From positions 1,736,001 to 1,800,000 of the forward strand of contig NZ_JACHDS010000001.1 in the NCBI RefSeq assembly GCF_014201195.1: 64,000 bases of DNA, written 5' to 3'. A program made the position numbers and the translations under genes. Positions 1-64,000 of the stretch are shown piece by piece. Each line of letters opens with the position of its first letter. The first letter of the stretch is position 1. Under the pieces are notes generated by a model, which worked only from the letters and a program-made list of their open reading frames with translations, had not been told where the DNA came from and ran no database searches. This stretch comes from Nocardiopsis mwathae (GTDB lineage: Bacteria; Actinomycetota; Actinomycetes; Streptosporangiales; Streptosporangiaceae).

Positions 1-511
1 TCGAGCGGCCCCCGTCCGCGGCGACCACGTACCCGGCCCGCAGGTCGGGACCGTGGGCGAAGCGTACGGTCACCCCGTCGTCGCCCTGGGAGAGGCCGAT
101 CACTTTTTGGCGGAAGGCGACCCGCCCACCCAGCGCCTCCAGTCGTGCCAGCAGGATCTCCTGCGTGCGCCACTGCGGCAGCATCCACGGGTCGGGGTAC
201 GGGGCCTCCTCCGTCGCCCCCGCCGGTTCGAAGATCCGCCGCTCGCCCATACGCCGACCGTCCTGCCAGATCATCCCGGCGGGGTAGGGGCCGCCGGCCG
301 CGCGGATCGCGTCGAGGACGCCGAGGTCGTCGAAGACCTCCAGGGTGCGCGGCTGGATCCCCTTGCCGCGCGAGCCGGGGAACAGCGCGTCGGCCTGCTC
401 GACGACGAGCACATCCACCCCGCGGCGGGCGAGGTCGATGCCGAGGGTCAGTCCACTGGGTCCCGCACCCACGACCAGTACGTCCGTCTGTACGTCCAGT
501 TGTGCAGCCAT
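1..511 (-). CDS. FAD-dependent aromatic-type monooxygenase, N-terminal part (runs off window)
   Basis: About 170 N-terminal residues are visible; the rest lies left of the window. A Rossmann motif VLVVGAGPSGLTL sits near residue 15, and a second FAD-contact motif, VVAADGGRS (the DG motif of the PF01494 group), lies at the window edge. This is the layout of class A flavoprotein hydroxylases such as the phenol, MhpA and antibiotic monooxygenases. These use NAD(P)H and oxygen to hydroxylate an aromatic or polyketide-like substrate. The start is the ATG at 511. The gene is divergent from a TetR regulator, and two identical-arm palindromes lie between them, so it is very probably the repressed target. 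The substrate cannot be read from this part. Confidence 0.88.
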   Translation of the reverse strand, partial: MAAQLDVQTDVLVVGAGPSGLTLGIDLARRGVDVLVVEQADALFPGSRGKGIQPRTLEVFDDLGVLDAIRAAGGPYPAGMIWQDGRRMGERRIFEPAGATEEAPYPDPWMLPQWRTQEILLARLEALGGRVAFRQKVIGLSQGDDGVTVRFAHGPDLRAGYVVAADGGRS

Positions 512-523
512 GTGCACACGCTC

Positions 524-538
524 CTTAACGACGTTAAG
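524..538. promoter_or_regulatory. TetR-type operator 1
   Basis: CTTAACGACGTTAAG is a perfect 15-bp palindrome around one central base. It lies 13 bp upstream of the monooxygenase start. The same arms recur at 558-572. Confidence 0.75.
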
Positions 539-557
539 TTGATGGTGCGACTATGTA

Positions 558-572
558 CTTAACGGCGTTAAG
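558..572. promoter_or_regulatory. TetR-type operator 2
   Basis: CTTAACGGCGTTAAG has the same arms as the 524-538 site, with centres 34 bp apart. It ends 9 bp before the regulator's GTG start, so binding should repress both divergent genes. Confidence 0.75.
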
Positions 573-581
573 CTGTCAAGT

Positions 582-1232
582 GTGAACGCGAAACCACGTG
601 TACCCCTCGACCGCAAGCGCGTCGCCGACACCGCTCTCAACCTCCTCAACGAGGTGGGCCTGGACGGTCTGACGCTGAGCGCGATCGGCCGCGAGCTGGG
701 CGTCAAGGCACCCGCCTTGTACTGGCACTTCAACAACAAGCAGGCGCTGCTGGACGAGATGGCCACGGAGATGAACCGGCGGATGGTCGCCCGGACGCCG
801 CGCGACCCCGCCGACACCTGGCGGGAGCGGCTGCGCACGTCCAACCACGGCCTGCGCGCGGCGCTGCGCGGCTACCGCGACGGCGCGAAGGTCTTCAGCG
901 GCTCACGCTTCACCGGCATCGAGCACGCCGAACAGATGGAGGACGACCTGCGCCTCTTCACCGCAGCCGGGTTCACTCTCACCCAGGCGGTCCGCGCCCT
1001 AGCGACGACGTACCTCTACACGACCGGCTTCGTCGCCGAGGAGCAGGGTGTCGAGCCGCTGCCGGACGAGCGGCGCGAGGGCTACGACGTCGAAGAACGC
1101 GCCCGGATGATGGCCGACTTCCCGCTGTCCGCCGCCGCGGGCACCGAGATCTTCGAGAACTACGAGGAGCACTTCGCAGAAGGGCTGGAACTCGTGATCA
1201 CCGGTATCTCGGCCCGGTACGGAATCGACTGA
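582..1232 (+). CDS. TetR family transcriptional regulator
   Basis: This 216-residue one-component repressor has an N-terminal helix-turn-helix around residues 25-50 (LTLSAIGRELGVKAPALYWH). Its C-terminal ligand pocket resembles the TetR_C_1 group, to which tetracycline repressors belong. The length is usual for the family. GTG at 582 is the only sensible start because operator 2 lies immediately upstream. It should repress itself and the divergent flavin monooxygenase, and release DNA when that enzyme's substrate or a related small molecule binds. The ligand is unknown. Confidence 0.9.
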   Translation: MNAKPRVPLDRKRVADTALNLLNEVGLDGLTLSAIGRELGVKAPALYWHFNNKQALLDEMATEMNRRMVARTPRDPADTWRERLRTSNHGLRAALRGYRDGAKVFSGSRFTGIEHAEQMEDDLRLFTAAGFTLTQAVRALATTYLYTTGFVAEEQGVEPLPDERREGYDVEERARMMADFPLSAAAGTEIFENYEEHFAEGLELVITGISARYGID

Positions 1233-1334
1233 CGGGCGCAGGGCCGCCTGCGGTTCTCCGGGGATTCTCCGGGAATCACCCGGGGAATCGCGCCCACCCG
1301 GCTCCGTCCCACCCCTCCGCCGACCTGTGCCCCT

Positions 1335-1408
1335 GTCTCCGATGATCGCGGGAGAACGGTTGGAATTTCCGGCGGATTTCGAACCGTTCTCCCGCGATCA
1401 TCGGAGAC
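1335..1408. repeat. 74-bp palindromic element, copy 1 (bidirectional terminator position)
   Basis: Perfect 27-bp arms at 1335-1361 and 1382-1408 flank a 20-nt loop. The element lies between the convergent TetR and GH-like genes. Its outer sequence follows CTCCGNTGATCNCGGNGA, shared with copies near 4.6, 30.7 and 59.2 kb. Confidence 0.8.
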
Positions 1409-1417
1409 TGAGCGGAG

Positions 1418-2476
1418 TCAAGGTGTCGGCCGGGACACCGGGGGAGCGTCGCCGTTTGCCGCCATGGCCGCGTACCGACGTGCGACGGCGTGATAGGCGG
1501 CCTTGGGTGCCCACTGCTCAGCGGCCTCGGGAGTGTCGCCGGCCTCTCGGGTGACCTTGACGATTCCGAAGCAGCCCAGGTCCTGGTCGGTCGCGGGGTC
1601 GGCGGTGTGCACGTAGGTGGGCTCGCTGAAGGCGAACACGAACGCCCCGTGGACTCCGGCCGATGTGAGCGCGTCGAGCGACTGGGTCACGTAGTCGGCC
1701 TGGACATCCTCGTCGCGCGTCAACTCGGCGGTGATGCGCGGCGGGTCGGTCCGGTGGTCGAAGATGTCGTACCCGTCCGCGCCGAGCTCGGCCGCGCCGC
1801 GGTAGGCGCAGCAGCCGAATTCGGTGATCAGCACGGGTTTGCCGCGCTCGACGTGGCGGCGGACCTGGTCGGCGTAGACCTGCGCGTTGCGCTCGTCGCG
1901 ATAGGTGTCCAGCCCGACGTAGTCGAAGCGGGACCAGTCGACCGACTCCCAGTCGCCAGCGCTGTAGGTGATCGGGCCGTCGAAGGATTCCCGGGTGACG
2001 GTGACCAGGCGGTCCAGGAGCTCGTTGAGCTTCCGGTCGAACCGCGGCTTCCTCTTACGGATGAGCTGCGGCAATCGTTGGCTCCGGTGGCCGAACAGGC
2101 GCCCGGGCACGATGCCCCGACTGGTGAGGGTCAGTTCGCAGCCGACGTTGATTCCGATCTTCCCGTGCTGGGAGCGTCGGCGTTCGGCGGCCGGGCCCAG
2201 CTCGCGCAGCACGGACGCGGTCGCTCTGGGGCGGCCGTCGATGACCCGCGGCTGAAGCCAGGCGAACAGGCCCGATTCGACGGCGATGTCCGCCGCCTCG
2301 ATCAGCCGCCGCGGGTCGGTGGCCATGATGGAGACGGCATTGCAGGACAGGTCCTCCCGGATCGCGGTCATATCGCGGCGGACGTCATCGGGCCGCCAAT
2401 GTGGCCGGGAGGGGAATTTCCTGTGGTAGAGGACACCGGCGTCGTAACAGATACCGCGAACGGGAAGGACGGCCAT
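1418..2476 (-). CDS. TIM-barrel glycoside hydrolase-like protein (clan GH-A type)
   Basis: This 352-residue protein has no clear signal peptide. Two features suggest a clan GH-A glycosidase fold: an early glutamate in NVGCELTL (possible acid/base) and a later one in KPVLITEFGCC, the typical nucleophile strand. Homologous actinobacterial proteins are, from memory, often labelled abortive-infection or endo-galactanase-like; that label is not proven here. The ATG at 2476 is chosen because GAGG sits 8 nt upstream, rather than the GTG three codons earlier. It converges on the TetR gene across a long palindrome. The substrate is unknown. Confidence 0.7.
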   Translation of the reverse strand: MAVLPVRGICYDAGVLYHRKFPSRPHWRPDDVRRDMTAIREDLSCNAVSIMATDPRRLIEAADIAVESGLFAWLQPRVIDGRPRATASVLRELGPAAERRRSQHGKIGINVGCELTLTSRGIVPGRLFGHRSQRLPQLIRKRKPRFDRKLNELLDRLVTVTRESFDGPITYSAGDWESVDWSRFDYVGLDTYRDERNAQVYADQVRRHVERGKPVLITEFGCCAYRGAAELGADGYDIFDHRTDPPRITAELTRDEDVQADYVTQSLDALTSAGVHGAFVFAFSEPTYVHTADPATDQDLGCFGIVKVTREAGDTPEAAEQWAPKAAYHAVARRYAAMAANGDAPPVSRPTP

Positions 2477-2871
2477 ACTCAGCACCTCGTGGTCGCCACC
2501 TGTGGTTTCGCGAACCGTTCAACGCCGCCTCCTCGGAGCCGAAGACGCTGGCCGGTACGCAACGGTAACAACGCGCTTCCCGTCTTTCGGGTTCCCGGGC
2601 GAAGAATGAGCGCGGCGAACACCCTGGAATCGTCGGGCCGGGCCGCCCACACGGCATCGATCACGCCGAACAGAACCCGTTCTCCCAAAGTAGAGAGCGG
2701 GCCAGACGCTGATGGAGATAATCGGGGAGACCAGCAGGGTCTGAGTGTTTTCGATGCCGTCAGAAAATGTCTAGAAGTGTCTGATTTTGTGTGGTTCGAG
2801 CGTACATGTCTGATTTTCAGGAAGTTGCATATTCAGGGGCTGGCCCCAGGTAAACCCGCAGGTCACCGAGT
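2477..2871. other. Gene-free region with AT-rich leader-like sequence
   Basis: I see no credible gene here. The half nearest 2871 is much less GC-rich than the surroundings, with T-rich stretches around 2740-2840. It directly abuts a type I-E-like CRISPR repeat, so it may be a CRISPR leader. Confidence 0.4.
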
Positions 2872-2961
2872 CTGCTCCCCGCGCACGCGGGGATGGACCC
2901 ACGCGGACCGGCAGGCCGCGCCGAACCGTGGCCTGCTCCCCGCGCCGGATGGGGTCGTTTC
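2872..2961. CRISPR. Solitary type I-E-like CRISPR unit (repeat, one spacer, degenerate repeat)
   Basis: A 29-bp repeat at 2872-2900 begins CTGCTCCCCGCGC and ends GCGGGGATGGACCC. This matches the GC-rich hairpin repeats of actinobacterial type I-E arrays. A 32-nt spacer (2901-2932) follows. The 13-nt repeat start then recurs at exactly 61 bp, after which the second copy diverges, as terminal repeats often do. No cas genes are in the window. The unit abuts the 3' end of the minus-strand lipoprotein gene. It is probably a decayed or orphan array; its orientation is taken from the AT-rich side being the leader. Confidence 0.6.
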
Positions 2962-2981
2962 GCCCGTCCAGGTGTCCGGTG

Positions 2982-4139
2982 TCAACCGTCCTCGCGGAGG
3001 CGGTCCACCATTCCCTGGGTCAGTTCCAGCTCCTCCAGGTTCCAGCGGAGATCTTGCTCCGCGTGGTTGGTGGACCAGAAGACCGCCACTCCTTCGTCGA
3101 TCAGCCGGGCGAACTCGGCGTAGGACGAGCCGTTGCCGCCGTTATGCCAAACGACCTTGCGCTCGTCTTGGACCATGACGACCCACCCGTATCCGTAGTG
3201 TGTCTCGCCGTCGTCTTCCAGAACGTGTGGCTCGAACAGCTTCTTTTTCGCCGCCTCCGACAGGATGCCGTGTCCGTCGAGCGCGACATGCCAGCGGAAC
3301 ATGTCCGGCGCGGTGGATAGAATCCCACCATTGCCACGAAGGTTCCAGTAGGGGCCGTCGGTGTCCCACAGATGGTCGTTCGGTCTGCCTTTCGGTGTTC
3401 CTTCCGCGTCATATTCGACTGCTACTTGTGTCCGCTCCCAATTCGGCAGAACGTATCCGGTGTGAGCCATTCCGGCCGGGACGAAGAGATACCTGGAGAG
3501 GTACTCTTCGTAGCCGATCCCTGAGACCATCTCGATGACCGCGGCCAGCACGCTGTAGCCAACGTTGGAGTAGTGGTACTCGGTTCCCGGAGCCGACAGC
3601 AGATCGGATCGGGCGGCAGCGGCCAAGATGCCGTCCCGGGACTGGGCGTCGTAGTCGTCTCCGATTTGTTCGACCAATCCCGAGGTGTTCGTCAGAAGCC
3701 GGTGCAGTGTGATGTCCTGCTTGTCCTCAGGGAGGCCGTCGACGAAGTCCGAGAGCGGATCACTCGTCGCCAGCTCTCCGGCCATCTCCAGTTTCAGGAT
3801 CGCCGCGGCCGTGAACTGCTTGGTGATCGACCCGATGTCGTAGACGGTGTCGCATTCGGCGCCGATGTTCGATTCCCTGTCGGCGAAACCGATGCCTTTG
3901 CAGTACACGATTTCGCCGTGCCGAGCCGCGAGAGCCGTCAGGCCGGCCCCCTCCGGGACCGTCTCGGTGAGGAATCCGTCGATCGAATCGCCGATATGTC
4001 CGCCGTCCGATTCCGGTGTGGCGCTTCCGTCCTGCGCTGGGGTGCAGCCGACCACGGCGCCCGCTGCTCCGGTCAGGGCCGCACCCGACAGCAGCGCTGC
4101 GGCCTGTCCCACGAACTGTCGCCTCGTCGTTCCTGTCAT
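2982..4139 (-). CDS. Beta-lactamase-fold serine hydrolase, Tat-type lipoprotein
   Basis: This 385-residue protein belongs to the class C beta-lactamase/DD-peptidase superfamily (PF00144). The N-terminus has a twin-arginine motif (TRRQF) and a lipobox VVGC with Cys32, so it is probably exported by Tat and anchored outside the membrane. Catalytic motifs are present: SITK (Ser104, Lys107), YSN (Tyr190) and a late HNGG in the KTG position. Members act as beta-lactamases, D-amino-acid peptidases or esterases, and sequence alone does not separate these. It appears to be a single-gene unit; the CRISPR-like unit lies at its 3' end. Confidence 0.88.
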   Translation of the reverse strand: MTGTTRRQFVGQAAALLSGAALTGAAGAVVGCTPAQDGSATPESDGGHIGDSIDGFLTETVPEGAGLTALAARHGEIVYCKGIGFADRESNIGAECDTVYDIGSITKQFTAAAILKLEMAGELATSDPLSDFVDGLPEDKQDITLHRLLTNTSGLVEQIGDDYDAQSRDGILAAAARSDLLSAPGTEYHYSNVGYSVLAAVIEMVSGIGYEEYLSRYLFVPAGMAHTGYVLPNWERTQVAVEYDAEGTPKGRPNDHLWDTDGPYWNLRGNGGILSTAPDMFRWHVALDGHGILSEAAKKKLFEPHVLEDDGETHYGYGWVVMVQDERKVVWHNGGNGSSYAEFARLIDEGVAVFWSTNHAEQDLRWNLEELELTQGMVDRLREDG

Positions 4140-4393
4140 CGGACTACTCTCCGTGCCGTTTCGACATGAAGCTCACCCATTCCGATGTGTCCTGAAGGGC
4201 GCCGGTATGGGTGCGGGGGTCGGTAGTCAGCGTAGAGGAAGAGCGCTGCGGGACTCAGAGGGCGGAGGAGACCTTCGCCGTTGAGCCAGGTCGGGGCGAT
4301 GGCGGGCGGCGTCGGATCGGCAGTTCGACACGAGTTCGACACGAGTTCGACAGGCTGCTGTCGGCGGTTGACGGCGAGAATGCCGCTCCCGCC

Positions 4394-4618
4394 TCAGCCG
4401 CCCAGCGGTTCGGCGGGGCGTGGGGCGGCGGTGTTCCAGGACCACCGGGAGGCGACCCGGTCGCGCCCGGCAGTGCCCATGGCGGTGGCGCGGGCGGTGG
4501 CGGCCGGCAGACCGGCGGCGGCGATGGTGAGCGGGCTGCCGCCGTCGACGGCGTGGCCGGTCACCCCCCTGGCGCCCGGCCTGAGCCGCACCCTGGCCCT
4601 GTTCCACCTCCATTCCTT
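4394..4618 (-). pseudogene. Glycosyltransferase (GT4-like) C-terminal remnant
   Basis: The minus-strand frame reads GVTGHAVDGGSPLTIAAA followed by AMGTAGRDRVASRWSW. These are the characteristic closing motifs of GT-B glycosyltransferases (GVTG..VDG..P...AAA, then GxAGRxRVxxRWSW). Only about 70 residues survive. No N-terminal Rossmann domain or nucleotide-sugar site is visible, and reading frames on both sides break down. I take it as a relic of a deleted gene. It lies beside palindromic element copy 2. Confidence 0.45.
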
Positions 4619-4622
4619 TCGG

Positions 4623-4680
4623 TGACCTCGGGGAGATCGACCGAATCCGCGGCGGAACAGGGTCGATACCCCCGAGATCA
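4623..4680. repeat. Palindromic element, copy 2
   Basis: Arms 4623-4642 and 4661-4680 pair with three mismatches around an 18-nt loop. The outer sequence follows the same CTCCG.TGATCTCGG pattern as the other copies. It lies just 3' of the chelatase-like gene. Confidence 0.65.
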
Positions 4681-4695
4681 GCGGAGGTGGGTGGG

Positions 4696-5487
4696 TCAGG
4701 CGGTGGGAATGCCGGGGACGGGGAGGCCGTGCCGGGCCGCGTCGTAGCGGTCCAGGACGACCTCGGCCAGCTGCGGGACGTCGCCCAGCGCCGGGGCGAC
4801 CGCCGTGGCGCCCGCGGCGAAGGACTGGTCGGCGACGCGGTCGGAGAAGAAGCCCGGGGCCAGCAGGTAGCCCGACACCGCGACCCTTGCGGCGCCGGCG
4901 GCGCGCAGCCGGGCCACGGCCTCCCCCGGGGTGGGGGAGGCCGCCGAGGCGTAGGCCGGCACGACCTCGCGCCAGGGGTTGCGCCGGGCGAGCGCCGCGG
5001 CCATCTCTTCGATGGTGCGGTTGGCGTCCGGGTCGCTCGATCCCGCGGAGGCGAGGACGAGGGAGGTGTCGGGGGCCGCCACCGCGCCAGCCTCCTCAAG
5101 GCGCTGTTCGACGGCATCGAGGAGCAGCGGGTGGGGGCCCAGCGTGTCGGCGTAGTGGATGTGCAGCCACGGGCACGATGCCCGGACCCGGTCGAGGACG
5201 TCGGGCAGGTCGACCTTGCTGTGGTACGCCGAGGTGAGCAGGGCCGGCAGCACGACGACCTCGCCGACCCCCTCGGCGGCCACCCGGGTGACGGCCTCCT
5301 CCGCGCCGGGGGAGACGTGGTCGAGGTAGGCCACGCGCACGTCGAGCTCGGGGCGGAGGCGCCGCACGCGGGCGAAGACCCGCTCGACCGTGTGCGACGA
5401 CCGCTCGTCCCGGCTGCCGTGGGCCACGGCGACCAGGGGGATGGGCGGGCGCCCGTTCCCCCGCGCCTCGACGACGTCGCGCCCCAT
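4696..5487 (-). CDS. Sirohydrochlorin chelatase-like protein (CbiX/SirB family)
   Basis: This 263-residue protein has two tandem CbiX-like halves. The first begins LVAVAHGSRD, with the metal-binding His of the family, and contains LLTSAYHSKVDLP. The second contains VSGYLLAPGFFSDRV. Family members insert Fe2+ (or Co2+) into sirohydrochlorin. Here iron insertion would make siroheme, the cofactor of the sulfite reductase in the same operon. The ATG at 5487 overlaps the cysH stop as TGATG, so the genes are translationally coupled. An upstream in-frame ATG at 5505 is less likely. It is the last gene of the sulfur operon. Confidence 0.88.
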   Translation of the reverse strand: MGRDVVEARGNGRPPIPLVAVAHGSRDERSSHTVERVFARVRRLRPELDVRVAYLDHVSPGAEEAVTRVAAEGVGEVVVLPALLTSAYHSKVDLPDVLDRVRASCPWLHIHYADTLGPHPLLLDAVEQRLEEAGAVAAPDTSLVLASAGSSDPDANRTIEEMAAALARRNPWREVVPAYASAASPTPGEAVARLRAAGAARVAVSGYLLAPGFFSDRVADQSFAAGATAVAPALGDVPQLAEVVLDRYDAARHGLPVPGIPTA

Positions 5488-6182
5488 CACAGGTGGATTC
5501 CGCATTCGGTCTTGCCCATACCGGCCCAGCGGCCGCTGCGCGGGTCCTCACCCGGGGCCACCGGGCGCGTGCACGGGGCGCAGCCGATCGAGGGGTAGCC
5601 GTCGTACCGCAGCGGGTTGACGATGACGCCGTGCTCCTCCATGTAGGCGTCCACGTCCTGCTGGGTCCACCGCGCGATCGGGTTGACCTTGACCATCTTC
5701 TTGCGGGCGTCCCACTGCACCACGCCCACGCCGCGCCGGGTCACGGCCTCGTCCCGGCGCAGGCCGCTGACCCAGGCGTCGTAGGGCTCCAGCGCGCGCT
5801 GCAGCGGCTCGACCTTGCGCAGGTGGCAGCAGATGTTGGGGTTGCGCCCGTGCAGCCGCGGCCCCAGGTCGCGGTCCTGCTCCTCGACCGTGCGCAGCGG
5901 CTCGACGTTGACGAGGTTGATCGGGTACACCTGCGCGACCGCGTCGCGCGTGCCGATCGTCTCGGCGAAGTGGTAGCCGGTGTCCAGGAAGATCACGTCG
6001 ATGCCCGGCTTCACCCGCGACACCAGGTCGACCATGAGCGCGTCCGCCATCGAGGAGGTCATGCACAGCCGGTCGCCGAAGGTCTCGGCGGCCCACCGGA
6101 TGATCTCCTGGGCGCTCGCCTCCTCCAGCTCCGCCGCGGCCCGATCCGCCAGCGCCCGGCCGTCCTCCAGTGCGACGTTCAT
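5487..6182 (-). CDS. cysH: Phosphoadenylyl/adenylyl-sulfate reductase
   Basis: This 231-residue thioredoxin-dependent enzyme reduces APS or PAPS to sulfite. The PP-loop-like region appears as TSSMADALMVDLV. The cysteines in ICCHLRK, CAPC and the terminal ECGIHL fit the two Cys pairs of the [4Fe-4S] APS reductase subtype, so APS is the likelier substrate. The start at 6182 overlaps the previous stop as ATGA; a longer frame upstream lacks family similarity. The next gene follows with a TGATG overlap. Genes for ATP sulfurylase (cysD/N) are not in this window. Confidence 0.93.
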   Translation of the reverse strand: MNVALEDGRALADRAAAELEEASAQEIIRWAAETFGDRLCMTSSMADALMVDLVSRVKPGIDVIFLDTGYHFAETIGTRDAVAQVYPINLVNVEPLRTVEEQDRDLGPRLHGRNPNICCHLRKVEPLQRALEPYDAWVSGLRRDEAVTRRGVGVVQWDARKKMVKVNPIARWTQQDVDAYMEEHGVIVNPLRYDGYPSIGCAPCTRPVAPGEDPRSGRWAGMGKTECGIHL

Positions 6183-6403
6183 GCCTGCTCCACCGTCCCG
6201 TCCGTGTGTCTCCTGGCGCCCGCCGCGTCGCCCGCACCGGCCACCGCGGCCGCCCGGAGTCCGACGAATTTCACCCGGAACACCCGTGCGCACGACAGGC
6301 AGTCCCAGGCGTATCCAGCGCCCTTCTCGGCCTCGCCCTCGTGCGGCATCAGGTCCTCGTCGCCGCAGAAGGGGCAGTAGTAGGGCGCCGCCCGCTCGCT
6401 CAC
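6179..6403 (-). CDS. Small zinc-ribbon-like protein of the sulfur operon
   Basis: This 74-residue protein starts with GTG at 6403, overlapping the sulfite reductase stop as GTGA, and ends overlapping cysH as ATGA. The core contains CPFCGDED and, 25-30 residues later, CLSCARVF, a CxxC...CxxC arrangement expected to bind zinc or an Fe-S cluster. Small proteins of this kind are, from memory, usually found between the sulfite reductase and cysH in actinobacteria, but I know of no assigned function. Its position suggests a role in electron transfer, assembly or regulation of the pathway. Confidence 0.8.
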   Translation of the reverse strand: MSERAAPYYCPFCGDEDLMPHEGEAEKGAGYAWDCLSCARVFRVKFVGLRAAAVAGAGDAAGARRHTDGTVEQA

Positions 6404-8103
6404 TTGAGATCGCCTTCCTCGGCCCGGCCGACCCACGTCGCGAACGCCTCGCCGTCCTGCTTGGTCTCCAGGTAGCGGCGCAGAACCCGTTCGACGTAGT
6501 CGGTCAGCTCCTCCGACGTCGTCTTCAACCCGCGCACCTTGCGGCCGAATCCGGCGTTGAGCCCCATGCCACCGCCCAGGTGCACCTGGAAGCCCTCGAC
6601 CTGACGGCCGTCGGCGTCGGTGACCAGCTGGCCCTTGAGCCCGATGTCGGCGACCTGGATGCGGGCGCAGGAGTTGGGGCAGCCATTGACGTTGATGGTG
6701 ATCGGTTCCGGGAAGTCCGGCAGCCGCTGCTCCAGCTCGTCGACGAGCGACGCCCCGCGCGCCTTCGTCTCCACGATCGCGAGCTTGCAGAACTCGATGC
6801 CGGTGCACGCCATGGTCTGGCGCCGGAACACGCTCGGCCGCACCTCCAGGTCCTCGGCGTCCAGGGCCGTGACGAGCGAGTCGACCTGGTCGTCGTCGAT
6901 GTCGAGGATGACCAGCTTCTGGTCGGCGGTGGTGCGGATCCGGTCCGAGCCGTGCGCCTCGGCGATGTCGGCGATCCGCGCCAGCTTGGTCCCCGAGACC
7001 CGTCCCACCTTGGGGGCGAAGCCGACGTAGTTGCGTCCGTCGCGCTGCCGGTGCACGCCCACGTGGTCGCGGCGCAGGTCCTGGGCGAGCTCGGGCTCGG
7101 GCCCGTCGGGCAGTGCGTAGCCCAGGTACTCCTTCTCCAGCACCTCGCGGAACTTCGCCGCGCCCCAGTCCTTGATCAGGAACTTGATCCGGGCGCGGTG
7201 CCGCAGCCGCCGGTAACCGTAGTCGCGGAAGATCGAGCAGACGCCCGCCCACACCTCGCTGACCTGGTCGGGCCGGACGAACGTGCCGAGCCGCTGGGCG
7301 AACATGGGGTTGGTGGACAGCCCGCCGCCGACGAACAGGTCGAAGCCGGGGGTGCCGTCGGGGCCGATCACCCCGGCGAACGCGACGTCGTTGATCTCGT
7401 GGTTGGTGCAGTAGGCCGAGCACCCCGAGATGGAGCTCTTGAACTTGCGCGGCAGGTTGGAGAAGAGCGGGCTGCCGATGTGGTCGTCGTAGATCCGGTG
7501 GATCTGCTCGGTGGCGTCGACGATCTCGTCGGCGGCGATCCCGGCGAGCGGGCAGCCGAGGATGACGCGCGGGGTGTCGCCGCACGCCTCCATCGTGCTC
7601 AGGCCGACGGCCTCCAGCTTCTCCCAGATGGCCGGCACGTCCTCGATGCGCACCCAGTGCAGCTGGACGTTCTGCCGGTCGGTGATGTCGGCGGTGTCGC
7701 GGCCGTAGGCGGTGGAGATCTCGGCGACGGTGCGCAGCTGCGCGGCGCTGAGCTGGCCGCCGTCGATGCGGATGCGCAGCATGAAGTAGCGGTCGTCGAG
7801 CTCCTCAGGCTCCAGCACCGCCGTCTTGCCGCCGTCGATCCCCGGCGCGCGCTGCGTGTAGAGCCCGTACCAGCGGAAGCGGCCGCGCAGGTCGGCGGGG
7901 TCGATGGAGTCGAACCCCGCCTTGGAGTAGATGTCGATGATGCGCTGGCGGACGTTGAGCCCGTCGTCGTTCTTCTTGTTCTCTTCGTTCTTGTTCAGCG
8001 GTTCCCGGTAGCCGAGGGCCCATTGGCCCTCGCCACGGCGGGGGCGGGGGTTGCGGCCGGGTGCTGCGGGAGCGGAGCCGGCCGGTGCGGATGTGGGAGG
8101 CAT
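6400..8103 (-). CDS. Ferredoxin-type assimilatory sulfite (nitrite/sulfite) reductase
   Basis: This 567-residue siroheme enzyme reduces sulfite to sulfide by six electrons. Two ferredoxin-like half domains (early residues 100-190 and again near 340-420) alternate with siroheme domains. The [4Fe-4S]/siroheme cysteines are in ACTGIEFCK and NGCPNSCAR. The start at 8103 has a good GGAGG about 9 nt upstream. Context (cysH, chelatase, leader peptide) supports sulfite rather than nitrite as substrate. It is the first structural gene of the operon and overlaps the next by 4 nt. Confidence 0.93.
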   Translation of the reverse strand: MPPTSAPAGSAPAAPGRNPRPRRGEGQWALGYREPLNKNEENKKNDDGLNVRQRIIDIYSKAGFDSIDPADLRGRFRWYGLYTQRAPGIDGGKTAVLEPEELDDRYFMLRIRIDGGQLSAAQLRTVAEISTAYGRDTADITDRQNVQLHWVRIEDVPAIWEKLEAVGLSTMEACGDTPRVILGCPLAGIAADEIVDATEQIHRIYDDHIGSPLFSNLPRKFKSSISGCSAYCTNHEINDVAFAGVIGPDGTPGFDLFVGGGLSTNPMFAQRLGTFVRPDQVSEVWAGVCSIFRDYGYRRLRHRARIKFLIKDWGAAKFREVLEKEYLGYALPDGPEPELAQDLRRDHVGVHRQRDGRNYVGFAPKVGRVSGTKLARIADIAEAHGSDRIRTTADQKLVILDIDDDQVDSLVTALDAEDLEVRPSVFRRQTMACTGIEFCKLAIVETKARGASLVDELEQRLPDFPEPITINVNGCPNSCARIQVADIGLKGQLVTDADGRQVEGFQVHLGGGMGLNAGFGRKVRGLKTTSEELTDYVERVLRRYLETKQDGEAFATWVGRAEEGDLK

Positions 8104-8290
8104 CGCGGAGTCCTCCGAGAGGTGCGCGGGGGGCGGGCAGCGGCCGCCGCGCGCATCACCGCAGGGCCCCGTGTCCGGCACGTCGTTGTGCTGCGGTCAC
8201 GTTGCTGCTGGTCCGAGGGTGATGAGGGAACGTCGGCGCCGCGTGCGCCCCGGGAAACGGGCGGAATCGATCACACGGTGGTGGCGGGGG

Positions 8291-8380
8291 TCAGCCGACG
8301 TTGCGACAGATGGCGCTGCTGACCCGCAGAAAGTCCACGTGCCGGCGCACGCGGAGCATCGGGTCAAGAACAGCGGTCAT
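8291..8380 (-). CDS. Putative cysteine-type leader peptide of the sulfur operon
   Basis: This 29-residue open frame contains RVRRHVDFLRVSSAICR, matching the short actinobacterial leader peptides with an RRHxDLxRVxSAxCR core that precede sulfur-assimilation genes. The single late Cys, ahead of about 190 nt of untranslated leader, fits ribosome-mediated sensing of cysteine supply. The ATG at 8380 has a weak GAGG close upstream; a second ATG eight codons later is an alternative. It is too short to be called by usual gene finders. The mechanism is inferred from family and position. Confidence 0.75.
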   Translation of the reverse strand: MTAVLDPMLRVRRHVDFLRVSSAICRNVG

Positions 8381-8604
8381 GCCCTCGACGATGACACGGC
8401 GCGGGCGGGTTTGTCCAGGAGTCGCCGGTACTCCCGCACCGTGAAGCACGTCACGTCGGGGCGGAGACGGGGTCGGCACTCTCCGCCCGGAACCACAGGG
8501 GCGTGGGCGGCCTGGTCACGAAGTTACATCGAAACCGTATGGATGCACGCGGATCGGGCGTCGTTTCGGGGCGCGGTGGCGGTGCTGCCCCTACGTTGGA
8601 GCGC

Positions 8605-9906
8605 GTGTGGGGCTTGTGGGAACGAATCTGGCGTGCCGTCGACGAGGCACTCTCCCGCCATCCGAGGCTGAGCGACCTCGTCCTGCTCATCGCGCGCACC
8701 GGCCGCTCGGCGACGCGCACCCGGCTCGTCGGCCTGTCCGCCGAGTCGGCGTTCTTCGCCCTGCTGTCGCTGCCCGCGCTGCTGCTGGGACTGGTGGGGA
8801 CGCTGGGCCACCTGGGGGCCGTGCTGGGCACCCGGACCGTCCTGGACATCCGCGCGTGGATCCTCGACCTGGCGGCCAAGGCGCTGACCGGCGAGGTCGT
8901 CGACACGGTCGTGGTCCCCCTCATCGACGACTTCCTGCGCGGCGCCCAGGCCAACGTCCTCTCCCTCACCTTCCTGGTGTCGCTGTGGTGGGGGTCGCGG
9001 GCGATGCGGGTCTACATCGAGGCCATCACCATCGCCTACGGGCTGGAGGGCCTGCGCGGCTATGTCCGGCAGCGGGCGCTGGCGTTCGTCGCCTACCTCG
9101 GCGGCCTGCTGTTCGCGCTCATCGTGCTGCCCGTCCTGGTGGCCGGGCCCAACCTGGTGCAGGACCTGCTCCCGGTGACGGCGGGGCGGCTGAACGTCGC
9201 CTACTGGCCGGTGGTCGGCGGGGTCTCGGCGGCCGCCGTGGCCCTGCTGTACGTGCTGGCCGTGCCGGTGCGCACACCCCTGTGGCGGCACCTGCCCGGC
9301 GCCGTGGTCGCCACGCTCGGCCTCATGCTGGGCTCCGCCCTGCTCCGCGTCTACCTGGACCGCTCGTTCGGCGAGGTCACCATCTACGGGTCGCTCGCGG
9401 CGCCCATCGCGATCCTGGCGTGGCTGTGGGTGGTGTCGATGGCCGTCCTCGCGGGCTCCCTCCTCAACGCCGAGATCGACTCGATGTGGCCGACCTCCCG
9501 CACCGCCGAGGCCCGCGCCGAGATCGCCGCCCGCCGGTACGCCCGCGCCACCCGGCTGGTCGAGCGGCACGAGGAGGCGCTGCGCCGCGTCGGTGAAGCC
9601 GGCGGCGCGCCGGACGGAGGAGAGGAACGGGAGCGCGCAGCGGGCGCCGGGGGCCGCGAGGCTCCGGAGGACACCGGGTCGCAAGCGGAGCAGCCGGGGC
9701 GGGCGCGGCCGGAAGCGGACGCGCCGGACGGCGCCCCGCCGCCTTCGGGCGCCGGCTCCGCGGCCACAGGTGGGGAGCGGGCGCCGGAGGAGGGGCCTGG
9801 GGAGCCGGAGGGCCCGGCATCCGGCCCGGACGGTACAGCGGACGGCACGAATGAGAGCAGGGGCACGTCGTCCCCTGGGGAGAGGGAACCGCGGGATCCG
9901 GCATGA
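8605..9906 (+). CDS. YihY/virulence factor BrkB family membrane protein
   Basis: Residues 1-310 carry the six-helix YihY (formerly 'ribonuclease BN') fold, including FFALLSLPALLLGLVG and YGSLAAPIAILAWLWV. A cytoplasmic tail of roughly 100 residues is disordered and rich in Glu, Gly, Pro and Ala. The function of the family is unsettled; an RNase role is not supported for these proteins. I choose GTG 8605, just before the conserved region (LWERIWRAVDEAL) with GGAG upstream. Longer starts at 8503 and 8539 remain possible. It is divergent from the sulfur operon. Confidence 0.82.
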   Translation: MWGLWERIWRAVDEALSRHPRLSDLVLLIARTGRSATRTRLVGLSAESAFFALLSLPALLLGLVGTLGHLGAVLGTRTVLDIRAWILDLAAKALTGEVVDTVVVPLIDDFLRGAQANVLSLTFLVSLWWGSRAMRVYIEAITIAYGLEGLRGYVRQRALAFVAYLGGLLFALIVLPVLVAGPNLVQDLLPVTAGRLNVAYWPVVGGVSAAAVALLYVLAVPVRTPLWRHLPGAVVATLGLMLGSALLRVYLDRSFGEVTIYGSLAAPIAILAWLWVVSMAVLAGSLLNAEIDSMWPTSRTAEARAEIAARRYARATRLVERHEEALRRVGEAGGAPDGGEERERAAGAGGREAPEDTGSQAEQPGRARPEADAPDGAPPPSGAGSAATGGERAPEEGPGEPEGPASGPDGTADGTNESRGTSSPGEREPRDPA

Positions 9907-9959
9907 TCTTGTCTGGCCGGTCTCCCCGCGGCGCCCCGCACCGCACCGGCCGATCCCCC

Positions 9960-10121
9960 GACCCCCGCACCCGTTCCCCGCCCCCCGACCCCCGCACCCG
10001 TTCCCCGCCCCCCGACCCCCGCACCCGTTCCCCGCCCCCCGACCCCCGCACCCGTTCCCCGCCCCCCGACCCCCGCACCCGTTCCCCGCCCCCCGACCCC
10101 CGCACCCGTTCCCCGCCCCCC
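9960..10121. repeat. Six perfect 27-bp tandem repeats
   Basis: The unit begins GACCCCCGCACCCGTTCCCC and is repeated six times head to tail, ending 24 bp before the HNH gene's ATG. The repeats keep an open frame with that gene (PDPRTRSPP units). There is no spacer, so this is a minisatellite, not CRISPR. It lies where the promoter or 5' leader should be. Confidence 0.9.
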
Positions 10122-10145
10122 GACATGTGCACGCAGGAGAATCGA

Positions 10146-10910
10146 ATGAACCGTCCTTTCCGCAGCGACTCCGGCTCCGGTGGCAGGAAGGGGTTGACCG
10201 GCCTGCTCGCCTCCGCGGTGGCGGTGATCGTGCTCGCCGCCGTCATCTCGGCGTTCACCGGCAAGGACTTCCTCGACACCGCGGGCGACCTCCTCGGCCG
10301 CGACGGCGGGTCCGGCTCCTCCGCCCCCGGCCCGGGCTCGGCCGACGACCGCTGGGGGACCACCGACCAGGAGGTCGCCGAGGCGCGCAAGCGGCTGGAG
10401 ACGATCGCGATCGCCGAGCCGCAGCCGCGCGGCGACTACGAGCGCAAGGAGTTCGGCTCCTCCTGGATCGACACCAACAACAACGGCTGCTCCACCCGCA
10501 ACGACATCCTCGCCCGCGACCTGGAGGACACCCGCGTCAACACGGACTGCAAGGTGCTGGAGGGAACGCTGGAGGACCCCTACACCGGCGAGACGATCGA
10601 CTTCACCGCGGACAGGCCGCAGGAGGTGCAGATCGACCACCTGGTGCCGCTGTCGCTCGCCTGGCGGATGGGTGCCAGCGAGTGGGACCGCGACAAGCGC
10701 GTCGAGTTCGCCAACGACCCGGAGAACCTCTTCGCCTCCGACGGACCCGCCAACATGCAGAAGGGTGACGCCGGGCCGGGGGAGTGGCAGCCCTTCGAGG
10801 GCTTCCAGTGCACCTACGCGGTCTCCTACATCAACGTCAGCGTGGGCTACGGCCTCCCGGTCGCCAAGGAGGACCACGCCGGCCTGAAGGACATGCTCGC
10901 CACCTGCTGA
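10146..10910 (+). CDS. Membrane-anchored or secreted HNH endonuclease-family protein (DUF1524-like)
   Basis: This 254-residue protein starts at ATG 10146 with AGGAGA upstream. One hydrophobic segment near residues 18-38 acts as signal or anchor. The C-terminal domain has the HNH-like core IDHLVPLSLAWRMGAS and a late NLFASDGPANMQKGD, typical of secreted nucleases of the GmrSD-C/DUF1524 group. Cys residues (NNNGCSTRND, TDCKV, FQCTY, terminal C) suggest extracellular disulfides. The probable role is hydrolysis of extracellular DNA or nutrient scavenging. It is a single-gene unit followed by a hairpin. Confidence 0.85.
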   Translation: MNRPFRSDSGSGGRKGLTGLLASAVAVIVLAAVISAFTGKDFLDTAGDLLGRDGGSGSSAPGPGSADDRWGTTDQEVAEARKRLETIAIAEPQPRGDYERKEFGSSWIDTNNNGCSTRNDILARDLEDTRVNTDCKVLEGTLEDPYTGETIDFTADRPQEVQIDHLVPLSLAWRMGASEWDRDKRVEFANDPENLFASDGPANMQKGDAGPGEWQPFEGFQCTYAVSYINVSVGYGLPVAKEDHAGLKDMLATC

Positions 10911-11465
10911 CCGTAGGCGGGCATGCGGCGGCGCGGGGGCGGTTCGGCAGGAGGGGCCGCCCCCGCGCCCGTGCGGCCGGATGTGGTCATTTTTGGCAGA
11001 ACTTTTCGGTCGATAGTGGTGATCCCAAACCGGGGTGATCGCGTCTCCGCCCCGCCGCGCGACCCCGAGCCGCGAGGATCGCCGCAGGTGAGAGGGGATC
11101 CTCGGGCGGCGCGCGAGCCCGTCACCGCCTCCGGTGGACCGCCGCATCCCCGCTGCGGCAGGCGCATCCGGGAACATGACCGTTACCCGAGGTCAGTATC
11201 ATCGCGTTGGCCCGTCATCACCTCCCGGCCCGATGGCGGCCCTTTTCGCCTTCCCCGGGTCCTCTCCGACACCCCCGTACCCCCGTGCGGCGCCGCATCG
11301 GCGCCCCACGCTCGATGACGAACAGGTTCAGATCACCATGAGCGCCGCGTTTCCGCCGCGACGAGGTATGCGACCGCGCCTCCGTCCCATCGGATCCGCC
11401 GCAGGCCGCCACCCGGCGTGCCCGGACAACGGACCGCACCCGCGTGCCGACCGGCGGGTGACCGT
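10911..11465. other. Intergenic region, 555 bp
   Basis: It starts with a strong GC hairpin (10930-10969) ending the HNH transcript. The remainder contains a less GC-rich patch around 10980-11035, which could be a promoter. I see no gene, tRNA or recognised riboswitch. Confidence 0.5.
10930..10969 (+). terminator. Hairpin after the HNH gene
   Basis: 13-bp arms (GGCGCGGGGGCGG and its complement) around a 14-nt loop. There is no U-tract, as is usual in actinobacteria. Confidence 0.6.
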
Positions 11466-12911
11466 ATGACCGGCGGGAGGGAGCCGGGCCGCCAGCGCGG
11501 CTCGGTCGTCATCGTCATCGCCCACGACGAGTGCAGCGCCGAGATCACCATCGAGGGGCGCACCCAGGTCGTGACCGGTGCGATCCCCAAGGAGACCCGC
11601 CGCGCCGCGCTCGACGCGGCCACCGCCTACGCCGCCCACCTCGGCCGCTCCGTGCTGGTCAACGCACGCGACGCCAACGGCGCCTGGCAGCTCATCATCA
11701 GCCCGACGGGTGTGGTGCGCGCCGCCGGCGGGAGCGAGGCCGAACTGGTGGTCCGCCCGGACACCCAGGGCCGGGGCAGGGGCCGGAAGATCGCGCTCGC
11801 CCTCACCGGCGGCGCCCTGGCCGTGCTGGCCGCGGTCGGCGTCGGCGCCGTCTGGGTGGTGCGGGGCTCCGACGTCACCGGTACCGAGGTCAACGGCGGC
11901 GACATCGAGGGGTCCGGTATCCGCCTGGAGACCCGGGCCGCGCCGCCCGGGTTCAGCGTCGAAGCGGCGTGGCGGCTGCCGACCCGGACCGGGACCCGCC
12001 CGGCCGTCGCCCCCGACGGCACCCTGGCCGCGTTCGTCAACCCCGATGACGAGCTCGTCGTCGTCGGCCCCGACGGGGAGCCGGCGTGGTCGGCCGAACT
12101 GCCCCTGTCCTCCTCCGCCATCGAGGGCGCGCCGGCCTTCACTCGCGCCGACGGCGGTTGGGGAGTCGCGCTCACGGACAACGCGACGCTGTGGCGGTGG
12201 CCGGCCGGCGGCGGGGACCCCGAAGCCGTCGAGCTGCCCGAGGACGCCCGCGTGACCTTCGCCGGAACCAGTCCGCTCGTCCTTGAGGAGGCGGACGCCT
12301 ATGTCCCCGAGGGGGACGAGCTGACCGAGGTCGAGGTCCCCTCCGGCTTCGGCGCGATGCTCGCCGACGGCGACCGCGTCCTCATGGGCGTCAAGACCGG
12401 CCGGTGGACCTGGGTGGGCGTCGACGGCGATGAGGGCAGGGAGATCGTGCCCAAGGCGCCTTCGGGCGCGGACCGGCCGATCGAGCTGCTCACCGCCCGC
12501 AGCGAGCACACCGTCGTGCTCTGGAAGGCCGATGGCGGGGGCGCGGACATCGTCGCCGTCCACGACGCCGAGGACGGCTCGGTGGTCGCGGCGGCCGCGG
12601 CCGACGACGACCGGCTCACCGACGCCCGGTGGGTCCGGGGCGGCTCGCTCGCCGCCTACGGGCCGGTGATCTTCGACCTCGATGCGGGTGAGGCGCGGAC
12701 GCTCGACGGCTTCACCCCGGCCAGCGCGGCCGGCGGCCATGTCTACGGCGAGGTCCCCGGCGACGGCCGGTCGGCCGGTGTGCCGGTCGCGGTGACGGGT
12801 GACGGCGACCCCGTGGACATGGATGCCGATGCGGTCCGGCCCTGGGGGCTCCTGGACGACCGCGCCGTCGTCATCGCCGATGGCGACCTCTATGCCCTTC
12901 TCCCTGAATAG
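11466..12911 (+). CDS. Single-pass membrane protein with propeller-like extracellular domain
   Basis: I do not recognise a named family. It has 481 residues: a soluble N-terminal domain (residues 1-95), one clear transmembrane helix (about 107-130, ALALTGGALAVLAAVGVGAVW), then about 350 residues that look like repeated beta-blades (VAPDGTLAAFVNPDDELVVV, VALTDNATLWRWPAG). The C-terminal part is probably outside the cell. ATG 11466 lacks a strong ribosome site, so the start is uncertain. It lies 30 nt upstream of a wall-anchored protein gene, and the two probably form an operon. Confidence 0.65.
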   Translation: MTGGREPGRQRGSVVIVIAHDECSAEITIEGRTQVVTGAIPKETRRAALDAATAYAAHLGRSVLVNARDANGAWQLIISPTGVVRAAGGSEAELVVRPDTQGRGRGRKIALALTGGALAVLAAVGVGAVWVVRGSDVTGTEVNGGDIEGSGIRLETRAAPPGFSVEAAWRLPTRTGTRPAVAPDGTLAAFVNPDDELVVVGPDGEPAWSAELPLSSSAIEGAPAFTRADGGWGVALTDNATLWRWPAGGGDPEAVELPEDARVTFAGTSPLVLEEADAYVPEGDELTEVEVPSGFGAMLADGDRVLMGVKTGRWTWVGVDGDEGREIVPKAPSGADRPIELLTARSEHTVVLWKADGGGADIVAVHDAEDGSVVAAAAADDDRLTDARWVRGGSLAAYGPVIFDLDAGEARTLDGFTPASAAGGHVYGEVPGDGRSAGVPVAVTGDGDPVDMDADAVRPWGLLDDRAVVIADGDLYALLPE

Positions 12912-12941
12912 AAATATCCCCCTATGAAAGAAAGGAGCAGG

Positions 12942-13649
12942 ATGTCCTTTACAGCACGCGCGGTCACCGTGACGGCCGCGGGCCTGCTGGCCGCCGGATT
13001 CCACGCGGTTCCGGCGTTCGCGGACACCGTTGCGGAGACGGCCCCCGAGGCTGTCGAAGCCCCGCAGCAGCAGGAGGCTCCGGCTGCGACCACGCTCTCC
13101 AAGCCCGCTGACGTGGCGCCGGCGAGCATTCTGCCGGACCTCGGGAACCTGATCCCGGGTGACCAGCCGGACCCGCAGCCGGAGCCTGAGCCGGAGCCGG
13201 AGCTGCCCGACCCGGGCCCGAGCCCCGAGCCCGAGCCGGAGCCCGAGCCTGAGCCGGAGCCGGAGCTGCCCGACCCGGGCCCGAGCCCCGAGCCGGAGCA
13301 GCCGGGTGGCGGCAACGAGGGCGACCAGCAGAACCCGGGGGCGCCGGGCAAGCCGGGCGAGCCCGGTCCCCAGGGCCCGCAGGGTCAGCAGGGCGCTCAG
13401 GGGCCGCAGGGCCAGCAGGGTGCCCAGGGCCAGCAGGGCGAGAGCGGCCAGTCCTCGACCGGTGGCGACGGCAAGTCCGCGCCGCAGAAGGAGGGCGGCT
13501 CGTCGGGTGGCAGCACCAACCAGGCGGGTCAGCAGCTGCCGGTCACCGGTGTCGACCTCACGGGCTTCGTGCTCGGCGGGGCCGTCATCGCCGGTGTCGG
13601 TGCGATGACCGTGTTCGCGTCGCGGGGCCGCGCCCCGCAGCTGCGCTAG
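12942..13649 (+). CDS. LPXTG wall-anchored protein with Pro/Glu and collagen-like repeats
   Basis: This 235-residue protein starts at ATG 12942 with AAAGGAG 4 nt upstream. A Sec signal peptide covers residues 1-27 (cut near AFA-DT). Residues 77-120 are a PE-rich duplicated segment (ELPDPGPSPEPE twice). Residues 133-169 are collagen-like Gly-X-Y triplets rich in Gln (GPQGQQGAQ). The sorting signal is LPVTG (199-203), followed by a hydrophobic helix and RGRAPQLR. It should be linked to peptidoglycan by a sortase, with the collagen-like stalk projecting. No sortase gene is in the window. Confidence 0.88.
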   Translation: MSFTARAVTVTAAGLLAAGFHAVPAFADTVAETAPEAVEAPQQQEAPAATTLSKPADVAPASILPDLGNLIPGDQPDPQPEPEPEPELPDPGPSPEPEPEPEPEPEPELPDPGPSPEPEQPGGGNEGDQQNPGAPGKPGEPGPQGPQGQQGAQGPQGQQGAQGQQGESGQSSTGGDGKSAPQKEGGSSGGSTNQAGQQLPVTGVDLTGFVLGGAVIAGVGAMTVFASRGRAPQLR

Positions 13650-13717
13650 GACAGGCGGCGACCACCGCCCGGGCGGCCGTGAACGCGGCGCCCGAGCGCG
13701 CGGACATCCCGATGAAC

Positions 13718-13748
13718 CCGTCCCGGGCCACACTGTGGCCCGGGACGG
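13718..13748. terminator. Bidirectional terminator hairpin
   Basis: Perfect 15-bp arms (CCGTCCCGGGCCACA and its complement) around one base, between the convergent wall-protein and MFS genes. Confidence 0.75.
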
Positions 13749-13749
13749 C

Positions 13750-14979
13750 CTATGTCCGGGTGACCTGACCTCCGCCCGCGGCGCGCGGGCGCAGCGCGAA
13801 GGCGAGCACCGCCGCGGTCAGGGCCCCCAGCGGTACCAGCCACAGCGCCGTCCCCAGCGACGAGGCGTCGGCGACCGCTCCCACCAGCGGCGGGAACAGC
13901 ATGAACCCGAACCGCCCCAGCCACCCGACGACCACCACCCCGTCGCCGCTGCGCACCCCGGGAACGTCCCCGGCGGCCGCCAGGGTGAGGGGGAAGAGCG
14001 TCGCCACCCCCAGCCCCACCATGCCGAACCCGGCGATCGCGCTCGCGGCCGTCGGCCACACCAGCGCCACCGCCATGCCCGCGGCCGCGAGGACCGCCCC
14101 GCCGCGCGCCACCGCCACCGGGCCGAACCGGTCGGTCAGCCGGTCGCCGACCAGCCGCCCCACCGTCATCATCGCCTGGCAGGCGATGAAGGGGAGGCCC
14201 GCGAGCAGCAGCGGGGCACCGAGTTCGCCGTGCGTGTAGACCGCGCCCCAGGACGCGGCCGAATCCTCGATCGCACCGGCGAGCATGAGCAGCAGGCTCA
14301 GTGTCAGGAGGGTGCCGAGGGCCGGGCGCGCCCACCGCAGCAGCTCCCGCGGACCCGGCGCGGAGACGGCGCCGACGCCGTATTCGGTGTGCTCCGGCCC
14401 GGGCAGCAGGAACCGCGAGGTCGCGAGGACCGCGGCGACGAGCAGCACCGCGACCCCGGTCAGGTGCAGCGCCAGCGGCACGCCCAGCTGCGCCATGCTC
14501 GCACCGACCAGCCCGCCGGCGACGGCGGCGATGCTCCACACGGCGTGGAAGGTGTTGATGATCGAGCGCCCGTAGCGGCGCTGCACCCGCAGCCCGTGGG
14601 CGTTCATCGCCGCATCCATCCACGCGTCGGCGACCCCGAGCGCGAACAGCGCCGCCGCCAGCGCCCACCACCCCGGTGCCGCCGCCACCAGCGGCAGTAC
14701 ACAGGCGCCCAGCGCTCCGGCGGCCACCGCGACGCGCCCGCTGCCGAACCGCGCGATCAGCGGACCGGCCAGCATCCCGGTCAGCAGCGCACCGAACGGC
14801 ATGGCCGCGATCGCAGCGCCCAGTGCCGCGTTGGACAGGCCCAAGCCGTCCTTGATCGCGGGAAGCCAGGGCACCACGTTGGTGTAGGTGAAGCCGTTGG
14901 CGAAGAAGAGCACGGCCACCGCGCGCCGCGCGCGCACGGCTCGCCGTCCCGCCGCCCGCGCCTGTCGGCCGACCGCCAC
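13750..14979 (-). CDS. MFS transporter (YbjJ/fucose-permease-like)
   Basis: This 409-residue protein has 12 predicted membrane helices, starting with AVLFFANGFTYTNVVPWLPA. The conserved inter-helix motif appears as GPLIARFGSGRV (residues 71-82), and GDRLTDRFGP is its second-half copy. The closest recognisable group is the set of small sugar or drug efflux MFS proteins typified by YbjJ. GTG 14979 is preceded by AGGGAGGGG. It is divergent from a GNAT gene. The substrate cannot be deduced. Confidence 0.85.
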   Translation of the reverse strand: MAVGRQARAAGRRAVRARRAVAVLFFANGFTYTNVVPWLPAIKDGLGLSNAALGAAIAAMPFGALLTGMLAGPLIARFGSGRVAVAAGALGACVLPLVAAAPGWWALAAALFALGVADAWMDAAMNAHGLRVQRRYGRSIINTFHAVWSIAAVAGGLVGASMAQLGVPLALHLTGVAVLLVAAVLATSRFLLPGPEHTEYGVGAVSAPGPRELLRWARPALGTLLTLSLLLMLAGAIEDSAASWGAVYTHGELGAPLLLAGLPFIACQAMMTVGRLVGDRLTDRFGPVAVARGGAVLAAAGMAVALVWPTAASAIAGFGMVGLGVATLFPLTLAAAGDVPGVRSGDGVVVVGWLGRFGFMLFPPLVGAVADASSLGTALWLVPLGALTAAVLAFALRPRAAGGGQVTRT

Positions 14980-15167
14980 CCGCCCCTCCCTGTCGTCGCC
15001 CCGGGGGTCCCGTGGGGGAAGTACGTCCGGTCATCGTAGGGGGTTGCAATCGATCGGGAACGCCGTTTACGTATGATCTTCTGGCATATTCCACCCCTGT
15101 TACGACGATCGCCACGCCCCCAGCCGGATTCCCGCTCATCCGGCGATGACGACCGGAGTCCCCCACG

Positions 15168-15734
15168 ATGATCGACCTGAGCGCCCTGCGCGAGAAGCCC
15201 ACGCTTTCGGGTGAGCACGTCCGCCTGGTGCCGGTGAGTGAGGAACACGCCGACGACTTCTACGCGTCGATGCGGGACGAGGAGGTGCGCCGCCTGACGG
15301 GGACGCACCGGAGGTTCGGCTACGCCGAGATCCGACGCTGGTGCGCGACCCGGGCCGAGCAGCTCGACCGGGTGGATCTGGCCATCATCGAGCGGCCCAC
15401 CGGGCGCTTCGTCGGCGAGCTCGCCCTCAACGACATCGACGCCGACAACGAGAGCGCCGCGTACCGCATCGCCCTGTCGGCCATCGAGTTCACCGGGCAG
15501 GGGCTGGGCAAGGAAGCCACCCGCCTGGTTCTGGAGTACGCCTTCGACCACCTGGGCCTGCACCGGGTCTGGCTCGACGTCTACGCCTTCAACATGCGGG
15601 CGATCGCCGTCTACCGCGCCTGCGGGTTCAGCGTCGAGGGCCGCCTGCGCGACGCCCTGCTGTGGGAGGGCCGCCGCCACGACGCCCTCATCATGGCCGT
15701 GCTGGAGAGCGACTACCGCAAGGCGGCCGGCTGA
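15168..15734 (+). CDS. GNAT family N-acetyltransferase (RimJ/RimL-like)
   Basis: This 188-residue protein has the layout of the Acetyltransf_3 group: beta-strand LRLVPVSEEHADDF-like start, acetyl-CoA loop motif in EFTGQGLGKEATRLVL (Q/RxxGxG/A), and C-terminal NMRAIAVYRACGFSVEGRLRDALLWEG. Proteins of this group acetylate N-termini, small molecules or antibiotics. The start ATG has CGGAG about 10 nt upstream. It is a stand-alone gene between MFS and the phosphoribosyltransferase fusion. Confidence 0.87.
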   Translation: MIDLSALREKPTLSGEHVRLVPVSEEHADDFYASMRDEEVRRLTGTHRRFGYAEIRRWCATRAEQLDRVDLAIIERPTGRFVGELALNDIDADNESAAYRIALSAIEFTGQGLGKEATRLVLEYAFDHLGLHRVWLDVYAFNMRAIAVYRACGFSVEGRLRDALLWEGRRHDALIMAVLESDYRKAAG

Positions 15735-15880
15735 ACCGCGGGCGCGGCCCCGATTTTCCCCGCCGGGGATGTTGCCCGAGGTGGGGAAACGGGTATCCCC
15801 GTAGCACTTTCTCCACCGCACCATCGGGAGGGGAGCGGCGCCGACTCCGCCGCGCATGGCGGCGGAGACGCCGGACGACG

Positions 15881-17188
15881 ATGAATCCGCTACCCGTATC
15901 GCTGCCGTTCACCGACAGGTCCGAGGCCGGACGTCGGCTCGCCGAGCGTGTGCGCGAGCTCGACCTCGACAACGACCCCATCGTGCTGGCACTGCCGCGC
16001 GGCGGGGTGCCGGTCGGCGCCGAGCTGGCCCGCCGCCTGGGGATCCCGCTCGATGTGCTGCTGGTCCGCAAGATCGGCCTGCCCGGCCACGCCGAGCTCG
16101 GCGTGGGCGCCATCGCCGAGGACGGCCAGGTCGCCTTCGACGACGTCGCCCTCGCCCGCCTGCATGTGCCCCGATCCGCCCTGATGGGAACGGTCGACCA
16201 GGAGCGTGCCGAGCTCGACCGCCGCCTGCGGGCCTACCGCGGGTCGCGGTCGTCGCCGCGGTTGGGCGGCCGGGACGTGGTCGTCGTGGACGACGGTGTC
16301 GCCACCGGCGGCACCGCGCGCTCGGCGCTGCGCATGGTCCGCCGCGCCCATCCCTCGCGGGTGGTGCTCGCGGTGCCCGTCGGTTCGCAGCAGGCCGTGG
16401 AGGCGCTGCGCCCCGAGGCCGACGAGCTGGTGGTGCTGACCGCGCCGGACAACTTCCACGCGGTGGGGGAGTGGTACCGCGACTTCGCCCAGCTGACCGA
16501 TACCGACGTGACGGCGCTGCTGTCCGAGCTGCGCGAGGCGGAGGCCGGGGCCGAGGCGGAGCGAGCGGTCCGGATCCGCGCGGGCGACGTCCACCTGGAC
16601 GCCGACCTCACGACCCCGGCGTCGGCGCGGGGCGTGGTCGTCTTCGCGCTCGGGCACGGGCGGCACGACCCGCGCCACCGGGCGGTCGCCGCGCGGATGC
16701 GGCGGTCGGGCCTGGCCACCCTGCTGATCGACCTGCTGACGTCGGAGGAGTGGCACCGCGCCAACGGCGGGGGCGGCGAGGAGGTCACCGCCATGACGCT
16801 GGCCGCGCGGCTGGAGGAGGCGGTGGACTGGGTGCGCCGGGCCACGGACGTGGGCGATTCCCGTGTGGGGCTGTTCGGTGCGGGTGCGGGGGCGCCGGCG
16901 GCGCTGGCCGCCGCGGCCGGCCGCCCCGACGACGTCGCGGCGGTCGCGGCGCACGGCGGCCGGATCGATCTCGCCGAGGAGCGGCTGCCCGGGGTGCGGG
17001 CGCCGACGCTCGTGCTGCTGGAGGGGGGTGACTCGTTCATCCGCGAGCTCACCGAGTGGGCGCTGGGCCGACTGGGGGCACCGCATGAGCTGCGGGTCGT
17101 GCCGGGGGTCGAGCAGCTGCTCGGGGAGCCGGGCGGGTGGCGGGAGGTCGGGGCCGCCGCGACCGAGTGGTTCGGCCGGCACCTTTGA
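15881..17188 (+). CDS. Phosphoribosyltransferase / alpha-beta hydrolase fusion protein
   Basis: This 435-residue protein has two domains. Residues 1-215 form a type I phosphoribosyltransferase, with the PRPP loop VVVVDDGVATGGTARSAL near residues 135-150 and LPRGGVPVGAELA early. Residues 225-435 form an alpha/beta-hydrolase (dienelactone hydrolase-like): ARGVVVFALGHG..., VGLFGAGAGAPAALAA in the nucleophile-elbow position and a C-terminal His region. The usual elbow serine appears replaced (GAGAG), so hydrolase activity is doubtful. Such fusions occur in actinobacteria; the substrate is not known. ATG 15881 starts exactly before the PRTase domain. Confidence 0.82.
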   Translation: MNPLPVSLPFTDRSEAGRRLAERVRELDLDNDPIVLALPRGGVPVGAELARRLGIPLDVLLVRKIGLPGHAELGVGAIAEDGQVAFDDVALARLHVPRSALMGTVDQERAELDRRLRAYRGSRSSPRLGGRDVVVVDDGVATGGTARSALRMVRRAHPSRVVLAVPVGSQQAVEALRPEADELVVLTAPDNFHAVGEWYRDFAQLTDTDVTALLSELREAEAGAEAERAVRIRAGDVHLDADLTTPASARGVVVFALGHGRHDPRHRAVAARMRRSGLATLLIDLLTSEEWHRANGGGGEEVTAMTLAARLEEAVDWVRRATDVGDSRVGLFGAGAGAPAALAAAAGRPDDVAAVAAHGGRIDLAEERLPGVRAPTLVLLEGGDSFIRELTEWALGRLGAPHELRVVPGVEQLLGEPGGWREVGAAATEWFGRHL

Positions 17189-17265
17189 CCCGCCGTACCG
17201 GGCGGGCGGCGGGGAGGAGTAGAGGCGTGCCGTGCGGGGCGTCGCGGCGGTCGAGGTGCCGGAAA

Positions 17266-17309
17266 ACCCGTGGCGCCCTCGACGTCGAGGACGTCGGGGC
17301 GCCACGGGT
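17266..17309. terminator. Bidirectional terminator hairpin
   Basis: Perfect 13-bp arms (ACCCGTGGCGCCC and its complement) flank 18 nt, between the fusion gene and convergent whiB. Confidence 0.65.
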
Positions 17310-17423
17310 GAATATCGAAGGCCGGGGCCGCAAAGGGAACTGGGATCGTCTCCGTGTGCGGGGGGCGCCTGGTCTCAGGCCGCCACCGCCGGGGACGCAG
17401 AGCCCGGGAAGCGAGGAACCGGG

Positions 17424-17723
17424 TCAGGCGGCGTTGGCGCGGCGCATTCGGCGCCGACGCTCCGAGGCCCGCTCGTCCTCGTTGAGGCCGCCCCAGGTAC
17501 CGTACTTCTCGGGCCGCGAGATCGCGTAGTCGAGACACTCGGTACGGACGGGGCAGGCGCCACAGATCTCCTTTGCCTTGCGCTCGCGGATCTCCCGCTC
17601 CGGCTGGCGTTCGCCATCGGGGCCGAAGAAGAGCACGAGGTCTTCGCCCCGGCACGCGGCGGCATCCTGCCACCCCCAGCTCGGGCGGGGGCGCAGCGCG
17701 GCCTGCCGACGTACCTGAGACAT
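17424..17723 (-). CDS. WhiB family Fe-S transcriptional regulator
   Basis: This 99-residue Wbl protein has the four cluster cysteines Cys24, Cys54, Cys57 and Cys63 (CxxC spacing in ICGACPVRTEC). The turn motif GTWGGLNEDER follows, and then a basic tail ERRRRMRRANAA for DNA contact. Members bind a redox- and NO-sensitive [4Fe-4S] cluster and usually act with sigma factor region 4. A subtype (WhiB1, 2, 3...) cannot be fixed by eye. It is a monocistronic gene with a long upstream region. Confidence 0.93.
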   Translation of the reverse strand: MSQVRRQAALRPRPSWGWQDAAACRGEDLVLFFGPDGERQPEREIRERKAKEICGACPVRTECLDYAISRPEKYGTWGGLNEDERASERRRRMRRANAA

Positions 17724-18201
17724 GGTTGAACCACCTCTACTGAATTCGCTAGTAAGCTGTCGAGCAGCTAGGGTCAGAGCAAAACAATGGTCAAGCGGCG
17801 TGAGTCACCCCGCACGACGCAAACGCCATGCGATGCTTCGGTGTTCCCGGTGTGGTGGAGACCACTGCGGCGCAGATCCGCCGAAGACGGCGGGCGCTCA
17901 CGCGAACGGCCCGGAAGGCGATTCCGCTCTTCCCGCGAGCCGGTACGTAATCATGCCATCCCCACTCCCGCTTGCGCACGGGGGGTGGGGAAATTTCTCG
18001 CTCAACCGTTACCTCAACCGACGGATACGCGACCGATCTTTGCGGATCTGTCCGGTTTGGGGCGTGAATCACGACGTCCGGCATCTTTCAGCCGGACGCA
18101 CACATCGTAGGGGGGATTTCGGTCGCTGCCTAGGGGTGGGCCCTGATGCACGCATCACATTCCGGTCTAGACCAAGGCCCGGTCATGTCCGCTCCCGGCC
18201 C
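17724..18201. other. Intergenic region upstream of whiB, 478 bp
   Basis: The region holds the whiB promoter side and the 3' end of the MBL gene. It is less GC-rich in 17730-17790. I see no supported gene or RNA. Confidence 0.45.
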
Positions 18202-18867
18202 CTACAGGTCGTCCTGCTGGCCCGGCAGCATCCGGGCGTAGTCGACGCCGGGCACCGTCATCCCGAGCACGCGGGCGTAGACCCCGGCTCCGTCCTCGCT
18301 GAGCAGGCCGTCGTGGATCGCGAGCGCGCGGCGCGGCGCGGCCTCGCGAAGGTAGTCGATCACCTCGCCCACCTTCGACCACGGTGCCTGCACCGGCACC
18401 AGGAGGGTGTCCACCGGGTCCTCGGGCACGGTCAGCGCGTCGCCGGGGTGGAACACGCCGCCCCCGGATGTGTCGATCCGGAATCCGATGTTGGTTATGA
18501 CCGGAATGTCGGGGTGGATCACCGCGTGGCGCTCCCCGTAGACGTGCACGTCGAATCCGGCCATCCGCGCCGTGTCGCCGTGCGCCACCGTGTGCACCCG
18601 CGCCCCCAGTTCGCGCAGCGGCTCCAGCTGCTCGGCGATGCCCGCGTGCGTGTAGATCTCCACCCCCGGCCGACCCCGCAGCGCCGCGCGCAGCCGCTCC
18701 AGGTCGAAGTGGTCGGGATGCTCATGGGTGATGGCGATGGCGTCGGCCCCCACCGCCGCGTCGGGCTCGCTGAACCCTCCCGGGTCGATGACCAGGGTGC
18801 CGCCGTCCCGCTCCAGGCGGACGCAGGCGTGTCCCAGCTTGGTCATGCGTGTCGTGCCGGTGCGCAC
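18202..18867 (-). CDS. MBL-fold metallohydrolase (UlaG-like)
   Basis: This 221-residue member of the metallo-beta-lactamase superfamily has the metal site HEHPDHFD (HxHxDH) near residue 48, a GDALT metal Asp in VFHPGDAL, and a late AIHDGLLS His. The short, single-domain layout fits the UlaG/YcgQ-like group of small MBL hydrolases. The reaction is not predictable. I use GTG 18867, which has AAAGGA about 12 nt upstream; ATG 18846 is an alternative start. Confidence 0.87.
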   Translation of the reverse strand: MRTGTTRMTKLGHACVRLERDGGTLVIDPGGFSEPDAAVGADAIAITHEHPDHFDLERLRAALRGRPGVEIYTHAGIAEQLEPLRELGARVHTVAHGDTARMAGFDVHVYGERHAVIHPDIPVITNIGFRIDTSGGGVFHPGDALTVPEDPVDTLLVPVQAPWSKVGEVIDYLREAAPRRALAIHDGLLSEDGAGVYARVLGMTVPGVDYARMLPGQQDDL

Positions 18868-19124
18868 CGTCGGTGGTCCTTTCGGTCGTGTCGGATCCGC
18901 CGAGGCCGGGGGGCGCTCCCGGACGGCACGTCGCCCGGGACGCCTCGGAGTGTGCGACCGACCCTATCCCCGCCCTCGGCGGCGCCCACCGCAACCCACC
19001 GACCCGGCCGCGTCCGGAGGACGACCGTTCCCCCTAGGGGAAACATGCGGGACACGGGTGGGAACACAATGCGCCCCGTTGCCGTCGGAGGGAGAGTGAA
19101 CGTGAACCGGGGTGCCGGAGCGCT

Positions 19125-19595
19125 GTGGCCTCCGGCTCGACCGCGAACGCGGACTCCGACGTGGATTCGACGTGGAAACGAGGCATCGTGGCCCTGCTGC
19201 GGCTCATTCTCAACATCATCTGGCTGGTCGTCGCCGGCTTCTGGCTCGCGCTCGGGTACGTGGTCGCCGGCATCATCTGCTGCATCCTGATCGTGACGAT
19301 CCCCTTCGGCGTGGCCTCCTTCCGCATGGCCAACTATGCGCTGTGGCCCTTCGGGCGGGAGTTGGCGCGCCGCCCGGGAGCGAGCGGCGGCAGTACACTT
19401 CTCAACATCATCTGGCTCATCGTGGCCGGTTGGTGGTTGACGATCGGGCACATCGCGACGGCGCTCGGGCTGGCCGTCACCATCATCGGCATTCCGCTGG
19501 CCTGGGCCTCGCTGAAGATGATCCCGGTGGCGCTGGCTCCGTTCGGCAACGAGATCGTGCACAGTGGTCGTGCCCGGGAGCCGTGGCAGTTCTGA
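19125..19595 (+). CDS. YccF domain membrane protein
   Basis: This 156-residue protein has two YccF repeats (PF03733). The first, LRLILNIIWLVVAGFWLALG...TIPFGVASFRMANYALWPFG, and the second, LLNIIWLIVAGWWLTIG...GIPLAWASLKMIPVALAPFG, give four membrane helices. The family has no proven function, although a conserved W-P-FG end is typical. GTG 19125 has GGAG 7 nt upstream. The next gene, an AI-2E-family protein, begins about 150 nt later. Confidence 0.85.
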   Translation: MASGSTANADSDVDSTWKRGIVALLRLILNIIWLVVAGFWLALGYVVAGIICCILIVTIPFGVASFRMANYALWPFGRELARRPGASGGSTLLNIIWLIVAGWWLTIGHIATALGLAVTIIGIPLAWASLKMIPVALAPFGNEIVHSGRAREPWQF

Positions 19596-19746
19596 CGCGG
19601 TCGGAGGCGGCGGGCCGGTGCGGGCGCACGGCGGGCCGCGGCAGCGATGAGGGTGAGTGCCGCCCGGATGCCGGGGGCCTGCGTCCGGAGGTGCGGCGGG
19701 CCCGGTCCTCCGGGGCCGCAGGAGGGAAATCAGCGAAGGGGCCGAT

Positions 19747-21036
19747 GTGTGGATGAACCGTCCGGGGACGTGGTCGTTCCTGGAGTCGTTCTTGAAGAGG
19801 CGGAAGACGGCGCGGGAGGTCGTGGCCGAGCGGCCCGAGCCCGAGCCCGAGGAGCAGGAGCCGCAGGCCGAAGCTCCGGAGAGTGAGGACCTGCTGTTCA
19901 GGATGAGCAGCGCCGCCTGGCGGATCCTCGTCATCGGGCTGTTCATCGCGGTCATCGTCTACGTGCTGGTGCAGGTCCGGCTCGCGGTCATCCCCGTGGT
20001 GCTGGCCGTCTTCCTCACCGCGCTGCTCATGCCGCCGACCAACTGGATGCGCCGGCACGGCCTGGGCCGGGGCTCGTCAACGACCATCACCATCATCGGC
20101 GCGTTCGTCGTGTTGGGCGGTGTCATCACGCTGGTGGTCCAGCCCGCCATCGACGGTTTCGCCGGCCTGGTCAGCAGCGTGCAGAAGGCCGTGGCCGGGC
20201 TGCCCGACCTCGCCGAGAGGCTGGGGCAGGACCCCGCCGTTGTCGACCAGCTCATCGAGAACGTCACCGACCAGGTCCGCGGCGCGCTGCAGGAGGACTG
20301 GAGCGAGTGGGTCAGCCAGGCCTGGGCCGCCGGGGCCAGCGTCATCGAGCTGCTGGTGGGCCTGATCCTGGTCCTGGTGCTGACGATCTACTTCGTGCAC
20401 TCCGGCGACCGGCTGGTGTCGTGGCTGCTCACCTTGTTCCCGGCGCAGACCCGGCGCTCCCTGGGCGCCGCCGGGCAGACCGCCTACGGGGTCATGGGCC
20501 GCTACGTGCGCGGCGTGGCCATGGTCGGGCTCATCGACGCCGTCGGCATCGGCGTGTTCCTGATCTTCCTGATCGATCCCAGCCTGGCGATCCCGCTGAT
20601 CGTGCTCACCTTCATCGGCGCGTTCCTGCCGGTCATCGGTGCGTTCGTGACCGGCCTGCTGGCCGCGCTCGTCGCCCTGGTCACCGAGGACTGGGTCATC
20701 GCGCTCATCGTGGTCGCCGTCGTCATCATCGTCCAGCAGCTGGAGAGCCACGTCTTCGCCCCGCGCGTGTACGGCAAGGCGCTGGACCTGCCCGCCGCGG
20801 TGGTGCTGCTGGCGATCACCATCGGCGGTCTGGTCGCCGGCATCGCCGGGATGTTCCTGGCCACTCCGACCGTCGCGGTGATCGCGGCGCTGCTGCGCAA
20901 CCGCCCGGCCGTCCAGCCCGCCGCGCCGCAGGTCCGGGAAGCCGAAGAGGAGGAGGCGAACCCTGCCCCCGCCTCCGCCGCGGCCGCCCCCGCCACCACC
21001 GAGCGCACGGAGCAGCAGGAGAGCTCCGAGCAGTGA
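19747..21036 (+). CDS. AI-2E transporter family (PF01594) membrane protein, first copy
   Basis: This 429-residue protein has an acidic N-terminal cytoplasmic stretch, then eight predicted helices typical of PF01594: VIPVVLAVFLTALLMPP, a cytoplasmic amphipathic region (SSVQKAVAGLPDLAERL), LLVGLILVLVLTIYFVHSG and VQQLESHVFAPRVYGKALDLP. Despite the name, few members move AI-2; ion efflux and export roles are known. The start at GTG 19747 suits GAAGGGG seven bases upstream. A second homologue lies at 40379. A strong hairpin follows the gene. Confidence 0.87.
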   Translation: MWMNRPGTWSFLESFLKRRKTAREVVAERPEPEPEEQEPQAEAPESEDLLFRMSSAAWRILVIGLFIAVIVYVLVQVRLAVIPVVLAVFLTALLMPPTNWMRRHGLGRGSSTTITIIGAFVVLGGVITLVVQPAIDGFAGLVSSVQKAVAGLPDLAERLGQDPAVVDQLIENVTDQVRGALQEDWSEWVSQAWAAGASVIELLVGLILVLVLTIYFVHSGDRLVSWLLTLFPAQTRRSLGAAGQTAYGVMGRYVRGVAMVGLIDAVGIGVFLIFLIDPSLAIPLIVLTFIGAFLPVIGAFVTGLLAALVALVTEDWVIALIVVAVVIIVQQLESHVFAPRVYGKALDLPAAVVLLAITIGGLVAGIAGMFLATPTVAVIAALLRNRPAVQPAAPQVREAEEEEANPAPASAAAAPATTERTEQQESSEQ

Positions 21037-21043
21037 CACGCAT

Positions 21044-21078
21044 GGCGGGGCCGCACCGGACACCGGTGCGGCCCCGCC
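21044..21078 (+). terminator. Terminator hairpin after AI-2E-type gene
   Basis: 16-bp perfect arms (GGCGGGGCCGCACCGG and complement) with a 3-nt loop. Confidence 0.75.
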
Positions 21079-21286
21079 GGTGCGTCGGTCCCGCCCGTGG
21101 GGCGGGCGGGCGCAGGGCGGCGAAAATCACGCGCGCCGCCCGGCCCGTCACGGATACCGTTGAGCCCGTGCGCGTGACGTGAGGATCGATCGCCCCCCGC
21201 AGTGACCCCGCCGGGCCCGGCCGCGCCGCGTGTGCCCGGTGCCCCGCCGCACACCCTCGTTAGAAGAGAGAGTTCTTCCTACTCCC

Positions 21287-22885
21287 ATGCTGATCGCCTC
21301 TGATCTGGAAATGCGTGTGGGCTCCCGGCTGCTGCTGGAGCCCACCTCCTTCCGTGTCGCGGCCGGTGACCGCATCGGCCTGGTCGGCCGCAACGGCGCC
21401 GGGAAGACGACCCTGACCAAGGTCCTGGCCGGAGAGGGGCTCCCCGCCGCGGGGCAGGCGACCTCCACGGGCAGCATCGGCTACTTGCCGCAGGACCCCC
21501 GCACCGCCGACCCGGAGGAGATCGCGCGGGACCGCATCCTCTCGGCGCGCGGCATCGCCGAGGCCCTGCGCGACCTGCGCGCGGCCGAGGAGAAGATGGG
21601 CAGCGACGACGACAAGACCCGCGACAAGGGCGTCCGCGCCTACGCGCGGGCCGAGGAGCGCCTGCACGTGCTCGGCGGATACGCCGCCGAGGCCGAGGCC
21701 GCGTCCATCGCCGACAGCCTCGGCCTGGACCAGCGGGTGCTCGCCCAGCCGCTGGGTACGCTCTCCGGCGGCCAGCGGCGCCGCATCGAGCTGGCCCGCA
21801 TCCTGTTCAGCGGGGCCGACACGCTGCTGCTGGACGAGCCCACCAACCACCTCGACGGCGACTCGATCATCTGGCTGCGCGACTTCCTCAAGTCCCACCA
21901 GGGCGGGCTGATCGTCATCAGCCACGACGTCGAACTGGTCGAAGAGGTCGTCAACAAGGTCTTCTACCTGGACGCCAACCGCTGCGTCATCGACATCTAC
22001 AACATGGGCTGGAAGGCCTACCAGACCCAGCGCGAGGCCGACGAGCGCCGGCGTCGGCGCGAGCAGGCCAACGCCGAGAAGCAGGCGGGCGCGCTGCAGA
22101 AGCAGGCCGACAAGTTCCGTGCCAAGGCCACCAAGGCCCGGGCCGCCCAGCAGATGGCCAACAGGGCGGAGAAGATCCTCAGCTCGGTGCAGGGCCAGCA
22201 CAAGGCCGACCGTGTCGCCAAGCTCCGCTTCCCCGACCCCGCGCCCAGCGGGCGCACCCCGCTCATGGGCGAGGGGCTGTCCAAGTCGTATGGGTCGCTG
22301 GAGATCTTCTCCGGGGTGGACCTCGCCATCGACCGCGGCAGCCGGGTGGTCATCCTCGGCCTCAACGGCGCCGGTAAGACCACGCTGCTGCGGCTGCTGG
22401 CCGGCGTCGAGCAGCCCGACACCGGCAGGGTGATCGAGGGGCACGGGCTGCGGCTCGGGTACTACGCCCAGGAGCACGAGACGCTGGACCCCGGCCGCAC
22501 CGTGCTGGAGAACATGATGAGCGCGGCCCCCGACCTGCCCGAGGTGGAGGCCCGCCGCACGCTGGGCTCGTTCCTGTTCACCGGCGACGACGTCGACAAG
22601 CCGGCGGGTGTCCTCTCCGGCGGGGAGAAGACCCGGCTGGCGCTGGCGACCCTGGTCGTCTCCAGCGCCAACGTGCTGCTGCTCGACGAGCCGACCAACA
22701 ACCTCGACCCCGCCAGCCGCGAGGAGATCCTGGCCGCGCTGCGCAACTACAAGGGCGCGATCGTGCTCGTGACGCACGACGAGGGCGCGGTCGACGCACT
22801 GCGGCCCGAGCGGGTGATCCTGCTGCCCGACGGTGTCGAGGACATCTGGAACGCGGAGTTCGCCGACCTCATCGCTCTGGCGTGA
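21287..22885 (+). CDS. ABC-F family ATP-binding protein (EttA/Uup-like)
   Basis: This 532-residue protein has two ABC domains and no membrane domain. Walker A motifs are GRNGAGKTT (34-42) and GLNGAGKTT; signatures are LSGGQRRRIELARIL and LSGGEKTRLALATLV; Walker B regions are LLLDEPTNHLDGDS and LLLDEPTNNLDPAS. The charged linker (about residues 245-320, ADERRRRREQANAEKQAG) is the P-site interaction motif. ABC-F proteins act on ribosomes, in translation control or antibiotic protection; sequence points to a housekeeping type. ATG 21287 precedes the first domain directly. Confidence 0.92.
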   Translation: MLIASDLEMRVGSRLLLEPTSFRVAAGDRIGLVGRNGAGKTTLTKVLAGEGLPAAGQATSTGSIGYLPQDPRTADPEEIARDRILSARGIAEALRDLRAAEEKMGSDDDKTRDKGVRAYARAEERLHVLGGYAAEAEAASIADSLGLDQRVLAQPLGTLSGGQRRRIELARILFSGADTLLLDEPTNHLDGDSIIWLRDFLKSHQGGLIVISHDVELVEEVVNKVFYLDANRCVIDIYNMGWKAYQTQREADERRRRREQANAEKQAGALQKQADKFRAKATKARAAQQMANRAEKILSSVQGQHKADRVAKLRFPDPAPSGRTPLMGEGLSKSYGSLEIFSGVDLAIDRGSRVVILGLNGAGKTTLLRLLAGVEQPDTGRVIEGHGLRLGYYAQEHETLDPGRTVLENMMSAAPDLPEVEARRTLGSFLFTGDDVDKPAGVLSGGEKTRLALATLVVSSANVLLLDEPTNNLDPASREEILAALRNYKGAIVLVTHDEGAVDALRPERVILLPDGVEDIWNAEFADLIALA

Positions 22886-22889
22886 GCCG

Positions 22890-22920
22890 CACCGGCCCGG
22901 GCACCGGGCCCGGGCCGGTG
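22890..22920 (+). terminator. Terminator hairpin after ABC-F gene
   Basis: 11-bp arms (CACCGGCCCGG and complement) flank a 9-nt loop. Confidence 0.65.
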
Positions 22921-23122
22921 CCCGCCGGACTACACGGACGTCCATATAGGCCTTCGGGTTCACACACTCCGGGTTTCGGTCGGGGTTATCTGATGACCGG
23001 AATCCGCGCCGCCACTCGACACGCCCCTGTGCCGCAACCGATGGGTAGCCAGCCGGGTCGCCATGGCTGATCATGGTCTGCAATGTCGCTACACGATCAC
23101 TGAGAGCACACAGGAGGAACTC

Positions 23123-23329
23123 GTGGCCGAGACCCTGAGAAAAGGCACCCGCGTGACGGGCAACGAGCGCTCCGAGCTCGCGAGTGAGCTCAAGAGACGC
23201 TATGACGAGGGCGAGAGCATCCGTTCCTTGGCCGCCTCGACGGGCCGTTCCTATGGGTTCGTGCACCGTCTTCTCACGGAGGCAGGTGTGACGTTGCGTG
23301 GTCGCGGCGGTGCGACCCGTCGCGGCTGA
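23123..23329 (+). CDS. Small conserved actinobacterial helix-turn-helix protein
   Basis: This 68-residue protein starts with GTG 23123 behind a perfect AGGAGG. The body LKRRYDEGESIRSLAASTGR followed by SYGFVHRLLTEAGVTLRGRGG is a resolvase/Hin-type HTH that makes up nearly the whole protein. It is highly conserved among actinomycetes, beside enoyl-CoA hydratase in some, and is presumed to bind DNA. I know of no assigned regulon. Confidence 0.87.
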   Translation: MAETLRKGTRVTGNERSELASELKRRYDEGESIRSLAASTGRSYGFVHRLLTEAGVTLRGRGGATRRG

Positions 23330-23467
23330 TCACGCGGTGGTCGCTCCGCTCCGGGCGGGCCCCGCCGGACGGCCGCCGGTGGCGGCGGACTAGGGTGGGC
23401 GACCGTCGAAGGTGGAGATCGAGAGCGCCCGATCGCCGGGCGCGGCGGATATGCGGAGGCAGGACAG

Positions 23468-24283
23468 ATGGTGGAGTCGGCACCCCCCTCGAAGGACGAT
23501 CTGGCCGCGGCCGGGCTGCGGCTGGAGATCGCCGACGCCGTCGCGACGGTCACCCTGTCCCGTCCCGAACGCCGCAACGCCATGACGGGGCGGACATGGA
23601 CGACTCTGGCCCATGTCGGCCACACGCTGCCCCCATCTGTCCGAATTGTTGTCATTAAGGGTGAAGGGTCAACCTTCTCCTCGGGTATCGACCTTGCGAT
23701 GTTCTCGCCCGAAGGTGTCGAGGGTGAGGCATCCGTCCTGCGGAACATCGGAGACGACACCGAGAGCCGCGCAGCCCTGGACGCGACCATCGCCGCGTAC
23801 CAGGAGGGCTTCCTCTGGCTGCGCCGACCCGACATCGTGTCGATCGCGGCAGTGCGCGGCCACGCGATCGGTGCCGGGTTCCAGCTCGCGCTCGCCTGCG
23901 ACCTGCGGGTCCTGGCCGACGACGCGCAGCTGTGCATGAAGGAGCCGGCGCTCGGGCTGGTCCCCGACCTCACCGGCACCAAGCCGCTGGTGGACATCGT
24001 CGGGGTGAGCCGCGCCATCGAGCTGTGCCTCACCGCCCGCTCGGTGGGCGCGGCCGAGGCGCGCGAGCTCCGGCTCGCCGAGCTCGTGGTCGAGGGCGCG
24101 GAACTCGACGCGGCCGTCCGGGACTTGGTGGCGGCCCTGTCCGCCACCGCGCCCGAGGCCGCCGCGGCGACCAAGGAACTGCTCCTCCAGGCCCCCCACA
24201 ACACCCTGGACGAGCAGGTCGTGGTCGAACGCCGGGCCCAGGCCGACCGGCTCAACGCGCTGGCCCGGCAGCTCGGGATGTAG
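23468..24283 (+). CDS. Enoyl-CoA hydratase/isomerase family protein
   Basis: This 271-residue crotonase-fold protein has LSRPERRNAM early, the oxyanion-hole strand SSGIDLAMF, and the second oxyanion segment AAVRGHAIGAGFQLALACDLRV. Members hydrate or isomerise acyl-CoA in fatty acid and other CoA pathways. In the position of the usual catalytic glutamates I see MKEPALGLVPDLTGT, so one acid is retained and the classical pair is uncertain. The start at ATG 23468 follows GGAGGCAGGACAG. It is a single-gene unit with a strong downstream hairpin. Confidence 0.88.
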   Translation: MVESAPPSKDDLAAAGLRLEIADAVATVTLSRPERRNAMTGRTWTTLAHVGHTLPPSVRIVVIKGEGSTFSSGIDLAMFSPEGVEGEASVLRNIGDDTESRAALDATIAAYQEGFLWLRRPDIVSIAAVRGHAIGAGFQLALACDLRVLADDAQLCMKEPALGLVPDLTGTKPLVDIVGVSRAIELCLTARSVGAAEARELRLAELVVEGAELDAAVRDLVAALSATAPEAAAATKELLLQAPHNTLDEQVVVERRAQADRLNALARQLGM

Positions 24284-24286
24284 GGC

Positions 24287-24322
24287 CGAGGCCGCGGCCG
24301 GGTGCCCCCGGCCGCGGCCTCG
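24287..24322 (+). terminator. Terminator hairpin after enoyl-CoA hydratase gene
   Basis: 16-bp perfect arms (CGAGGCCGCGGCCGGG and complement) with a 4-nt loop. Confidence 0.75.
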
Positions 24323-24577
24323 CCGCCCCGGAGAGGCGCGGATCACCGGGGAATTCCCGGCCCCGCGTCCCCGTTATGGGATGAGTTCTAGTACGCTGCA
24401 GCAAGCGGTCAATTCATGCTGCGCGCATCCGGCGCGCCGGGCCGCTCGGCGCCGGGGGAACTCTCCATCGCCCCCGAGTCGCGTATCCGGCGCGTTTGTG
24501 TGATTTCTTCGCTGTGCCCGTAGGGTCGCGGAGCCTTCCTCGAAACGCCGCCGATTGATGAGGAAGGTTTACGTCAC

Positions 24578-26218
24578 TTGACGGACAACGACGCATGCCC
24601 GCTTTTCGCCGATCTGGGTCTTCCTGAGGAGATCGTCGACAAGCTGGCCCAGAACGGTGTGACCAACCCGTTCCCGATCCAGGCCGCCACGATCCCCGAC
24701 GCGCTGGCCGGACGCGACGTGCTGGGCTGCGGCCGCACGGGCTCCGGCAAGACCCTGGCCTTCGGCCTCCCGCTGCTGACCCGCGCCGCGGAGCAGCGCG
24801 CCGCCTCCCGCCGCCCCCGCGGCCTCGTGCTCGTCCCCACCCGTGAGCTCGCGCACCAGGTGCGCGACGCCCTGCGGCCCTACGCCCAGATCCTGGGCGC
24901 CCGGGTCGGCGACGTCGTGGGCGGCAGCTCCTACACCCGCCAGATCAACGAGCTGCGGCGCGGCGTCGAGGTCCTCGTCGCCACCCCGGGCCGGCTCAGC
25001 GACCTGATCGAGCAGGGCGCGGTCGAGCTCGACGCCGTGGAGCTGTCGGTGCTCGACGAGGCCGACCAGATGTGCGACATGGGCTTCATGCCGCAGGTCA
25101 GCGAGCTGCTCGACCAGGTGCAGCCGGGCGGCCAGACGCTGCTGTTCTCCGCGACGCTCGACGGTGACGTCGACAAGCTCGTGCGGCGCTACATGAACGA
25201 GCCGCGCACCCACTCGGTCGACCCGCCCGTCTCCCAGGTCGCGACCATGGAGCACCACCTGCTCAAGGTGCTGCCGCGCGACAAGAACAAGATCACCACC
25301 CTGATCGCGGCGCGCGAGGGCCGCACCATCCTGTTCGTGCGCAGCAAGTACCGCGCCGACACCATCAGCGAGCAGCTGGTCAACGCCGGCGTTCCGGCCG
25401 CGTCCCTGCACGGCGGCAAGACGCAGAGCGTGCGCACCAAGACGCTGGCCAAGTTCCGCGAAGGGCGGATCCAGGCGCTGGTCGCCACGGACGTCGCCGC
25501 GCGCGGCATCCACGTCGACGGGATCGACATGGTGGTCAACGTCGACCTGCCCACCGGGCACAAGGACTACCTGCACCGCGGCGGCCGCACGGCACGCGCC
25601 GGCGAGTCCGGACTGGTCGTGTCGCTGGTCGCGCCGAATCAGCGCCGGACGGCGCGCAGGCTGCTCGGCGATGCCGGTGTGGATGCCAAGCAGCACCTGG
25701 TCAACCCCGGGGACGAACTGCTGGCCGAGCTCACCGGGGCGCGCGAGCCTTCCTGGGAGCCGTGGATCGAGCCGCCGGAGCCCGAGCGTCCGCGCCGCGG
25801 CCGCGGCGGACCGCGCGGTCGGCGCAACGGCTACGGCGGACCGCGCGGCGACCGCCGCCCCTACCGGGACCGTGACGACCGCCGTCCGTTCCGCGAGGAC
25901 CGCGGTGAGCGCGGTGGGCGTGACTTCGGTCGCGACCGGCGTGACGACGACCGCGGTGGGCGCCGGTTCGACGGCGAGCGCCGTCCGTTCCGCGAGGACC
26001 GCGGTGAGCGCGGTGGGCGCGACTTCGGTCGCGACCGGCGCGATGACGACCGCGGTGGGCGCCGGTTCGAGGGTGACCGCCGCGAGGGCGGGCGCCGGTT
26101 CGACGGCGAGCGCCGTCCGTTCCGCGAGGACCGCGGCGCGCGCCGGGACGACCGCCGCGGTGGCGGCCGCCCGTCCTACCGGGGCGACCGCGAGGGCTTC
26201 AGCGCCCAGCGCGGCTGA
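24578..26218 (+). CDS. DEAD-box RNA helicase with Arg/Gly/Asp-rich tail
   Basis: This 546-residue ATP-dependent RNA helicase shows the Q motif (NPFPIQAATIP), Walker A GRTGSGKT (53-60), PTREL, DEAD in VLDEADQMCDMGF (about 160), SAT in FSATLDG, and HRGGRTARAG. The last 140 residues are low-complexity repeats (RPFREDRGERGGRDFGRDRR, repeated) that should bind RNA and may promote condensates. The start is TTG 24578 with AGGAAGG about 10 nt upstream. Such helicases serve ribosome assembly and cold adaptation. About 300 nt of leader sequence precede it, as in cold-regulated helicases, though that regulation is speculative. Confidence 0.93.
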   Translation: MTDNDACPLFADLGLPEEIVDKLAQNGVTNPFPIQAATIPDALAGRDVLGCGRTGSGKTLAFGLPLLTRAAEQRAASRRPRGLVLVPTRELAHQVRDALRPYAQILGARVGDVVGGSSYTRQINELRRGVEVLVATPGRLSDLIEQGAVELDAVELSVLDEADQMCDMGFMPQVSELLDQVQPGGQTLLFSATLDGDVDKLVRRYMNEPRTHSVDPPVSQVATMEHHLLKVLPRDKNKITTLIAAREGRTILFVRSKYRADTISEQLVNAGVPAASLHGGKTQSVRTKTLAKFREGRIQALVATDVAARGIHVDGIDMVVNVDLPTGHKDYLHRGGRTARAGESGLVVSLVAPNQRRTARRLLGDAGVDAKQHLVNPGDELLAELTGAREPSWEPWIEPPEPERPRRGRGGPRGRRNGYGGPRGDRRPYRDRDDRRPFREDRGERGGRDFGRDRRDDDRGGRRFDGERRPFREDRGERGGRDFGRDRRDDDRGGRRFEGDRREGGRRFDGERRPFREDRGARRDDRRGGGRPSYRGDREGFSAQRG

Positions 26219-26239
26219 CACCGGCCGGACGACGCGTGC

Positions 26240-26277
26240 CGACGGCCGCCTTTCCCCGCGGGGAAAGGCGGCCGTCG
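26240..26277 (+). terminator. Terminator hairpin after DEAD-box gene
   Basis: Perfect palindrome with 18-bp arms (CGACGGCCGCCTTTCCCC and complement) and a 2-nt centre. Confidence 0.8.
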
Positions 26278-26397
26278 CCGTGTGCGGGTGCGGTGGCGCC
26301 TCCGGCCGCGGCCCCCGTGGCAGCGCCGGGGAAACCGCCGGGGAAACCGCCGGGAAAAGGTGTGGGCTGGTAAGCGGCACGAGGCTACAGTGAACCT

Positions 26398-26928
26398 GTG
26401 TCAGGATCACCACACGAGAACGCGCCGTCCGCACCCGTCCTGCTGACGGGCGAGCGGCTGGCCCTGCGCCCCTGGGGACCGGCCGACGGCCCCGAGCTCA
26501 ACCGGATCGTCGCCCTGCCGGAGGTCGCGCGCTGGTGGGCGCCTGAGGACTTCACCCGGGCCGACGACGAGGCGTGCCGCTACACCATCGTCGTCGAGGG
26601 CGCCGTGCGCGGTCTGGTCCAGTTCTACGAGGAGACCGACCCGGACTACCGGCACGCGATGCTCGACATCTTCCTCGACCCCGCGGTGCGCGGCCGCGGC
26701 CTGGGCGTCGAGGCGGTCCTGCTGCTGATCCGCTGGCTGTTCGAGGCCCGGGGGCACCACCGTGTCACCATCGACCCCGCCTTGGACAACGAGGCCGCGA
26801 TCCGTGCCTACGAGAAGGCGGGCTTCCGGCGCGTGGGGGTGCTGCGCGAGTTCTGGCGCGACCATGCCGACGGCGTCTGGCGCGACGGCCTTCTGCTCGA
26901 CCTCCTCCGCCGCGACCTGCCCGGCTGA
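26398..26928 (+). CDS. GNAT acetyltransferase (AAC(6')-like)
   Basis: This 176-residue protein resembles the Acetyltransf_8 / aminoglycoside 6'-N-acetyltransferase group: LALRPWGPADGPELNRIV, EVARWW, FLDPAVRGRGLGVEAVLLL (acetyl-CoA loop), DPALDNEAAIRAYEKAGFRRVG. Many members acetylate aminoglycosides, siderophores or lysine side chains, and the true substrate is open. GTG 26398 is the predicted start. It is a single gene. Confidence 0.85.
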   Translation: MSGSPHENAPSAPVLLTGERLALRPWGPADGPELNRIVALPEVARWWAPEDFTRADDEACRYTIVVEGAVRGLVQFYEETDPDYRHAMLDIFLDPAVRGRGLGVEAVLLLIRWLFEARGHHRVTIDPALDNEAAIRAYEKAGFRRVGVLREFWRDHADGVWRDGLLLDLLRRDLPG

Positions 26929-27235
26929 CCCGGGCCGGGCGCCGTGGCGGCCTCGGAGGCCTCGGCGACCCATCTTCAATGGGGCGAAAGGGATATAGCG
27001 CCCAAATAGGTGTTATTGTCGTCATTCTGCGGAGGTCACCGCGTCCTTACGCGTGTCGATATCGGGCATAGCCACCCGTCGGCGCGAAGATGGACGCACC
27101 GGGGCCGGGGGACCACCGGGCCGCCGACACGTCGGCCGCTCCCGTGAGGCAGACCCCACCGCAGACCGCCTGCATCGCGTTCACCCCGTCCGTGGGTGGA
27201 GTTCGCCGTGCCCTCTCGAAGGAGAAAGTCACCGC
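26929..27235. other. Leader region upstream of the symporter gene, 307 bp
   Basis: It includes an AT-richer patch (about 26990-27030, possible promoter) and a GC-rich stretch that could fold. I looked for a glycine riboswitch and did not find its conserved core. An open frame from 27053 joins the symporter but looks like untranslated leader. Confidence 0.45.
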
Positions 27236-28693
27236 GTGGACGCATTGAACGACGGCATCGTCACGCTCAACGATGCCTTCTGGACCTACCTGCTCATCCC
27301 GCTGCTGGGGCTGCTCGCGGTGTACTTCACCGTCCGCTCCGGCCTGGTGCAGGTCCGGATGCTGCCCGAGATGTTCCGGGTCATCCGCAGCCAGCCCGGG
27401 ATCGCCCCGGACGGCAAGAAGGAGATCTCCTCCTTCCAGGCCTTCGCGATCTCCGCGGCGGCCCGCGTCGGCACCGGCAACATCGTGGGTGTCGGCGTCG
27501 CCATCGCGCTCGGCGGGCCGGGCGCGGTCTTCTGGATGTGGCTGATGGCGATGGTCGTCGGCGCGGCCGCCTTCGTCGAATCGACCCTGGCCCAGCTCTA
27601 CAAGGTCCCCGTCTCCACGGGCTTCCGCGGCGGCCCCGCCTACTACATGCTGCACGGCCTCAAGCAGCGCTGGATGGGCGTGCTGTTCGCCGTCGTCATC
27701 ACCGTGACGTTCGCCTTCGTGTTCAACTCGGTGCAGGCCAACAGCATCGTCGGGTCGATCTCCGGGTCGGCCGCGGCCTTCGGCTTCGACACCGGGCTCG
27801 GGCTGCAGCTGGCGGTCGGCGCCGCCCTGGTGCTCATCACCGGTCTGGTCATTTTCGGCGGTGTCCGGCGCATCGCGCACGTCGCCCAGACCCTCGTGCC
27901 GTTCATGGCCATCGTCTACATCCTGCTCGGCCTGGCGGTCGTCGCGCTGAACGTCGAGCGTGTCCCGCAGGTCTTCGCCGACATCTTCGCCAGCGCCTTC
28001 GGCGCCAAGGAGTTCGTCGCCGGCGGCATCGGAGCGGCGATCATGAACGGCATGCGCCGCGGCATGTTCTCCAACGAGGCCGGCATGGGCTCGGCGCCCA
28101 ACGCCGGCGCGACCGCCTCGGTCAGCCACCCGGTCAAGCAGGGCCTGGTGCAGACACTGGGCGTCTACTTCGACACCCTGCTGGTCTGCTCGGTCACCGC
28201 CTTCATCGTGCTGCTGAGCGACCCGACCTACGGCGAGACCGCCGGTGTGGCCATGACGCAGAACGCGCTGGAGGCCAACCTCGGCGGCTGGGCGGTGCAC
28301 GCGCTGACGATCATCCTGTTCCTCCTGGCCTTCACCTCGGTGCTGGGCAACTACTACTACGGCGAGTCCAACCTGGCCTTCCTGTCGGCCAAGCCCGGGG
28401 TCATGACCGGGTTCCGGGTGATCGTCCTGGTCATGGTGTTCGTCGGCGCGCTGGCCCCGCTGGACCTGCTGTGGAACATGGCCGACGTCTCCATGGGCGT
28501 CATGGCGACGATCAACCTGATCTCGCTGGCACCGCTGTGCGGCATCGCCTTCCTGCTGCTGAAGGACTACACGGATCAGCGCCGCCAGGGCCTGGACCCG
28601 GTGTTCCGCCGCGAGAAGTACCCGCAGCTCACCGGCGTGCAGTGCTGGGGCAGCGAATCAGACGAGCACGGGCGCCCCGCGACCACGTCCTGA
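27236..28693 (+). CDS. Alanine/glycine:cation symporter (AGCS family)
   Basis: This 485-residue transporter has 10-11 predicted helices. Family signatures are QAFAISAAARVGTGNIVGVG, with the Na+-site region, and FSNEAGMGSAPNAGATA. Members co-transport Na+ or H+ with small neutral amino acids. A GTG start at 27236 is favoured, with AAGGAG upstream; the ORF can be extended upstream but has no similarity there. The C-terminal 40 residues are soluble. A hairpin and a Zur-like site follow, so the gene forms its own transcription unit. Confidence 0.9.
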   Translation: MDALNDGIVTLNDAFWTYLLIPLLGLLAVYFTVRSGLVQVRMLPEMFRVIRSQPGIAPDGKKEISSFQAFAISAAARVGTGNIVGVGVAIALGGPGAVFWMWLMAMVVGAAAFVESTLAQLYKVPVSTGFRGGPAYYMLHGLKQRWMGVLFAVVITVTFAFVFNSVQANSIVGSISGSAAAFGFDTGLGLQLAVGAALVLITGLVIFGGVRRIAHVAQTLVPFMAIVYILLGLAVVALNVERVPQVFADIFASAFGAKEFVAGGIGAAIMNGMRRGMFSNEAGMGSAPNAGATASVSHPVKQGLVQTLGVYFDTLLVCSVTAFIVLLSDPTYGETAGVAMTQNALEANLGGWAVHALTIILFLLAFTSVLGNYYYGESNLAFLSAKPGVMTGFRVIVLVMVFVGALAPLDLLWNMADVSMGVMATINLISLAPLCGIAFLLLKDYTDQRRQGLDPVFRREKYPQLTGVQCWGSESDEHGRPATTS

Positions 28694-28724
28694 AACCCGC
28701 CGCCACAGCGGGACCGATGCGGAG

Positions 28725-28754
28725 GGTGAGGGGGAGTCGCGGCTCCCCCTCACC
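28725..28754 (+). terminator. Terminator hairpin after AGCS gene
   Basis: 12-bp perfect arms (GGTGAGGGGGAG and complement) with a 6-nt loop. Confidence 0.7.
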
Positions 28755-28778
28755 ACATATCCGCACCTCATTCCACAA

Positions 28779-28794
28779 GTGAAAATGATTTCCG
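28779..28794. promoter_or_regulatory. Zur-box-like site 1
   Basis: GTGAAAATGATTTCCG closely matches the actinobacterial Zur operator core TGAAAATNATTTTCA (right arm imperfect). It is about 45 bp upstream of the permease gene. Similar sites recur at 31438 and 39556. Confidence 0.65.
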
Positions 28795-28837
28795 GTAGGG
28801 TGCGTCAGAGCGAACCGACGACTGACGGAGTTCCACC

Positions 28838-29911
28838 TTGCCCGAAAGGCCGCCGGGACACGCACCCGCTACCCCCTCCTCTCTGGGCGATTCGCTGGCC
28901 ACCGGCTGGGACGGCCGCGACGACGCCCTCCCGCCCTCCGACTGGGGGCGCCCCACGGGCCCCCGCCGCACCGCCACGGTGTGGATGTTCGCCGTGTTCA
29001 TCATGGCGCTGGCGCTGGGCAACGCCTGGCTGACCGACCGCCTGACCAGCGAGGCGTTCCTCGCCTGGGCGACCATCTTCACCGCGATCAGCCTGCAGGC
29101 GCTGCCCTTCCTCGTGTTCGGCGTCGCGCTGTCCGCGGCACTGACCGCGTTCGTACCCCCGTCGTTCTACCAGCGCATCATGCCGCGCAACCCGAAGTTG
29201 GGCGTCCCCGCCGCCGGACTGGCCGGCGGGGTGCTGCCCGGCTGCGAGTGCGCGTCGGTGCCGATCGCCGGGGGACTGGTCCGGCGCGGCATCGCGCCCG
29301 CGGTCGCGCTGACCTTCCTGCTCTCGGCACCGGCGATCAACCCGGTGGTGATGGTGGCCACCGCCGTCGCGTTCGCCGGGCAGCCGGAGATGGTGGCGGC
29401 GCGGTTCGTGGCCTCGCTGGGCGCGGCCGTCGTCGTCGGGTGGTTCTGGGTCCGCTTCGGCAAGGCCGACTGGCTGCGCCTGCCCCGGCGGTCGCACGAC
29501 CCCTCGGCGTCCAAGTGGCAGGTCTTCCGCGAGTCGATGGTGCACGACATGATGCACGCCGGGGGCTACCTGGTCGTGGGCGGCCTGGCGGCGGCCTGCC
29601 TGAACGTACTGGTGCCCCGCGAGTGGCTGCTGACCGTCGCCGGGATGCCGATCGTCTCCGTCCTGGTGCTGGCGCTGCTGGCGATCCTGCTGTCCATCTG
29701 CTCGGAGGCCGACGCGTTCGTCGCGGTCAGCCTCACCGACTTCTCTCCCACGGCCAAGCTCGCCTTCATGGTGGTCGGACCGATGGTCGACCTCAAGCTG
29801 ATGGCGATGCAGGCCGGGACGTTCGGCTGGGGCTTCGTGATCCGCTTCGTTCCGCTCTGCCTGGTCGTGGCCCTCTTCTTCAGTTTCCTGATCGGAGCTC
29901 TGATCACGTGA
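28838..29911 (+). CDS. DUF318-type permease (YraQ/ArsP-like), zinc-starvation linked
   Basis: This 357-residue membrane protein has 8 predicted helices, the conserved GCECASVPIAGGL with two close cysteines, and CSEADAFVAVSL. Homologues in this context are Zur-controlled and pair with a TIGR03943 protein. The pair is often proposed to help zinc handling; it has not been shown to be a zinc importer. TTG 28838 is taken as start. Its stop overlaps the next gene as GTGA. Confidence 0.85.
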   Translation: MPERPPGHAPATPSSLGDSLATGWDGRDDALPPSDWGRPTGPRRTATVWMFAVFIMALALGNAWLTDRLTSEAFLAWATIFTAISLQALPFLVFGVALSAALTAFVPPSFYQRIMPRNPKLGVPAAGLAGGVLPGCECASVPIAGGLVRRGIAPAVALTFLLSAPAINPVVMVATAVAFAGQPEMVAARFVASLGAAVVVGWFWVRFGKADWLRLPRRSHDPSASKWQVFRESMVHDMMHAGGYLVVGGLAAACLNVLVPREWLLTVAGMPIVSVLVLALLAILLSICSEADAFVAVSLTDFSPTAKLAFMVVGPMVDLKLMAMQAGTFGWGFVIRFVPLCLVVALFFSFLIGALIT

Positions 29912-30675
29912 ACCGGATCGCGCAGGGACTCGTCCTGGTGCTGCTGGGAGCGGCCGCGCTGAGCAGCACCGTGGTCTCCGACCTGTACCTCAACTACGTC
30001 CGCGACTACTTCCAGCCGTTCCTGATCGCGGCCGGGGTGGTGCTGGTCCTGCTCGGCGGGTGGCTCATCGCGGCCGAGGTGCGCAGTGCCGGCACCGAGG
30101 GCGACCACGCCCACGGCGACCACTCCCACGGCGGGGGTCACGACGACGGACACGGGCACGACCACTCCCGCGCCCCGGGGGTGGCCTGGCTGCTCCTGCT
30201 GCCGGTGGTCGCGGTGTTCGTCGTCGCGCCCCCGGCGCTGGGTTCCTTCACGGCCGGCCAGGCCACGGACCCGGGTGCCCCGTCGCCGCGCACCGAGGGC
30301 CGCTACGGCGACGCGCTGGAGGACACCGACCCCTCGCAGCCCGCGGAGCTCAAGCTCCAGGAGTTCGTCCTGCGCGCCTGGACCGACGAGGAGCGCGAGA
30401 TGGCCGGGCGCCCCATCGAGCTGACCGGCTTCGCGGTCCCCAACGAGCAGGGCGAGGGCTGGTACCTGGCGCGGCTGCAGATGTCCTGCTGCGCCGCCGA
30501 CGCGGTGGTCAACCGGGTGCTGGTCACCAACGCCGAGGAACCCGAGAAGGACAGCTGGTGGACGGCCCGCGGCACCTGGGTGGAGCCCGAGGGCGACCTG
30601 CAGAGCGTCCGCGACCACCGCTTCTCGGTCGACACGATGACCCAGGTCGACAACCCTCCGGACCCCTACGAGTAG
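29908..30675 (+). CDS. TIGR03943 family permease-partner protein, His-rich
   Basis: This 255-residue protein has two N-terminal helices (residues 5-20, 37-55), a His-rich loop with eight histidines (67-86, HAHGDHSHGGGHDD...), a third helix near 92-108, and an extracytoplasmic C-terminal domain with SCCAADAVVNRVLV. This is the usual partner of DUF318 permeases in Zur regulons. The His tract should bind zinc. The GTG at 29908 overlaps the permease stop (GTGA), indicating co-translation. Palindromic element copy 3 lies just downstream. Confidence 0.86.
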   Translation: MNRIAQGLVLVLLGAAALSSTVVSDLYLNYVRDYFQPFLIAAGVVLVLLGGWLIAAEVRSAGTEGDHAHGDHSHGGGHDDGHGHDHSRAPGVAWLLLLPVVAVFVVAPPALGSFTAGQATDPGAPSPRTEGRYGDALEDTDPSQPAELKLQEFVLRAWTDEEREMAGRPIELTGFAVPNEQGEGWYLARLQMSCCAADAVVNRVLVTNAEEPEKDSWWTARGTWVEPEGDLQSVRDHRFSVDTMTQVDNPPDPYE

Positions 30676-30692
30676 CCCGCCTCCGCACCCCC

Positions 30693-30762
30693 CTCCGTCG
30701 ATCTCGGGGATATCGGGGTCTCAGCGGCGATTTTCACCCCGGTATCTCCGAGATCAACGGAG
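30693..30762. repeat. Palindromic element, copy 3
   Basis: 27-nt arms (30693-30719, 30736-30762) with three mismatches flank a 16-nt loop, between convergent genes. The sequence CTCCGTCGATCTCGG fits the shared pattern. Confidence 0.8.
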
Positions 30763-30770
30763 AACAGTGA

Positions 30771-30803
30771 GGCGCCGCCCTCCAAGCGGGTGAGGGCGGC
30801 GCC
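30771..30803 (-). terminator. Terminator hairpin of the subtilisin inhibitor gene
   Basis: 11-bp arms (GGCGCCGCCCT and complement) around an 11-nt loop, 19 bp past the stop codon. Confidence 0.65.
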
Positions 30804-30821
30804 GGTTCCGGCGGGATCGGG

Positions 30822-31256
30822 TCAGAAGTCGAAGATCCCGGCGGCCTCGACCCCCACGAGGCAGGGGTTGCCGAACGTGCGGGCGTAGTGGATCGGAGTG
30901 CCGTCCCAGACGCCGAAGACCTCCATGGGCACCGGCCGGTACTCCAGCGTGCAGGCCGCGTCCCTGGGTGGAATCGCCTCGAACCGGCCCTCGGCCGTGC
31001 GGATGGCGGCGCAGGCCTCGTCGGCGCGCGAGTGGTCGCCTGTGTTCGGGTTGCAGATCAGGGTTCCCACGTGCTCGCGGGCGATCGGAGTGTCGCGGGT
31101 GATCGTCGCCTCCCCGCGGAAGAAGTGGAGCACGGCCCCCGGGCGCCTCTCGGTGTTGTCCGGAGCCCCGGCGATGGCGGGCGCGGCGGAGGCCGGGAGA
31201 AGGCCCCCGATGAGGGCGATCGCCGTGAGGACGCCCGCGAGTGAGGGCTTGCGCAT
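30822..31256 (-). CDS. Secreted subtilisin inhibitor-like protein (SSI family, I16)
   Basis: This 144-residue protein has a signal peptide (cut near residues 27-30). The mature part carries the paired cysteines LICNPNTGDHSRADEAC and ACTLEYRPVPMEVFGVWDG...RTFGNPC, exactly the SSI frame (CPMVYDPV...GVWQG...NEC in the reference protein). Aligned to SSI Met73-Val74, the reactive bond is Leu-Glu, so P1 is Leu, which suits subtilisin- or chymotrypsin-like proteases. P1' Glu is unusual. Such inhibitors are secreted as dimers and control extracellular proteases in actinomycetes. Confidence 0.88.
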   Translation of the reverse strand: MRKPSLAGVLTAIALIGGLLPASAAPAIAGAPDNTERRPGAVLHFFRGEATITRDTPIAREHVGTLICNPNTGDHSRADEACAAIRTAEGRFEAIPPRDAACTLEYRPVPMEVFGVWDGTPIHYARTFGNPCLVGVEAAGIFDF

Positions 31257-31437
31257 GGTCAGTCTCCTGAGGTGGTGCAGGTCGTGCCCTAGGCACCGGC
31301 GGTAGTTGCGTCACTACTTTACGTGCTCAGGTCGTGACAGTGCGGGATTGCCGGGATGTGTCGGGCGTGGCGCGTGCGGGATGGCTGCGGCGCGCGCGGG
31401 GGTGGTGTCGGGGTGCGTCGCGGCCCATGTAAGATAA

Positions 31438-31453
31438 CGATAATCATTTTCAA
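31438..31453. promoter_or_regulatory. Zur-box-like site 2
   Basis: CGATAATCATTTTCAA reads TTGAAAATGATTATCG on the other strand and closely matches the Zur operator core. It lies about 25 bp upstream of the CobW gene. Confidence 0.7.
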
Positions 31454-31477
31454 TCCTGGAAGCCGAGGTAACCCCAG

Positions 31478-32659
31478 ATGACCCAGGCCATGCCCGCCCG
31501 GGTGGTCCTCGTGGCCGGGCTGCACGGCGCGGCCCGGACCACCGCCGTCGACCGGCTGCTGCACGCCGACCCCAGGGCGATCGCCATCCACCACGACCTC
31601 AGCCGGATCGGCGAGGGCGAGGTACAGCGCGTGACCCGCGACCGGTGGGGCGAGATCGACCGCACCCGGGTCGACCTGGTCCACGCCTGCGTCTCCTGCA
31701 CCCTGCGCGAAGACCTGGTCCCGCTGCTCTGCGAACTCGCCGAGCGCGGCGAGTACTCCTCCTACATCGTCGAGGCCTGGGACGGGGTCGAACCCCGCCC
31801 GATCGCCGAAGCACTGACAGGCACCGTCGTCAACCGCCGTCCGGTGACCCGCTGGCTGCACCTCGCCGCGGTCATCACCGCCGTTTCCGCCGACCGCCTC
31901 GTCGCCGACCTGTCCACCAAGGACGACATGGTCGACCGCGGCCTCGCCGTCGCCGAAGAGGACGACCGCACCGTCGCCGAGGTGCTCGCCGAGCAGATCG
32001 AGTACCCGACCGCCCTCGCCCTGCACGGCGGCGGGCGCGACCCGCAGGTCGGCGCGCAGTGCACCGCCGTCCTCACCCAGCTCAACCCGGCCGCCGCCGT
32101 CGTCCCCACCGAGAAGGACGCCCTGCACGCGCTCACCGGCGGCGGATTCGACCCCGTCGCCGCGGCCGCGCGCATGGACCCGGCGGCCGCCCAGCCCCCG
32201 GAGCGCTGTGAGATGGGCGAGGTCCGCACCGTCACCTGGCGGCGCTCCCGACCCCTGCACCCCGCACGCCTGCACGCCGCCCTGGACGACGTCGTCGGGG
32301 TGTCGCTGCGCAGCCGCGGCCGATTCTGGCTGGCCAGCCACCCCGACACCCTGCTGGTCTGGGACGCCGCCGGATCCTCGCTGGCCATGCAGCCGGCCGG
32401 GCCCTGGCTGGCCGCGCTGCCCGACGCCGCCTGGGACCTGGTCCCCGAGCACCGCAAGGCCGCCGCAACCCTCGACTGGGCACCCGAGTGCGGCGACCGC
32501 TGCCAGTGCATCTCCTTCACCGGGGTCGGCCTGGACACCGACCGCCTGGTCGAAGTCCTCGACTCCTGCCTGCTCACCGAGGAGGAGGTCGCCGACGCCA
32601 CCCTCACCTTCGACCGCGCCGACGACCCCTTCGCCGAACTCCTGGACACCGCCTCCTGA
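31478..32659 (+). CDS. CobW/COG0523 family protein, degenerate P-loop, zinc-starvation type
   Basis: This 393-residue protein belongs to the COG0523 G3E GTPase/metallochaperone group. The P-loop region is GLHGAARTT (14-22) and lacks the lysine of GxxGxGKT. The metal motif normally CxCC appears as CVSC (71-74). An extra Cys cluster, ECGDRCQC, occurs in the CobW C-terminal domain. Together with the Zur-like site and the downstream zinc-free S18 gene this matches the COG0523 proteins embedded in 'C-minus' ribosomal operons of actinobacteria. A role in zinc allocation or ribosome remodelling is inferred. GTP binding is doubtful. Confidence 0.84.
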
Positions 32660-32723
32660 CCACACGGCCGGCTCCGGCCCCGCGACGCCCGCCGTCCCGG
32701 CTCCACAGAAAGGACATCCGAGC

Positions 32724-32963
32724 ATGCCCACGCCCCGCCGCCGCCCCGAGCGGCCGCGCCGCTTCGCCAACCCCCTGCACGGCGTCGACTACATCGACTA
32801 CAAGGACGTCGACCTGCTGCGCAAGTTCATCTCCGACAAAGGCAAGATCCGCAGCCGCCGCGTCACCCGCGTCACCGCACGCCAGCAGCGGCTGATCGCC
32901 ACCGCGATCAAAAACGCCCGCGAGATGGCGCTGCTGCCCTACCCCAACGGCTCCCGCAGCTGA
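32724..32963 (+). CDS. rpsR: 30S ribosomal protein S18, zinc-independent paralogue
   Basis: This 79-residue S18 begins [20 protein letters not shown], where zinc-binding S18 has Cys pairs. The rest ([20 protein letters not shown] and [27 protein letters not shown]-like ending) is standard. No cysteines are present, so it is the C-minus form used when zinc is short, replacing the zinc-binding paralogue encoded elsewhere. It lies 64 nt after the CobW gene, probably in one transcript under Zur-like site 2. A strong terminator follows. Confidence 0.92.
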
Positions 32964-32982
32964 CCGACCGGGCGCTCGGCGA

Positions 32983-33023
32983 GGGCGGTCCGGCCGGGGA
33001 GGGCATCCCCGGCCGGACCGCCC
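32983..33023 (+). terminator. Terminator hairpin after rpsR
   Basis: 18-bp perfect arms (GGGCGGTCCGGCCGGGGA and complement) around a 5-nt loop. Confidence 0.85.
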
Positions 33024-33247
33024 TCGTGTGCGCGGAGGGTCCGCCGACCCCTCGCCCACTCCCGGCCGGAGAGTGCGGCACGGCCGACGCCGGTCGACAC
33101 CGCGCGGCCGACCGGCGGGTAACGTCGTGATCAGAGCGATGACCCGGCGATCGAGGGATCTTGCCGGGCACCGAGGTCACCTCGACGTCCACCGCCGCCG
33201 GTGACCGCGGCGACGGGGCGGACCCGAGGCAGGGGGAGGGGCTGCGA

Positions 33248-34642
33248 GTGCACGAGGCCCAGTCCGGGGTGCCCGCAGACCCGGAGCGCAGCCACGCCCG
33301 GCGCCCCCGTTCGATCCGCTCCCGGGTGACCGCCGGGGCGGTGCTGGTCACCGGCATCGTCCTCGTCCTGGCCATCACGGCGGTGTCGCTGGTCACCCGC
33401 GACGCCCTGCAGCGCGACCTGTCCGACCGCACCGACGCGGCGGCCCGCCACGTCATCGAAGAGATCGGCGACCGGCGCTACGTGGGCCCGATTCCGGCCC
33501 AGAGCGGCATCACCCGCCTGCAGATCGTCGACAAGGACGGCGACGTGGCCGCGGCGAGCGCGCCCCTGGCCGGCTACGGACCGATCACCGAGCTCCGGCC
33601 CGAACCCGGCGACTTCCGCGTCGACACCACCGTGTGCCGGAGCGCCGAGGCCCTCGCCGGATGCCTCACCGTCGTCGGCTACCACGAGGCCAACAGCGCC
33701 TACGGCGACGTGATGGTCTACGCCGCCACCCAGCAGCCGGCCCTCCTCACCGGCCACATGATGGAGCTCGTGCTCGTGGTACTCGGACTGGTCATCCTGG
33801 CCGCGACCGGATGGGTGACCTGGTGGGCGGTGGGGAGGACACTGCGCCCGGTGGAGACCGTCCGCGCCGAGCTCGACCGGCTCACCGCCTCCGACCTGCA
33901 CCTGCGCATCACGGTCCCGGACAGCGGCGACGAGATCGCCGACCTGGCGCGCACCGCCAACGCGACCCTCGACCGGCTGGAGTCGGCCATGGCCCGCCAG
34001 GCCCGCTTCGTCTCCGACGCCTCCCACGAACTGCGCAACCCCATCGCCGGGCTGCGGGTCCGCCTGGAGGTGGAGCTGGCCGACCCCGAGGGCGGCGACG
34101 CCGTCGAGGTGCTGCGTGCCGCGCTCGGCGATGCCGAGCGCCTGGAGGGGATCGTCAACGACCTGCTCGAACTGGCCCGGCTCGACGCGGATGTCACCAC
34201 CGCCCGGGAGAGCGTCGACCTGGCCGAGCTGGTGGAGCGCGAGGTGCGCGGGCGGGTGACCGCCAAGGAGGTCACCACCGAGCTCACCCCCGGCGTCGTG
34301 GTCGAGGGCAACCGGATGCGGCTGGCGCGGCTGCTGGTCAACCTGCTCGCCAACGCCGAGCGGCACGCCCGCGACCGCATCCTGGTGACGGTCGGTGCCG
34401 AGGACGGGCAGGCCGTGCTGCGGGTGCACGACGACGGGCACGGCATCGCGCCCGAGGACCGCGAGCAGATCTTCGAGCGCTTCACCCGCCTCGGCGAATC
34501 CCGGCGCCGCGACCCCGGCGGCAGCGGGCTGGGTTTGGCGATCGCCCGCGAGGTCGCCCTCGCGCACGGCGGCACCATCGACGCGGGCGAGAGCCCCGAA
34601 CTGGGCGGGGCGGTGTTCACCCTGCGGTTGCCGTGCGCCTGA
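33248..34642 (+). CDS. Orphan sensor histidine kinase (HAMP-HisKA-HATPase)
   Basis: This 464-residue EnvZ-class kinase has a first helix near residues 26-46, an extracytoplasmic sensor (about 50-170) containing two Cys (VCRSAEALAGC), a second helix near 178-198, HAMP (about 199-250), the H-box FVSDASHELRNPIAGLR (about residue 262), N-box LLVNLLANAERHARD and G-boxes DDGHGIAP and GGSGLGLAIA. GTG 33248 has GGGGAGGGG about 8 nt upstream, favouring it over 33161. No response regulator gene adjoins it on either side, so its partner is elsewhere. Confidence 0.88.
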   Translation: MHEAQSGVPADPERSHARRPRSIRSRVTAGAVLVTGIVLVLAITAVSLVTRDALQRDLSDRTDAAARHVIEEIGDRRYVGPIPAQSGITRLQIVDKDGDVAAASAPLAGYGPITELRPEPGDFRVDTTVCRSAEALAGCLTVVGYHEANSAYGDVMVYAATQQPALLTGHMMELVLVVLGLVILAATGWVTWWAVGRTLRPVETVRAELDRLTASDLHLRITVPDSGDEIADLARTANATLDRLESAMARQARFVSDASHELRNPIAGLRVRLEVELADPEGGDAVEVLRAALGDAERLEGIVNDLLELARLDADVTTARESVDLAELVEREVRGRVTAKEVTTELTPGVVVEGNRMRLARLLVNLLANAERHARDRILVTVGAEDGQAVLRVHDDGHGIAPEDREQIFERFTRLGESRRRDPGGSGLGLAIAREVALAHGGTIDAGESPELGGAVFTLRLPCA

Positions 34643-34759
34643 CCCGGACGCCGTGCGGTGGCGCCGGTGCGCCAAGAGACACATGCGGCGGGTTTGTCGC
34701 GTATGTCGGAATGGGGAATGTACAGGTCAACAGGATTTCGGGGGCCATGCGAGGGGGGA

Positions 34760-35017
34760 ATGATGCCCGGCGACATGACCGATGACATGGGGAACGACCT
34801 GCAGGAATCGGAGATCAACCTCTACGAGCGGTACATCGACGACCCGCCGGAGGAACTGATCATCGAGGAGGCCGAGGTCGGCCACGAACTCGGGATCTCC
34901 GAGGAGGTCGCCGAGGAGGAGCCGTCGCCGACGGCGGACGCGGACGAGGACGACGAGGAGCCGTTCCCGGAACCGCGGCAGCCCACCGAAGGCAGCGGCC
35001 TGCACGTCGAAACCTGA
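34760..35017 (+). CDS. Small acidic protein of unknown function
   Basis: This 85-residue protein is extremely acidic (runs such as EELIIEEAEVGHEL and DADEDDEEPFPEP) and contains no membrane segment. I know of no family. The ATG pair at 34760/34763 follows a G-rich Shine-Dalgarno (GAGGGGGGA). It sits 115 nt after the histidine kinase gene, with a strong hairpin behind it. Acidic partner peptides of this kind often bind a basic protein or nucleic-acid-binding partner, but nothing in the sequence says which. Confidence 0.6.
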   Translation: MMPGDMTDDMGNDLQESEINLYERYIDDPPEELIIEEAEVGHELGISEEVAEEEPSPTADADEDDEEPFPEPRQPTEGSGLHVET

Positions 35018-35071
35018 CGGGGAGCACGGCAGACGACTCCCCGCCCGCCGGCTCCCGGCTCCCAGGGGGGC

Positions 35072-35101
35072 GGCGCACCACCGGGCTCCCGGTGGTGCGC
35101 C
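35072..35101 (+). terminator. Terminator hairpin after acidic protein gene
   Basis: 14-bp perfect arms (GGCGCACCACCGGG and complement) with a 2-nt loop. It may also serve the convergent nuclease gene. Confidence 0.75.
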
Positions 35102-35137
35102 GGAGCCGGAGCCCACGCGGCCGCGGACCGTGCGGCC

Positions 35138-35887
35138 TCAGCCGAGCAGCCCGCGGGCGATGACGCGCTCGCGCAGCGTGCGCTCGATGTCGGCGGCGTC
35201 GCCGAGGTGGCCGGAGTGCTCGGTGCGGCGCCGGACCTCCAGACGGATCGCCTCGATGACGGTGTCGGACAGCAGGGCGTCGGCCAGCCGCTCGGCCTCC
35301 AGCGCGTCGCGCCACCGGCGCAGGTCGTCCAGACGCCCGGCCTGCACCGCCTCGCGCGTGAGGTGGAACAGCAGGTCGAGGGTGGCCTGCGCGTCCTCGG
35401 CGCCCAGCACGTCGACGTCGAGGATGAGCCCGCTGCCGTCCTCGTCACCGGCACCGAAGTGGTGGGCCTGCCAGCGGCGGCCGTTGGTGAGGAGGACCCA
35501 CTCCACGCCGTCCTCGGCGGCCTGTGAGCGGGCCGGGCGAAGACTGCGGTGGTCGAGTTCCTGCCCGCACTGCTTCACTTCGACGAACGCGAACACGCGG
35601 TCGTCGAGCAGGATTCCGTAATCGATGGATTCACCGGAGGTACGGTATTCGGTCGTCAGCCCGCCGTACTTGCTGTAATTGAGGGCGTCGCTCAGGAAAT
35701 CCGCGACCAGCATTCGGGTGTCACCCTCGTTGGCGTCCCGCGCGATCAGGTCGGACAGGGGTCCGGAGAAGCGGTGTACGCAGGCTGCCAGCCGCGCGCG
35801 GACCTCCGCCTCCCACTGCGGTGTGGAGGCCTGGCCGAAGGTGAATTCCCCGGTCCTGGTCATGACCTGGGTCGTGTCCGCATCCAT
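35138..35887 (-). CDS. Stand-alone HsdR N-terminal-like (PD-(D/E)xK) domain protein
   Basis: This 249-residue protein carries the core of the type I restriction HsdR N-terminal nuclease domain: IDYGILLDDRVFAFVEVK (D...ExK) near residues 90-107, then QAAEDGVEWVLLTNGRRWQAHHF (the QAxxY-like motif). No ATPase/helicase domain follows and no HsdM or HsdS gene is near. The C-terminal third is helical (REAVQAGRLDDLRRWRDALEAERL). The ATG 35887 start avoids an AT-rich upstream extension. It is either a solitary nuclease, a defence element, or a domain re-used for another job. Confidence 0.78.
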   Translation of the reverse strand: MDADTTQVMTRTGEFTFGQASTPQWEAEVRARLAACVHRFSGPLSDLIARDANEGDTRMLVADFLSDALNYSKYGGLTTEYRTSGESIDYGILLDDRVFAFVEVKQCGQELDHRSLRPARSQAAEDGVEWVLLTNGRRWQAHHFGAGDEDGSGLILDVDVLGAEDAQATLDLLFHLTREAVQAGRLDDLRRWRDALEAERLADALLSDTVIEAIRLEVRRRTEHSGHLGDAADIERTLRERVIARGLLG

Positions 35888-35990
35888 TATCCAGTTGATT
35901 CCGTTCCATCTGTTCCCGCCCCTGGCGGCCGCAGCCGAAAAGCCGCGCCGAAAGAAAAAGATAACTCTCGCGGGGGGTAGGTGGCAAAAC

Positions 35991-36021
35991 GGCCCCGGCC
36001 GGAGCACCCGGCCGGGGCCGC
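35991..36021 (-). terminator. Terminator hairpin after the ATP-binding gene
   Basis: 13-bp perfect arms (CGGCCCCGGCCGG and complement) with a 5-nt loop. Confidence 0.7.
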
Positions 36022-36081
36022 CCCCTCCTCCCGGCCCGCGCGGGCCGTCCGGCGGGCGTCAGCCCGGTGGCGGGTGACCTG

Positions 36082-36552
36082 TCACCCCTGGTCGACCGAT
36101 GCGCGGCGGCCGTCGATGCCGTCGCTGCCCTCCCAGACGAGGCGGAAGTAGGTGCCGCACTCTCCGGGCAGCGTGCCGAGCTCATCGGCGAAGTGCAGGG
36201 CGAGCCGCAACCCCCGGCCGTTCTCGGCATCGGGACCGGGGTCAGGACCGGCATCGGGGCCGACGTCCAGGGTGAAGGGGCGGCCGGTGCTCGCGCCACC
36301 GTCGATGACCCGGGCGGTGAGCGCACCGGGGGTGAGCGTGAGACTCACGGTGAACCGGCCGTCGTCCTTCACGCCGTCGCTGTGCAGAACGGCGTTCGTG
36401 CTCAACTCGGAGACGAGAAGGACAGCGGTGGCGACAGTGTCGTCGGGGACGAGCGAGATGCGGACCGCCGTGGTGAGCACTGAGTCCACCCAGTGCCGCG
36501 CCTCGGCGACCTGCTCCGGCACCCCGGGAAAACTGCGGGCGTAGACAGGCAT
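36082..36552 (-). CDS. RsbW-like ATP-binding regulatory protein
   Basis: This 156-residue protein has the HATPase_c_2 fold of anti-sigma kinases: N-box ELSTNAVLHS, a shortened G1 box VIDGGAST, and a GRGLRLALHFADELGT end. Streptomyces have dozens of these, commonly next to XRE/DUF397 genes as here. They phosphorylate or sequester a partner. ATG 36552 is preceded by GGGGAGG about 10 nt upstream. It is divergent from the XRE gene, leaving a shared regulatory region of about 340 bp. Confidence 0.85.
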   Translation of the reverse strand: MPVYARSFPGVPEQVAEARHWVDSVLTTAVRISLVPDDTVATAVLLVSELSTNAVLHSDGVKDDGRFTVSLTLTPGALTARVIDGGASTGRPFTLDVGPDAGPDPGPDAENGRGLRLALHFADELGTLPGECGTYFRLVWEGSDGIDGRRASVDQG

Positions 36553-36893
36553 GTTCACATCGCCTCCCCGACACGGACACGGACGTAGGGACGCACCCGA
36601 GACCTCGGACCGGAGGGGGAGTACCCCCGAACCGGGCCCCGCCAGCGACACGAACCGGTCGCTTGCTCTGGCTGATGGACGATAACGTTCATATCGGGTC
36701 CTCACCTGTTCTTCCTTGTGTGCTCAGGTTGGGGATCAAGGCCCTGCGCCCGGTGTGTGCCTACACCGGCCAGGGCCGTCTTTACGTCACCTACCTTGCA
36801 TTCACCGTTAACGGGAGTCCAGAGAAGTCACAGCCAGAGAGTTTTCTGTGGAATCTCGGGACGCTGGTAGAGGCTGTGTGTATAAAAGTAGAC

Positions 36894-37694
36894 ATGGTGG
36901 ATCGGGTGAACGAGAAGTGGCGGCGTTGGGGTGATGAGCTGCGGAGATGGCGCAGCCTGGCGAAGAAGACTCAGGCCCAGTTGGCAAGCCTTCTGAACGT
37001 GGCCCCTGTGACGGTCAGTGCGTGGGAAAGAGGTACAAGAATCCCAAATCGGGACACGGCGCAAGCGGTAGACGAAAAGCTGGGAACTGGAGGTGTCCTG
37101 GATCAGCTATGGTGCGAGTTGACCAATTCCCGGGAGATCCCCGAGGAGTGGCGCGACTTCGCGAAGCTGGAACGTCAGGCGACTGCGATCCGCGCATACC
37201 AACCCATGGTGATCCCGGGCCTGTTGCAGACTAGGGAGTACGCCCGGCACATCATGCTGCAGTGGGAGCCGGAACTCGACAGTGACCAAGTGGAACATCA
37301 AGTCACGTCCCGAACATCCCGCTTGGACGGGCTGCGGCGTACCGCACTGACCTTCGTTTTGGAGGAAGGAGTAGTAGGTCGACAGGTGGGCTCGGCTGAC
37401 CTGATGCGAGAGCAGCTCGACCACATCCTGAACGTGATCGACGACCACCGGATACGCGTGTCGGTGATCCCGAGGCACGCTCCACTTCGCCCGCTCATGA
37501 CCGGATCGTTTCGGATCATGACCCTGCCCGACGGGCGTCTCGTCGGGCATCAGGAACTTATGCGGGGTGTCCACGTCACGACTGGCACCGTGGAGGCTGG
37601 GAGGATGGTCTCGATGTTCGGCTCGCTGCAGGCGGAAGCACTCTCTCCCGGAGCTTCCGCCGATTTCATCGCGAATCTGAGAAAGGAAACCTGA
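36894..37694 (+). CDS. XRE-family regulator with DUF5753 domain (WhiJ-like)
   Basis: This 266-residue protein has a Cro/C1 helix-turn-helix at residues 10-65 (KTQAQLASLLNVAPVTVSAW) and a DUF5753 C-terminal domain (IRAYQPMVIPGLLQTREYAR; LPDGRLVGHQELMRGVHV). This is the DNA-binding half of the WhiJ-type pairs that regulate development and secondary metabolism in Streptomyces. ATG 36894 precedes the HTH directly. Its stop overlaps the first DUF397 gene as TGATG, so the pair is co-translated. Confidence 0.9.
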   Translation: MVDRVNEKWRRWGDELRRWRSLAKKTQAQLASLLNVAPVTVSAWERGTRIPNRDTAQAVDEKLGTGGVLDQLWCELTNSREIPEEWRDFAKLERQATAIRAYQPMVIPGLLQTREYARHIMLQWEPELDSDQVEHQVTSRTSRLDGLRRTALTFVLEEGVVGRQVGSADLMREQLDHILNVIDDHRIRVSVIPRHAPLRPLMTGSFRIMTLPDGRLVGHQELMRGVHVTTGTVEAGRMVSMFGSLQAEALSPGASADFIANLRKET

Positions 37695-37879
37695 TGGATA
37701 TGCTGAACTGGGTAAAGAGCAGCTACAGCGGTGGAGCGAATCCGGACTGCGTGGAGGTCGCCAGATGTCCGGAGGAAGCCTACGTGCGTGACACGCAGAA
37801 TCGTCAATTCGGGCACCTGGCGGTGTCGGCCCAGGAGTGGGCGGCCTTCCTGTCCGGTGTGCGTGCCGACCGCATGTAG
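37694..37879 (+). CDS. DUF397 protein, first copy
   Basis: This 61-residue protein has the DUF397 frame: WVKSSYSGGANPDCVEVA, the RDTQNRQFGHLAVS turn and the WAAFLSGVRAD end. DUF397 proteins partner with the preceding XRE regulator, antagonising its DNA binding in WhiJ-type systems (established in Streptomyces; inferred here). Its ATG overlaps the XRE stop. A second copy follows 106 nt later. Confidence 0.9.
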   Translation: MDMLNWVKSSYSGGANPDCVEVARCPEEAYVRDTQNRQFGHLAVSAQEWAAFLSGVRADRM

Positions 37880-37985
37880 GATCCCATCCTCCGTTTCCCT
37901 CTTGTGCCTCCTGCCGTACGCGGTCGGGGGCCGTTCTCCTTGGTCAGTCGCACACCATGCTTCATAGCGTGCAAGGAGAGTGCAG

Positions 37986-38177
37986 GTGAACATCACCGAA
38001 TCCGCCTGGCACAAGTCCAGCTATAGCAAGGCAGAGGCCAACTGTGTGGAGGCCGTGTGCGTGGCGTCTGGGAACGCTGCCATCCGCGACACGCGGAACC
38101 GTCACCTCGGGCACCTGACAGTCCCGGTTCAGGAGTGGGCGGCTTTCCTGTCCGGTGTTCGTACTGAGCGTCTGTAG
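37986..38177 (+). CDS. DUF397 protein, second copy
   Basis: This 63-residue protein is about half identical to the first copy (WHKSSYSKAEANCVEAVCVA; RDTRNRHLGHLTVPVQEWAAFLSG). GTG 37986 has AAGGAG at ideal spacing. The tandem copy may be a second partner for the one XRE protein or an independent brake. It shares the operon. Confidence 0.88.
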   Translation: MNITESAWHKSSYSKAEANCVEAVCVASGNAAIRDTRNRHLGHLTVPVQEWAAFLSGVRTERL

Positions 38178-38228
38178 GGCGCCTTGCCCGTAGGCGGAGT
38201 CGGCAGCCGCCGCCCCTGGGGAGCACCC

Positions 38229-38765
38229 TTAGCGCGCGGGCGGCGGTGGGTAGTCCGTGGACGGGTCCGGGTGCGATGGGGGTGTGGCCCGCTGCCGCCG
38301 GTGCCGTGCCAGGCATTTCCCGCTGCCCACCAGGCAGGCCACGGCGGCGATGAGGACGCCTGCTCCGATGTAGGCGAGGATGTCGAATGCGCCCGGCTCC
38401 GTCGAGGGGACCGTCACGGCCTGGTGGGGACGCTCGGGGTGGTAGGCGATGGTGAGCCGGTCGCCCTCGTAGTAGTGCGCCGGGTTGACCCCGTGGAGCC
38501 GCACATCGGTGTGCTCACGGCCGTCCACCGCGTAGGCGACGTAGACACGTGCCGAGCTGGGTCCGGAGTTGGTCGCGGAGCCCGAGCTCCGTTCCTCGAC
38601 CCGGTTCACCACGACGGCATCGGCGCGCCCGGTGAAGTCCGTGTAGTCGTTGAACATGGTGGATAGCACCATCATGGCACCGATGAACCCCAGCACGGCG
38701 CCGAGGATCAGAAGGAAGAAGAACTCGGCCAAAGGGCCCTTGGTCCGCCATACCTGAGCATTCAT
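38229..38765 (-). CDS. DUF3592 membrane protein
   Basis: This 178-residue protein has two helices (residues 14-37 and 126-146) around a beta-rich extracytoplasmic domain (VVVNRVEERSSGSATN, YVAYAVDGREHTDVRLHGV, YEGDRLTIAYHPERP), the DUF3592 layout. No function is established. ATG 38765 has AGGGAGG upstream. It lies behind the S14 gene and palindromic element copy 5, and is probably transcribed separately. Confidence 0.78.
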   Translation of the reverse strand: MNAQVWRTKGPLAEFFFLLILGAVLGFIGAMMVLSTMFNDYTDFTGRADAVVVNRVEERSSGSATNSGPSSARVYVAYAVDGREHTDVRLHGVNPAHYYEGDRLTIAYHPERPHQAVTVPSTEPGAFDILAYIGAGVLIAAVACLVGSGKCLARHRRQRATPPSHPDPSTDYPPPPAR

Positions 38766-38874
38766 CCGTGCCGCCTCCCTGGGGTGAGCCAAGTGACCAT
38801 CCGACCGGTTTCGACGCGCGTGCCGCGGCCGGGGTTGCAGGCGGCGCCGGCTTGGTGCTGCCGGACGTCTCCGG

Positions 38875-38948
38875 CTCCGCGATGACCATGGCGAACGGCG
38901 GGACGAAACGGTCGGAATCGACGCCTTTCGCCATGGTCATCGGCGGAG
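38875..38948. repeat. Palindromic element, probable diverged copy 5
   Basis: Total length is 74 nt, as in copy 1. Arms 38875-38895 and 38927-38948 pair with one bulge, and GATGACCATGGCGAA pairs perfectly inside them. The outer ends are CTCCGC/GGCGGAG. It sits 13 bp past the S14 stop, so it probably terminates that operon. Confidence 0.55.
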
Positions 38949-38960
38949 AGCGGCGGGCGA

Positions 38961-39266
38961 CTACCAGCTGGACTTGGTGATGCCGGGGAGTTCGCCGCGG
39001 TGGGCCATTTCGCGGAAGCGGATGCGGGAGAGGCCCGCCTTGCGGATGTAGCCGCGGGGGCGGCCGTCGACGGAGTCGCGGTTGCGCAGGCGCGTCCTGC
39101 TGGCGTCGCGCGGCTGCTTGTTCAGCTCCAGTACCGCCGCGGCGCGGGTCTCCGGATCGGTGCCGGGGTGCTTGATGAGCCGCTTGAGCTCGGCGCGGCG
39201 CTCGGCGTACTTGGCGACGACGACGGCGCGCTGTTCGTTGCGGGCGATCTTGCTCTTCTTCGCCAT
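38961..39266 (-). CDS. rpsN: 30S ribosomal protein S14, zinc-independent paralogue
   Basis: This 101-residue long S14 reads [20 protein letters not shown] at the start and [20 protein letters not shown] near the end, without the CxxC...CxxC of the 61-residue zinc form. It would replace the zinc-binding S14 under zinc starvation. It lies 3 nt downstream of L28, in one operon under the Zur-like site at 39556. Confidence 0.94.
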
Positions 39267-39269
39267 GGT

Positions 39270-39506
39270 TCAGACCCGCTCCCCGCGCGCGCGGATGTCG
39301 GAGATGACGCGCTCGATGCCGCGCTGGTCGATCACCTTCATCCCCTTGGTGCTCACCCGCAGCTTCACGAACCGCTGCTCGCTGGGCAGCCAGTACCTCT
39401 TGCTCTGGATGTTGGGGTCGAAGCGCCGCTTGGTGCGGCGGTGGGAGTGCGAGACGTTGTTGCCGAAGGTGGGGCGTTTGCCCGTCACCTGGCAGACGCG
39501 GGACAT
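39270..39506 (-). CDS. rpmB: 50S ribosomal protein L28, zinc-independent paralogue
   Basis: This 78-residue L28 starts [20 protein letters not shown]. The first CxxC of zinc-binding L28 is CQVT here and the second pair is missing, so it is the C-minus form. It is the first gene of a two-gene operon with S14, with a perfect-arm Zur-like palindrome 50 bp upstream. L33, often in such operons, is absent in this window. Confidence 0.93.
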
Positions 39507-39555
39507 GGGCGTCTCCTCGGTCGGAGGTGTTCGGTGAGGAGAGCAGCCTACACGA

Positions 39556-39574
39556 AATGAAAACCGTTTTCATT
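39556..39574. promoter_or_regulatory. Zur-box-like site 3
   Basis: AATGAAAACCGTTTTCATT has perfect 8-bp arms around CCG, the strongest Zur-like operator in the window. It lies upstream of the L28-S14 operon. Confidence 0.8.
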
Positions 39575-39591
39575 TGGGGCCGGGTGCCGAC

Positions 39592-39630
39592 GCGCTGAGG
39601 GGCGGGGCCGTCGGCCCCGCCCCTCAGCGC
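39592..39630 (-). terminator. Terminator hairpin of the 39650-40144 gene
   Basis: 18-bp perfect arms (GCGCTGAGGGGCGGGGCC and complement) with a 3-nt loop, 20 bp past the stop codon. Confidence 0.85.
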
Positions 39631-39649
39631 ACACCCTTCTTCCGCGACA

Positions 39650-40144
39650 TCACCACCAGGGGGAGCGCAGCTCGGGCTTGCACGGCAGCGCGGTGTCTTC
39701 GAGGATGCAGGCCTGGAAAGCCCGCTCCGACGTCTTGGCGGTCGGGTAGCCGGGTGTGTACTGGCGGTCGCCCAGGCGCACGTAGCGGGAGTCGTCCCAC
39801 CGCCGGTCGCCGTCGAGGTCCACGTCCAGGCTGAGGTGGTGGTCGGGGTTGGCGGGGTCCTGCACCCACGCCCACGCGTACTGGATGCCCAGGTAGGTGC
39901 CGTACGCCAGGTGGATGGTCCCGGAGTCGGTCTTCGTGCTGGAGGCCACCTTGCCGTCCTTGATGACGGCGGGGTCGTACAGCCATGGGTCGTGCTTCGG
40001 GTCGTCGGACGCGCCCATCTGCTCGGCGGTGGTGCGCATGTCCTGGCCGACCCCGGCCGGTGCGGAGCCGAGCAGGGTGACCCCCACCAGGGCCGCGACG
40101 CCGAGCGCCGCGGCCCGCCGCACCAGGGTTCTGATCGGTTGCAT
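39650..40144 (-). CDS. Secreted protein of unknown function
   Basis: This 164-residue protein has a signal peptide (residues 1-32, AAALGVAALVGVTLLGSAPAG) and a mature part with two Cys, CILEDTALPC, likely a disulfide. The body includes a repeated Asp/Arg-rich beta segment (SLDVDLDGDRRWDDSRYV), which may bind calcium. I do not recognise a family. ATG 40144 follows AGAGGAC. It is monocistronic. Confidence 0.68.
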   Translation of the reverse strand: MQPIRTLVRRAAALGVAALVGVTLLGSAPAGVGQDMRTTAEQMGASDDPKHDPWLYDPAVIKDGKVASSTKTDSGTIHLAYGTYLGIQYAWAWVQDPANPDHHLSLDVDLDGDRRWDDSRYVRLGDRQYTPGYPTAKTSERAFQACILEDTALPCKPELRSPWW

Positions 40145-40378
40145 GTCCTCTATCCCCGTTCTCCGTGGCCGTGCGTCCGTCCGCACACCGCGCCGGATTC
40201 CGGAAGGCGGGTTGCGGCCACGGGGCGGTCGGCGAAGGTTTCCGACATGGACGAGGTTACGCCGCGTAAGCACGTGATTCCGGGAAGTGCGAACGGGGTG
40301 TCGTGCACCGCGGCTCCGCCCGCTGAGCCGCTGCTCTAACGTAGGTGCGCTGACGAGACGTGATCAGGGGAGGCGGAC

Positions 40379-41590
40379 GTGGCCGAGGGGCAGAGCGGCG
40401 CAGGGCACGAAGCAGCGGTCGGGGGAGGAGGGGAGCGCGCGGCGGACGGGGGTCCCGCGGCCGATCGCGAGCAGGGGCAGGGGGTGCGCGCGGCGGTCGC
40501 GGCGCCTCCGGGGCCCGAGGCGGAGCAGGGGCGGCCGTCCGACGAAGCCCCCGGCACCGCGGCGCCGGGCCGCCTCAACTTCTTCATGCTCGGATTCACC
40601 GGCGCGCTCGGCGTCTTCGCCGCGTGGCTGCTCTTCCAGGCGATCGTCGTCGCCCAGGCGATCTTCGTCTACATCCTGGTCGCGCTCTTCTTCGCCGTCG
40701 GCCTCAACCCCATCGTGGAGTGGCTTCGCGGACGGGGGATTCCACGCTGGGGCGGCATCGTCGCCCTCTGCGTGGGCCTCATCGCGTTCGTCGTGGGCTT
40801 CATCTGGGCGATCGTGCCCCCGCTGACCGAGCAGGTCACCGACTTCGTCACCCAGGTGCCGCACTACGCGGCCCAGCTGCAGGACAACCGGCTGATCGCC
40901 GACCTCGACCAGCGCTTCGGGCTGCTGAAGCGCTTCGAGTCGGTGGTCACCGACCCCAACGTGGGCCAGCAGGTGTTCGGCGGGGTGTTCGGCTTCGGGC
41001 AGGCGGTGCTCAACTCGCTGATCGCGACGTTCACCGTGCTCGTCCTGACGCTGTTCTTCATGGCCTCGCTGCCCGGTATCGCCGAGGTCGGCTACCGCCT
41101 GGTGCCGCGCTCGCGCCGCGCGGGTGTGCGGGCGATCGGTGACGAGATCATCGTCCGCATCGGCTCCTACATCGGCGGCCAGCTGCTGACGGCGTTGATC
41201 AGCGGGGTCGTCGCGCTGGTCTTCCTGTTCCTCATCGGGTCCGACTACGCGCTGACGCTCGCGCTGGTCGTCGCCGTCACTGCGCTCATCCCGCTCATCG
41301 GCACGACGCTGGGCGCGCTGGTGTGCACCGTGGCGGTGGGGGTCGGCGACCTCTTCCTCGGCGCGGTGACGCTGGTGTTCTTCATCGTGTACCAGCAGAT
41401 CGAGTCCTATGTGATCTCGCCGCGCATCATGCGGCACGCGGTCGACGTGGCGCCGACGGCGACGATCACCGCGGCACTGCTGGGCGGGGCGGTCATGGGC
41501 CTGATCGGCGCGCTGATCGCCATTCCGGTGGCGGCCGCCGTGACGCTGGTGCTGAAGGAGGTGGTCTTCCCGCGGCTGGAGGAGCGATGA
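40379..41590 (+). CDS. AI-2E transporter family (PF01594) membrane protein, second copy
   Basis: This 403-residue protein has a long acidic, Gly/Ala-rich cytoplasmic N-terminus (about 65 residues), then the PF01594 core: VYILVALFFAVGLNPIVEWL, TEQVTDFVTQVPHYAAQL, FTVLVLTLFFMASLPG and YQQIESYVISPRIMRHAVDVAP. It is a distant paralogue of the 19747 gene. GTG 40379 has GGGGAGG upstream. The substrate is unknown. Confidence 0.87.
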   Translation: MAEGQSGAGHEAAVGGGGERAADGGPAADREQGQGVRAAVAAPPGPEAEQGRPSDEAPGTAAPGRLNFFMLGFTGALGVFAAWLLFQAIVVAQAIFVYILVALFFAVGLNPIVEWLRGRGIPRWGGIVALCVGLIAFVVGFIWAIVPPLTEQVTDFVTQVPHYAAQLQDNRLIADLDQRFGLLKRFESVVTDPNVGQQVFGGVFGFGQAVLNSLIATFTVLVLTLFFMASLPGIAEVGYRLVPRSRRAGVRAIGDEIIVRIGSYIGGQLLTALISGVVALVFLFLIGSDYALTLALVVAVTALIPLIGTTLGALVCTVAVGVGDLFLGAVTLVFFIVYQQIESYVISPRIMRHAVDVAPTATITAALLGGAVMGLIGALIAIPVAAAVTLVLKEVVFPRLEER

Positions 41591-41684
41591 ACCGGGTCGT
41601 GGGGGACGGGCCGTGTGAGGCGTTCGTCGCGCTGTCTCCGGGTTGACAGCGGCTGCCGCGGGGCGAAGACTGGCGGGCGGCTGG

Positions 41685-41711
41685 TTAGGTAAGCGTAACC
41701 TTAGTAAGGTT
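41685..41711. promoter_or_regulatory. Iron box (IdeR/DmdR-type), two overlapping palindromes
   Basis: TTAGGTAAGCGTAACCTTA (41685-41703) matches 15 of 19 positions of the IdeR consensus. AACCTTAGTAAGGTT (41697-41711) overlaps it and is itself palindromic. The site lies 32 bp before the GTG of the next small gene. Confidence 0.75.
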
Positions 41712-41742
41712 CGCTTGGCCTTTGTCGTCCGAAAGGATCCCG

Positions 41743-41841
41743 GTGACCTCCACGCAGCAGCCTCCGTCCGTCGATGCCCCGACCGGTGGTGGCACCGGTC
41801 CACGCGATCGCATCGCGACCTGGAGGCCCCGCGCCCGATGA
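41743..41841 (+). CDS. Small ORF directly behind the iron box
   Basis: A 32-codon frame starts with GTG 41743, with AAGGA 7 nt upstream, and reads VTSTQQPPSVDAPTGGGTGP early on, then ends RPRAR. Its TGA overlaps the next ATG as ATGA. It looks like a start region of a longer protein lost by frameshift, or a translation-coupling leader. No known family matches. Confidence 0.5.
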   Translation: MTSTQQPPSVDAPTGGGTGPRDRIATWRPRAR

Positions 41842-43883
41842 CCGTCACCGTGACCGGCGAATGCCCACCCGACGATGATGACGAGGCGTCGATCGTCGCG
41901 TTCGGGCTCGACGCCGCCACCCACCGAGCCGTCCGCCGTGCGGCGCGGGCCTACGGCACCACCGCGTCGGTGTTCCTGCGCGCCGCCGTCGCGATCCTGC
42001 TCCGCCGGCTCGGCGCCGACACGGCCCTCCCCGGCGGACACCCGGCTCAGTGCGGCCTCGACCTGTCCGGCGACCCCACGACGCGCGACGTCCTGGCGCG
42101 CGCACGCGCCGCCGACCGCGACGGGCGCCTCGGCGCCGAAGCCCGGACCCCGTTCTCCCTGCGCCGCCTGCTGCGCCTGATCGGCACGGGGGAGACGCCC
42201 GGCCCCGCCGATCGGCTCAAGCAGGTGCTGGTGCCCATGATCGTCGCGCCCGACCTGCCGATCAGCGACATCGACGTCCGCACCGACGCCGAGTGCCGAC
42301 GCCGCCGGCGAACCGACCCGCACCCGGTGCCGCCCGGCGTCGGGCGCGGCCCCGTCCCGCTGTCGACCGCGCAGCGCGCCGTGTGGGCGGCGGGGCGGAC
42401 ACACGTCCGCCCGGAAGCCGACAACGCGTGGTGGACCGTGCGGCTCCGCGGCGCCCTCGACGCCGACGCGCTGCGGGCCGCCGCACGCGACGTCGTCGGC
42501 CTGCACGAGCCCCTGCGCACCCGCTATCCCGAGCACGGCGGAGAGCCCGCCCAGGAGATCCTGGACGCCGATGCGGTCGGCGACCCCCTCGACGTCGTGG
42601 ACGCCGCCGGTGGCGATGTCCAGGACCTCCTGGCCGAGGCCGTCCGCCGCCCCTTCGACCTCCGCCGCGAACCCCCGTTCCGGATGGTGCTGTTCACCGC
42701 AGCCCCCGACTCCCACGTCCTCCTGCTGCTCTTCCACCGCATCGCCGTCGACCCCGCCTCCCAGGGGCCGCTCCTGTGGGACCTGCAGGCCGCCTACGGC
42801 GCCCGGCGCTCGGGCACGGCCCCGGCCTGGCCGCCGCTGCCGGTGCGCTACGCCGACGTCGCCGCCCGCCGGCACGCGCGGCTCGGCGCGGCCGACGACC
42901 CGCGCAGCCGGTGCGCCCGGCAGCGCGCCTACTGGGCGCAGGCACTGGCCGACCTGCCGCAGGCGGTCACCCCGGCCGCCGGTCCCGCCACGACCGGCGG
43001 CGCCCCGTCGCCCGCGGCCGCCTTCCCGGCGGCCGACTCCGAGGGGTCGGGCACCGTCCGCGCCGAGATCCCGGCGGCCCTGGCGCAGAGCATGGCGGCC
43101 TTCGCCCGCGAACACGGGACGACGACGGCGACGGTGTTCCGCTCGGCGGTCGCCGTTCTCCTGCACCGCTCCGGGGCGGGCACCGACGTCCCCCTCGGCA
43201 CCCTGGTGAGCGACCGGGCAGAGGAGGAGGGCCTGCACGACGCCGTGGGGACGTTCCTGACCCCCCTGGTCCTGCGCGCCGACCTGTCCGGTTCCCCCTG
43301 CTTCTCCGACGTCGTGCGGCGGGTCAGCGCCACCGGCCGTGCGGCCCGCGAGCACGCCGACCTCCCACTCGACCAGGTCGCGGACGCCGCGGCCCGCGCC
43401 CCCGGCCCGGTGCCGGGGCGGCCGCCCCTGTTCGGGACCATGGCCTCCCACACCACCCGGGCCGAGCGCCCCCGGCGCCTGTTCGGCCTGGACACCGCCA
43501 TCGGCGCCGACGGATACGCCGCGCCCCGATGCGAGTGGGAGTTCGACGCCGTCGAGGCGCCGGAGGAGGAACGGACGGCGCTCACACTGCGCTACGCGGC
43601 CGACCGCATCGACCACGCCACCGCCGAGTCGATCGTCGCGCGCCTGCTGCGGCTGCTGGCCCGGGCCATCGCACACCCGCGCCGACCGATCGGCGACCTG
43701 GAGACCGCCCCCGGCGAGGAGGACCGGGAGCGCGGGCGCTCCGCCGTCATCCTCGTTCTTCCGGACCGCTCCGGAGCGGCGACGGGCCGCGTTCCACCCC
43801 GGCACGCCCGGTTCGGCAGGGTCCCGCGCGACGCCGTCGCCGCCCACAGCGGCCCACCCCACCCGATCTGGAGGCTGACATGA
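41838..43883 (+). CDS. NRPS fragment: half plus one degenerate condensation domain
   Basis: This 681-residue product has two parts. Residues 1-160 look like the C-terminal half of a condensation domain (GLDLSGDPTTRDVLARARAA). The rest is one whole C domain with C1 PLSTAQRAVW, the core HHxxxDG motif as HRIAVDP, and LRADLSGSPCFSDVVRR (C5). The second catalytic His of HHxxxDG is Arg and Gly is Pro, so peptide-bond formation is doubtful. No carrier domain or upstream module is present. It overlaps the small ORF and the next gene by ATGA. I infer a decayed or repurposed siderophore NRPS because of the iron box. Confidence 0.75.
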   Translation: MTVTVTGECPPDDDDEASIVAFGLDAATHRAVRRAARAYGTTASVFLRAAVAILLRRLGADTALPGGHPAQCGLDLSGDPTTRDVLARARAADRDGRLGAEARTPFSLRRLLRLIGTGETPGPADRLKQVLVPMIVAPDLPISDIDVRTDAECRRRRRTDPHPVPPGVGRGPVPLSTAQRAVWAAGRTHVRPEADNAWWTVRLRGALDADALRAAARDVVGLHEPLRTRYPEHGGEPAQEILDADAVGDPLDVVDAAGGDVQDLLAEAVRRPFDLRREPPFRMVLFTAAPDSHVLLLLFHRIAVDPASQGPLLWDLQAAYGARRSGTAPAWPPLPVRYADVAARRHARLGAADDPRSRCARQRAYWAQALADLPQAVTPAAGPATTGGAPSPAAAFPAADSEGSGTVRAEIPAALAQSMAAFAREHGTTTATVFRSAVAVLLHRSGAGTDVPLGTLVSDRAEEEGLHDAVGTFLTPLVLRADLSGSPCFSDVVRRVSATGRAAREHADLPLDQVADAAARAPGPVPGRPPLFGTMASHTTRAERPRRLFGLDTAIGADGYAAPRCEWEFDAVEAPEEERTALTLRYAADRIDHATAESIVARLLRLLARAIAHPRRPIGDLETAPGEEDRERGRSAVILVLPDRSGAATGRVPPRHARFGRVPRDAVAAHSGPPHPIWRLT

Positions 43884-44422
43884 GCAGAGCCACCTACCGG
43901 TACGAGACACGGTCGCCGTCGTGTGCGCCGCGCGCCGCACGTCCCGGTCCCCCGCACAGGTCCCGGACAGCGGAGCGCGCCGGGGAGCCGCACCACGGCG
44001 GCGGGATTCCCGTCCTTCCCTTCGCCGCCGACGACGCGGGGCTCACCATCGCCGAGATCGACGCGACCGTCGACCGGCTGGTCCGCGACCTCACCGCGCT
44101 CGGCGCCGGGCCGGGGACCGAGGTCGCCGTCGCCCTGCCGCGCTCGCCCGGACTCGTCCTCGCGCTGGTCGCCGTCATGCGCACGGGCGCCACCCACATC
44201 GCCCTCGACCCCGACCACCCGGACCGCGCGGCCCGAGCCTTGGCCGACGCCGCACCCGTGTGCGCGGTGTGCACCGCCGGGGCCGACGCCGCCGAGGGGA
44301 TCGCCTCCCTGCTCACGGCCGGGCCGGGGGAGCGGAACAACGGGGCCCGCCCCGGCGTTCGACCTTTCGGCGGGCGGGAGAACGACCCCGCCTGCGCCTC
44401 CGCCCCACGGCAGGGGCCATGA
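43880..44422 (+). pseudogene. Truncated NRPS adenylation domain (N-terminal part)
   Basis: This 180-residue frame contains LTIAEIDATVDRLVRDLTAL (A1-like) and ALVAVMRTGATHIALDPDHP (A2: LKAGxAYVPIDP), then stops before A3, the AMP-binding loop. Adenylation would be impossible. It starts by ATGA overlap with the C-domain gene. The end is a natural TGA followed by an intergenic gap, not an obvious insertion. It is probably the remnant of a complete module. Confidence 0.72.
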
Positions 44423-44489
44423 TGGAGGAGTTCACGGGACCCTTTAGGGCCTGTAGTCACTTCGCATCACACAGCTGAGGATGAAGCAC

Positions 44490-44921
44490 GTGCGTCGCAC
44501 ACTGTTCAACGGCAAGATCCACCGCGCCACGGTGACCCAGGCCGACCTGCACTACGTCGGCTCCATCACCATCGACGCCGACCTCCTGGACGCCGCCGAC
44601 ATCGTCGAGGGCGAGCAGGTGCACGTCGTCGACATCGACAACGGCAACCGCCTGGTCACCTACACCATCGCCGGTGAGCGCGGCAGCGGCGTGATCGGCA
44701 TCAACGGCGCGGCGGCGCACCTGGTCGACCCGGGCGACCTGGTCATCATCATGTCCTACGTCGAGGTCGACGAGGCCGAGCGCGCCCGGCACACCCCCAA
44801 CGTCGTCCACGTCGACGCCGACAACCGCATCGTCCGCCTCGGCACCGACGCTTCCGAGCCGGTCCCCGGCTCCCCCCTCGTCTCCGGGGCCGTGACCGCC
44901 GGTCCTGCGGGCGCTCCCTGA
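44490..44921 (+). CDS. panD: Aspartate 1-decarboxylase
   Basis: This 143-residue proenzyme has the self-processing site YVGSIT (Gly24-Ser25) that generates the pyruvoyl group, the [13 protein letters not shown] start and [18 protein letters not shown]. It makes beta-alanine for pantothenate. GTG 44490 aligns with the family's usual Met and has GAGG nine bases upstream. ATG 44481 is too near that site. It lies 68 nt after the NRPS remnant; whether they share the iron-controlled transcript is unclear. Confidence 0.92.
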
Positions 44922-45290
44922 TCGCACGCCCCGCACCCCTCCCGGCCTGGGAGAGCCGCTGCAGCGGCTCTCCCAGGCCGGCCTTTCCCCGCACCTGTGC
45001 CGTCGGGCATCCGTGCGGGGAAATGATCATGATGTGACTCTTCGGCCATCCGAATGATCGTGCTAGTGTCCCGGCATGTCCCCGGCACATTGACGTGTCG
45101 ATTTCTGCTCCGTGGCGGCTGACAGGGCAGATCAAGGAGACTCGGGCGGGCACCGGGGTGTGGCGAATCCCGGCTCGGGGCGATCGACGCCGCGCCTTCC
45201 GTGGAACTCGATCACACGCCCATGCGAGATGGCCCTCTGCTCGGGTGCCCGCTCCGGGGATCCTGCCTGTGCTCTTTTCCAGGAGGGTGA
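44922..45290. other. Intergenic region with terminator, 369 bp
   Basis: It opens with a perfect palindrome (44943-44980). The middle, around 45015-45075, is less GC-rich and may contain the GNAT promoter. No other gene is seen. Confidence 0.45.
44943..44980 (+). terminator. Terminator palindrome after panD
   Basis: 19-bp perfect arms (CGGCCTGGGAGAGCCGCTG and complement) without a loop. Confidence 0.8.
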
Positions 45291-45746
45291 GTGAAGATAG
45301 TAGTCGACGAACTGTCGGGCCAGGAGATCATCGAATTCCTCGAAGAGCACGTCGAGGAGATGAGGTCCGTCTCCCCGCCCGAAAGCACGCACGCCCTCGA
45401 CCTGGAAGGGTTGCGTCGGCCCGAGGTCACCTTCTGGTCGGTCATGGACGGCGTAGCCATAGCGGGCTGCGGTGCGCTCAAGGAGCTGGCCCCCGACCGT
45501 GGCGAGATCAAATCGATGCGGACCGCGGCTGCGTACAAGGGCCGCGGCGTGGCCTCCATGGTGATGCGGAACATCCTCTCCGAGGCCAGAGGCCGCGGCT
45601 ATCGCCGCCTGAGTCTGGAAACCGGGTCCTGCGCCTTTTTCGCTCCGGCGCGCAACTTCTACCTGAAGCATGGGTTTTCCTACTGCAAGCCGTTTTCGGG
45701 CTACCGGGATGATCCGAACAGCGTGTTCATGGAGAAAGTCTTGTAG
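45291..45746 (+). CDS. GNAT acetyltransferase, PhnO/YsnE-like
   Basis: This 151-residue protein has GCGALKELAPDRGEIKSMRT (GNAT beta4-beta5), AAAYKGRGVASMVMRNILSEA (acetyl-CoA loop) and NFYLKHGFSYCKPFSGYRDDPNSVFMEK at the end. This pattern is typical of the small YsnE-type acetyltransferases, some of which act on amino acids or indole acids. GTG 45291 has AGGAGGG just upstream. It is a stand-alone gene. Confidence 0.86.
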   Translation: MKIVVDELSGQEIIEFLEEHVEEMRSVSPPESTHALDLEGLRRPEVTFWSVMDGVAIAGCGALKELAPDRGEIKSMRTAAAYKGRGVASMVMRNILSEARGRGYRRLSLETGSCAFFAPARNFYLKHGFSYCKPFSGYRDDPNSVFMEKVL

Positions 45747-46198
45747 GGGTGCCTGGAAATCCCCTCCCTCTCGTGCGGTCGGGGATATGTTTTCCAGTGT
45801 TTCTCAAATTTTTCCATTCGACCGCCCGGGGCATTTCCCGGTGGCCCGGTGGCGCTGCGTGCATCGCCTCCTGCCCGGGGCTCCAGCGCAGGGTCTCCTG
45901 CCACCTTTCCGCTTCTGTGCGCTTCGCCGCTTTCCCGGGCGCAGAGTAACGACGCGATCATTTCACCGGCGCTTTCGCCTTTTTCAGGGCCTGTGCCGTG
46001 AGTTCGGCGAGGCGCCCGACGAACGCCACCGGCTTCCTCGCGGTCGCGTCCGCTGGGCGGCCGTCGTCGGCGGGGCTGCATCCGGGTCCGCACGCGGGTG
46101 TGAAGCGGCAGTGCGGTCCCGTCGGCGGCCACGTGACCACATCCGGCCCGTGGGGTGGGTGAGCCCCGGGGCGGACCGGCGGGTATGCACCTATTGCG
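45747..46198. other. Intergenic region, 452 bp
   Basis: I see no supported gene or RNA. The first 100 bases are T-richer than average. The right half is ordinary high-GC DNA leading to the next small gene. Confidence 0.45.
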
Positions 46199-46435
46199 AT
46201 GAACGGTGAGGACGAGGACCAGCGAGAGGTCGCCGCGCATATCGAGTGGCAGAAACGGGGCATGTGGCTGGTTCTGTGGGGGTATTACACCCGCCGTTAC
46301 TGGGCGTTCGCCCGATGGCCGGTCCCGGCCGGAGGGGTGGTCGTCTCGGCGCCCGACCCCGACGGCCTGTATGCCGAGATGCGGCGCATGGAGCGCGAGC
46401 ACGGTTTCCTGCGCTGGCGCTACGGGGGCGGGTGA
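46199..46435 (+). CDS. Small conserved actinobacterial protein
   Basis: This 78-residue protein has the pattern MWLVLWGYYTRRYWAFARW followed by VSAPDPDGLYAEMRRMEREH. Small proteins with this 'WxxYxRxYWAF...D.L...M' pattern are widespread in Streptomyces and relatives, often beside regulatory XRE/DUF397 genes. The function is unknown. ATG 46199 is the only start. No operon partner is evident. Confidence 0.6.
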   Translation: MNGEDEDQREVAAHIEWQKRGMWLVLWGYYTRRYWAFARWPVPAGGVVVSAPDPDGLYAEMRRMEREHGFLRWRYGGG

Positions 46436-46625
46436 GCGCGGACGCGGTGCCCGGCGGCCGCGCTCGCCCCCCCGGGCGGAATCCTTCGTCCCGATCGCGG
46501 AAACACCGTGCGGCTTCCGGTGCGACGGTGACCTCCGGTGGTTATGGTGCGAGATGGAAACTCGCCGGGTCCCGCTGTGAACCGCCGCGCCACGGGAGCC
46601 GTCGGGTCTATGAGGAGAGTTCCGC

Positions 46626-47306
46626 ATGACCCACCATCCGCCGCCCGTGGAGCCCCCGGGCGGGGACAGCCCCGGGCAGCCGCCCGAGGGCTCCGCCCCG
46701 TACCCCGACGGCGCCCCCGGGGGGCCGGCGCAGCCGCCCCGGCTGACGCCGTGGGGAAAGATCATCGGTTTCGGCTGCGTCGTGGCCGTGCTGCTCGCCC
46801 TTCTCGTGGCGGGGTGCGTGATCGTGCTGATCAGCCTCGGTGACGACGCCATCGAGCCCGGTATCCAGTACACCCCCGAGGGCCCGCCGCCGACCGGGCC
46901 GACCGAGGGCGCCATCGGCGACTCCGTCTACTCCGGCCACCTGCGGATGACGGTGACCGGTGTGCAGACGGGGGTGCTGAGCGTGGGCGCGGATCCGCTG
47001 CGCAAGGACGCCGAGGGGCAATACATCATCGTCAACGTCACCGTGAAGAACCTCGGTAACACGCCGACGGCGTTCGAGGGCTCGGGCCAGGTGCTCATCG
47101 GGGACGACGGCCGGCGCTACGCCAACGACGGCCAGGCCGAGGTCTACCTCGGCAACGAGGAGACGTTCTTCCGGAAGATCCCGCCGGGTGACACGATCGA
47201 CGGGCGGCTCGTCTACGACATCCCCGAGGATGTCCGGCCGGAGGAACTGGAGATGAAGGACCTGCTCTCGCCGGACCCGCCGGTGGTGGTCGACCTGTCC
47301 CGGTAG
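46626..47306 (+). CDS. DUF4352 domain membrane-anchored protein
   Basis: This 226-residue protein has a Pro/Gly-rich cytoplasmic start (residues 1-40), one helix (46-72, FGCVVAVLLALLVAGCVIVLI) and an extracytoplasmic immunoglobulin-like DUF4352 domain (LRMTVTGVQTGVLS, YIIVNVTVKNLGNTPTAFEG, ETFFRKIPPGDTIDGRLVYDIP). The family is of unknown extracellular role. The start follows GAGGAGAG. It is convergent with the FhuF-like gene. Confidence 0.83.
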   Translation: MTHHPPPVEPPGGDSPGQPPEGSAPYPDGAPGGPAQPPRLTPWGKIIGFGCVVAVLLALLVAGCVIVLISLGDDAIEPGIQYTPEGPPPTGPTEGAIGDSVYSGHLRMTVTGVQTGVLSVGADPLRKDAEGQYIIVNVTVKNLGNTPTAFEGSGQVLIGDDGRRYANDGQAEVYLGNEETFFRKIPPGDTIDGRLVYDIPEDVRPEELEMKDLLSPDPPVVVDLSR

Positions 47307-47331
47307 CCGCCCCGGCGCGCCGCCGCGGTGC

Positions 47332-48210
47332 TCAGGGCGCCATCGCCGGGTTGCGGATCCACCGGCGCAACTCCACCCGGCGGTCGGTGTCGCACTTGAG
47401 CGGGCAGGTGGTGCAGTAGCCGCTCTCCGGGTCGCCCTTGTAATCGAAGCAGCAGGTGCCGCGCACGGCCCAGGTGCCGCGCGGGTGGTTCTCGTAGAAC
47501 GGGAAGAGCCGGGGCCGCGCGCGGGCGGCGGCGCCCGCCGCGATCAGCGCCTCGCCCAGGCGCCCGGCGCGCTCCCAGGCGTGCCGGGCGTCGCGGCCCA
47601 GGAACCGGGCCGGGTTGAGCATGTAGAAGTGGGTGGTGTCCAGGGCCCAGCCCCACAGGGTGCGCCGCCCTACGCGGGTGTGGTCGTGCACGGCATCGAT
47701 GACCGGGGTGAACGTCTGCACCATGTGCTCGGCGGCCATTCGGTCCAGCTCGGCCTCGTCCGCGGCGACGACGGCGTCGGGGTGCCCGGCGGCGGGGTCG
47801 CCGGCGGTGACGGCCACGCGTGTGCCGGTGACGGCGGGGGTGCCGAAGCCGCCGCTCGGCAGCCAGGGGAACCACAGGTGCTCGGGGGCCAGCAGGGGGG
47901 CGCGGCCGGTGAGGTAGAGGCCGGCGGAGACCAGGAACACGGGTTCGCGCAGCAGCACGCGCAGGAAGCGGGTGGCGGCGGGCAGCCGGTGCGCGGGGCC
48001 GTTTCGGGTGGTGAGCCGGTCGAACAGGGGGCCGACATGGCCGTCGGCGGCCATCCGGTCGGCGCGGTACCAGTGTTCGGTGCCGGAGCGGGGGCGCGGG
48101 GAGGCCGCCTGGTCGGGCAGGTCGGCCCGGATGTAGGGCAGCGGCGCGAACTTCAGCGGCGCACAGGCGTCGATCACCGCCTGGAGCGGCGGGACTGGCG
48201 TCATGGTCAT
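47332..48210 (-). CDS. FhuF-like [2Fe-2S] ferric-siderophore reductase
   Basis: This 292-residue protein has the FhuF C-terminal cluster motif GTCCFDYKGDPESGYCTTC, CC-x10-11-C-x2-C, near residues 255-273. The remainder fits the siderophore-iron reductase group (HLWFPWLPSGG). It would reduce Fe(III)-siderophore inside the cell to release iron. An iron box lies about 130 bp upstream, so expression should be derepressed without iron. Confidence 0.86.
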   Translation of the reverse strand: MTMTPVPPLQAVIDACAPLKFAPLPYIRADLPDQAASPRPRSGTEHWYRADRMAADGHVGPLFDRLTTRNGPAHRLPAATRFLRVLLREPVFLVSAGLYLTGRAPLLAPEHLWFPWLPSGGFGTPAVTGTRVAVTAGDPAAGHPDAVVAADEAELDRMAAEHMVQTFTPVIDAVHDHTRVGRRTLWGWALDTTHFYMLNPARFLGRDARHAWERAGRLGEALIAAGAAARARPRLFPFYENHPRGTWAVRGTCCFDYKGDPESGYCTTCPLKCDTDRRVELRRWIRNPAMAP

Positions 48211-48667
48211 GCTGAAGGCTCGACCTTTCTGCGCGGGTGCCCTGCGGAACGCGCCCCTGGGGGCGGACTCCGAAGCGTCCTTCGGGACGCGGAACGGTGG
48301 GCCGACCGGCCACTGCGGTCAGGTTCGACCCCCGCCATCCCTTAGCTGAGGCTACCCTAACGATGCCGGGGGCGGCAATGAATCCGCTCCTTCCGGCGAT
48401 GCGTGTCCGCCGTGGTCAGGCGGGCCGGGAGTGCCGACCGCGGCGTCGGTGTCGAATCGCATTCGGTAATTCGGACAAGCGGTTGTATATTTCTCATTCG
48501 GGTTCGTAGTTCACTCCTGGTGTCGGTGAGCCCCGTGCGGTCGCACCGCACGGTCGGCGCCCGGGGCTGCGTTCACCGCCACTCCGCACCACCGGGCCCG
48601 ACCGGCGCCGCCGAATGCCGCCGTCATGCCGATCCGTCCCGTGGTCGGGGCCAGCCACCCGCGACCA
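48211..48667. other. Divergent regulatory region, 457 bp
   Basis: It contains the iron box at 48342-48360 and, further right, an AT-richer patch near 48470-48510 that may be the peptide-transporter promoter. No gene is seen. Confidence 0.45.
48342..48360. promoter_or_regulatory. Iron box (IdeR/DmdR-type)
   Basis: TTAGCTGAGGCTACCCTAA matches 16 of 19 positions of the IdeR consensus TTAGGTTAGGCTAACCTAA. It serves the minus-strand FhuF-like gene. Confidence 0.78.
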
Positions 48668-50179
48668 ATGGGGAAGGGAAGGCGTAATCCGTTGCGCAAG
48701 CACCCCAGAGGGTTGATCACCCTCGCCGGTACCGAACTCAACGAGCGGGCGTCCTTCTACGGGATGCGCGCCATTCTCGTCCTCTTTCTGGCGGCCACGG
48801 TCGCGGAAGGCGGCATGGGACTGGGGACCGGCACCGCCACCGCCATCGTCGGCCTCTACATGGCGCTGAGCTACTTCACCACCCTGCCCGGCGGGTGGAT
48901 CGCCGACCGGGTCCTCGGCGAGCGGCGCACCGTCCTCGTCGGCGGCGTCATCATCATGCTCGGCCACGTCTCCCTGGCCGTGCAGGTCGGCGACGTGTTC
49001 GTGTGGGCCGGGCTGATCCTGGTCTGCCTGGGCACCGGCTTCCTCAAGCCCAACGTCACCTCGCTGGTCGGCAAGCTCTACACCGACGACACCGACGCCC
49101 GCCGCGACGCCGGCTACTCGCTCTACTACATGGGCATCAACATCGGCTCGCTGATCGGGACACTGGTCATCGGCTACATCGGCGAGAAGGTCTCCTGGCA
49201 CATCGGCTTCAGCGTCGCCGCCGTCGGCATGGCACTGGGCCTCACCCAGTACGTGCTGGGGCAGCGCAGCCTCGGCGAGGCGGGCAAGGAACCCGGGCAG
49301 CCGCTGACCGCCCCGGAGCGCACCAGGATGATCCGCTGGGTCGCGATCGGGGCCGCGGTGGTGTGCGCGGCCATCGCGCTGTCCGTCGCCACCGGGACCT
49401 TCAGCATCGACCGGGTCACCTACGTACTCACGGCGCTGGCGATCGTCGTCCCGATCCTCTACTTCGTCAACATGTTGGTGGTCAAGCGCGACCGGATCGT
49501 CGGTGAGGAGCGCACCAAGCTCAAGGCGTTCCTGTGGCTCTTCATCGCCTCCGCCGTATTCTGGATGATCTTCGACCAGGCGGCCGGACCGCTGACGCTG
49601 TTCGCCAAGAACGACGTCGACCTGCACCTCCTCGGCTTCGAAGTCCCCGCCGGGTGGACGCAGGCCGCCAACCCGCTCATGGTCATCCTCTTCTCCGGTG
49701 TGTTCGCGCTGGTGTGGACGAAGCTCGGCAACCGGGTCAGCACCGCGGCGAAGTTCAGCGTCGCGCTGGTCGTGGCCGGCCTGTCCTTCGTCCTGATGGC
49801 CGCGGCCACGGCCGCCACCGACGGAGGCACCGTCAAGGTGAGCCTGCTCTGGCTGGTCGGCGTCTACCTGCTGCTGACCATCGCCGAGCTGTGCCTCAGC
49901 CCGGTCGGCCTGTCGATGACCTCCAAGCTCGCCCCCAAGGCCTACGCCGGGCAGATGATGGGACTGTTCTTCCTGTCCATCGCCGCCGGCGACGCCGTCG
50001 GTGCCCAGGTCAGCCGGCTGCAGCCGGCCATGGGCGGCACCTACTACCTGGTGCTGGGCCTGCTGGCCATCGTCTGCGGCATCGCGCTGAGCCTGTTCGT
50101 CGGCAAGCTGCGCGCGCTCATGGGTGAGCACCGCGACACCGATACGGCGGCCGACGCGGCAGCGGAGCAGCGGGCCTGA
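48668..50179 (+). CDS. POT/PTR2 family oligopeptide:H+ symporter
   Basis: This 503-residue transporter has about 14 helices, as bacterial POT proteins do. Its first helix carries TELNERASFYGMRAIL, the ExxER-type proton motif, and the second PTR2 signature is present as GIGTGFLKPNVTSLVGKLY-like sequence (CLGTGFLKPNV). It takes up di- and tripeptides with protons. ATG 48668 is chosen. The preceding 14 codons are unrelated. It runs convergently with the pentapeptide gene across only 7 bp. Confidence 0.9.
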   Translation: MGKGRRNPLRKHPRGLITLAGTELNERASFYGMRAILVLFLAATVAEGGMGLGTGTATAIVGLYMALSYFTTLPGGWIADRVLGERRTVLVGGVIIMLGHVSLAVQVGDVFVWAGLILVCLGTGFLKPNVTSLVGKLYTDDTDARRDAGYSLYYMGINIGSLIGTLVIGYIGEKVSWHIGFSVAAVGMALGLTQYVLGQRSLGEAGKEPGQPLTAPERTRMIRWVAIGAAVVCAAIALSVATGTFSIDRVTYVLTALAIVVPILYFVNMLVVKRDRIVGEERTKLKAFLWLFIASAVFWMIFDQAAGPLTLFAKNDVDLHLLGFEVPAGWTQAANPLMVILFSGVFALVWTKLGNRVSTAAKFSVALVVAGLSFVLMAAATAATDGGTVKVSLLWLVGVYLLLTIAELCLSPVGLSMTSKLAPKAYAGQMMGLFFLSIAAGDAVGAQVSRLQPAMGGTYYLVLGLLAIVCGIALSLFVGKLRALMGEHRDTDTAADAAAEQRA

Positions 50180-50186
50180 GCCCCGG

Positions 50187-51614
50187 CTAGGGCTGGGAGC
50201 CCTCCCCGGGGCGCTCCTCCTCGACGTCCGCGGTGATCGCCGAGCGCAGCTGCGTCTCGGTCAGGCCGCGCACCGTCGACAGGTCGACCCCCCACAGGTC
50301 GGCGTCCTTCAGGTCGGCGCCCACCAGGTTCGCGTGGTCGAGGTTGGCCCCCACCAGGTCCGCGCGCTGCAGCTGGGCGCCGACCAGGTCGGCGCGCTGC
50401 AGGTGGGCGTCGACGAGGTTGGCCTGCTCCAGGTGCGCGCCCACCAGGTAGGCGTCCTCCAGGTGGGCGCCGCCGAGGTTCGCCCGCTCCAGGTGCGCGC
50501 CGCGCAGGTTGGCGTGCTGCAGGTGCGCGCCCAGCTGGTTGGCGTCCTCCAGGTGGGCGTCCACCAGGTAGGCGTGTTCGAGGTGGGTGTCGACCAGGTT
50601 GGCGCGCTGCAGGTGGGCGCGTCTGAGGTTGGCGTGTTCCAGGTGGGTCCCCACCAGGTAGGCGCGCTCCAGGTGCGCCCCGAGCAGCCGCGCGTGTTCG
50701 AGGTGGGCGCCCACGAGGTTGGCGTCTTCGAGGTGCGCCCCCCACAGGTCCGCCCGGCGCAGGTGGGCGCCGCCCAGGTAGGCGTGGCGCAGGTCGGCGC
50801 CCCACAGGTCGGCGTGCTGCAGGTGGGCGCGTCTGAGGTTGGCGTGCTGCAGGTGGGCGCGTCTGAGGTTGGCGTCCTCCAGGTGGGCGCCGCGCAGGTC
50901 GGCGTGCTCCAGGTGGGCGCCGCGCAGGTCGACCTGTTCGAGGTGGGCGCCGCGCAGGTCCGCGCCGCGCAGGTTGGTCGTGCCCAGGTCGACCCGGTTC
51001 TGCTCGGGGCGCCGGGGGCGCCGGGCGATCACCGTCAGCGCCGTCTGGATGTCGGTCGCCGGGCGCTTGCGCGTGTGCGGGTCGTCGGGCGGGTCGAGTG
51101 TGCCGGTGGGCGGGTGCATCCACCGCCCCCGGTCCCGTGCGGACGCCCACACCTCGTCGGCCGGGGCGTTCTCCCGGATGAAGGCCGACAGGACCTCGAC
51201 GACCGTCGAGTGGTCCCGCTCCGACTCCCGCATGATGTGCTCCAGTGCGTACATCCCCCCGATGCGCTCGGCGAGCTTGTCGGAGGCGAGGTTGCCGATC
51301 GCCGCCGTGTAGCGCTCGGTGATCTGCCCCCGTCGGTTGAGCCGGTAGTTGACCGCCGCGAACGCCAGTGCCGACAGCGCCGCGGTGCCGCCCACCGACT
51401 GCAGCACGGTCATCCGCACGTGGTTGAGGGCAAGCGCCTGGTCCTTGTCGGGAAGCCGGTGCACGACCGGTCCGGCCACCCAGTGCGTGAACGGTCCCAG
51501 CAGCATCGCCAGCATGAACATGATCACCGCCGCACCGACCGGGGCCGCCAGCCAGACCCCGTACCGCATGGTCCACGTCGGCTCCGCCTCGCCCCGACCC
51601 AGAGTCCTGCCCAT
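50187..51614 (-). CDS. Membrane-anchored pentapeptide-repeat protein
   Basis: This 475-residue protein has two N-terminal helices (about 20-42, 65-88), a linker with YTAAIGNLASDKLAERIGGMYALEHIM (a common link in such proteins) and about 46 A(D/N/H)LxX repeats at residues 208-445. They should fold into a right-handed quadrilateral beta-helix on the cytoplasmic side. The DNA repeats every 15 bp as variants of CAGGTGGGCGCCGCG. In other bacteria pentapeptide helices mimic DNA (Qnr, MfpA) or serve as scaffolds; the membrane anchor here suggests the latter. It has no operon partner. Confidence 0.9.
   Translation of the reverse strand: MGRTLGRGEAEPTWTMRYGVWLAAPVGAAVIMFMLAMLLGPFTHWVAGPVVHRLPDKDQALALNHVRMTVLQSVGGTAALSALAFAAVNYRLNRRGQITERYTAAIGNLASDKLAERIGGMYALEHIMRESERDHSTVVEVLSAFIRENAPADEVWASARDRGRWMHPPTGTLDPPDDPHTRKRPATDIQTALTVIARRPRRPEQNRVDLGTTNLRGADLRGAHLEQVDLRGAHLEHADLRGAHLEDANLRRAHLQHANLRRAHLQHADLWGADLRHAYLGGAHLRRADLWGAHLEDANLVGAHLEHARLLGAHLERAYLVGTHLEHANLRRAHLQRANLVDTHLEHAYLVDAHLEDANQLGAHLQHANLRGAHLERANLGGAHLEDAYLVGAHLEQANLVDAHLQRADLVGAQLQRADLVGANLDHANLVGADLKDADLWGVDLSTVRGLTETQLRSAITADVEEERPGEGSQP
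50280..50990. repeat. 15-bp-period coding repeat of the pentapeptide gene
   Basis: About 46 near-identical 15-bp units read AGGTGGGCGCC... on the plus strand. This is a coding microsatellite, prone to slip expansion in steps of five residues. Confidence 0.85.
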
Positions 51615-51845
51615 GCTGTAATTCCAGCATCACCGAGCGTGCGGCGTCGGGGAAACGGTCGCCATCGTCCGGGTGGCCGCGGACCGCCGGGGCATTGGTC
51701 GTCAATGGACACAACGCATCCGAGCTGATCGGACCGGGAAAACCCCTGCCGACCAGGCCAGGAGTGGCCACATGCCCACAGTCCGCAATGATCCGGAACC
51801 GGCGAATCCGGTCGCCTTAATCCGGGGGCGGCGGGATGCGCTCCC

Positions 51846-53024
51846 TCACCGCAGCAGCACGAGGTGGTGGCGGACCAGGGCGCGCAGGATCTCGGCGGTG
51901 ATGGGCATCGGGGTGCCGGAGCGTTCGGCCAGGTCGGCGGCCGACAGCTCGCGGTCCTCGGCGAGGCGGGCAAGGACGGGTTCGGCCACGGCGGGCAGGC
52001 GGTAGCGGCGGCCGGCGACCGTGGCGGTCACGCTCGACCCGTCGCGCTCCAGGTGCGGGGCGAGCAGGGGGACGAACTCCACGCGGGTGTCGGGGGCGGG
52101 CACGGCGCCGTCCACCGCCCAGGCCAGGGAGAAGGAGCGGCGGCGCGGGAAGCGGGCGTCGCGCTCCCGCAGGAAGGCGTCGACGTCGAGGTCCTCGGCT
52201 AGCTCGGCCAGGCCCCGGACCAGCTCGTGGTGGTGTTTGCGCCGTTCGTCGGGCGTGGCGAACCGCGGTAGGTCGCGGCGCGCGAACTCCGATTCGTGCA
52301 GCCGGTCCAGCAGCGCGCGGGCCCAGTCGACGCCGGTGGCGCGGGTGAACCCGAACGTCAGGTGCATGCTGACGTCGCCGGTGCCGCGGACCGTGTGCCA
52401 CCATCCGCGCGGCACGTGCAGCACCTGCCCGGGGCGCAGCACCCCCTCCCACACCACGCCGTCGGGCGGGGTGTGGGAGTGGTCGGCGTCGACCTTCATC
52501 GGGTTGCGGCGGCTGCCCTGGCCGTGGACCTGCCAGGACTTGGTCCCGGCGAGCTGCACGACGAAGGTGTCGTGGTCGTCCCAGTGGGTGTCGAACCCGT
52601 GGGAGTCGCCCCAGATCAAGTACAGGTTGGCCTGGGCGCGCTCGTGCACGAGGCGCATGAGGTCGTCGGCGGCGGCCCGGACGGGCGGGTGCAGCCGGTC
52701 GACCCCGTCCAGCACCAGACTGGCGCCCTCGCGCAGCTGCCGGTAGAGGTCCTCGGGCCGGATGACCGAGCGGGCGCTGCCGGACGCCTCGCCGGGCTCG
52801 GTGTAGCGGTCGGCGGGGACCGGCCGCCCCCGCTTGTGCAGCCGCAGCCGGGGTGGTTCGAGTTCCCGGGTGCGCAGGATCTCGTCGAGGTCGGCGAAGG
52901 TGAGCAGGGAGCGCACGGTGTCGGCCCCCAGGTCGGTGCGGATGACGTCCGACGAGAGCCGGGCGGAGAGCAGGTCGTCGCCGAGGGCGGCGCGCAGCGT
53001 CTCGGTGAACAGGCGGTCGGTCAC
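51846..53024 (-). CDS. JmjC/cupin Fe(II)/2-oxoglutarate oxygenase, RiPP-associated candidate
   Basis: This 392-residue protein has the double-stranded beta-helix of the JmjC (cupin_8/YcfD-like) group: metal ligands His147 and Asp149 in FDTHWDDHDTFVVQL and His210 in HVPRGWWHTV, with LAGTKSWQVHG between. A C-terminal winged-helix-like part ends LVRHHLVLLR, as in ribosomal-protein hydroxylases. Members hydroxylate Arg, His or Asp side chains. GTG 53024 has AGAGAGG seven bases upstream. It follows a 35-residue peptide gene and an S9 peptidase, so that peptide is the likely substrate. Confidence 0.85.
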   Translation of the reverse strand: MTDRLFTETLRAALGDDLLSARLSSDVIRTDLGADTVRSLLTFADLDEILRTRELEPPRLRLHKRGRPVPADRYTEPGEASGSARSVIRPEDLYRQLREGASLVLDGVDRLHPPVRAAADDLMRLVHERAQANLYLIWGDSHGFDTHWDDHDTFVVQLAGTKSWQVHGQGSRRNPMKVDADHSHTPPDGVVWEGVLRPGQVLHVPRGWWHTVRGTGDVSMHLTFGFTRATGVDWARALLDRLHESEFARRDLPRFATPDERRKHHHELVRGLAELAEDLDVDAFLRERDARFPRRRSFSLAWAVDGAVPAPDTRVEFVPLLAPHLERDGSSVTATVAGRRYRLPAVAEPVLARLAEDRELSAADLAERSGTPMPITAEILRALVRHHLVLLR

Positions 53025-53124
53025 GGTCGGCCTCTCTGCGTTCTCCACGGGTACGGGGACCGCCGGGGAGCGGGGGCTTCCCCGGCGGCCGGCCGCCGAT
53101 GGGTGGGTCACTGCATCGGATCGT

Positions 53125-53140
53125 GTGTCCGCGCGGACAC
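53125..53140 (-). terminator. Hairpin between peptide and oxygenase genes
   Basis: GTGTCCGCGCGGACAC is a perfect 16-bp palindrome just 3' of the peptide gene. Such partial terminators raise precursor over enzyme transcript level in RiPP operons. Confidence 0.5.
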
Positions 53141-53150
53141 GGGGTGGGGA

Positions 53151-53258
53151 TCAGATGAAGTCGGAGCTGGAGTCCGTGCCGTCACTGTCGCCGCCCGCGG
53201 TGATGTCCCGCGAGGTGACCTGGGTCAGGTCCTCGACCTCGACCTCGATCGGGTCCAT
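53151..53258 (-). CDS. Putative RiPP precursor peptide, 35 residues
   Basis: The ATG at 53258 has AGAGG about 10 nt upstream. The acidic N-terminal part (IEVEVEDLTQVT) looks like a leader, and the C-terminal part (GGDSDGTDSSSDFI) is rich in Ser, Asp, Gly and Thr and ends in Phe-Ile. A GG pair could be a leader-core boundary. No Cys is present, so Cys-based lanthionine rings are impossible. It lies 38 nt behind an S9 peptidase gene and 126 nt ahead of a JmjC oxygenase gene, on the same strand. Its identity as a RiPP is inference from this context. Confidence 0.62.
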   Translation of the reverse strand: MDPIEVEVEDLTQVTSRDITAGGDSDGTDSSSDFI

Positions 53259-53296
53259 GTGCGTTCACCTCTCTTCCTCTGGGGAGTAGGCCGCCC

Positions 53297-55462
53297 TCAC
53301 ACGGATCGGATCCGCGGGGACAACCCCGTTCGCGCGGCCGCGAACGCGTGCGCGTCGGCCGCGAGTTCGATGGCGCTGGTCACCGCGCGCGGTCCGTGCC
53401 CGACGTCGCGCTCGTAGCGGAGCAGCACAGGGCGGTCGGGGGAGGTGGCGGCGCTCAGCGCCGCGCACATCTTGCGCGGGTGTGCGGCGTCGGTCCGGGT
53501 GTCGCCGTGGAAGCCGGTGAGCAGCACGGCCGGGTAGCGGCAGCCGTGGCTGCGCAGCGCCCGGTGGTAGGGGGAGTAGGACATCAGTGCGGCGAAGTCG
53601 ACGGGGTCGGCCGTGGTGCCGAACTCCCGGGTCCACAGCCGTCCGAGCCCCAGCTGCTCGAAGCGGGCCATGTCGGCCAGCGGTGCCGAGGCGATGACGG
53701 CCGCGCACAGGTCGGGGCGCATGGTGGCGGCGGCGAGGACGAGCAGCCCGCCGGCCGAGCCGCCCGACAGGCACAGCTGCCCGCGCGAGCAGTACCCGCA
53801 GTCGACGAGCGTGTCGGCCGCGGCGACGAGGTCCTGGACGGAGCGGATCTTGTTGCGCCGCGCGCCGCGCATGTGCCAGTCCTGCCCGGCGTCGCCGCCG
53901 CCGCGCACGTGGGCGACGGCGTAGCGGCCCCCGGCCAGCAGCCAGGACAGCACGGTCGCGCTGAACCCGAACCGGCGGGCGCGGCCGAAGCCGCCGTAGG
54001 CGTGCAGGATCGTGGGGCCGGGCTCGTCGAAGGGGCGGGCGGAGAAGAGGGTGACGGGGACGCTCGTGCCGTCGGCCGAGCGGCACCGGATGGTGCGGCG
54101 GCGGGGGCGGCTGCCGCGGCTGCGGCCGATCGGGACGGGCGTGCGCGGGGAAGGCCCGGAACGGGTGGTCGAGGCCGGGCGCTGCGCGGTGTCGTCCGGC
54201 GCGGGGACGGTCCAGGGCCGGGGGCGGCGCGCCCCGTGGTCGAGCACCAGCACCTTCTGCTGGGTGGCGACGTCGGCGTAGCAGAAGTAGGCGGTGTCGG
54301 GGGCGGCGTCGGCCTCCAGCCGGGTCACCATCCCCTCCCCGGGCAGCTCGACGCGGCGCAGGCGGCGGCCGTCGTGCGCGTCGTGGGCGGTGAGCTCGCT
54401 GATGCCCAGGAGGTTGCGGGTGACCAGGAGTTCGAGGGCGTCCGGTGTGCCGGTCACGGTGAACGCGTCCAGGGTCGCACCGGGGTCCTCGGGGACGATC
54501 TCGCGCCACCGCTCGGGGGCGGGGTCGCGGGGGTCGGCGGCGCAGATACGGCGGCGCGGGGCCTGGAGCGTGGTGCGCAGATAGAGGCGGCCGTCGGGGC
54601 CGACGTCGGCCTCGGAGTCGATGTCCTCACCCACGTGGACCGGCCGCAGCCGCGGTGCCCGTGCGCGGCCGCCGGAGAGGTCGGCGATCCACAGGTCGGT
54701 GCGGTGCCCGGTGCCGTGGTTCTCGGTGAGCAGCAGCCACCTGCCCCTCACCAGCCGCACGCCGGGGACGGCGCACGGGCCGGCGGTGGAGTGGACGAGG
54801 ATGTCGGGGACGCGCGGCACGGCCAGGACGCGGTGCAGCCACACGCCGGGGCGGCCGCCGCGGGAGTCGCGGCGCACGTAGTAGAAGGCGGCGTGGTGGG
54901 GGGCGGGCAGCCAGGCCACCTGGGAGTAGCGCACGCCGCGGATCGGTTCCTCGACGGGCAGCCCGCTGTCGGCGGACAGGACGCGCAGCGCGCCGCGCTC
55001 GGTGCCGCCGGTGGAGGTCTGGACGGCCACCAGGCGGCCGTCGGGGCTGGGCTCCCAGGCGTCCAGAGTGGTCCGGCCGCTGGGGTCGTGGACGGCCGGG
55101 TCGAAGACCACGCGCTCCCGCCCGTCGCGGATCGTGACGAGGCGGGGGTGGTCGGCGTCGGCGTCGCGGCGGGTGGTGAAGGCGAGGCCGCCCCGGTGGA
55201 CGGGCGGGGACCACAGTTCGGTGGCGACCAGGCGGCGGATCTGCCGGGCCAGGCGATCGCGCATCGGCCACGTGGCGGTGGCGCGTGCGAACTCCCGGGA
55301 CCGGTCGGCGAGCCACCCGCGGGTGGCGGGGGAGTCGGGGTCCTCCAGCCACCGGTAGGGGTCGGCGACGGGCCGTCCGTGCAGGGTGTCCACGACCGAC
55401 ACGAGGTCGCCCCGCCCCGGCGCCCTGGCGAGGCCCTGACGGGGTGACGCCGTGCTCACCAT
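53297..55462 (-). CDS. Prolyl oligopeptidase (S9A), RiPP-associated candidate
   Basis: This 721-residue protein has the S9A layout: N-terminal VDTLHGRPVADPYRWLEDPDSP, a seven-bladed propeller (residues 80-430), and an alpha/beta-hydrolase domain with the nucleophile SGGSAGG (about 565), an Asp region GFHGDTRTD and catalytic His in DVGHGP (about 688). There is no signal peptide. A low-complexity Arg/Pro/Ser stretch joins propeller and hydrolase. S9 enzymes remove leaders from class III lanthipeptides (FlaP-type, established), which supports a maturation role for the downstream peptide. The start at ATG 55462 matches the family beginning. Confidence 0.88.
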   Translation of the reverse strand: MVSTASPRQGLARAPGRGDLVSVVDTLHGRPVADPYRWLEDPDSPATRGWLADRSREFARATATWPMRDRLARQIRRLVATELWSPPVHRGGLAFTTRRDADADHPRLVTIRDGRERVVFDPAVHDPSGRTTLDAWEPSPDGRLVAVQTSTGGTERGALRVLSADSGLPVEEPIRGVRYSQVAWLPAPHHAAFYYVRRDSRGGRPGVWLHRVLAVPRVPDILVHSTAGPCAVPGVRLVRGRWLLLTENHGTGHRTDLWIADLSGGRARAPRLRPVHVGEDIDSEADVGPDGRLYLRTTLQAPRRRICAADPRDPAPERWREIVPEDPGATLDAFTVTGTPDALELLVTRNLLGISELTAHDAHDGRRLRRVELPGEGMVTRLEADAAPDTAYFCYADVATQQKVLVLDHGARRPRPWTVPAPDDTAQRPASTTRSGPSPRTPVPIGRSRGSRPRRRTIRCRSADGTSVPVTLFSARPFDEPGPTILHAYGGFGRARRFGFSATVLSWLLAGGRYAVAHVRGGGDAGQDWHMRGARRNKIRSVQDLVAAADTLVDCGYCSRGQLCLSGGSAGGLLVLAAATMRPDLCAAVIASAPLADMARFEQLGLGRLWTREFGTTADPVDFAALMSYSPYHRALRSHGCRYPAVLLTGFHGDTRTDAAHPRKMCAALSAATSPDRPVLLRYERDVGHGPRAVTSAIELAADAHAFAAARTGLSPRIRSV

Positions 55463-55999
55463 GGAAGGCCCGGGGAGCGGGCGGGGGCACGGGAACAGCC
55501 GCGGTGTCGGTTACGCACGCCCACATCCTTCAAGCGCTCGGTAACGGCGGTCAAGTAGCAGCTGACTGGCGGGAGGTAACAGGAAGCTGTCGGAGAAGTT
55601 ATATTACAAATCGGAAATATCTCCTTTGAACTGCGAGAACGCGCGGTCTGTGCGGCGCTTTCCTCGGTGTCCGGTGCGACTTCCAGGATGGAATGTCCTC
55701 ACTCTTCGGAGCCATGCTTGTGGACGCCGGGCCCCGTCCACCGCGGACGTCCCGGTGTTCCCGGATGCGCTCGGCGGTGATCGGACGGACGGGGCCGGGC
55801 GGGGCCGGGCGGGCGGCGCCGGTCGATTCTGGTGGATTTTCGGCTATGCACCTTTCGCAACCTTTATTGGGCCTTGGGCGTCTCACCGGTGAACGGGTGC
55901 GTGAAATCACGCGAAATCATGCGAAATCACCACGGCGGGCGCGGCAGCCGAACAGGCGACACGTGCACCGGCGGGAACTCGAAAACGGGGAGCGCGGAC
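55463..55999. other. Divergent regulatory region, 537 bp
   Basis: AT-rich sequence at 55590-55625 (TTATATTACAAATCGG) is the likely promoter zone for the peptidase operon. Three 10-bp direct repeats occur at 55901-55930. I find no supported gene. Confidence 0.5.
55901..55930. repeat. Three 10-bp direct repeats before a secreted-protein gene
   Basis: GTGAAATCAC, GCGAAATCAT and GCGAAATCAC follow each other without gap, one helical turn apart. It looks like a cooperative regulator site, 70-100 bp upstream of the ATG at 56000. Confidence 0.55.
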
Positions 56000-57097
56000 A
56001 TGACCACAACGGCACGCAGGGCGGCGCGCGCGGCCCTCGCATCGGCGGTGGCGCTGGGCGTCGCCGCGGCGGGCTCGGGCACGGCGGCCAACGCCGAAAC
56101 GGAGTGGCGGATTCTGCACGGCGGCCAGAGCCTCGGCGGGTCCTTCGGCGCGGTCGCGGCCGCCGACGCCGACCACATCTGGGCGTTCGGCGACGACCAG
56201 GCCCAGTCGGACGGCGCGACCTGGGTGTACGGCTGGGACGGGCGGCAGTGGACCCGGGAGGACCTGCCCGAGCAGTGGAGCCTGGTCCCCGAGGTCGCCG
56301 ACGCCTCCGCCCCCGACAACGTCTGGGCCGCCGGGCGGGGCGCGGACCGGCAGGCGGGAACGCTGCGCTACGACGGCGAGGAATGGCGCACCTTCGACCT
56401 GGACCCGGCGCTGTGGCCCAACGACATCGCGGCGGTGGCCCCCGACGACGTCTGGCTGCTGGGTGGAATTCCCGGCGACCCGCCACGTGCCGCGCGCTTC
56501 GACGGCGAGATCTGGCGCGACTACTCCGCACCCCGGGTGGGCGGGGCGCTGTCCGCCCTGGACTCCGGTGACATCATCGCGGTCGGAGAGGCCGACGACC
56601 GCCCCGCCGTCGACCGGTGGAACGGTGAGGAATGGGTGCCCATGGCCGCGCCCGAGGTGGACGTGCCCCCGGGGGAGTCCGGTGCGGCCCTCACCGACGT
56701 CCTCGCCCGCGCCGACGACGACATCTGGGCGGTCGGCCACATCCACTACAAGGACCCCGACGACGTGGCCCACCGGAAGCCGATCCTCGCCCACTGGGAC
56801 GGAACGGAGTGGGACACGACCGTCGAGGAGAGCGACACCGGCTACGACGTGGTCGTCGACGACGGGGCCGGCGGCGTGTGGATCCGCGAGAGCCACTGGA
56901 ACCCCACCTACCTCCACCGGGCGGCCGACGGCGCCGTCACCCGCCACACCGTGGACGGCGGCGAGTACGACCTGGCCGTCTTCGGAATGGCCCACGTCCC
57001 GGGCACCCACCGGGTCGTGGCGGCCGGCACCGCCTTCGAGAAGGGCGACCCCGACGAGTTCCACGACTACGGCGTCATCCTCGGCCACGGGTTCTAG
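56000..57097 (+). CDS. Secreted beta-propeller-like protein
   Basis: This 365-residue protein has a signal peptide (1-32, AAGSGTAANAET). The mature protein repeats a blade with the consensus (A/P)D(D/H/N)(I/V)WA(F/V/A)G: ADHIWAFG, PDNVWAAG, PDDVWLLG, DDDIWAVG. Between them are WDG.(Q/E)W segments (YGWDGRQWTRED, RWNGEEWVPM, HWDGTEWDTT). This fits a 6- or 7-bladed extracellular propeller, as in kelch- or Asp-box-like proteins. Its ligand is unknown. ATG 56000 follows GGGGAG. It may be regulated at the 10-bp repeats upstream. Confidence 0.78.
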   Translation: MTTTARRAARAALASAVALGVAAAGSGTAANAETEWRILHGGQSLGGSFGAVAAADADHIWAFGDDQAQSDGATWVYGWDGRQWTREDLPEQWSLVPEVADASAPDNVWAAGRGADRQAGTLRYDGEEWRTFDLDPALWPNDIAAVAPDDVWLLGGIPGDPPRAARFDGEIWRDYSAPRVGGALSALDSGDIIAVGEADDRPAVDRWNGEEWVPMAAPEVDVPPGESGAALTDVLARADDDIWAVGHIHYKDPDDVAHRKPILAHWDGTEWDTTVEESDTGYDVVVDDGAGGVWIRESHWNPTYLHRAADGAVTRHTVDGGEYDLAVFGMAHVPGTHRVVAAGTAFEKGDPDEFHDYGVILGHGF

Positions 57098-57348
57098 CCG
57101 AACCGGCCACCGGGGTCGGCGCCGCGACGGGGCGGCCGGACACCCGGCCGAGGCGTGCGGTCACGGCACGGCGGTCGGGCATCACCCGTGGCGAGGGCGG
57201 GCACGGGCGACCGCAGCACGGCCAACGCGACCGACGGCGACCGCCGCACCGGGTGGAACGGCCGGAGGTCGCGACCCGCGCCGACTTCGGTCGATGCCCT
57301 GGCCGCGGCACGGCGGCGCGGGCCGGGGCGAGGGTAGCGTCGTTACCC

Positions 57349-58527
57349 ATGGAAGGTCCCGATCCCCGGCCCGCCCACCGGCGCAGACTGCGCGACCGGT
57401 GCGTCGACGCCGCACTGTTCGCCTGCGCGGTGCTCTTCGGGCTGCTGGTCCTCCTGGAACGCAGCGGCCCGCCCCCGTGGCCGCAGTGGCTGGTGGCCGT
57501 CGAGTACGCCCTCGGCGCCCTGAGCTGCCTGGCCCTGTGGCTGCGGCGCCGGTGGCCGGTCGCCCTCGCGGTCGTGCTCGTCGTCCTGGCCAGCGCCATC
57601 GAACTGGTGGCCGGAGCCGCGCTGGTGGCGCTGTTCACCGTCGCGGTGCACCGGCCCTGGCGGACCACCGCCGCCGTCGCCGGGCTGTCCGTCGCCCTCG
57701 GCGCCGTCGTCGTCGCGCTGCACTCCGGCCCGGTCATGCCGCGCGCCCTCGACGAGCTGCTGGGCACCAGCATCCTGCTGGGGCTGGTCGGCTGGGGCCT
57801 GTTCATCCGCCACCGGCGCCAGCTCGTGCTGTCCCTGCGCGACCGCGCCGAGCGCGCCGAGACCGAGGCCCGCCTCCGCGCGGAACAGGCGCAGCTGCTG
57901 GCCCGCGAGCAGATCGCCCGCGAGATGCACGACATCCTGGGCCACCGCCTCTCCCTGCTCAGCGTGCACGCCGGTGCGCTGGAGTTCCGGCCCGACGCCC
58001 GCCCCGAGGACATCGCCCGCACCGCCGGGGTCATCCGGGAGAGCGCCCACCAGGCCCTCCAGGACCTGCGCGAGGTCATCGGCGTGCTGCGCGCCCCCAC
58101 CGAGGAGCTGCCCCAGCCCACCTTCGCCGACGTACGCGGGCTCGTCGCCGAGTCCTCCCGCGCCGGGACACCGGTCGAGCTCGACGAGGACATCACCGGA
58201 ACCGTCCCCGACACCGTCGGCCGCACCGCCTACCGCATCGTCCAGGAGGCACTCACCAACGCCCGCAAGCACGCGCCCGGCGCCCCCGTCCATGTCGCCC
58301 TCGCGGGACGGCCCGGGGAGGGGCTGACCGTCGAGGTCCGCAATCCCCTTCGCGGCGGCGGTCCACGGGCGGGCACGCCCGTGCCCGCCGGGGCGCCCGC
58401 CGCGAAGGCCGGCCACGGCCTGCTCGGACTGGCCGAGCGCGCCGCCATCGTCGGCGGGCGCCTGCGCCACGGCCCCACGACCTCCGGCGACTTCCGGGTC
58501 GAGGCCTGGCTACCCTGGCCCGCATGA
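57349..58527 (+). CDS. NarL-type sensor histidine kinase
   Basis: This 392-residue kinase has four to six helices (residues 18-155) with almost no outside domain, then HisKA_3 with REMHDILGHRLSLLSVHAGAL (phospho-His in MHD motif, near residue 191) and an HATPase domain: VQEALTNARKHAPG and GHGLLGLAERA. It phosphorylates the LuxR-type regulator encoded next, with which it overlaps by ATGA. ATG 57349 is chosen. It is a typical membrane-stress sensor design. Confidence 0.9.
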   Translation: MEGPDPRPAHRRRLRDRCVDAALFACAVLFGLLVLLERSGPPPWPQWLVAVEYALGALSCLALWLRRRWPVALAVVLVVLASAIELVAGAALVALFTVAVHRPWRTTAAVAGLSVALGAVVVALHSGPVMPRALDELLGTSILLGLVGWGLFIRHRRQLVLSLRDRAERAETEARLRAEQAQLLAREQIAREMHDILGHRLSLLSVHAGALEFRPDARPEDIARTAGVIRESAHQALQDLREVIGVLRAPTEELPQPTFADVRGLVAESSRAGTPVELDEDITGTVPDTVGRTAYRIVQEALTNARKHAPGAPVHVALAGRPGEGLTVEVRNPLRGGGPRAGTPVPAGAPAAKAGHGLLGLAERAAIVGGRLRHGPTTSGDFRVEAWLPWPA

Positions 58528-59207
58528 CCTCACCCGGGACCCAGCACATCCGCGTGCTCATCGTCGACGACGACCCCCTGCTCCGCGCCGGACTCGCCAT
58601 GATGCTGGGAGGCGCCCCCGACATCGAGGTGGTCGCCGAGGCCGGCGACGGAACCGAGGTCGCCTCAGCGGTCGACCGGCACGCGCCGGACGTCGTCCTC
58701 ATGGACATCCGGATGCCGGCCATGGACGGCCTGGCCGCCACCGAGGCCCTGCGCGCCCGCACCCGCGCGCCCGAGGTCGTCATCCTGACCACCTTCGACG
58801 CCGACACCCACGTGCTGCGCGCCCTGCGTGCGGGCGCCGCCGGATTCGTCCTCAAGGACACCCCGCCCGCCGAGATCGTCGAGGCCGTGCGGCGGGTGGC
58901 CACGGGCGAACCCGTGCTGTCCCCGGCGGTCACCCGCCGCCTGATCGACCGGGTCACCGAGTCCGACGAGGACCTGCGCCGCCGCCGGGCCCGGGAACGC
59001 CTCACCCTGCTCAACGAGCGGGAGCGCGAGGTGGCCGTGGCCATCGGCGGCGGCCGCTCCAACGCCGAGATCGCCGCGAGCCTGTACATGAGCGTGCCGA
59101 CGGTCAAGTCGCACGTCTCGCGCATCCTCACCAAGCTCGACCTGAACAACCGGGTCCAGGTCGCCCTGCTCGCCCACGACGCCGGCCTGCTCGACGGCGC
59201 CGACTGA
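58524..59207 (+). CDS. NarL/LuxR family response regulator
   Basis: This 227-residue regulator has a receiver domain (VDDDPLLRAGLAMML, phospho-acceptor Asp in VVLMDIRMPAMDG, Lys in FVLKDTPP) and a LuxR helix-turn-helix (LTLLNEREREVAVAIGGGRS; AEIAASLYMSVPTVKSHVSR). Its ATG overlaps the kinase stop, so the two are a pair. Palindromic element copy 4 follows 30 bp after the stop and is its probable terminator. Confidence 0.93.
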   Translation: MTSPGTQHIRVLIVDDDPLLRAGLAMMLGGAPDIEVVAEAGDGTEVASAVDRHAPDVVLMDIRMPAMDGLAATEALRARTRAPEVVILTTFDADTHVLRALRAGAAGFVLKDTPPAEIVEAVRRVATGEPVLSPAVTRRLIDRVTESDEDLRRRRARERLTLLNEREREVAVAIGGGRSNAEIAASLYMSVPTVKSHVSRILTKLDLNNRVQVALLAHDAGLLDGAD

Positions 59208-59239
59208 CCCCCTCCCCGCCCCCGACCCGCGCCTCCCTC

Positions 59240-59303
59240 CGTTGATCTCGGAGATATCGGGGTGAAAATCGCGGCCGAGGCCCCGATATCTCCGAGATCA
59301 ACG
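59240..59303. repeat. Palindromic element, copy 4
   Basis: Perfect 23-bp arms (59240-59262, 59281-59303) flank an 18-nt loop. It reads CTCCGTTGATCTCGGAGATA at the left, fitting the family pattern. It lies between genes in tandem orientation. Confidence 0.8.
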
Positions 59304-59452
59304 ACGAGAGGGGCGGTGGTCGACTTCGGTCGCGGTGGCCGATACCGAAGGACGATGCCCCGGCCCGGCGGCTCGCCCTAGCGTCGGGGGCGTACCTCGC
59401 CGCCGGCCCCGGTCGGCGGCATCCGTCCCGAGGAGAAGCGAAGAACCGCGCC

Positions 59453-60151
59453 ATGGAATCGCCGATGAGCCGCCCCGAGAACACCACCGTCGTCCGCGAG
59501 CACGTGTGGTGGATCGGCCTGCCCCTGATCGGCGCCGGACTCGGCTGGCTGCTGAGGTCCGTCGCCGGGTGGGTGGCATCCCTGGAATGGGCGCCGTTCC
59601 AAGGCCCGTTCAAGCTCGTCGCCGCCCTGCCCGAACCCGTCGCCACCATCGGCGCCCTCGCACTGGGCGCGGCGGCCGGACTGGTCCTGGCCGTGCTGTG
59701 GTGGGCCGAGAGTCTGACGGTCACCGTGACCGACGACGGGGTCGAGCTGAAGCGCGGCGACAGCGCCCAGGACTTCCGGCGCTCCTCGGTGCACGCGGCC
59801 TTCCTCGACGGCGGACACCTCGTGCTGCTCGGCGGCGGCACCCGCGAGCTGGCCCGGGAGAAGTGCGACCTGGACGCCGCGGCCCTGGCGGGCGCGTTCA
59901 CCGCCCGCGGATACGCGTGGCTGGCCGACGGCGACCCCCACCGCGAGGAGTTCCGGCGCTGGGTCGAGGGCGCCCCCGAGCTGTCCGCGTCGGCCGACGC
60001 CCTGTTCCGGGCCCGCCAGCGCGCACTGGAGGAGAAGGACGGGGACGACGCCGCCGAGCTCCGCCGCGAACTCGCCAAGCTCGGCATCGTCGTCCGGGAG
60101 GAGAAGAAGCGCCAGTACTGGCGTGCCGCCGACACCGGCGACCGCCCCTGA
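59453..60151 (+). CDS. YqeB-like membrane protein
   Basis: This 232-residue protein has two helices (residues 20-43 and 60-84) followed by a pleckstrin-like cytoplasmic domain (LTVTVTDDGVELKRGDSAQD, HLVLLGGGTRELAREKCD). The rest is an alpha-helical charged tail (ALEEKDGDDAAELRREL). This matches the actinobacterial YqeB-like proteins in the literature only by layout; the role is unknown. The start ATG 59453 has GAGGAG further upstream than ideal, so the first codons are uncertain. Confidence 0.75.
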   Translation: MESPMSRPENTTVVREHVWWIGLPLIGAGLGWLLRSVAGWVASLEWAPFQGPFKLVAALPEPVATIGALALGAAAGLVLAVLWWAESLTVTVTDDGVELKRGDSAQDFRRSSVHAAFLDGGHLVLLGGGTRELAREKCDLDAAALAGAFTARGYAWLADGDPHREEFRRWVEGAPELSASADALFRARQRALEEKDGDDAAELRRELAKLGIVVREEKKRQYWRAADTGDRP

Positions 60152-60252
60152 CCGGCGTCGGCGCCGCCGGTGCGGCCTCCGCGTTCGCGGCGATCCCCTT
60201 TCGTCCGCCTCTTTCATCCGCCTCTCATACGCGGCCGCCACGATCGGGCCCC

Positions 60253-62322
60253 ATGGCAGAAGAACCGCATGAGCACCGCGCGACCTCCGCAGCGCCTCCG
60301 CCCGCAGCCACCGACTCCGCCCGCCCGCCGCGGCCCCGCCCCGGCCGACTGCTGGCCGGGATCGCCGCCTGCGTCGGCGTGGGTGTGGCCGTGCCGCTGG
60401 CCGTCGCAGCGGCCGCACAGCCCGCCGCCGCACCGGTCCGAGTCGAGGACGGATCGGTCATCGTTCCCATCCGAGGCGGCGACGCCGTGGTCGACACGGC
60501 CACGCTGGCCGTCACCGCCCGGCCCGACACGGACGGCGGCCCGCGCACCCTGTCCGAATCCGCCGAGCAGGACCTGGGCGAACCCGGCGACGTCGCGGTC
60601 GACGGCGACGGCGCCCACTGGTCCTACCCCGACCTCGGGCTGGAGGCCACGGCGACCGCCGAGCAGGGCCGCCTCGCCGTCGAGCTGCGCTCCACCGCCG
60701 AGGCCGCCGCCGACACCACCCTCACCTGGCCGGTGACCGGCACCGACCCCGCCGCCTCCGCCGTGGATTTCCCCCGCGGGGAGGGCCTGTCGGTCCCGCT
60801 CGACGACGACTTCTGGAACTCCGAGGACGCCGGGCTGGCCGGGACGGACATCGACATGAGTTCCGGGCTGACCATGCCCTTCTGGGGGATCGACCTGGGC
60901 GGGCTCGGCGCCGCCTACAGCGTGGGCGACGACGGCATCGGGACCCTGCTGCGCTTCGTCTCCGACGGCGGGCGGCTGTCCAACGAGGCCGAGCACACCT
61001 TCTCCGGGGCGTCCGGGACCCTCGACTACGCGGTGACGATCGCCCTGACCGGCGCCGAGCCCACCGCCGCGGCGGCCGACTACCGCTCCCTGCTCAAGGA
61101 GCGCGGGCGGCTCGGCTCGCTCAGGGCGAAGATCGCGGCCAACCCCGAGGTCCAGAAGCTCATCGGCGCCTTCCACGCCTACACCTGGGGCGCCGGCAGC
61201 CGTGCCGAGGGCATCGCGCGGATGCGGGAGCTGGGGATCGGACGCATGTGGCTCGGCTACGACCCCGAGAGCGCGCCGATGGACGCCGAGGCGGTGGGCG
61301 CCGCCGACGACGCCGGGTACCTCGTCGGCCCCTACGACTCTTGGGCCAACGCCCAGGACCCCGCCGATTCCGACACGGCCCTGTCGGTCTGGCCCGACGG
61401 TGTCTACCCGCGTGACTGCGTCATCGAGGCCGACGGCACACCGAAGACCGGCTTCGGCGGCCGCGGCTGCTACCTGAGCTCCCAGGCCGTCGCCGACGGC
61501 GACGAGCTCCGGGAGTCCATCGCCGAGCGGGTGAGGGACCTGACCGCCAACGGCGCCACCGGCTACTTCCTCGACGTCGACGCCGCGGGTGAGCTCTTCG
61601 ACGACCACAGCCCCGACCACCCGATGACCCAGGCCCGGGACCGCGACAACCGCATCGAGCGGATGCGCGGCCTGACCGAGGACGACGGCCTGGTCCTCGG
61701 CTCGGAGTCGGCCGTCGGCTGGGCCAATGAGGTGATCGCGTTCGACCACGGCTCCTCCACCCCGGTCGCCGACGGCCTGTGGGCGGCCCAGCGGGACCGG
61801 GAGAGCTGGGGCGCCTGGGCCCCGGCGAGCGGCCCGAAGTTCTTCTTCAAGCCCGCGACCCTGCCCGAGCCGGTCGCCACGGCCATGTTCGACCCCGCCT
61901 ACCGGGTCCCGCTGTACCAGACCGTGCTGCACGACTCGGTGATCGGTACCGACCGCTGGGAGCTGCCCCTCTACAAGCTCCCCGACCGGAAGCGCGACCG
62001 TGTCCTGCTCGCGATGCTCTACAACACCCCGATCAACCTGGTGCTCAACGACGACGAGCTCGACGCGCACGGCGAGGAGATCGCCGAGCTGCAGAACTAC
62101 TTCCAGCCGCTGCACGAGGCGGCGGCCACCGAGCCCATGACCGGCTTCGCCTACCTGTCCGACGACCATCTGGTGCAGCGCACCGGGTTCGGCGACGGGG
62201 CGCTGACCGTCACCGCCAACTTCGGCGACGCGGCCGACCCCGGCACCGGACTGCCGGGCGGCTGCGTCGAGGCGAGTGTCGACGGCGGTGCGCCCCGGCG
62301 CCTGTGCCCCGAGGCGGCCTGA
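60253..62322 (+). CDS. Putative secreted glycoside hydrolase (GH101/DUF5696-like)
   Basis: This 689-residue protein has an N-terminal cytoplasmic stretch and a signal-anchor helix (residues 34-57). Two parts follow: a beta-sandwich (60-290) and a TIM-barrel-like domain (300-620) with GYFLDVDAAG (Asp, nucleophile position), LVLGSESAVGWANEVIAFDHG (Glu, acid/base position) and AMLYNTPINLVLNDDEL. That is the pattern of GH101/GH129-like endo-glycosidases and DUF5696. Enzyme class is inferred; the substrate is unknown. Two Cys near the end (GGCVEAS, LCPEAA) may pair. ATG 60253 is the only fitting start. Confidence 0.7.
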   Translation: MAEEPHEHRATSAAPPPAATDSARPPRPRPGRLLAGIAACVGVGVAVPLAVAAAAQPAAAPVRVEDGSVIVPIRGGDAVVDTATLAVTARPDTDGGPRTLSESAEQDLGEPGDVAVDGDGAHWSYPDLGLEATATAEQGRLAVELRSTAEAAADTTLTWPVTGTDPAASAVDFPRGEGLSVPLDDDFWNSEDAGLAGTDIDMSSGLTMPFWGIDLGGLGAAYSVGDDGIGTLLRFVSDGGRLSNEAEHTFSGASGTLDYAVTIALTGAEPTAAAADYRSLLKERGRLGSLRAKIAANPEVQKLIGAFHAYTWGAGSRAEGIARMRELGIGRMWLGYDPESAPMDAEAVGAADDAGYLVGPYDSWANAQDPADSDTALSVWPDGVYPRDCVIEADGTPKTGFGGRGCYLSSQAVADGDELRESIAERVRDLTANGATGYFLDVDAAGELFDDHSPDHPMTQARDRDNRIERMRGLTEDDGLVLGSESAVGWANEVIAFDHGSSTPVADGLWAAQRDRESWGAWAPASGPKFFFKPATLPEPVATAMFDPAYRVPLYQTVLHDSVIGTDRWELPLYKLPDRKRDRVLLAMLYNTPINLVLNDDELDAHGEEIAELQNYFQPLHEAAATEPMTGFAYLSDDHLVQRTGFGDGALTVTANFGDAADPGTGLPGGCVEASVDGGAPRRLCPEAA

Positions 62323-62424
62323 CCACGGGCCCCTGACACCGCCGTTCCCCCGAGACCATCGGAGGGAATACCGCCATGGGGTAGCGTCCCCGGCGTGCGG
62401 GGGACCGGTGACGCGGAGAGGCGG

Positions 62425-63061
62425 CCACGATGCGGGTCGAGGGATTCACGGCCACCTGATCGACGGCGTCCTGCGTGCGGGCGCCGACACCACGCTGGCC
62501 GAGGTCTATGCGGGTGTGGTGCGTCCGGCGCTGGGCATCGAGGCCTACTTCGGGGTGCCGGAGCACGTCCTTGCCCGGGCCGCCGACCTGGAGTACGCCG
62601 ACGCGGAGTGGCCGCGCCGGCTGCCCGCACTACCGTGGATGGCGCCGCCCGCCGGAGCCATGGACATGGGCCGGATGAACAGCCCGGAGTGGCGGCGCGC
62701 GGTCTTCGGTGCGATCAACCTGCACACCACCGCGAGCGCCGCTGCGAAGTTCTTCGCCGATCTGACCCGCGAGGACGGCCCCGTGCGCGCACTCCTGGGC
62801 CCGCGCCTGCACGGCGAATTCCTCCGACCCCAGGTCACCGGCCACGACGACCTGTTCGGCACCGAGGTCACCTGGACGCCGGGCTTCGTCCGCGACCATG
62901 TCAAGATCGCCAAGGGCGGGCTCGGCGGCTCGGCCGCCTGGTGGTCGCTGCGGCACCACCACGCCTGCGCCTACCTCACGCGCCGCCTCGACGACCACGC
63001 GCGCGCCGCCGAGATCGCGGCCGCCCTGGGCGACGACCTGACCGTGATGCCGCTGCGCTGA
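62425..63061 (+). pseudogene. C-terminal half of a beta-lactamase-fold serine hydrolase
   Basis: The frame resembles the second half of class C beta-lactamase-like esterases from HGHLIDGVLRAGADTTLAEV onward, ending with GGLGGSAAWWSLRHHHACAYL and the final helix. The N-terminal half with the SxxK nucleophile is absent, and sequence before about 62425 in this frame is unrelated, GC-rich filler. No good start site precedes it. I take it as a truncated relic, although a shorter product from within could still be made. Confidence 0.62.
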
Positions 63062-63076
63062 CCTCGGCGGGGGCGG

Positions 63077-63724
63077 CTATACCCACCCGGCGTCGTGGGC
63101 GAGGATGGCCGCCTGCACCCGGTTGGTCATGCCGAGCTTGGAGAGGATGCGGCTGACGTGTGCCTTGACCGTGGCCTCGCGCATCCCCAGTTCGCGGCCG
63201 ACCTCGGCGTTGGACATGCCGCGGGCGATGGCGACGAGCACGTCGCGCTCGCGGTCGCTCAGCACCTCCAACCGCTTGGCGGCCACCGGCGCCTCGTCGG
63301 ACGCGGGTGCGGCGAAACGCTCCAGCATGCGCTTGGTGACGCTGGGCGCGAGCATGGCGTTGCCCTCGTCGATCGTCCGCACGGCCGAGATCAGGTCGCG
63401 CGGCGGGGTGTCCTTGAGCAGGAAGCCCACGGCCCCCGCACGCAGCGCGCGGTGCACGTACTCGTCCAGGTCGAAGGTGGTGAGCAGGACGACTTTGGGC
63501 GGGTTCGGCAGGGCCGTCAACTCGGCGGCGGCGGTCAGCCCGTCGACGCCCGGCATCCGGATGTCGAGCAGGACGACGTCGGGCGCCAGCTGACGGGCCA
63601 GGCGGACCGCCTCGGCGCCGTCGGCCCCCTCGCCGACGACCTCGATGTCGTCGGCCGAGTCCAGGATCATCTTCAGCCCCGAGCGCACCAGCTGCTCGTC
63701 GTCGATCAGTATCGTGCGGATCAC
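63077..63724 (-). CDS. NarL/LuxR family response regulator
   Basis: This 215-residue regulator has a receiver domain (IDDEQLVRSGLKMIL; Asp in VVLLDIRMPGVDG; Lys in FLLKDTPP) and a LuxR helix-turn-helix (LEVLSDRERDVLVAIARGMS; NAEVGRELGMREATVKAHVS). GTG 63724 overlaps the preceding kinase stop as GTGA. It is a second, independent NarL-type pair in this window. Confidence 0.93.
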   Translation of the reverse strand: MIRTILIDDEQLVRSGLKMILDSADDIEVVGEGADGAEAVRLARQLAPDVVLLDIRMPGVDGLTAAAELTALPNPPKVVLLTTFDLDEYVHRALRAGAVGFLLKDTPPRDLISAVRTIDEGNAMLAPSVTKRMLERFAAPASDEAPVAAKRLEVLSDRERDVLVAIARGMSNAEVGRELGMREATVKAHVSRILSKLGMTNRVQAAILAHDAGWV

Positions 63725-64000
63725 CCGCGTTCCCCTGTCTCCTCAGACTCCTGCGTCCCCACCGGCAAGATAGCGCGAACCTGCCACCCGCCGTCCGGGT
63801 ACGGGCCCGCGGACAGGTCGCCGCCGACCAGACTGATGCGCTCGCGCAGCCCGGCCAGCCCGTATCCGCTGCTGGGCGGAGGTTCCGAGCACGGGCCGGC
63901 GGTGTCGCGGCGCGGCTCGTTGGTGACGACGATCTCCAGGTTGTCCTCGCCGTAGTCCATGCGGACCGTGACCGCGCCGCCGGGGGCGTGCTTTCCGGCG
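63721..64000 (-). CDS. Sensor histidine kinase, C-terminal part (runs off window)
   Basis: About 92 residues of the HATPase end are visible: KHAPGGAVTVRMDYGE, LEIVVTNEP, GYGLAGLRERISLVGGDL and WQVRAILPVGTQ. The start lies right of the window. It overlaps the response regulator start by GTGA, so it is its partner. The tail SEETGERG is typical for NarL-type kinases. Confidence 0.88.
   Translation of the reverse strand, partial: AGKHAPGGAVTVRMDYGEDNLEIVVTNEPRRDTAGPCSEPPPSSGYGLAGLRERISLVGGDLSAGPYPDGGWQVRAILPVGTQESEETGERG

Follow-up and report, generated by a model that had tools for sequence, protein, structure and literature searches.

Introduction

In class III lanthipeptide loci with an S9 leader peptidase, the prolyl-oligopeptidase-type gene stands beside that of a short precursor. 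JmjC-type oxygenases have also been described in RiPP contexts: in the passages on the biphenomycin pathway, BipG/BpmG (JmjC) and the related cupin-like PbsQ hydroxylate Orn in RiPP precursors (PMC12707348, PMC12257519), acting after an arginase and alongside an MNIO and a B12 radical SAM enzyme. RRE-like folds are fused to JmjC (PF08007) proteins in fish and algae, with bacterial homologues in RiPP-like contexts (PMC12710340), and the passage describing these proteins makes no mention of a precursor family, a peptidase, FhuF or a connection to iron. Methanobactins and bufferins, according to the source passages, are ribosomal peptide metallophores made by MNIO enzymes for copper or metal stress.

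The locus described here lies within a 64,000-nucleotide stretch of Nocardiopsis mwathae DNA (the window). It shares a JmjC-type oxygenase in a RiPP context with the biphenomycin pathway, a prolyl-oligopeptidase-type gene beside a short precursor with class III lanthipeptides, and, with methanobactins and bufferins as these passages present them, a ribosomal peptide with a proposed role in handling metals. However, the nine window proteins scanned (46626–58527) include no arginase, MNIO or B12 radical SAM enzyme, and the locus was not assigned to the biphenomycin type. Nor was it assigned to class III lanthipeptides: as the original prediction had it from the DNA alone, LanKC, radical SAM and YcaO enzymes are missing among these nine proteins, and the translated peptide contains no Cys. 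From methanobactins and bufferins, as described, it differs by its JmjC oxygenase, its lack of Cys and its iron link. Two hallmarks of RiPPs, a gene-encoded conserved precursor and an adjacent modifying-enzyme gene, are present here. A literature search for JmjC, prolyl oligopeptidase and RiPP together returned no paper, and no term for a ribosomally encoded siderophore counterpart appeared in titles or abstracts from a limited literature search.

Locus organization

The features of the locus are the following (window coordinates, with the basis of each call in brackets).

55549–55554, minus strand: TTGACC, a −35-like element upstream of the S9 gene (conserved in relatives' upstream regions)
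55456–55518, minus strand: 20-codon ORF with a GTG start, its stop overlapping the S9 start (ORF reading)
53297–55462, minus strand: S9A prolyl-oligopeptidase-type peptidase gene (PF02897, PF00326)
53151–53258, minus strand: 35-residue peptide gene, proposed precursor (conservation, pN/pS, Arg spacing)
53125–53140, no strand assigned: 16-bp palindrome (sequence inspection)
53060–53088, minus strand: GC-rich hairpin with a 10-bp stem, between the peptide and JmjC genes (read by eye)
51846–53024, minus strand: JmjC (PF08007) oxygenase gene with C-terminal winged helix (profile, ligands, model)
48342–48360, minus strand: DtxR/DmdR-type iron box TTAGGGTAGCCTCAGCTAA, separated from the downstream FhuF-like gene by 131 nt
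47332–48210, minus strand: FhuF-like [2Fe-2S] protein gene, linked fourth gene (PF11575, fold, linkage)

The S9 peptidase, 35-codon ORF and JmjC oxygenase follow each other on the minus strand in the order first proposed, and the ribosome site claimed for the ORF is present as AGAGAGGTG preceding the ATG. The JmjC gene likely starts with the GTG at 53024–53022 behind GCAGAGAGG, in favor of which a longer ORF reaching 53111 was set aside. TTGACC is kept in 47 of 48 regions upstream of S9, and the stretch at 55456–55518 is in frame with S9 in many Nocardiopsis loci. Judged from the sequence, the S9, precursor and JmjC genes probably form one transcribed unit behind this conserved promoter-like element. 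No exporter was consistently linked to the peptide/JmjC loci, and PADLOC gave no anti-phage defence match for the four proteins submitted.

The palindrome between the peptide and JmjC genes, which the original prediction had singled out, does exist, but as a conserved key element it was discarded, since the feature conserved in relatives is a nearby hairpin. This hairpin follows the peptide gene with a stem of at least 8 bp in 47/53 loci (mean z −2.7); at the window locus, the 70 nt that follow the stop codon of the peptide are no more stably folded than shuffled sequence (z −0.03), and the counterpart at 53060–53088 was identified by eye.

The peptide and its relatives

The window peptide comprises a proposed leader with the strand IEVEVEDL, an Arg (R17) eight residues after leader Glu9, and the putative core TSRDITAGGDSDGTDSSSDFI. 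Its N-terminal part is conserved and strand-like, with the fixed Arg spacing behind it; the cleavage between leader and core is a proposal. Absence of the short ORF beside oxygenase homologues had been named in advance as an argument against a precursor; instead, the ORF precedes the JmjC gene in 30/30 (L001–L030) and 52/53 (L031–L083) orthologous loci, two samples that overlap in species, and the single miss is at a contig end. Across orthologous loci the 21-residue core is ~93% identical, with nearly every residue invariant and a pN/pS of 0.13 (47 loci). Because of this conservation beside JmjC and the low pN/pS, the 35-codon ORF is, as far as sequence comparison can tell, a real gene under purifying selection. 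A genome-wide search found one peptide copy and one PF08007 gene.

The window peptide matched no NCBIfam or Pfam family, and no known family was found above cut-off for the relatives' peptides searched (eight against NCBIfam, two against Pfam), the only NCBIfam match among them being that of a class S peptide, far under the cut-off. In peptides of five classes, an Arg occupies the position eight residues past the leader strand (46/47, class N being represented by ten distinct peptides and class A by 14 of its 15), and an Asp/Gly/Ser tail comes after it. In the sole exception the search pattern locked onto an earlier SVE; inspected by eye, this peptide fits as well. As a universal modification site, Arg was rejected on account of class M precursors, which have no Arg at any conserved position, and Asp on account of the five class S peptides without the Asp-rich tail motif.

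More broadly, a precursor-like short ORF is found directly upstream in 66 of 85 sampled actinobacterial JmjC homologues, and 19 of the 85 rows in the tree are without one. Peptide class follows the JmjC tree, with tail sequences that differ widely between classes and tandem repeats in some peptides. These genome samples were drawn by similarity or taxonomy, with 60 regions hand-picked from the many matches listed, and relatives' genes were called with an in-house ORF picker; repeats of earlier loci (L203, L204, L205, L207, L208) were removed before the tree was built, two loci (L064, L102) end at contig ends, and in L095 the JmjC gene is broken in the assembly.

The JmjC oxygenase and S9 peptidase

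The JmjC domain was recognized by PF08007 (82 bits), and the His-Asp-His ligands reported as intact are invariant, with Lys161, in 24 aligned homologues (His146, Asp148 and His209, numbered from the residue after the GTG start). The predicted structure is that of a complete ribosomal oxygenase (ROX), i.e., JmjC domain, dimerisation helices and winged helix, the model's C-terminus consisting of strands at 313–343 followed by helices at 344–356, 361–368 and 372–384. It aligns end to end with its nearest matches, NO66 (4ccn; Z 23.9, rmsd 9.1, 365 aligned), MINA53 (4bxf; Z 22.3) and YcfD (4liv; Z 18.9), and shares with NO66, MINA53, YcfD and RoxA the HxD…H ligands, helical dimerisation region and winged helix. 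In contrast to these, the window protein is only 15–22% identical, and its gene sits beside those of a short peptide and a peptidase. A grouping with ribosomal-protein hydroxylases, raised originally as a possible objection, agrees with the fold. In the tree, the protein is placed among the homologues of which 66 of 85 have a peptide ORF, and E. coli RoxA, the only ROX of known substrate included, falls outside the peptide-linked clade, albeit on a long and unsure branch (length 3.08).

The S9 protein combines an N-terminal propeller (PF02897, 167 bits) with an S9 catalytic domain (PF00326, 128 bits). Its best solved relative, 2bkl, aligns over the full length (E 5.8e-91), including GGSAGG, GDTR and GHG, which we take to be the catalytic motifs. 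An S9 orthologue lies upstream of the peptide in 49/53 loci. Within Nocardiopsidaceae the peptidase gene is part of the unit; it is absent beside all three Pseudonocardia loci, and hence not universal. Many relatives have a second POP (~45% identity) elsewhere.

FhuF-like and Suc_Fer genes near the locus

While its pairing of peptide and oxygenase holds, the original prediction overlooked a fourth, linked gene, which is FhuF-like and preceded by an iron box. This gene lies at most 11.2 kb from the JmjC gene in all 31 genomes with both on one contig, across a gap that varies from 0.13 to 11.2 kb and holds differing genes. A DtxR/DmdR-type iron box stands upstream of it in 46/46 loci, the best match in 49 shuffles (preserving base composition only) having 6 mismatches. 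At ≤4 mismatches, no such box was found at the S9 promoter in the window's locus set or anywhere in 13 class M loci, and a scan for Zur-type and Fur-type boxes gave no consistent signal.

The protein scores above the cut-off for FhuF_C (PF11575, 27.8 vs. 20.5 bits) and below that of the NCBIfam equivalog TIGR03951 (29 vs. 63.85 bits), and is thus labelled FhuF-like only. A sequence search up to E 1 found no solved relative of the family. E. coli FhuF (7qp5) is the top Foldseek match of the model (E 3.5e-3; Z 13.8, rmsd 3.8, 228 aligned, tied with IucA 5jm8), whose C-terminal part is of low confidence. Likeness to the ferric-siderophore reductase FhuF consists of the FhuF_C domain, the nearest fold and the upstream iron box, whereas the Cys spacing is CC-x11-C-x2-C instead of CC-x10-C-x2-C as given in the published passage (PMC11965169). 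Of two FhuF-like genes in one genome (G063), the one with the higher identity (61% vs. 56%) lies far from JmjC.

In the distant locus L095, peptide, JmjC, iron box and FhuF-like gene stand in a row, and in Thermobifida fusca (L047) FhuF comes immediately behind JmjC. Other lineages often have a Suc_Fer-type protein in place of the FhuF-like one: a Suc_Fer gene lies within 1 kb in 12/13 class M genomes, upstream of the peptide in 3/3 Pseudonocardia loci, and near JmjC in 5 of the 10 class B genomes tested (18 class B loci in all). In class A loci, clustering found neither FhuF-like nor Suc_Fer genes, and an aldo/keto reductase instead.

Proposed pathway and alternatives

We lean, with little more than even confidence, towards a small RiPP-type pathway whose precursor is oxidised at Arg or Asp by JmjC and trimmed by S9 to give a product with a role in iron handling. 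The winged helix of the JmjC protein would act as a built-in recognition element onto which the strand-like leader docks, and the JmjC domain would oxidise the core, most likely by hydroxylating R17 (leader Glu+8) or at least one Asp of the D-x-D-G-x-D tail. The S9 peptidase, whose type is known to act on short substrates, would cleave off the leader, and the hairpin 3′ of the peptide gene may hold the peptide transcript in excess. The acidic, ligand-rich product could act with the iron-regulated FhuF-like protein in iron handling, as the linkage and iron box suggest. Hydroxylation had been placed on the Asp/Ser-rich end; since the fixed-spacing feature is the Arg, that end would be just one of two candidate sites, and overall the earlier interpretation is partly supported. 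Points counting against the proposed pathway are the missing S9 in Pseudonocardia, the 19/85 JmjC rows without a peptide, the want of a consistently linked exporter and the negative iron-box scans of the S9 promoter and the class M loci; those against the iron role are class A, without FhuF-like or Suc_Fer, class B, with Suc_Fer in just half of the genomes tested, and the chance that the FhuF linkage is inherited synteny.

It is tempting to go further and picture a ribosomal iron metallophore or cofactor, in which JmjC makes the Asp-rich 21-residue core a ferric ligand (e.g., beta-hydroxy-Asp), S9 releases it, and the FhuF-like or Suc_Fer protein reduces the iron, although we consider this elaboration doubtful. 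Such a logic may extend across several actinobacterial precursor classes, including tandem-repeat precursors with Suc_Fer directly after JmjC. Conversely, a RiPP-type pathway could make a signal, antibiotic or cofactor-like peptide, the FhuF-like gene being a stable independent neighbor whose linkage could be inherited synteny. This has a real but minor share of the probability: the iron box is at FhuF and not at the S9 promoter, the intervening genes vary, and class A loci have neither reductase-type gene, but the linkage persists in 31/31 testable genomes despite the changing gap, L095 has all four elements consecutively, and Suc_Fer, another [2Fe-2S]-type protein, stands in for FhuF in class M and Pseudonocardia.

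The remaining alternatives concern the enzyme and the ORF. The JmjC protein could be a ribosomal-protein hydroxylase with the peptide as its small regulator or cofactor, not a maturing substrate, given the complete ROX fold and the lack of a second PF08007 gene in the genome. We judge this improbable, as diverse tails and tandem repeats are expected of substrates, 121 of 200 genomes have no JmjC match among the matches listed, unlike a housekeeping role, and JmjC relatives from RiPP clusters have peptides as their substrates in the passages describing them. Less probable still is a cross-link or other oxidation (e.g., a macrocycle) in place of a simple hydroxyl: one paper, going by its title, reportedly concerns macrocyclisation in RiPPs catalysed by a 2OG-dioxygenase, and almost all core residues are invariant, but the JmjC proteins characterised in RiPP pathways add 16 Da, as far as the source passages go. 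Finally, although spurious ORFs abound in G+C-rich DNA, a chance ORF was rejected as next to inconceivable, being contradicted by conservation beside JmjC and by purifying selection.

Conclusions

If the peptide is modified, the proposed RiPP-type pathway would define a widespread, very compact family whose only evident tailoring enzyme is a JmjC protein that carries a winged helix of its own, and would connect peptide natural products with ribosomal oxygenases. Should the iron link prove functional, the product would be the ribosomally encoded equivalent of a siderophore. The locus, which recurs in dozens of related bacteria from soil, suggests a novel type of enzymatically modified peptide, one that may aid iron handling.

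Organization of the locus and conservation of the peptide gene

The original prediction described three minus-strand genes encoding a prolyl oligopeptidase (POP, family S9), a 35-residue peptide and a JmjC oxygenase. In the window, positions 1736001-1800000 of its contig, all three are present in that order; the oxygenase matches PF08007, and the start of its gene is corrected to a GTG codon:

53297-55462, minus strand: S9A peptidase
53151-53258, minus strand: 35-codon ORF (peptide)
51846-53024, minus strand: JmjC oxygenase, start corrected to GTG

As anticipated, the short ORF is kept beside the oxygenase, with a peptide upstream of JmjC in 30/30 (L001-L030) and 52/53 (L031-L083) homologous loci, two samples that share species; the sole miss is L064, whose sequence starts 78 bp ahead of the JmjC match. 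Peptide and PF08007 gene occur in one copy each in the window genome. A 21-residue core found in 47 of 51 loci has a pN/pS of 0.13, a mean identity of 93% and 16 invariant positions (TSRD.TAG.D.DG.D.SSDFI), while the enzymes vary more (in Nocardiopsidaceae loci, 61-84% identity for JmjC and, over matched segments, about 56-84% for S9). By its conservation, the 35-codon ORF is a genuine gene.

An S9 gene precedes the peptide in 49 of 53 loci (exceptions are L064 and three Pseudonocardia loci). It is a dedicated copy, as many relatives have a further POP (~45% identity) elsewhere in the genome. The hexamer TTGACC precedes S9 in 47/48 loci, and in many Nocardiopsis loci the S9 reading frame opens right after it. 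In the window, the stretch between TTGACC and S9 is filled by a small ORF that overlaps the S9 start:

55456-55518: 20-codon ORF

The matching stretch in Nocardiopsis is in frame with S9, which is possibly leaderless there. A second conserved block, AAACCTNNCC, perhaps the site of some regulator, lies before TTGACC (L031-L083, by eye), and several loci add an inverted GGNNAGG. On the other side, a GC-rich hairpin follows the peptide stop in relatives (stem of at least 8 bp in 47/53, mean z -2.7); the 70 nt after the window's peptide stop show no hairpin beyond chance, and the counterpart there was read by eye:

53060-53088: window counterpart of the relatives' hairpin

A linked FhuF-like gene preceded by an iron box

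Beyond the end of the stretch marked in the original prediction lies a fourth linked gene, separated from JmjC by two genes in the window:

50187-51614: pentapeptide-repeat protein
48626-50179: POT-type peptide transporter
47332-48210: FhuF-like protein (FhuF_C above cut-off)

The FhuF-like protein falls below the TIGR03951 cut-off, and its four Cys are invariant in 18 homologues; their spacing, CC-x11-C-x2-C, exceeds that of the published FhuF motif by one residue (PMC11965169). Its model, of low confidence in the C-terminal part, is nearest to E. coli FhuF (7qp5; Foldseek E 3.5e-3; Z 13.8, rmsd 3.8, 228 aligned), a structural match equalled by the siderophore synthetase IucA. A FhuF-like match was detected in 34 of 36 genomes searched. 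Thirty-one of these have it on the JmjC contig, never more than 11.2 kb away (14 within 500 bp) and with varying genes in between; in the other three the two are on separate contigs.

Among loci orthologous to the window's (the window set), 46 hold the FhuF-like gene, and all 46 have a DtxR/DmdR-type iron box, with at most 4 mismatches to TTAGGTTAGGCTAACCTAA, at a distance of 59-131 nt upstream of it; the eight of 54 without the gene are mostly contig ends plus three Pseudonocardia. The best match in 49 shuffled loci had 6 mismatches, and a search of the window genome with a degenerate form of the site gave three matches at ≤1 mismatch, the FhuF-like site being exact. In Streptomyces coelicolor, a DmdR1 site is predicted ahead of SCO6159, and SCO6158, which is divergent to that gene, is reported to carry the FhuF [2Fe-2S] motif (PMC12161575).

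Gene content in other lineages points in this direction too. L095, a distant locus, lines up a peptide gene, a JmjC gene that is broken in its assembly, an iron box and a FhuF-like gene, the FhuF-like protein showing a visible Cys motif and no Pfam match at 1e-5. In 12/13 class M genomes a Suc_Fer-type gene is no more than 1 kb from JmjC, and in 5/10 class B genomes no more than 2.3 kb (M and B being classes of precursor peptide); in all three Pseudonocardia loci such a gene lies upstream of the peptide. L079, L161, L163 and L166 have iron boxes at Suc_Fer or close to it, and a Peripla_BP_2 protein lies behind JmjC in L075. Against the iron link, however, no iron box was found at the S9 promoters of the window set or in the 13 class M loci, half of the 10 class B genomes have no Suc_Fer nearby, and the neighbors in class A loci are instead an aldo/keto reductase and a protein that matches no Pfam family.

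Oxygenase phylogeny and the wider peptide family

The AlphaFold2 model of JmjC (mean pLDDT 84.6) aligns end to end with ribosomal oxygenases by Foldseek and structural alignment (NO66 4ccn, Z 23.9, rmsd 9.1, 365 aligned; MINA53 4bxf, Z 22.3; YcfD 4liv, Z 18.9), the large rmsd to NO66 suggesting domains rotated relative to each other. The iron ligands, originally described as intact, are invariant in 24 homologues, as is K161. In a tree of 86 rows, the window JmjC, whose nearest named rows are Nocardiopsidaceae, falls inside their clade N (support 100/98), which joins Pseudonocardia (class P, 100/95), next class S (97/93) and next class B (99/97). The branch of E. coli RoxA, which falls outside, is very long and leaves its placement unsure.

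A short precursor-like ORF lies upstream of JmjC in 66/85 actinobacterial rows (N 10, P 3, S 5, A 15, X 2, B 18, M 13), and no recognizable one in the other 19 (L097, L099, L101, L102 at a contig end, L156, L171, L173, L188-L193, L202, L209-L213). At L101 (597-7083), JmjC without a clear upstream peptide sits beside an ornithine monooxygenase, a formyltransferase, two FecCD genes and an iron box; at L192, a short Cys-containing ORF ending DPDPSDDCWIVCNPNYCY precedes a distant JmjC gene, with an ABC transporter adjoining. Peptide class tracks the JmjC tree (10 label changes vs. 54.7 in shuffles), an agreement that speaks of clustering, not function.

In classes N, P, A, X and B, an Arg lies eight residues past the charged residue closing the hydrophobic strand in 46/47 peptides (16 of the same 47 for the runner-up offset), followed by an Asp/Gly/Ser tail. 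Class S peptides (L085-L088, L098; type EFPEVEVKVSPVAERARATFAKTHNR) have Arg at offsets 7 and 9 and no such tail, and all 13 class M loci (L175-L187) have tandem-repeat precursors directly upstream of JmjC (e.g., EGPADGGAAGTPGVHDGGADGGA), with no Arg at a conserved place. Thus, neither Arg nor Asp is universal. The class M repeats (EGPADGGAxGxPGVHDGGADGGA and similar) make these peptides look like multi-core precursors. By Pfam, class S neighbors include radical SAM (L086, L088) and arginase (L086, L087), and in class A loci L089-L094 and L100 the same kind of peptide has a different neighborhood, JmjC occurring with an aldo/keto reductase, a RibD_C protein and a SLOG/HTH protein.

Proposed mechanism and relation to known systems

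A 2OG-dioxygenase reportedly catalyzes macrocyclization in RiPPs. Orn in RiPP precursors is hydroxylated by BipG, BpmG and PbsQ (PMC12707348, PMC12257519), and other enzymes are known to beta-hydroxylate Asp in other RiPPs (PMC13097080, PMC13060819). Fusions of RRE-like domains to PF08007 have also been reported, together with bacterial homologues of JmjC in RiPP-like settings (PMC12710340), and the general idea is therefore partly anticipated. A literature search, with most subscription journals outside its coverage, found no JmjC-S9-FhuF peptide family.

The analysis establishes the genes and how well they are conserved, the predicted folds, the linkage and the iron box; from these we infer a most likely mechanism, in which the leader would dock on the JmjC winged helix, JmjC would oxidize an Arg or Asp of the peptide, S9 would trim it, and the product would act with the FhuF-like protein in iron handling. 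For clade N we lean slightly to Arg over Asp as the modified residue, because RoxA is annotated in databases as an arginine hydroxylase and BipG is reported to act on Orn (PMC12707348). The locus is real, conserved and linked, a putative RiPP-type system with an unusual iron connection.
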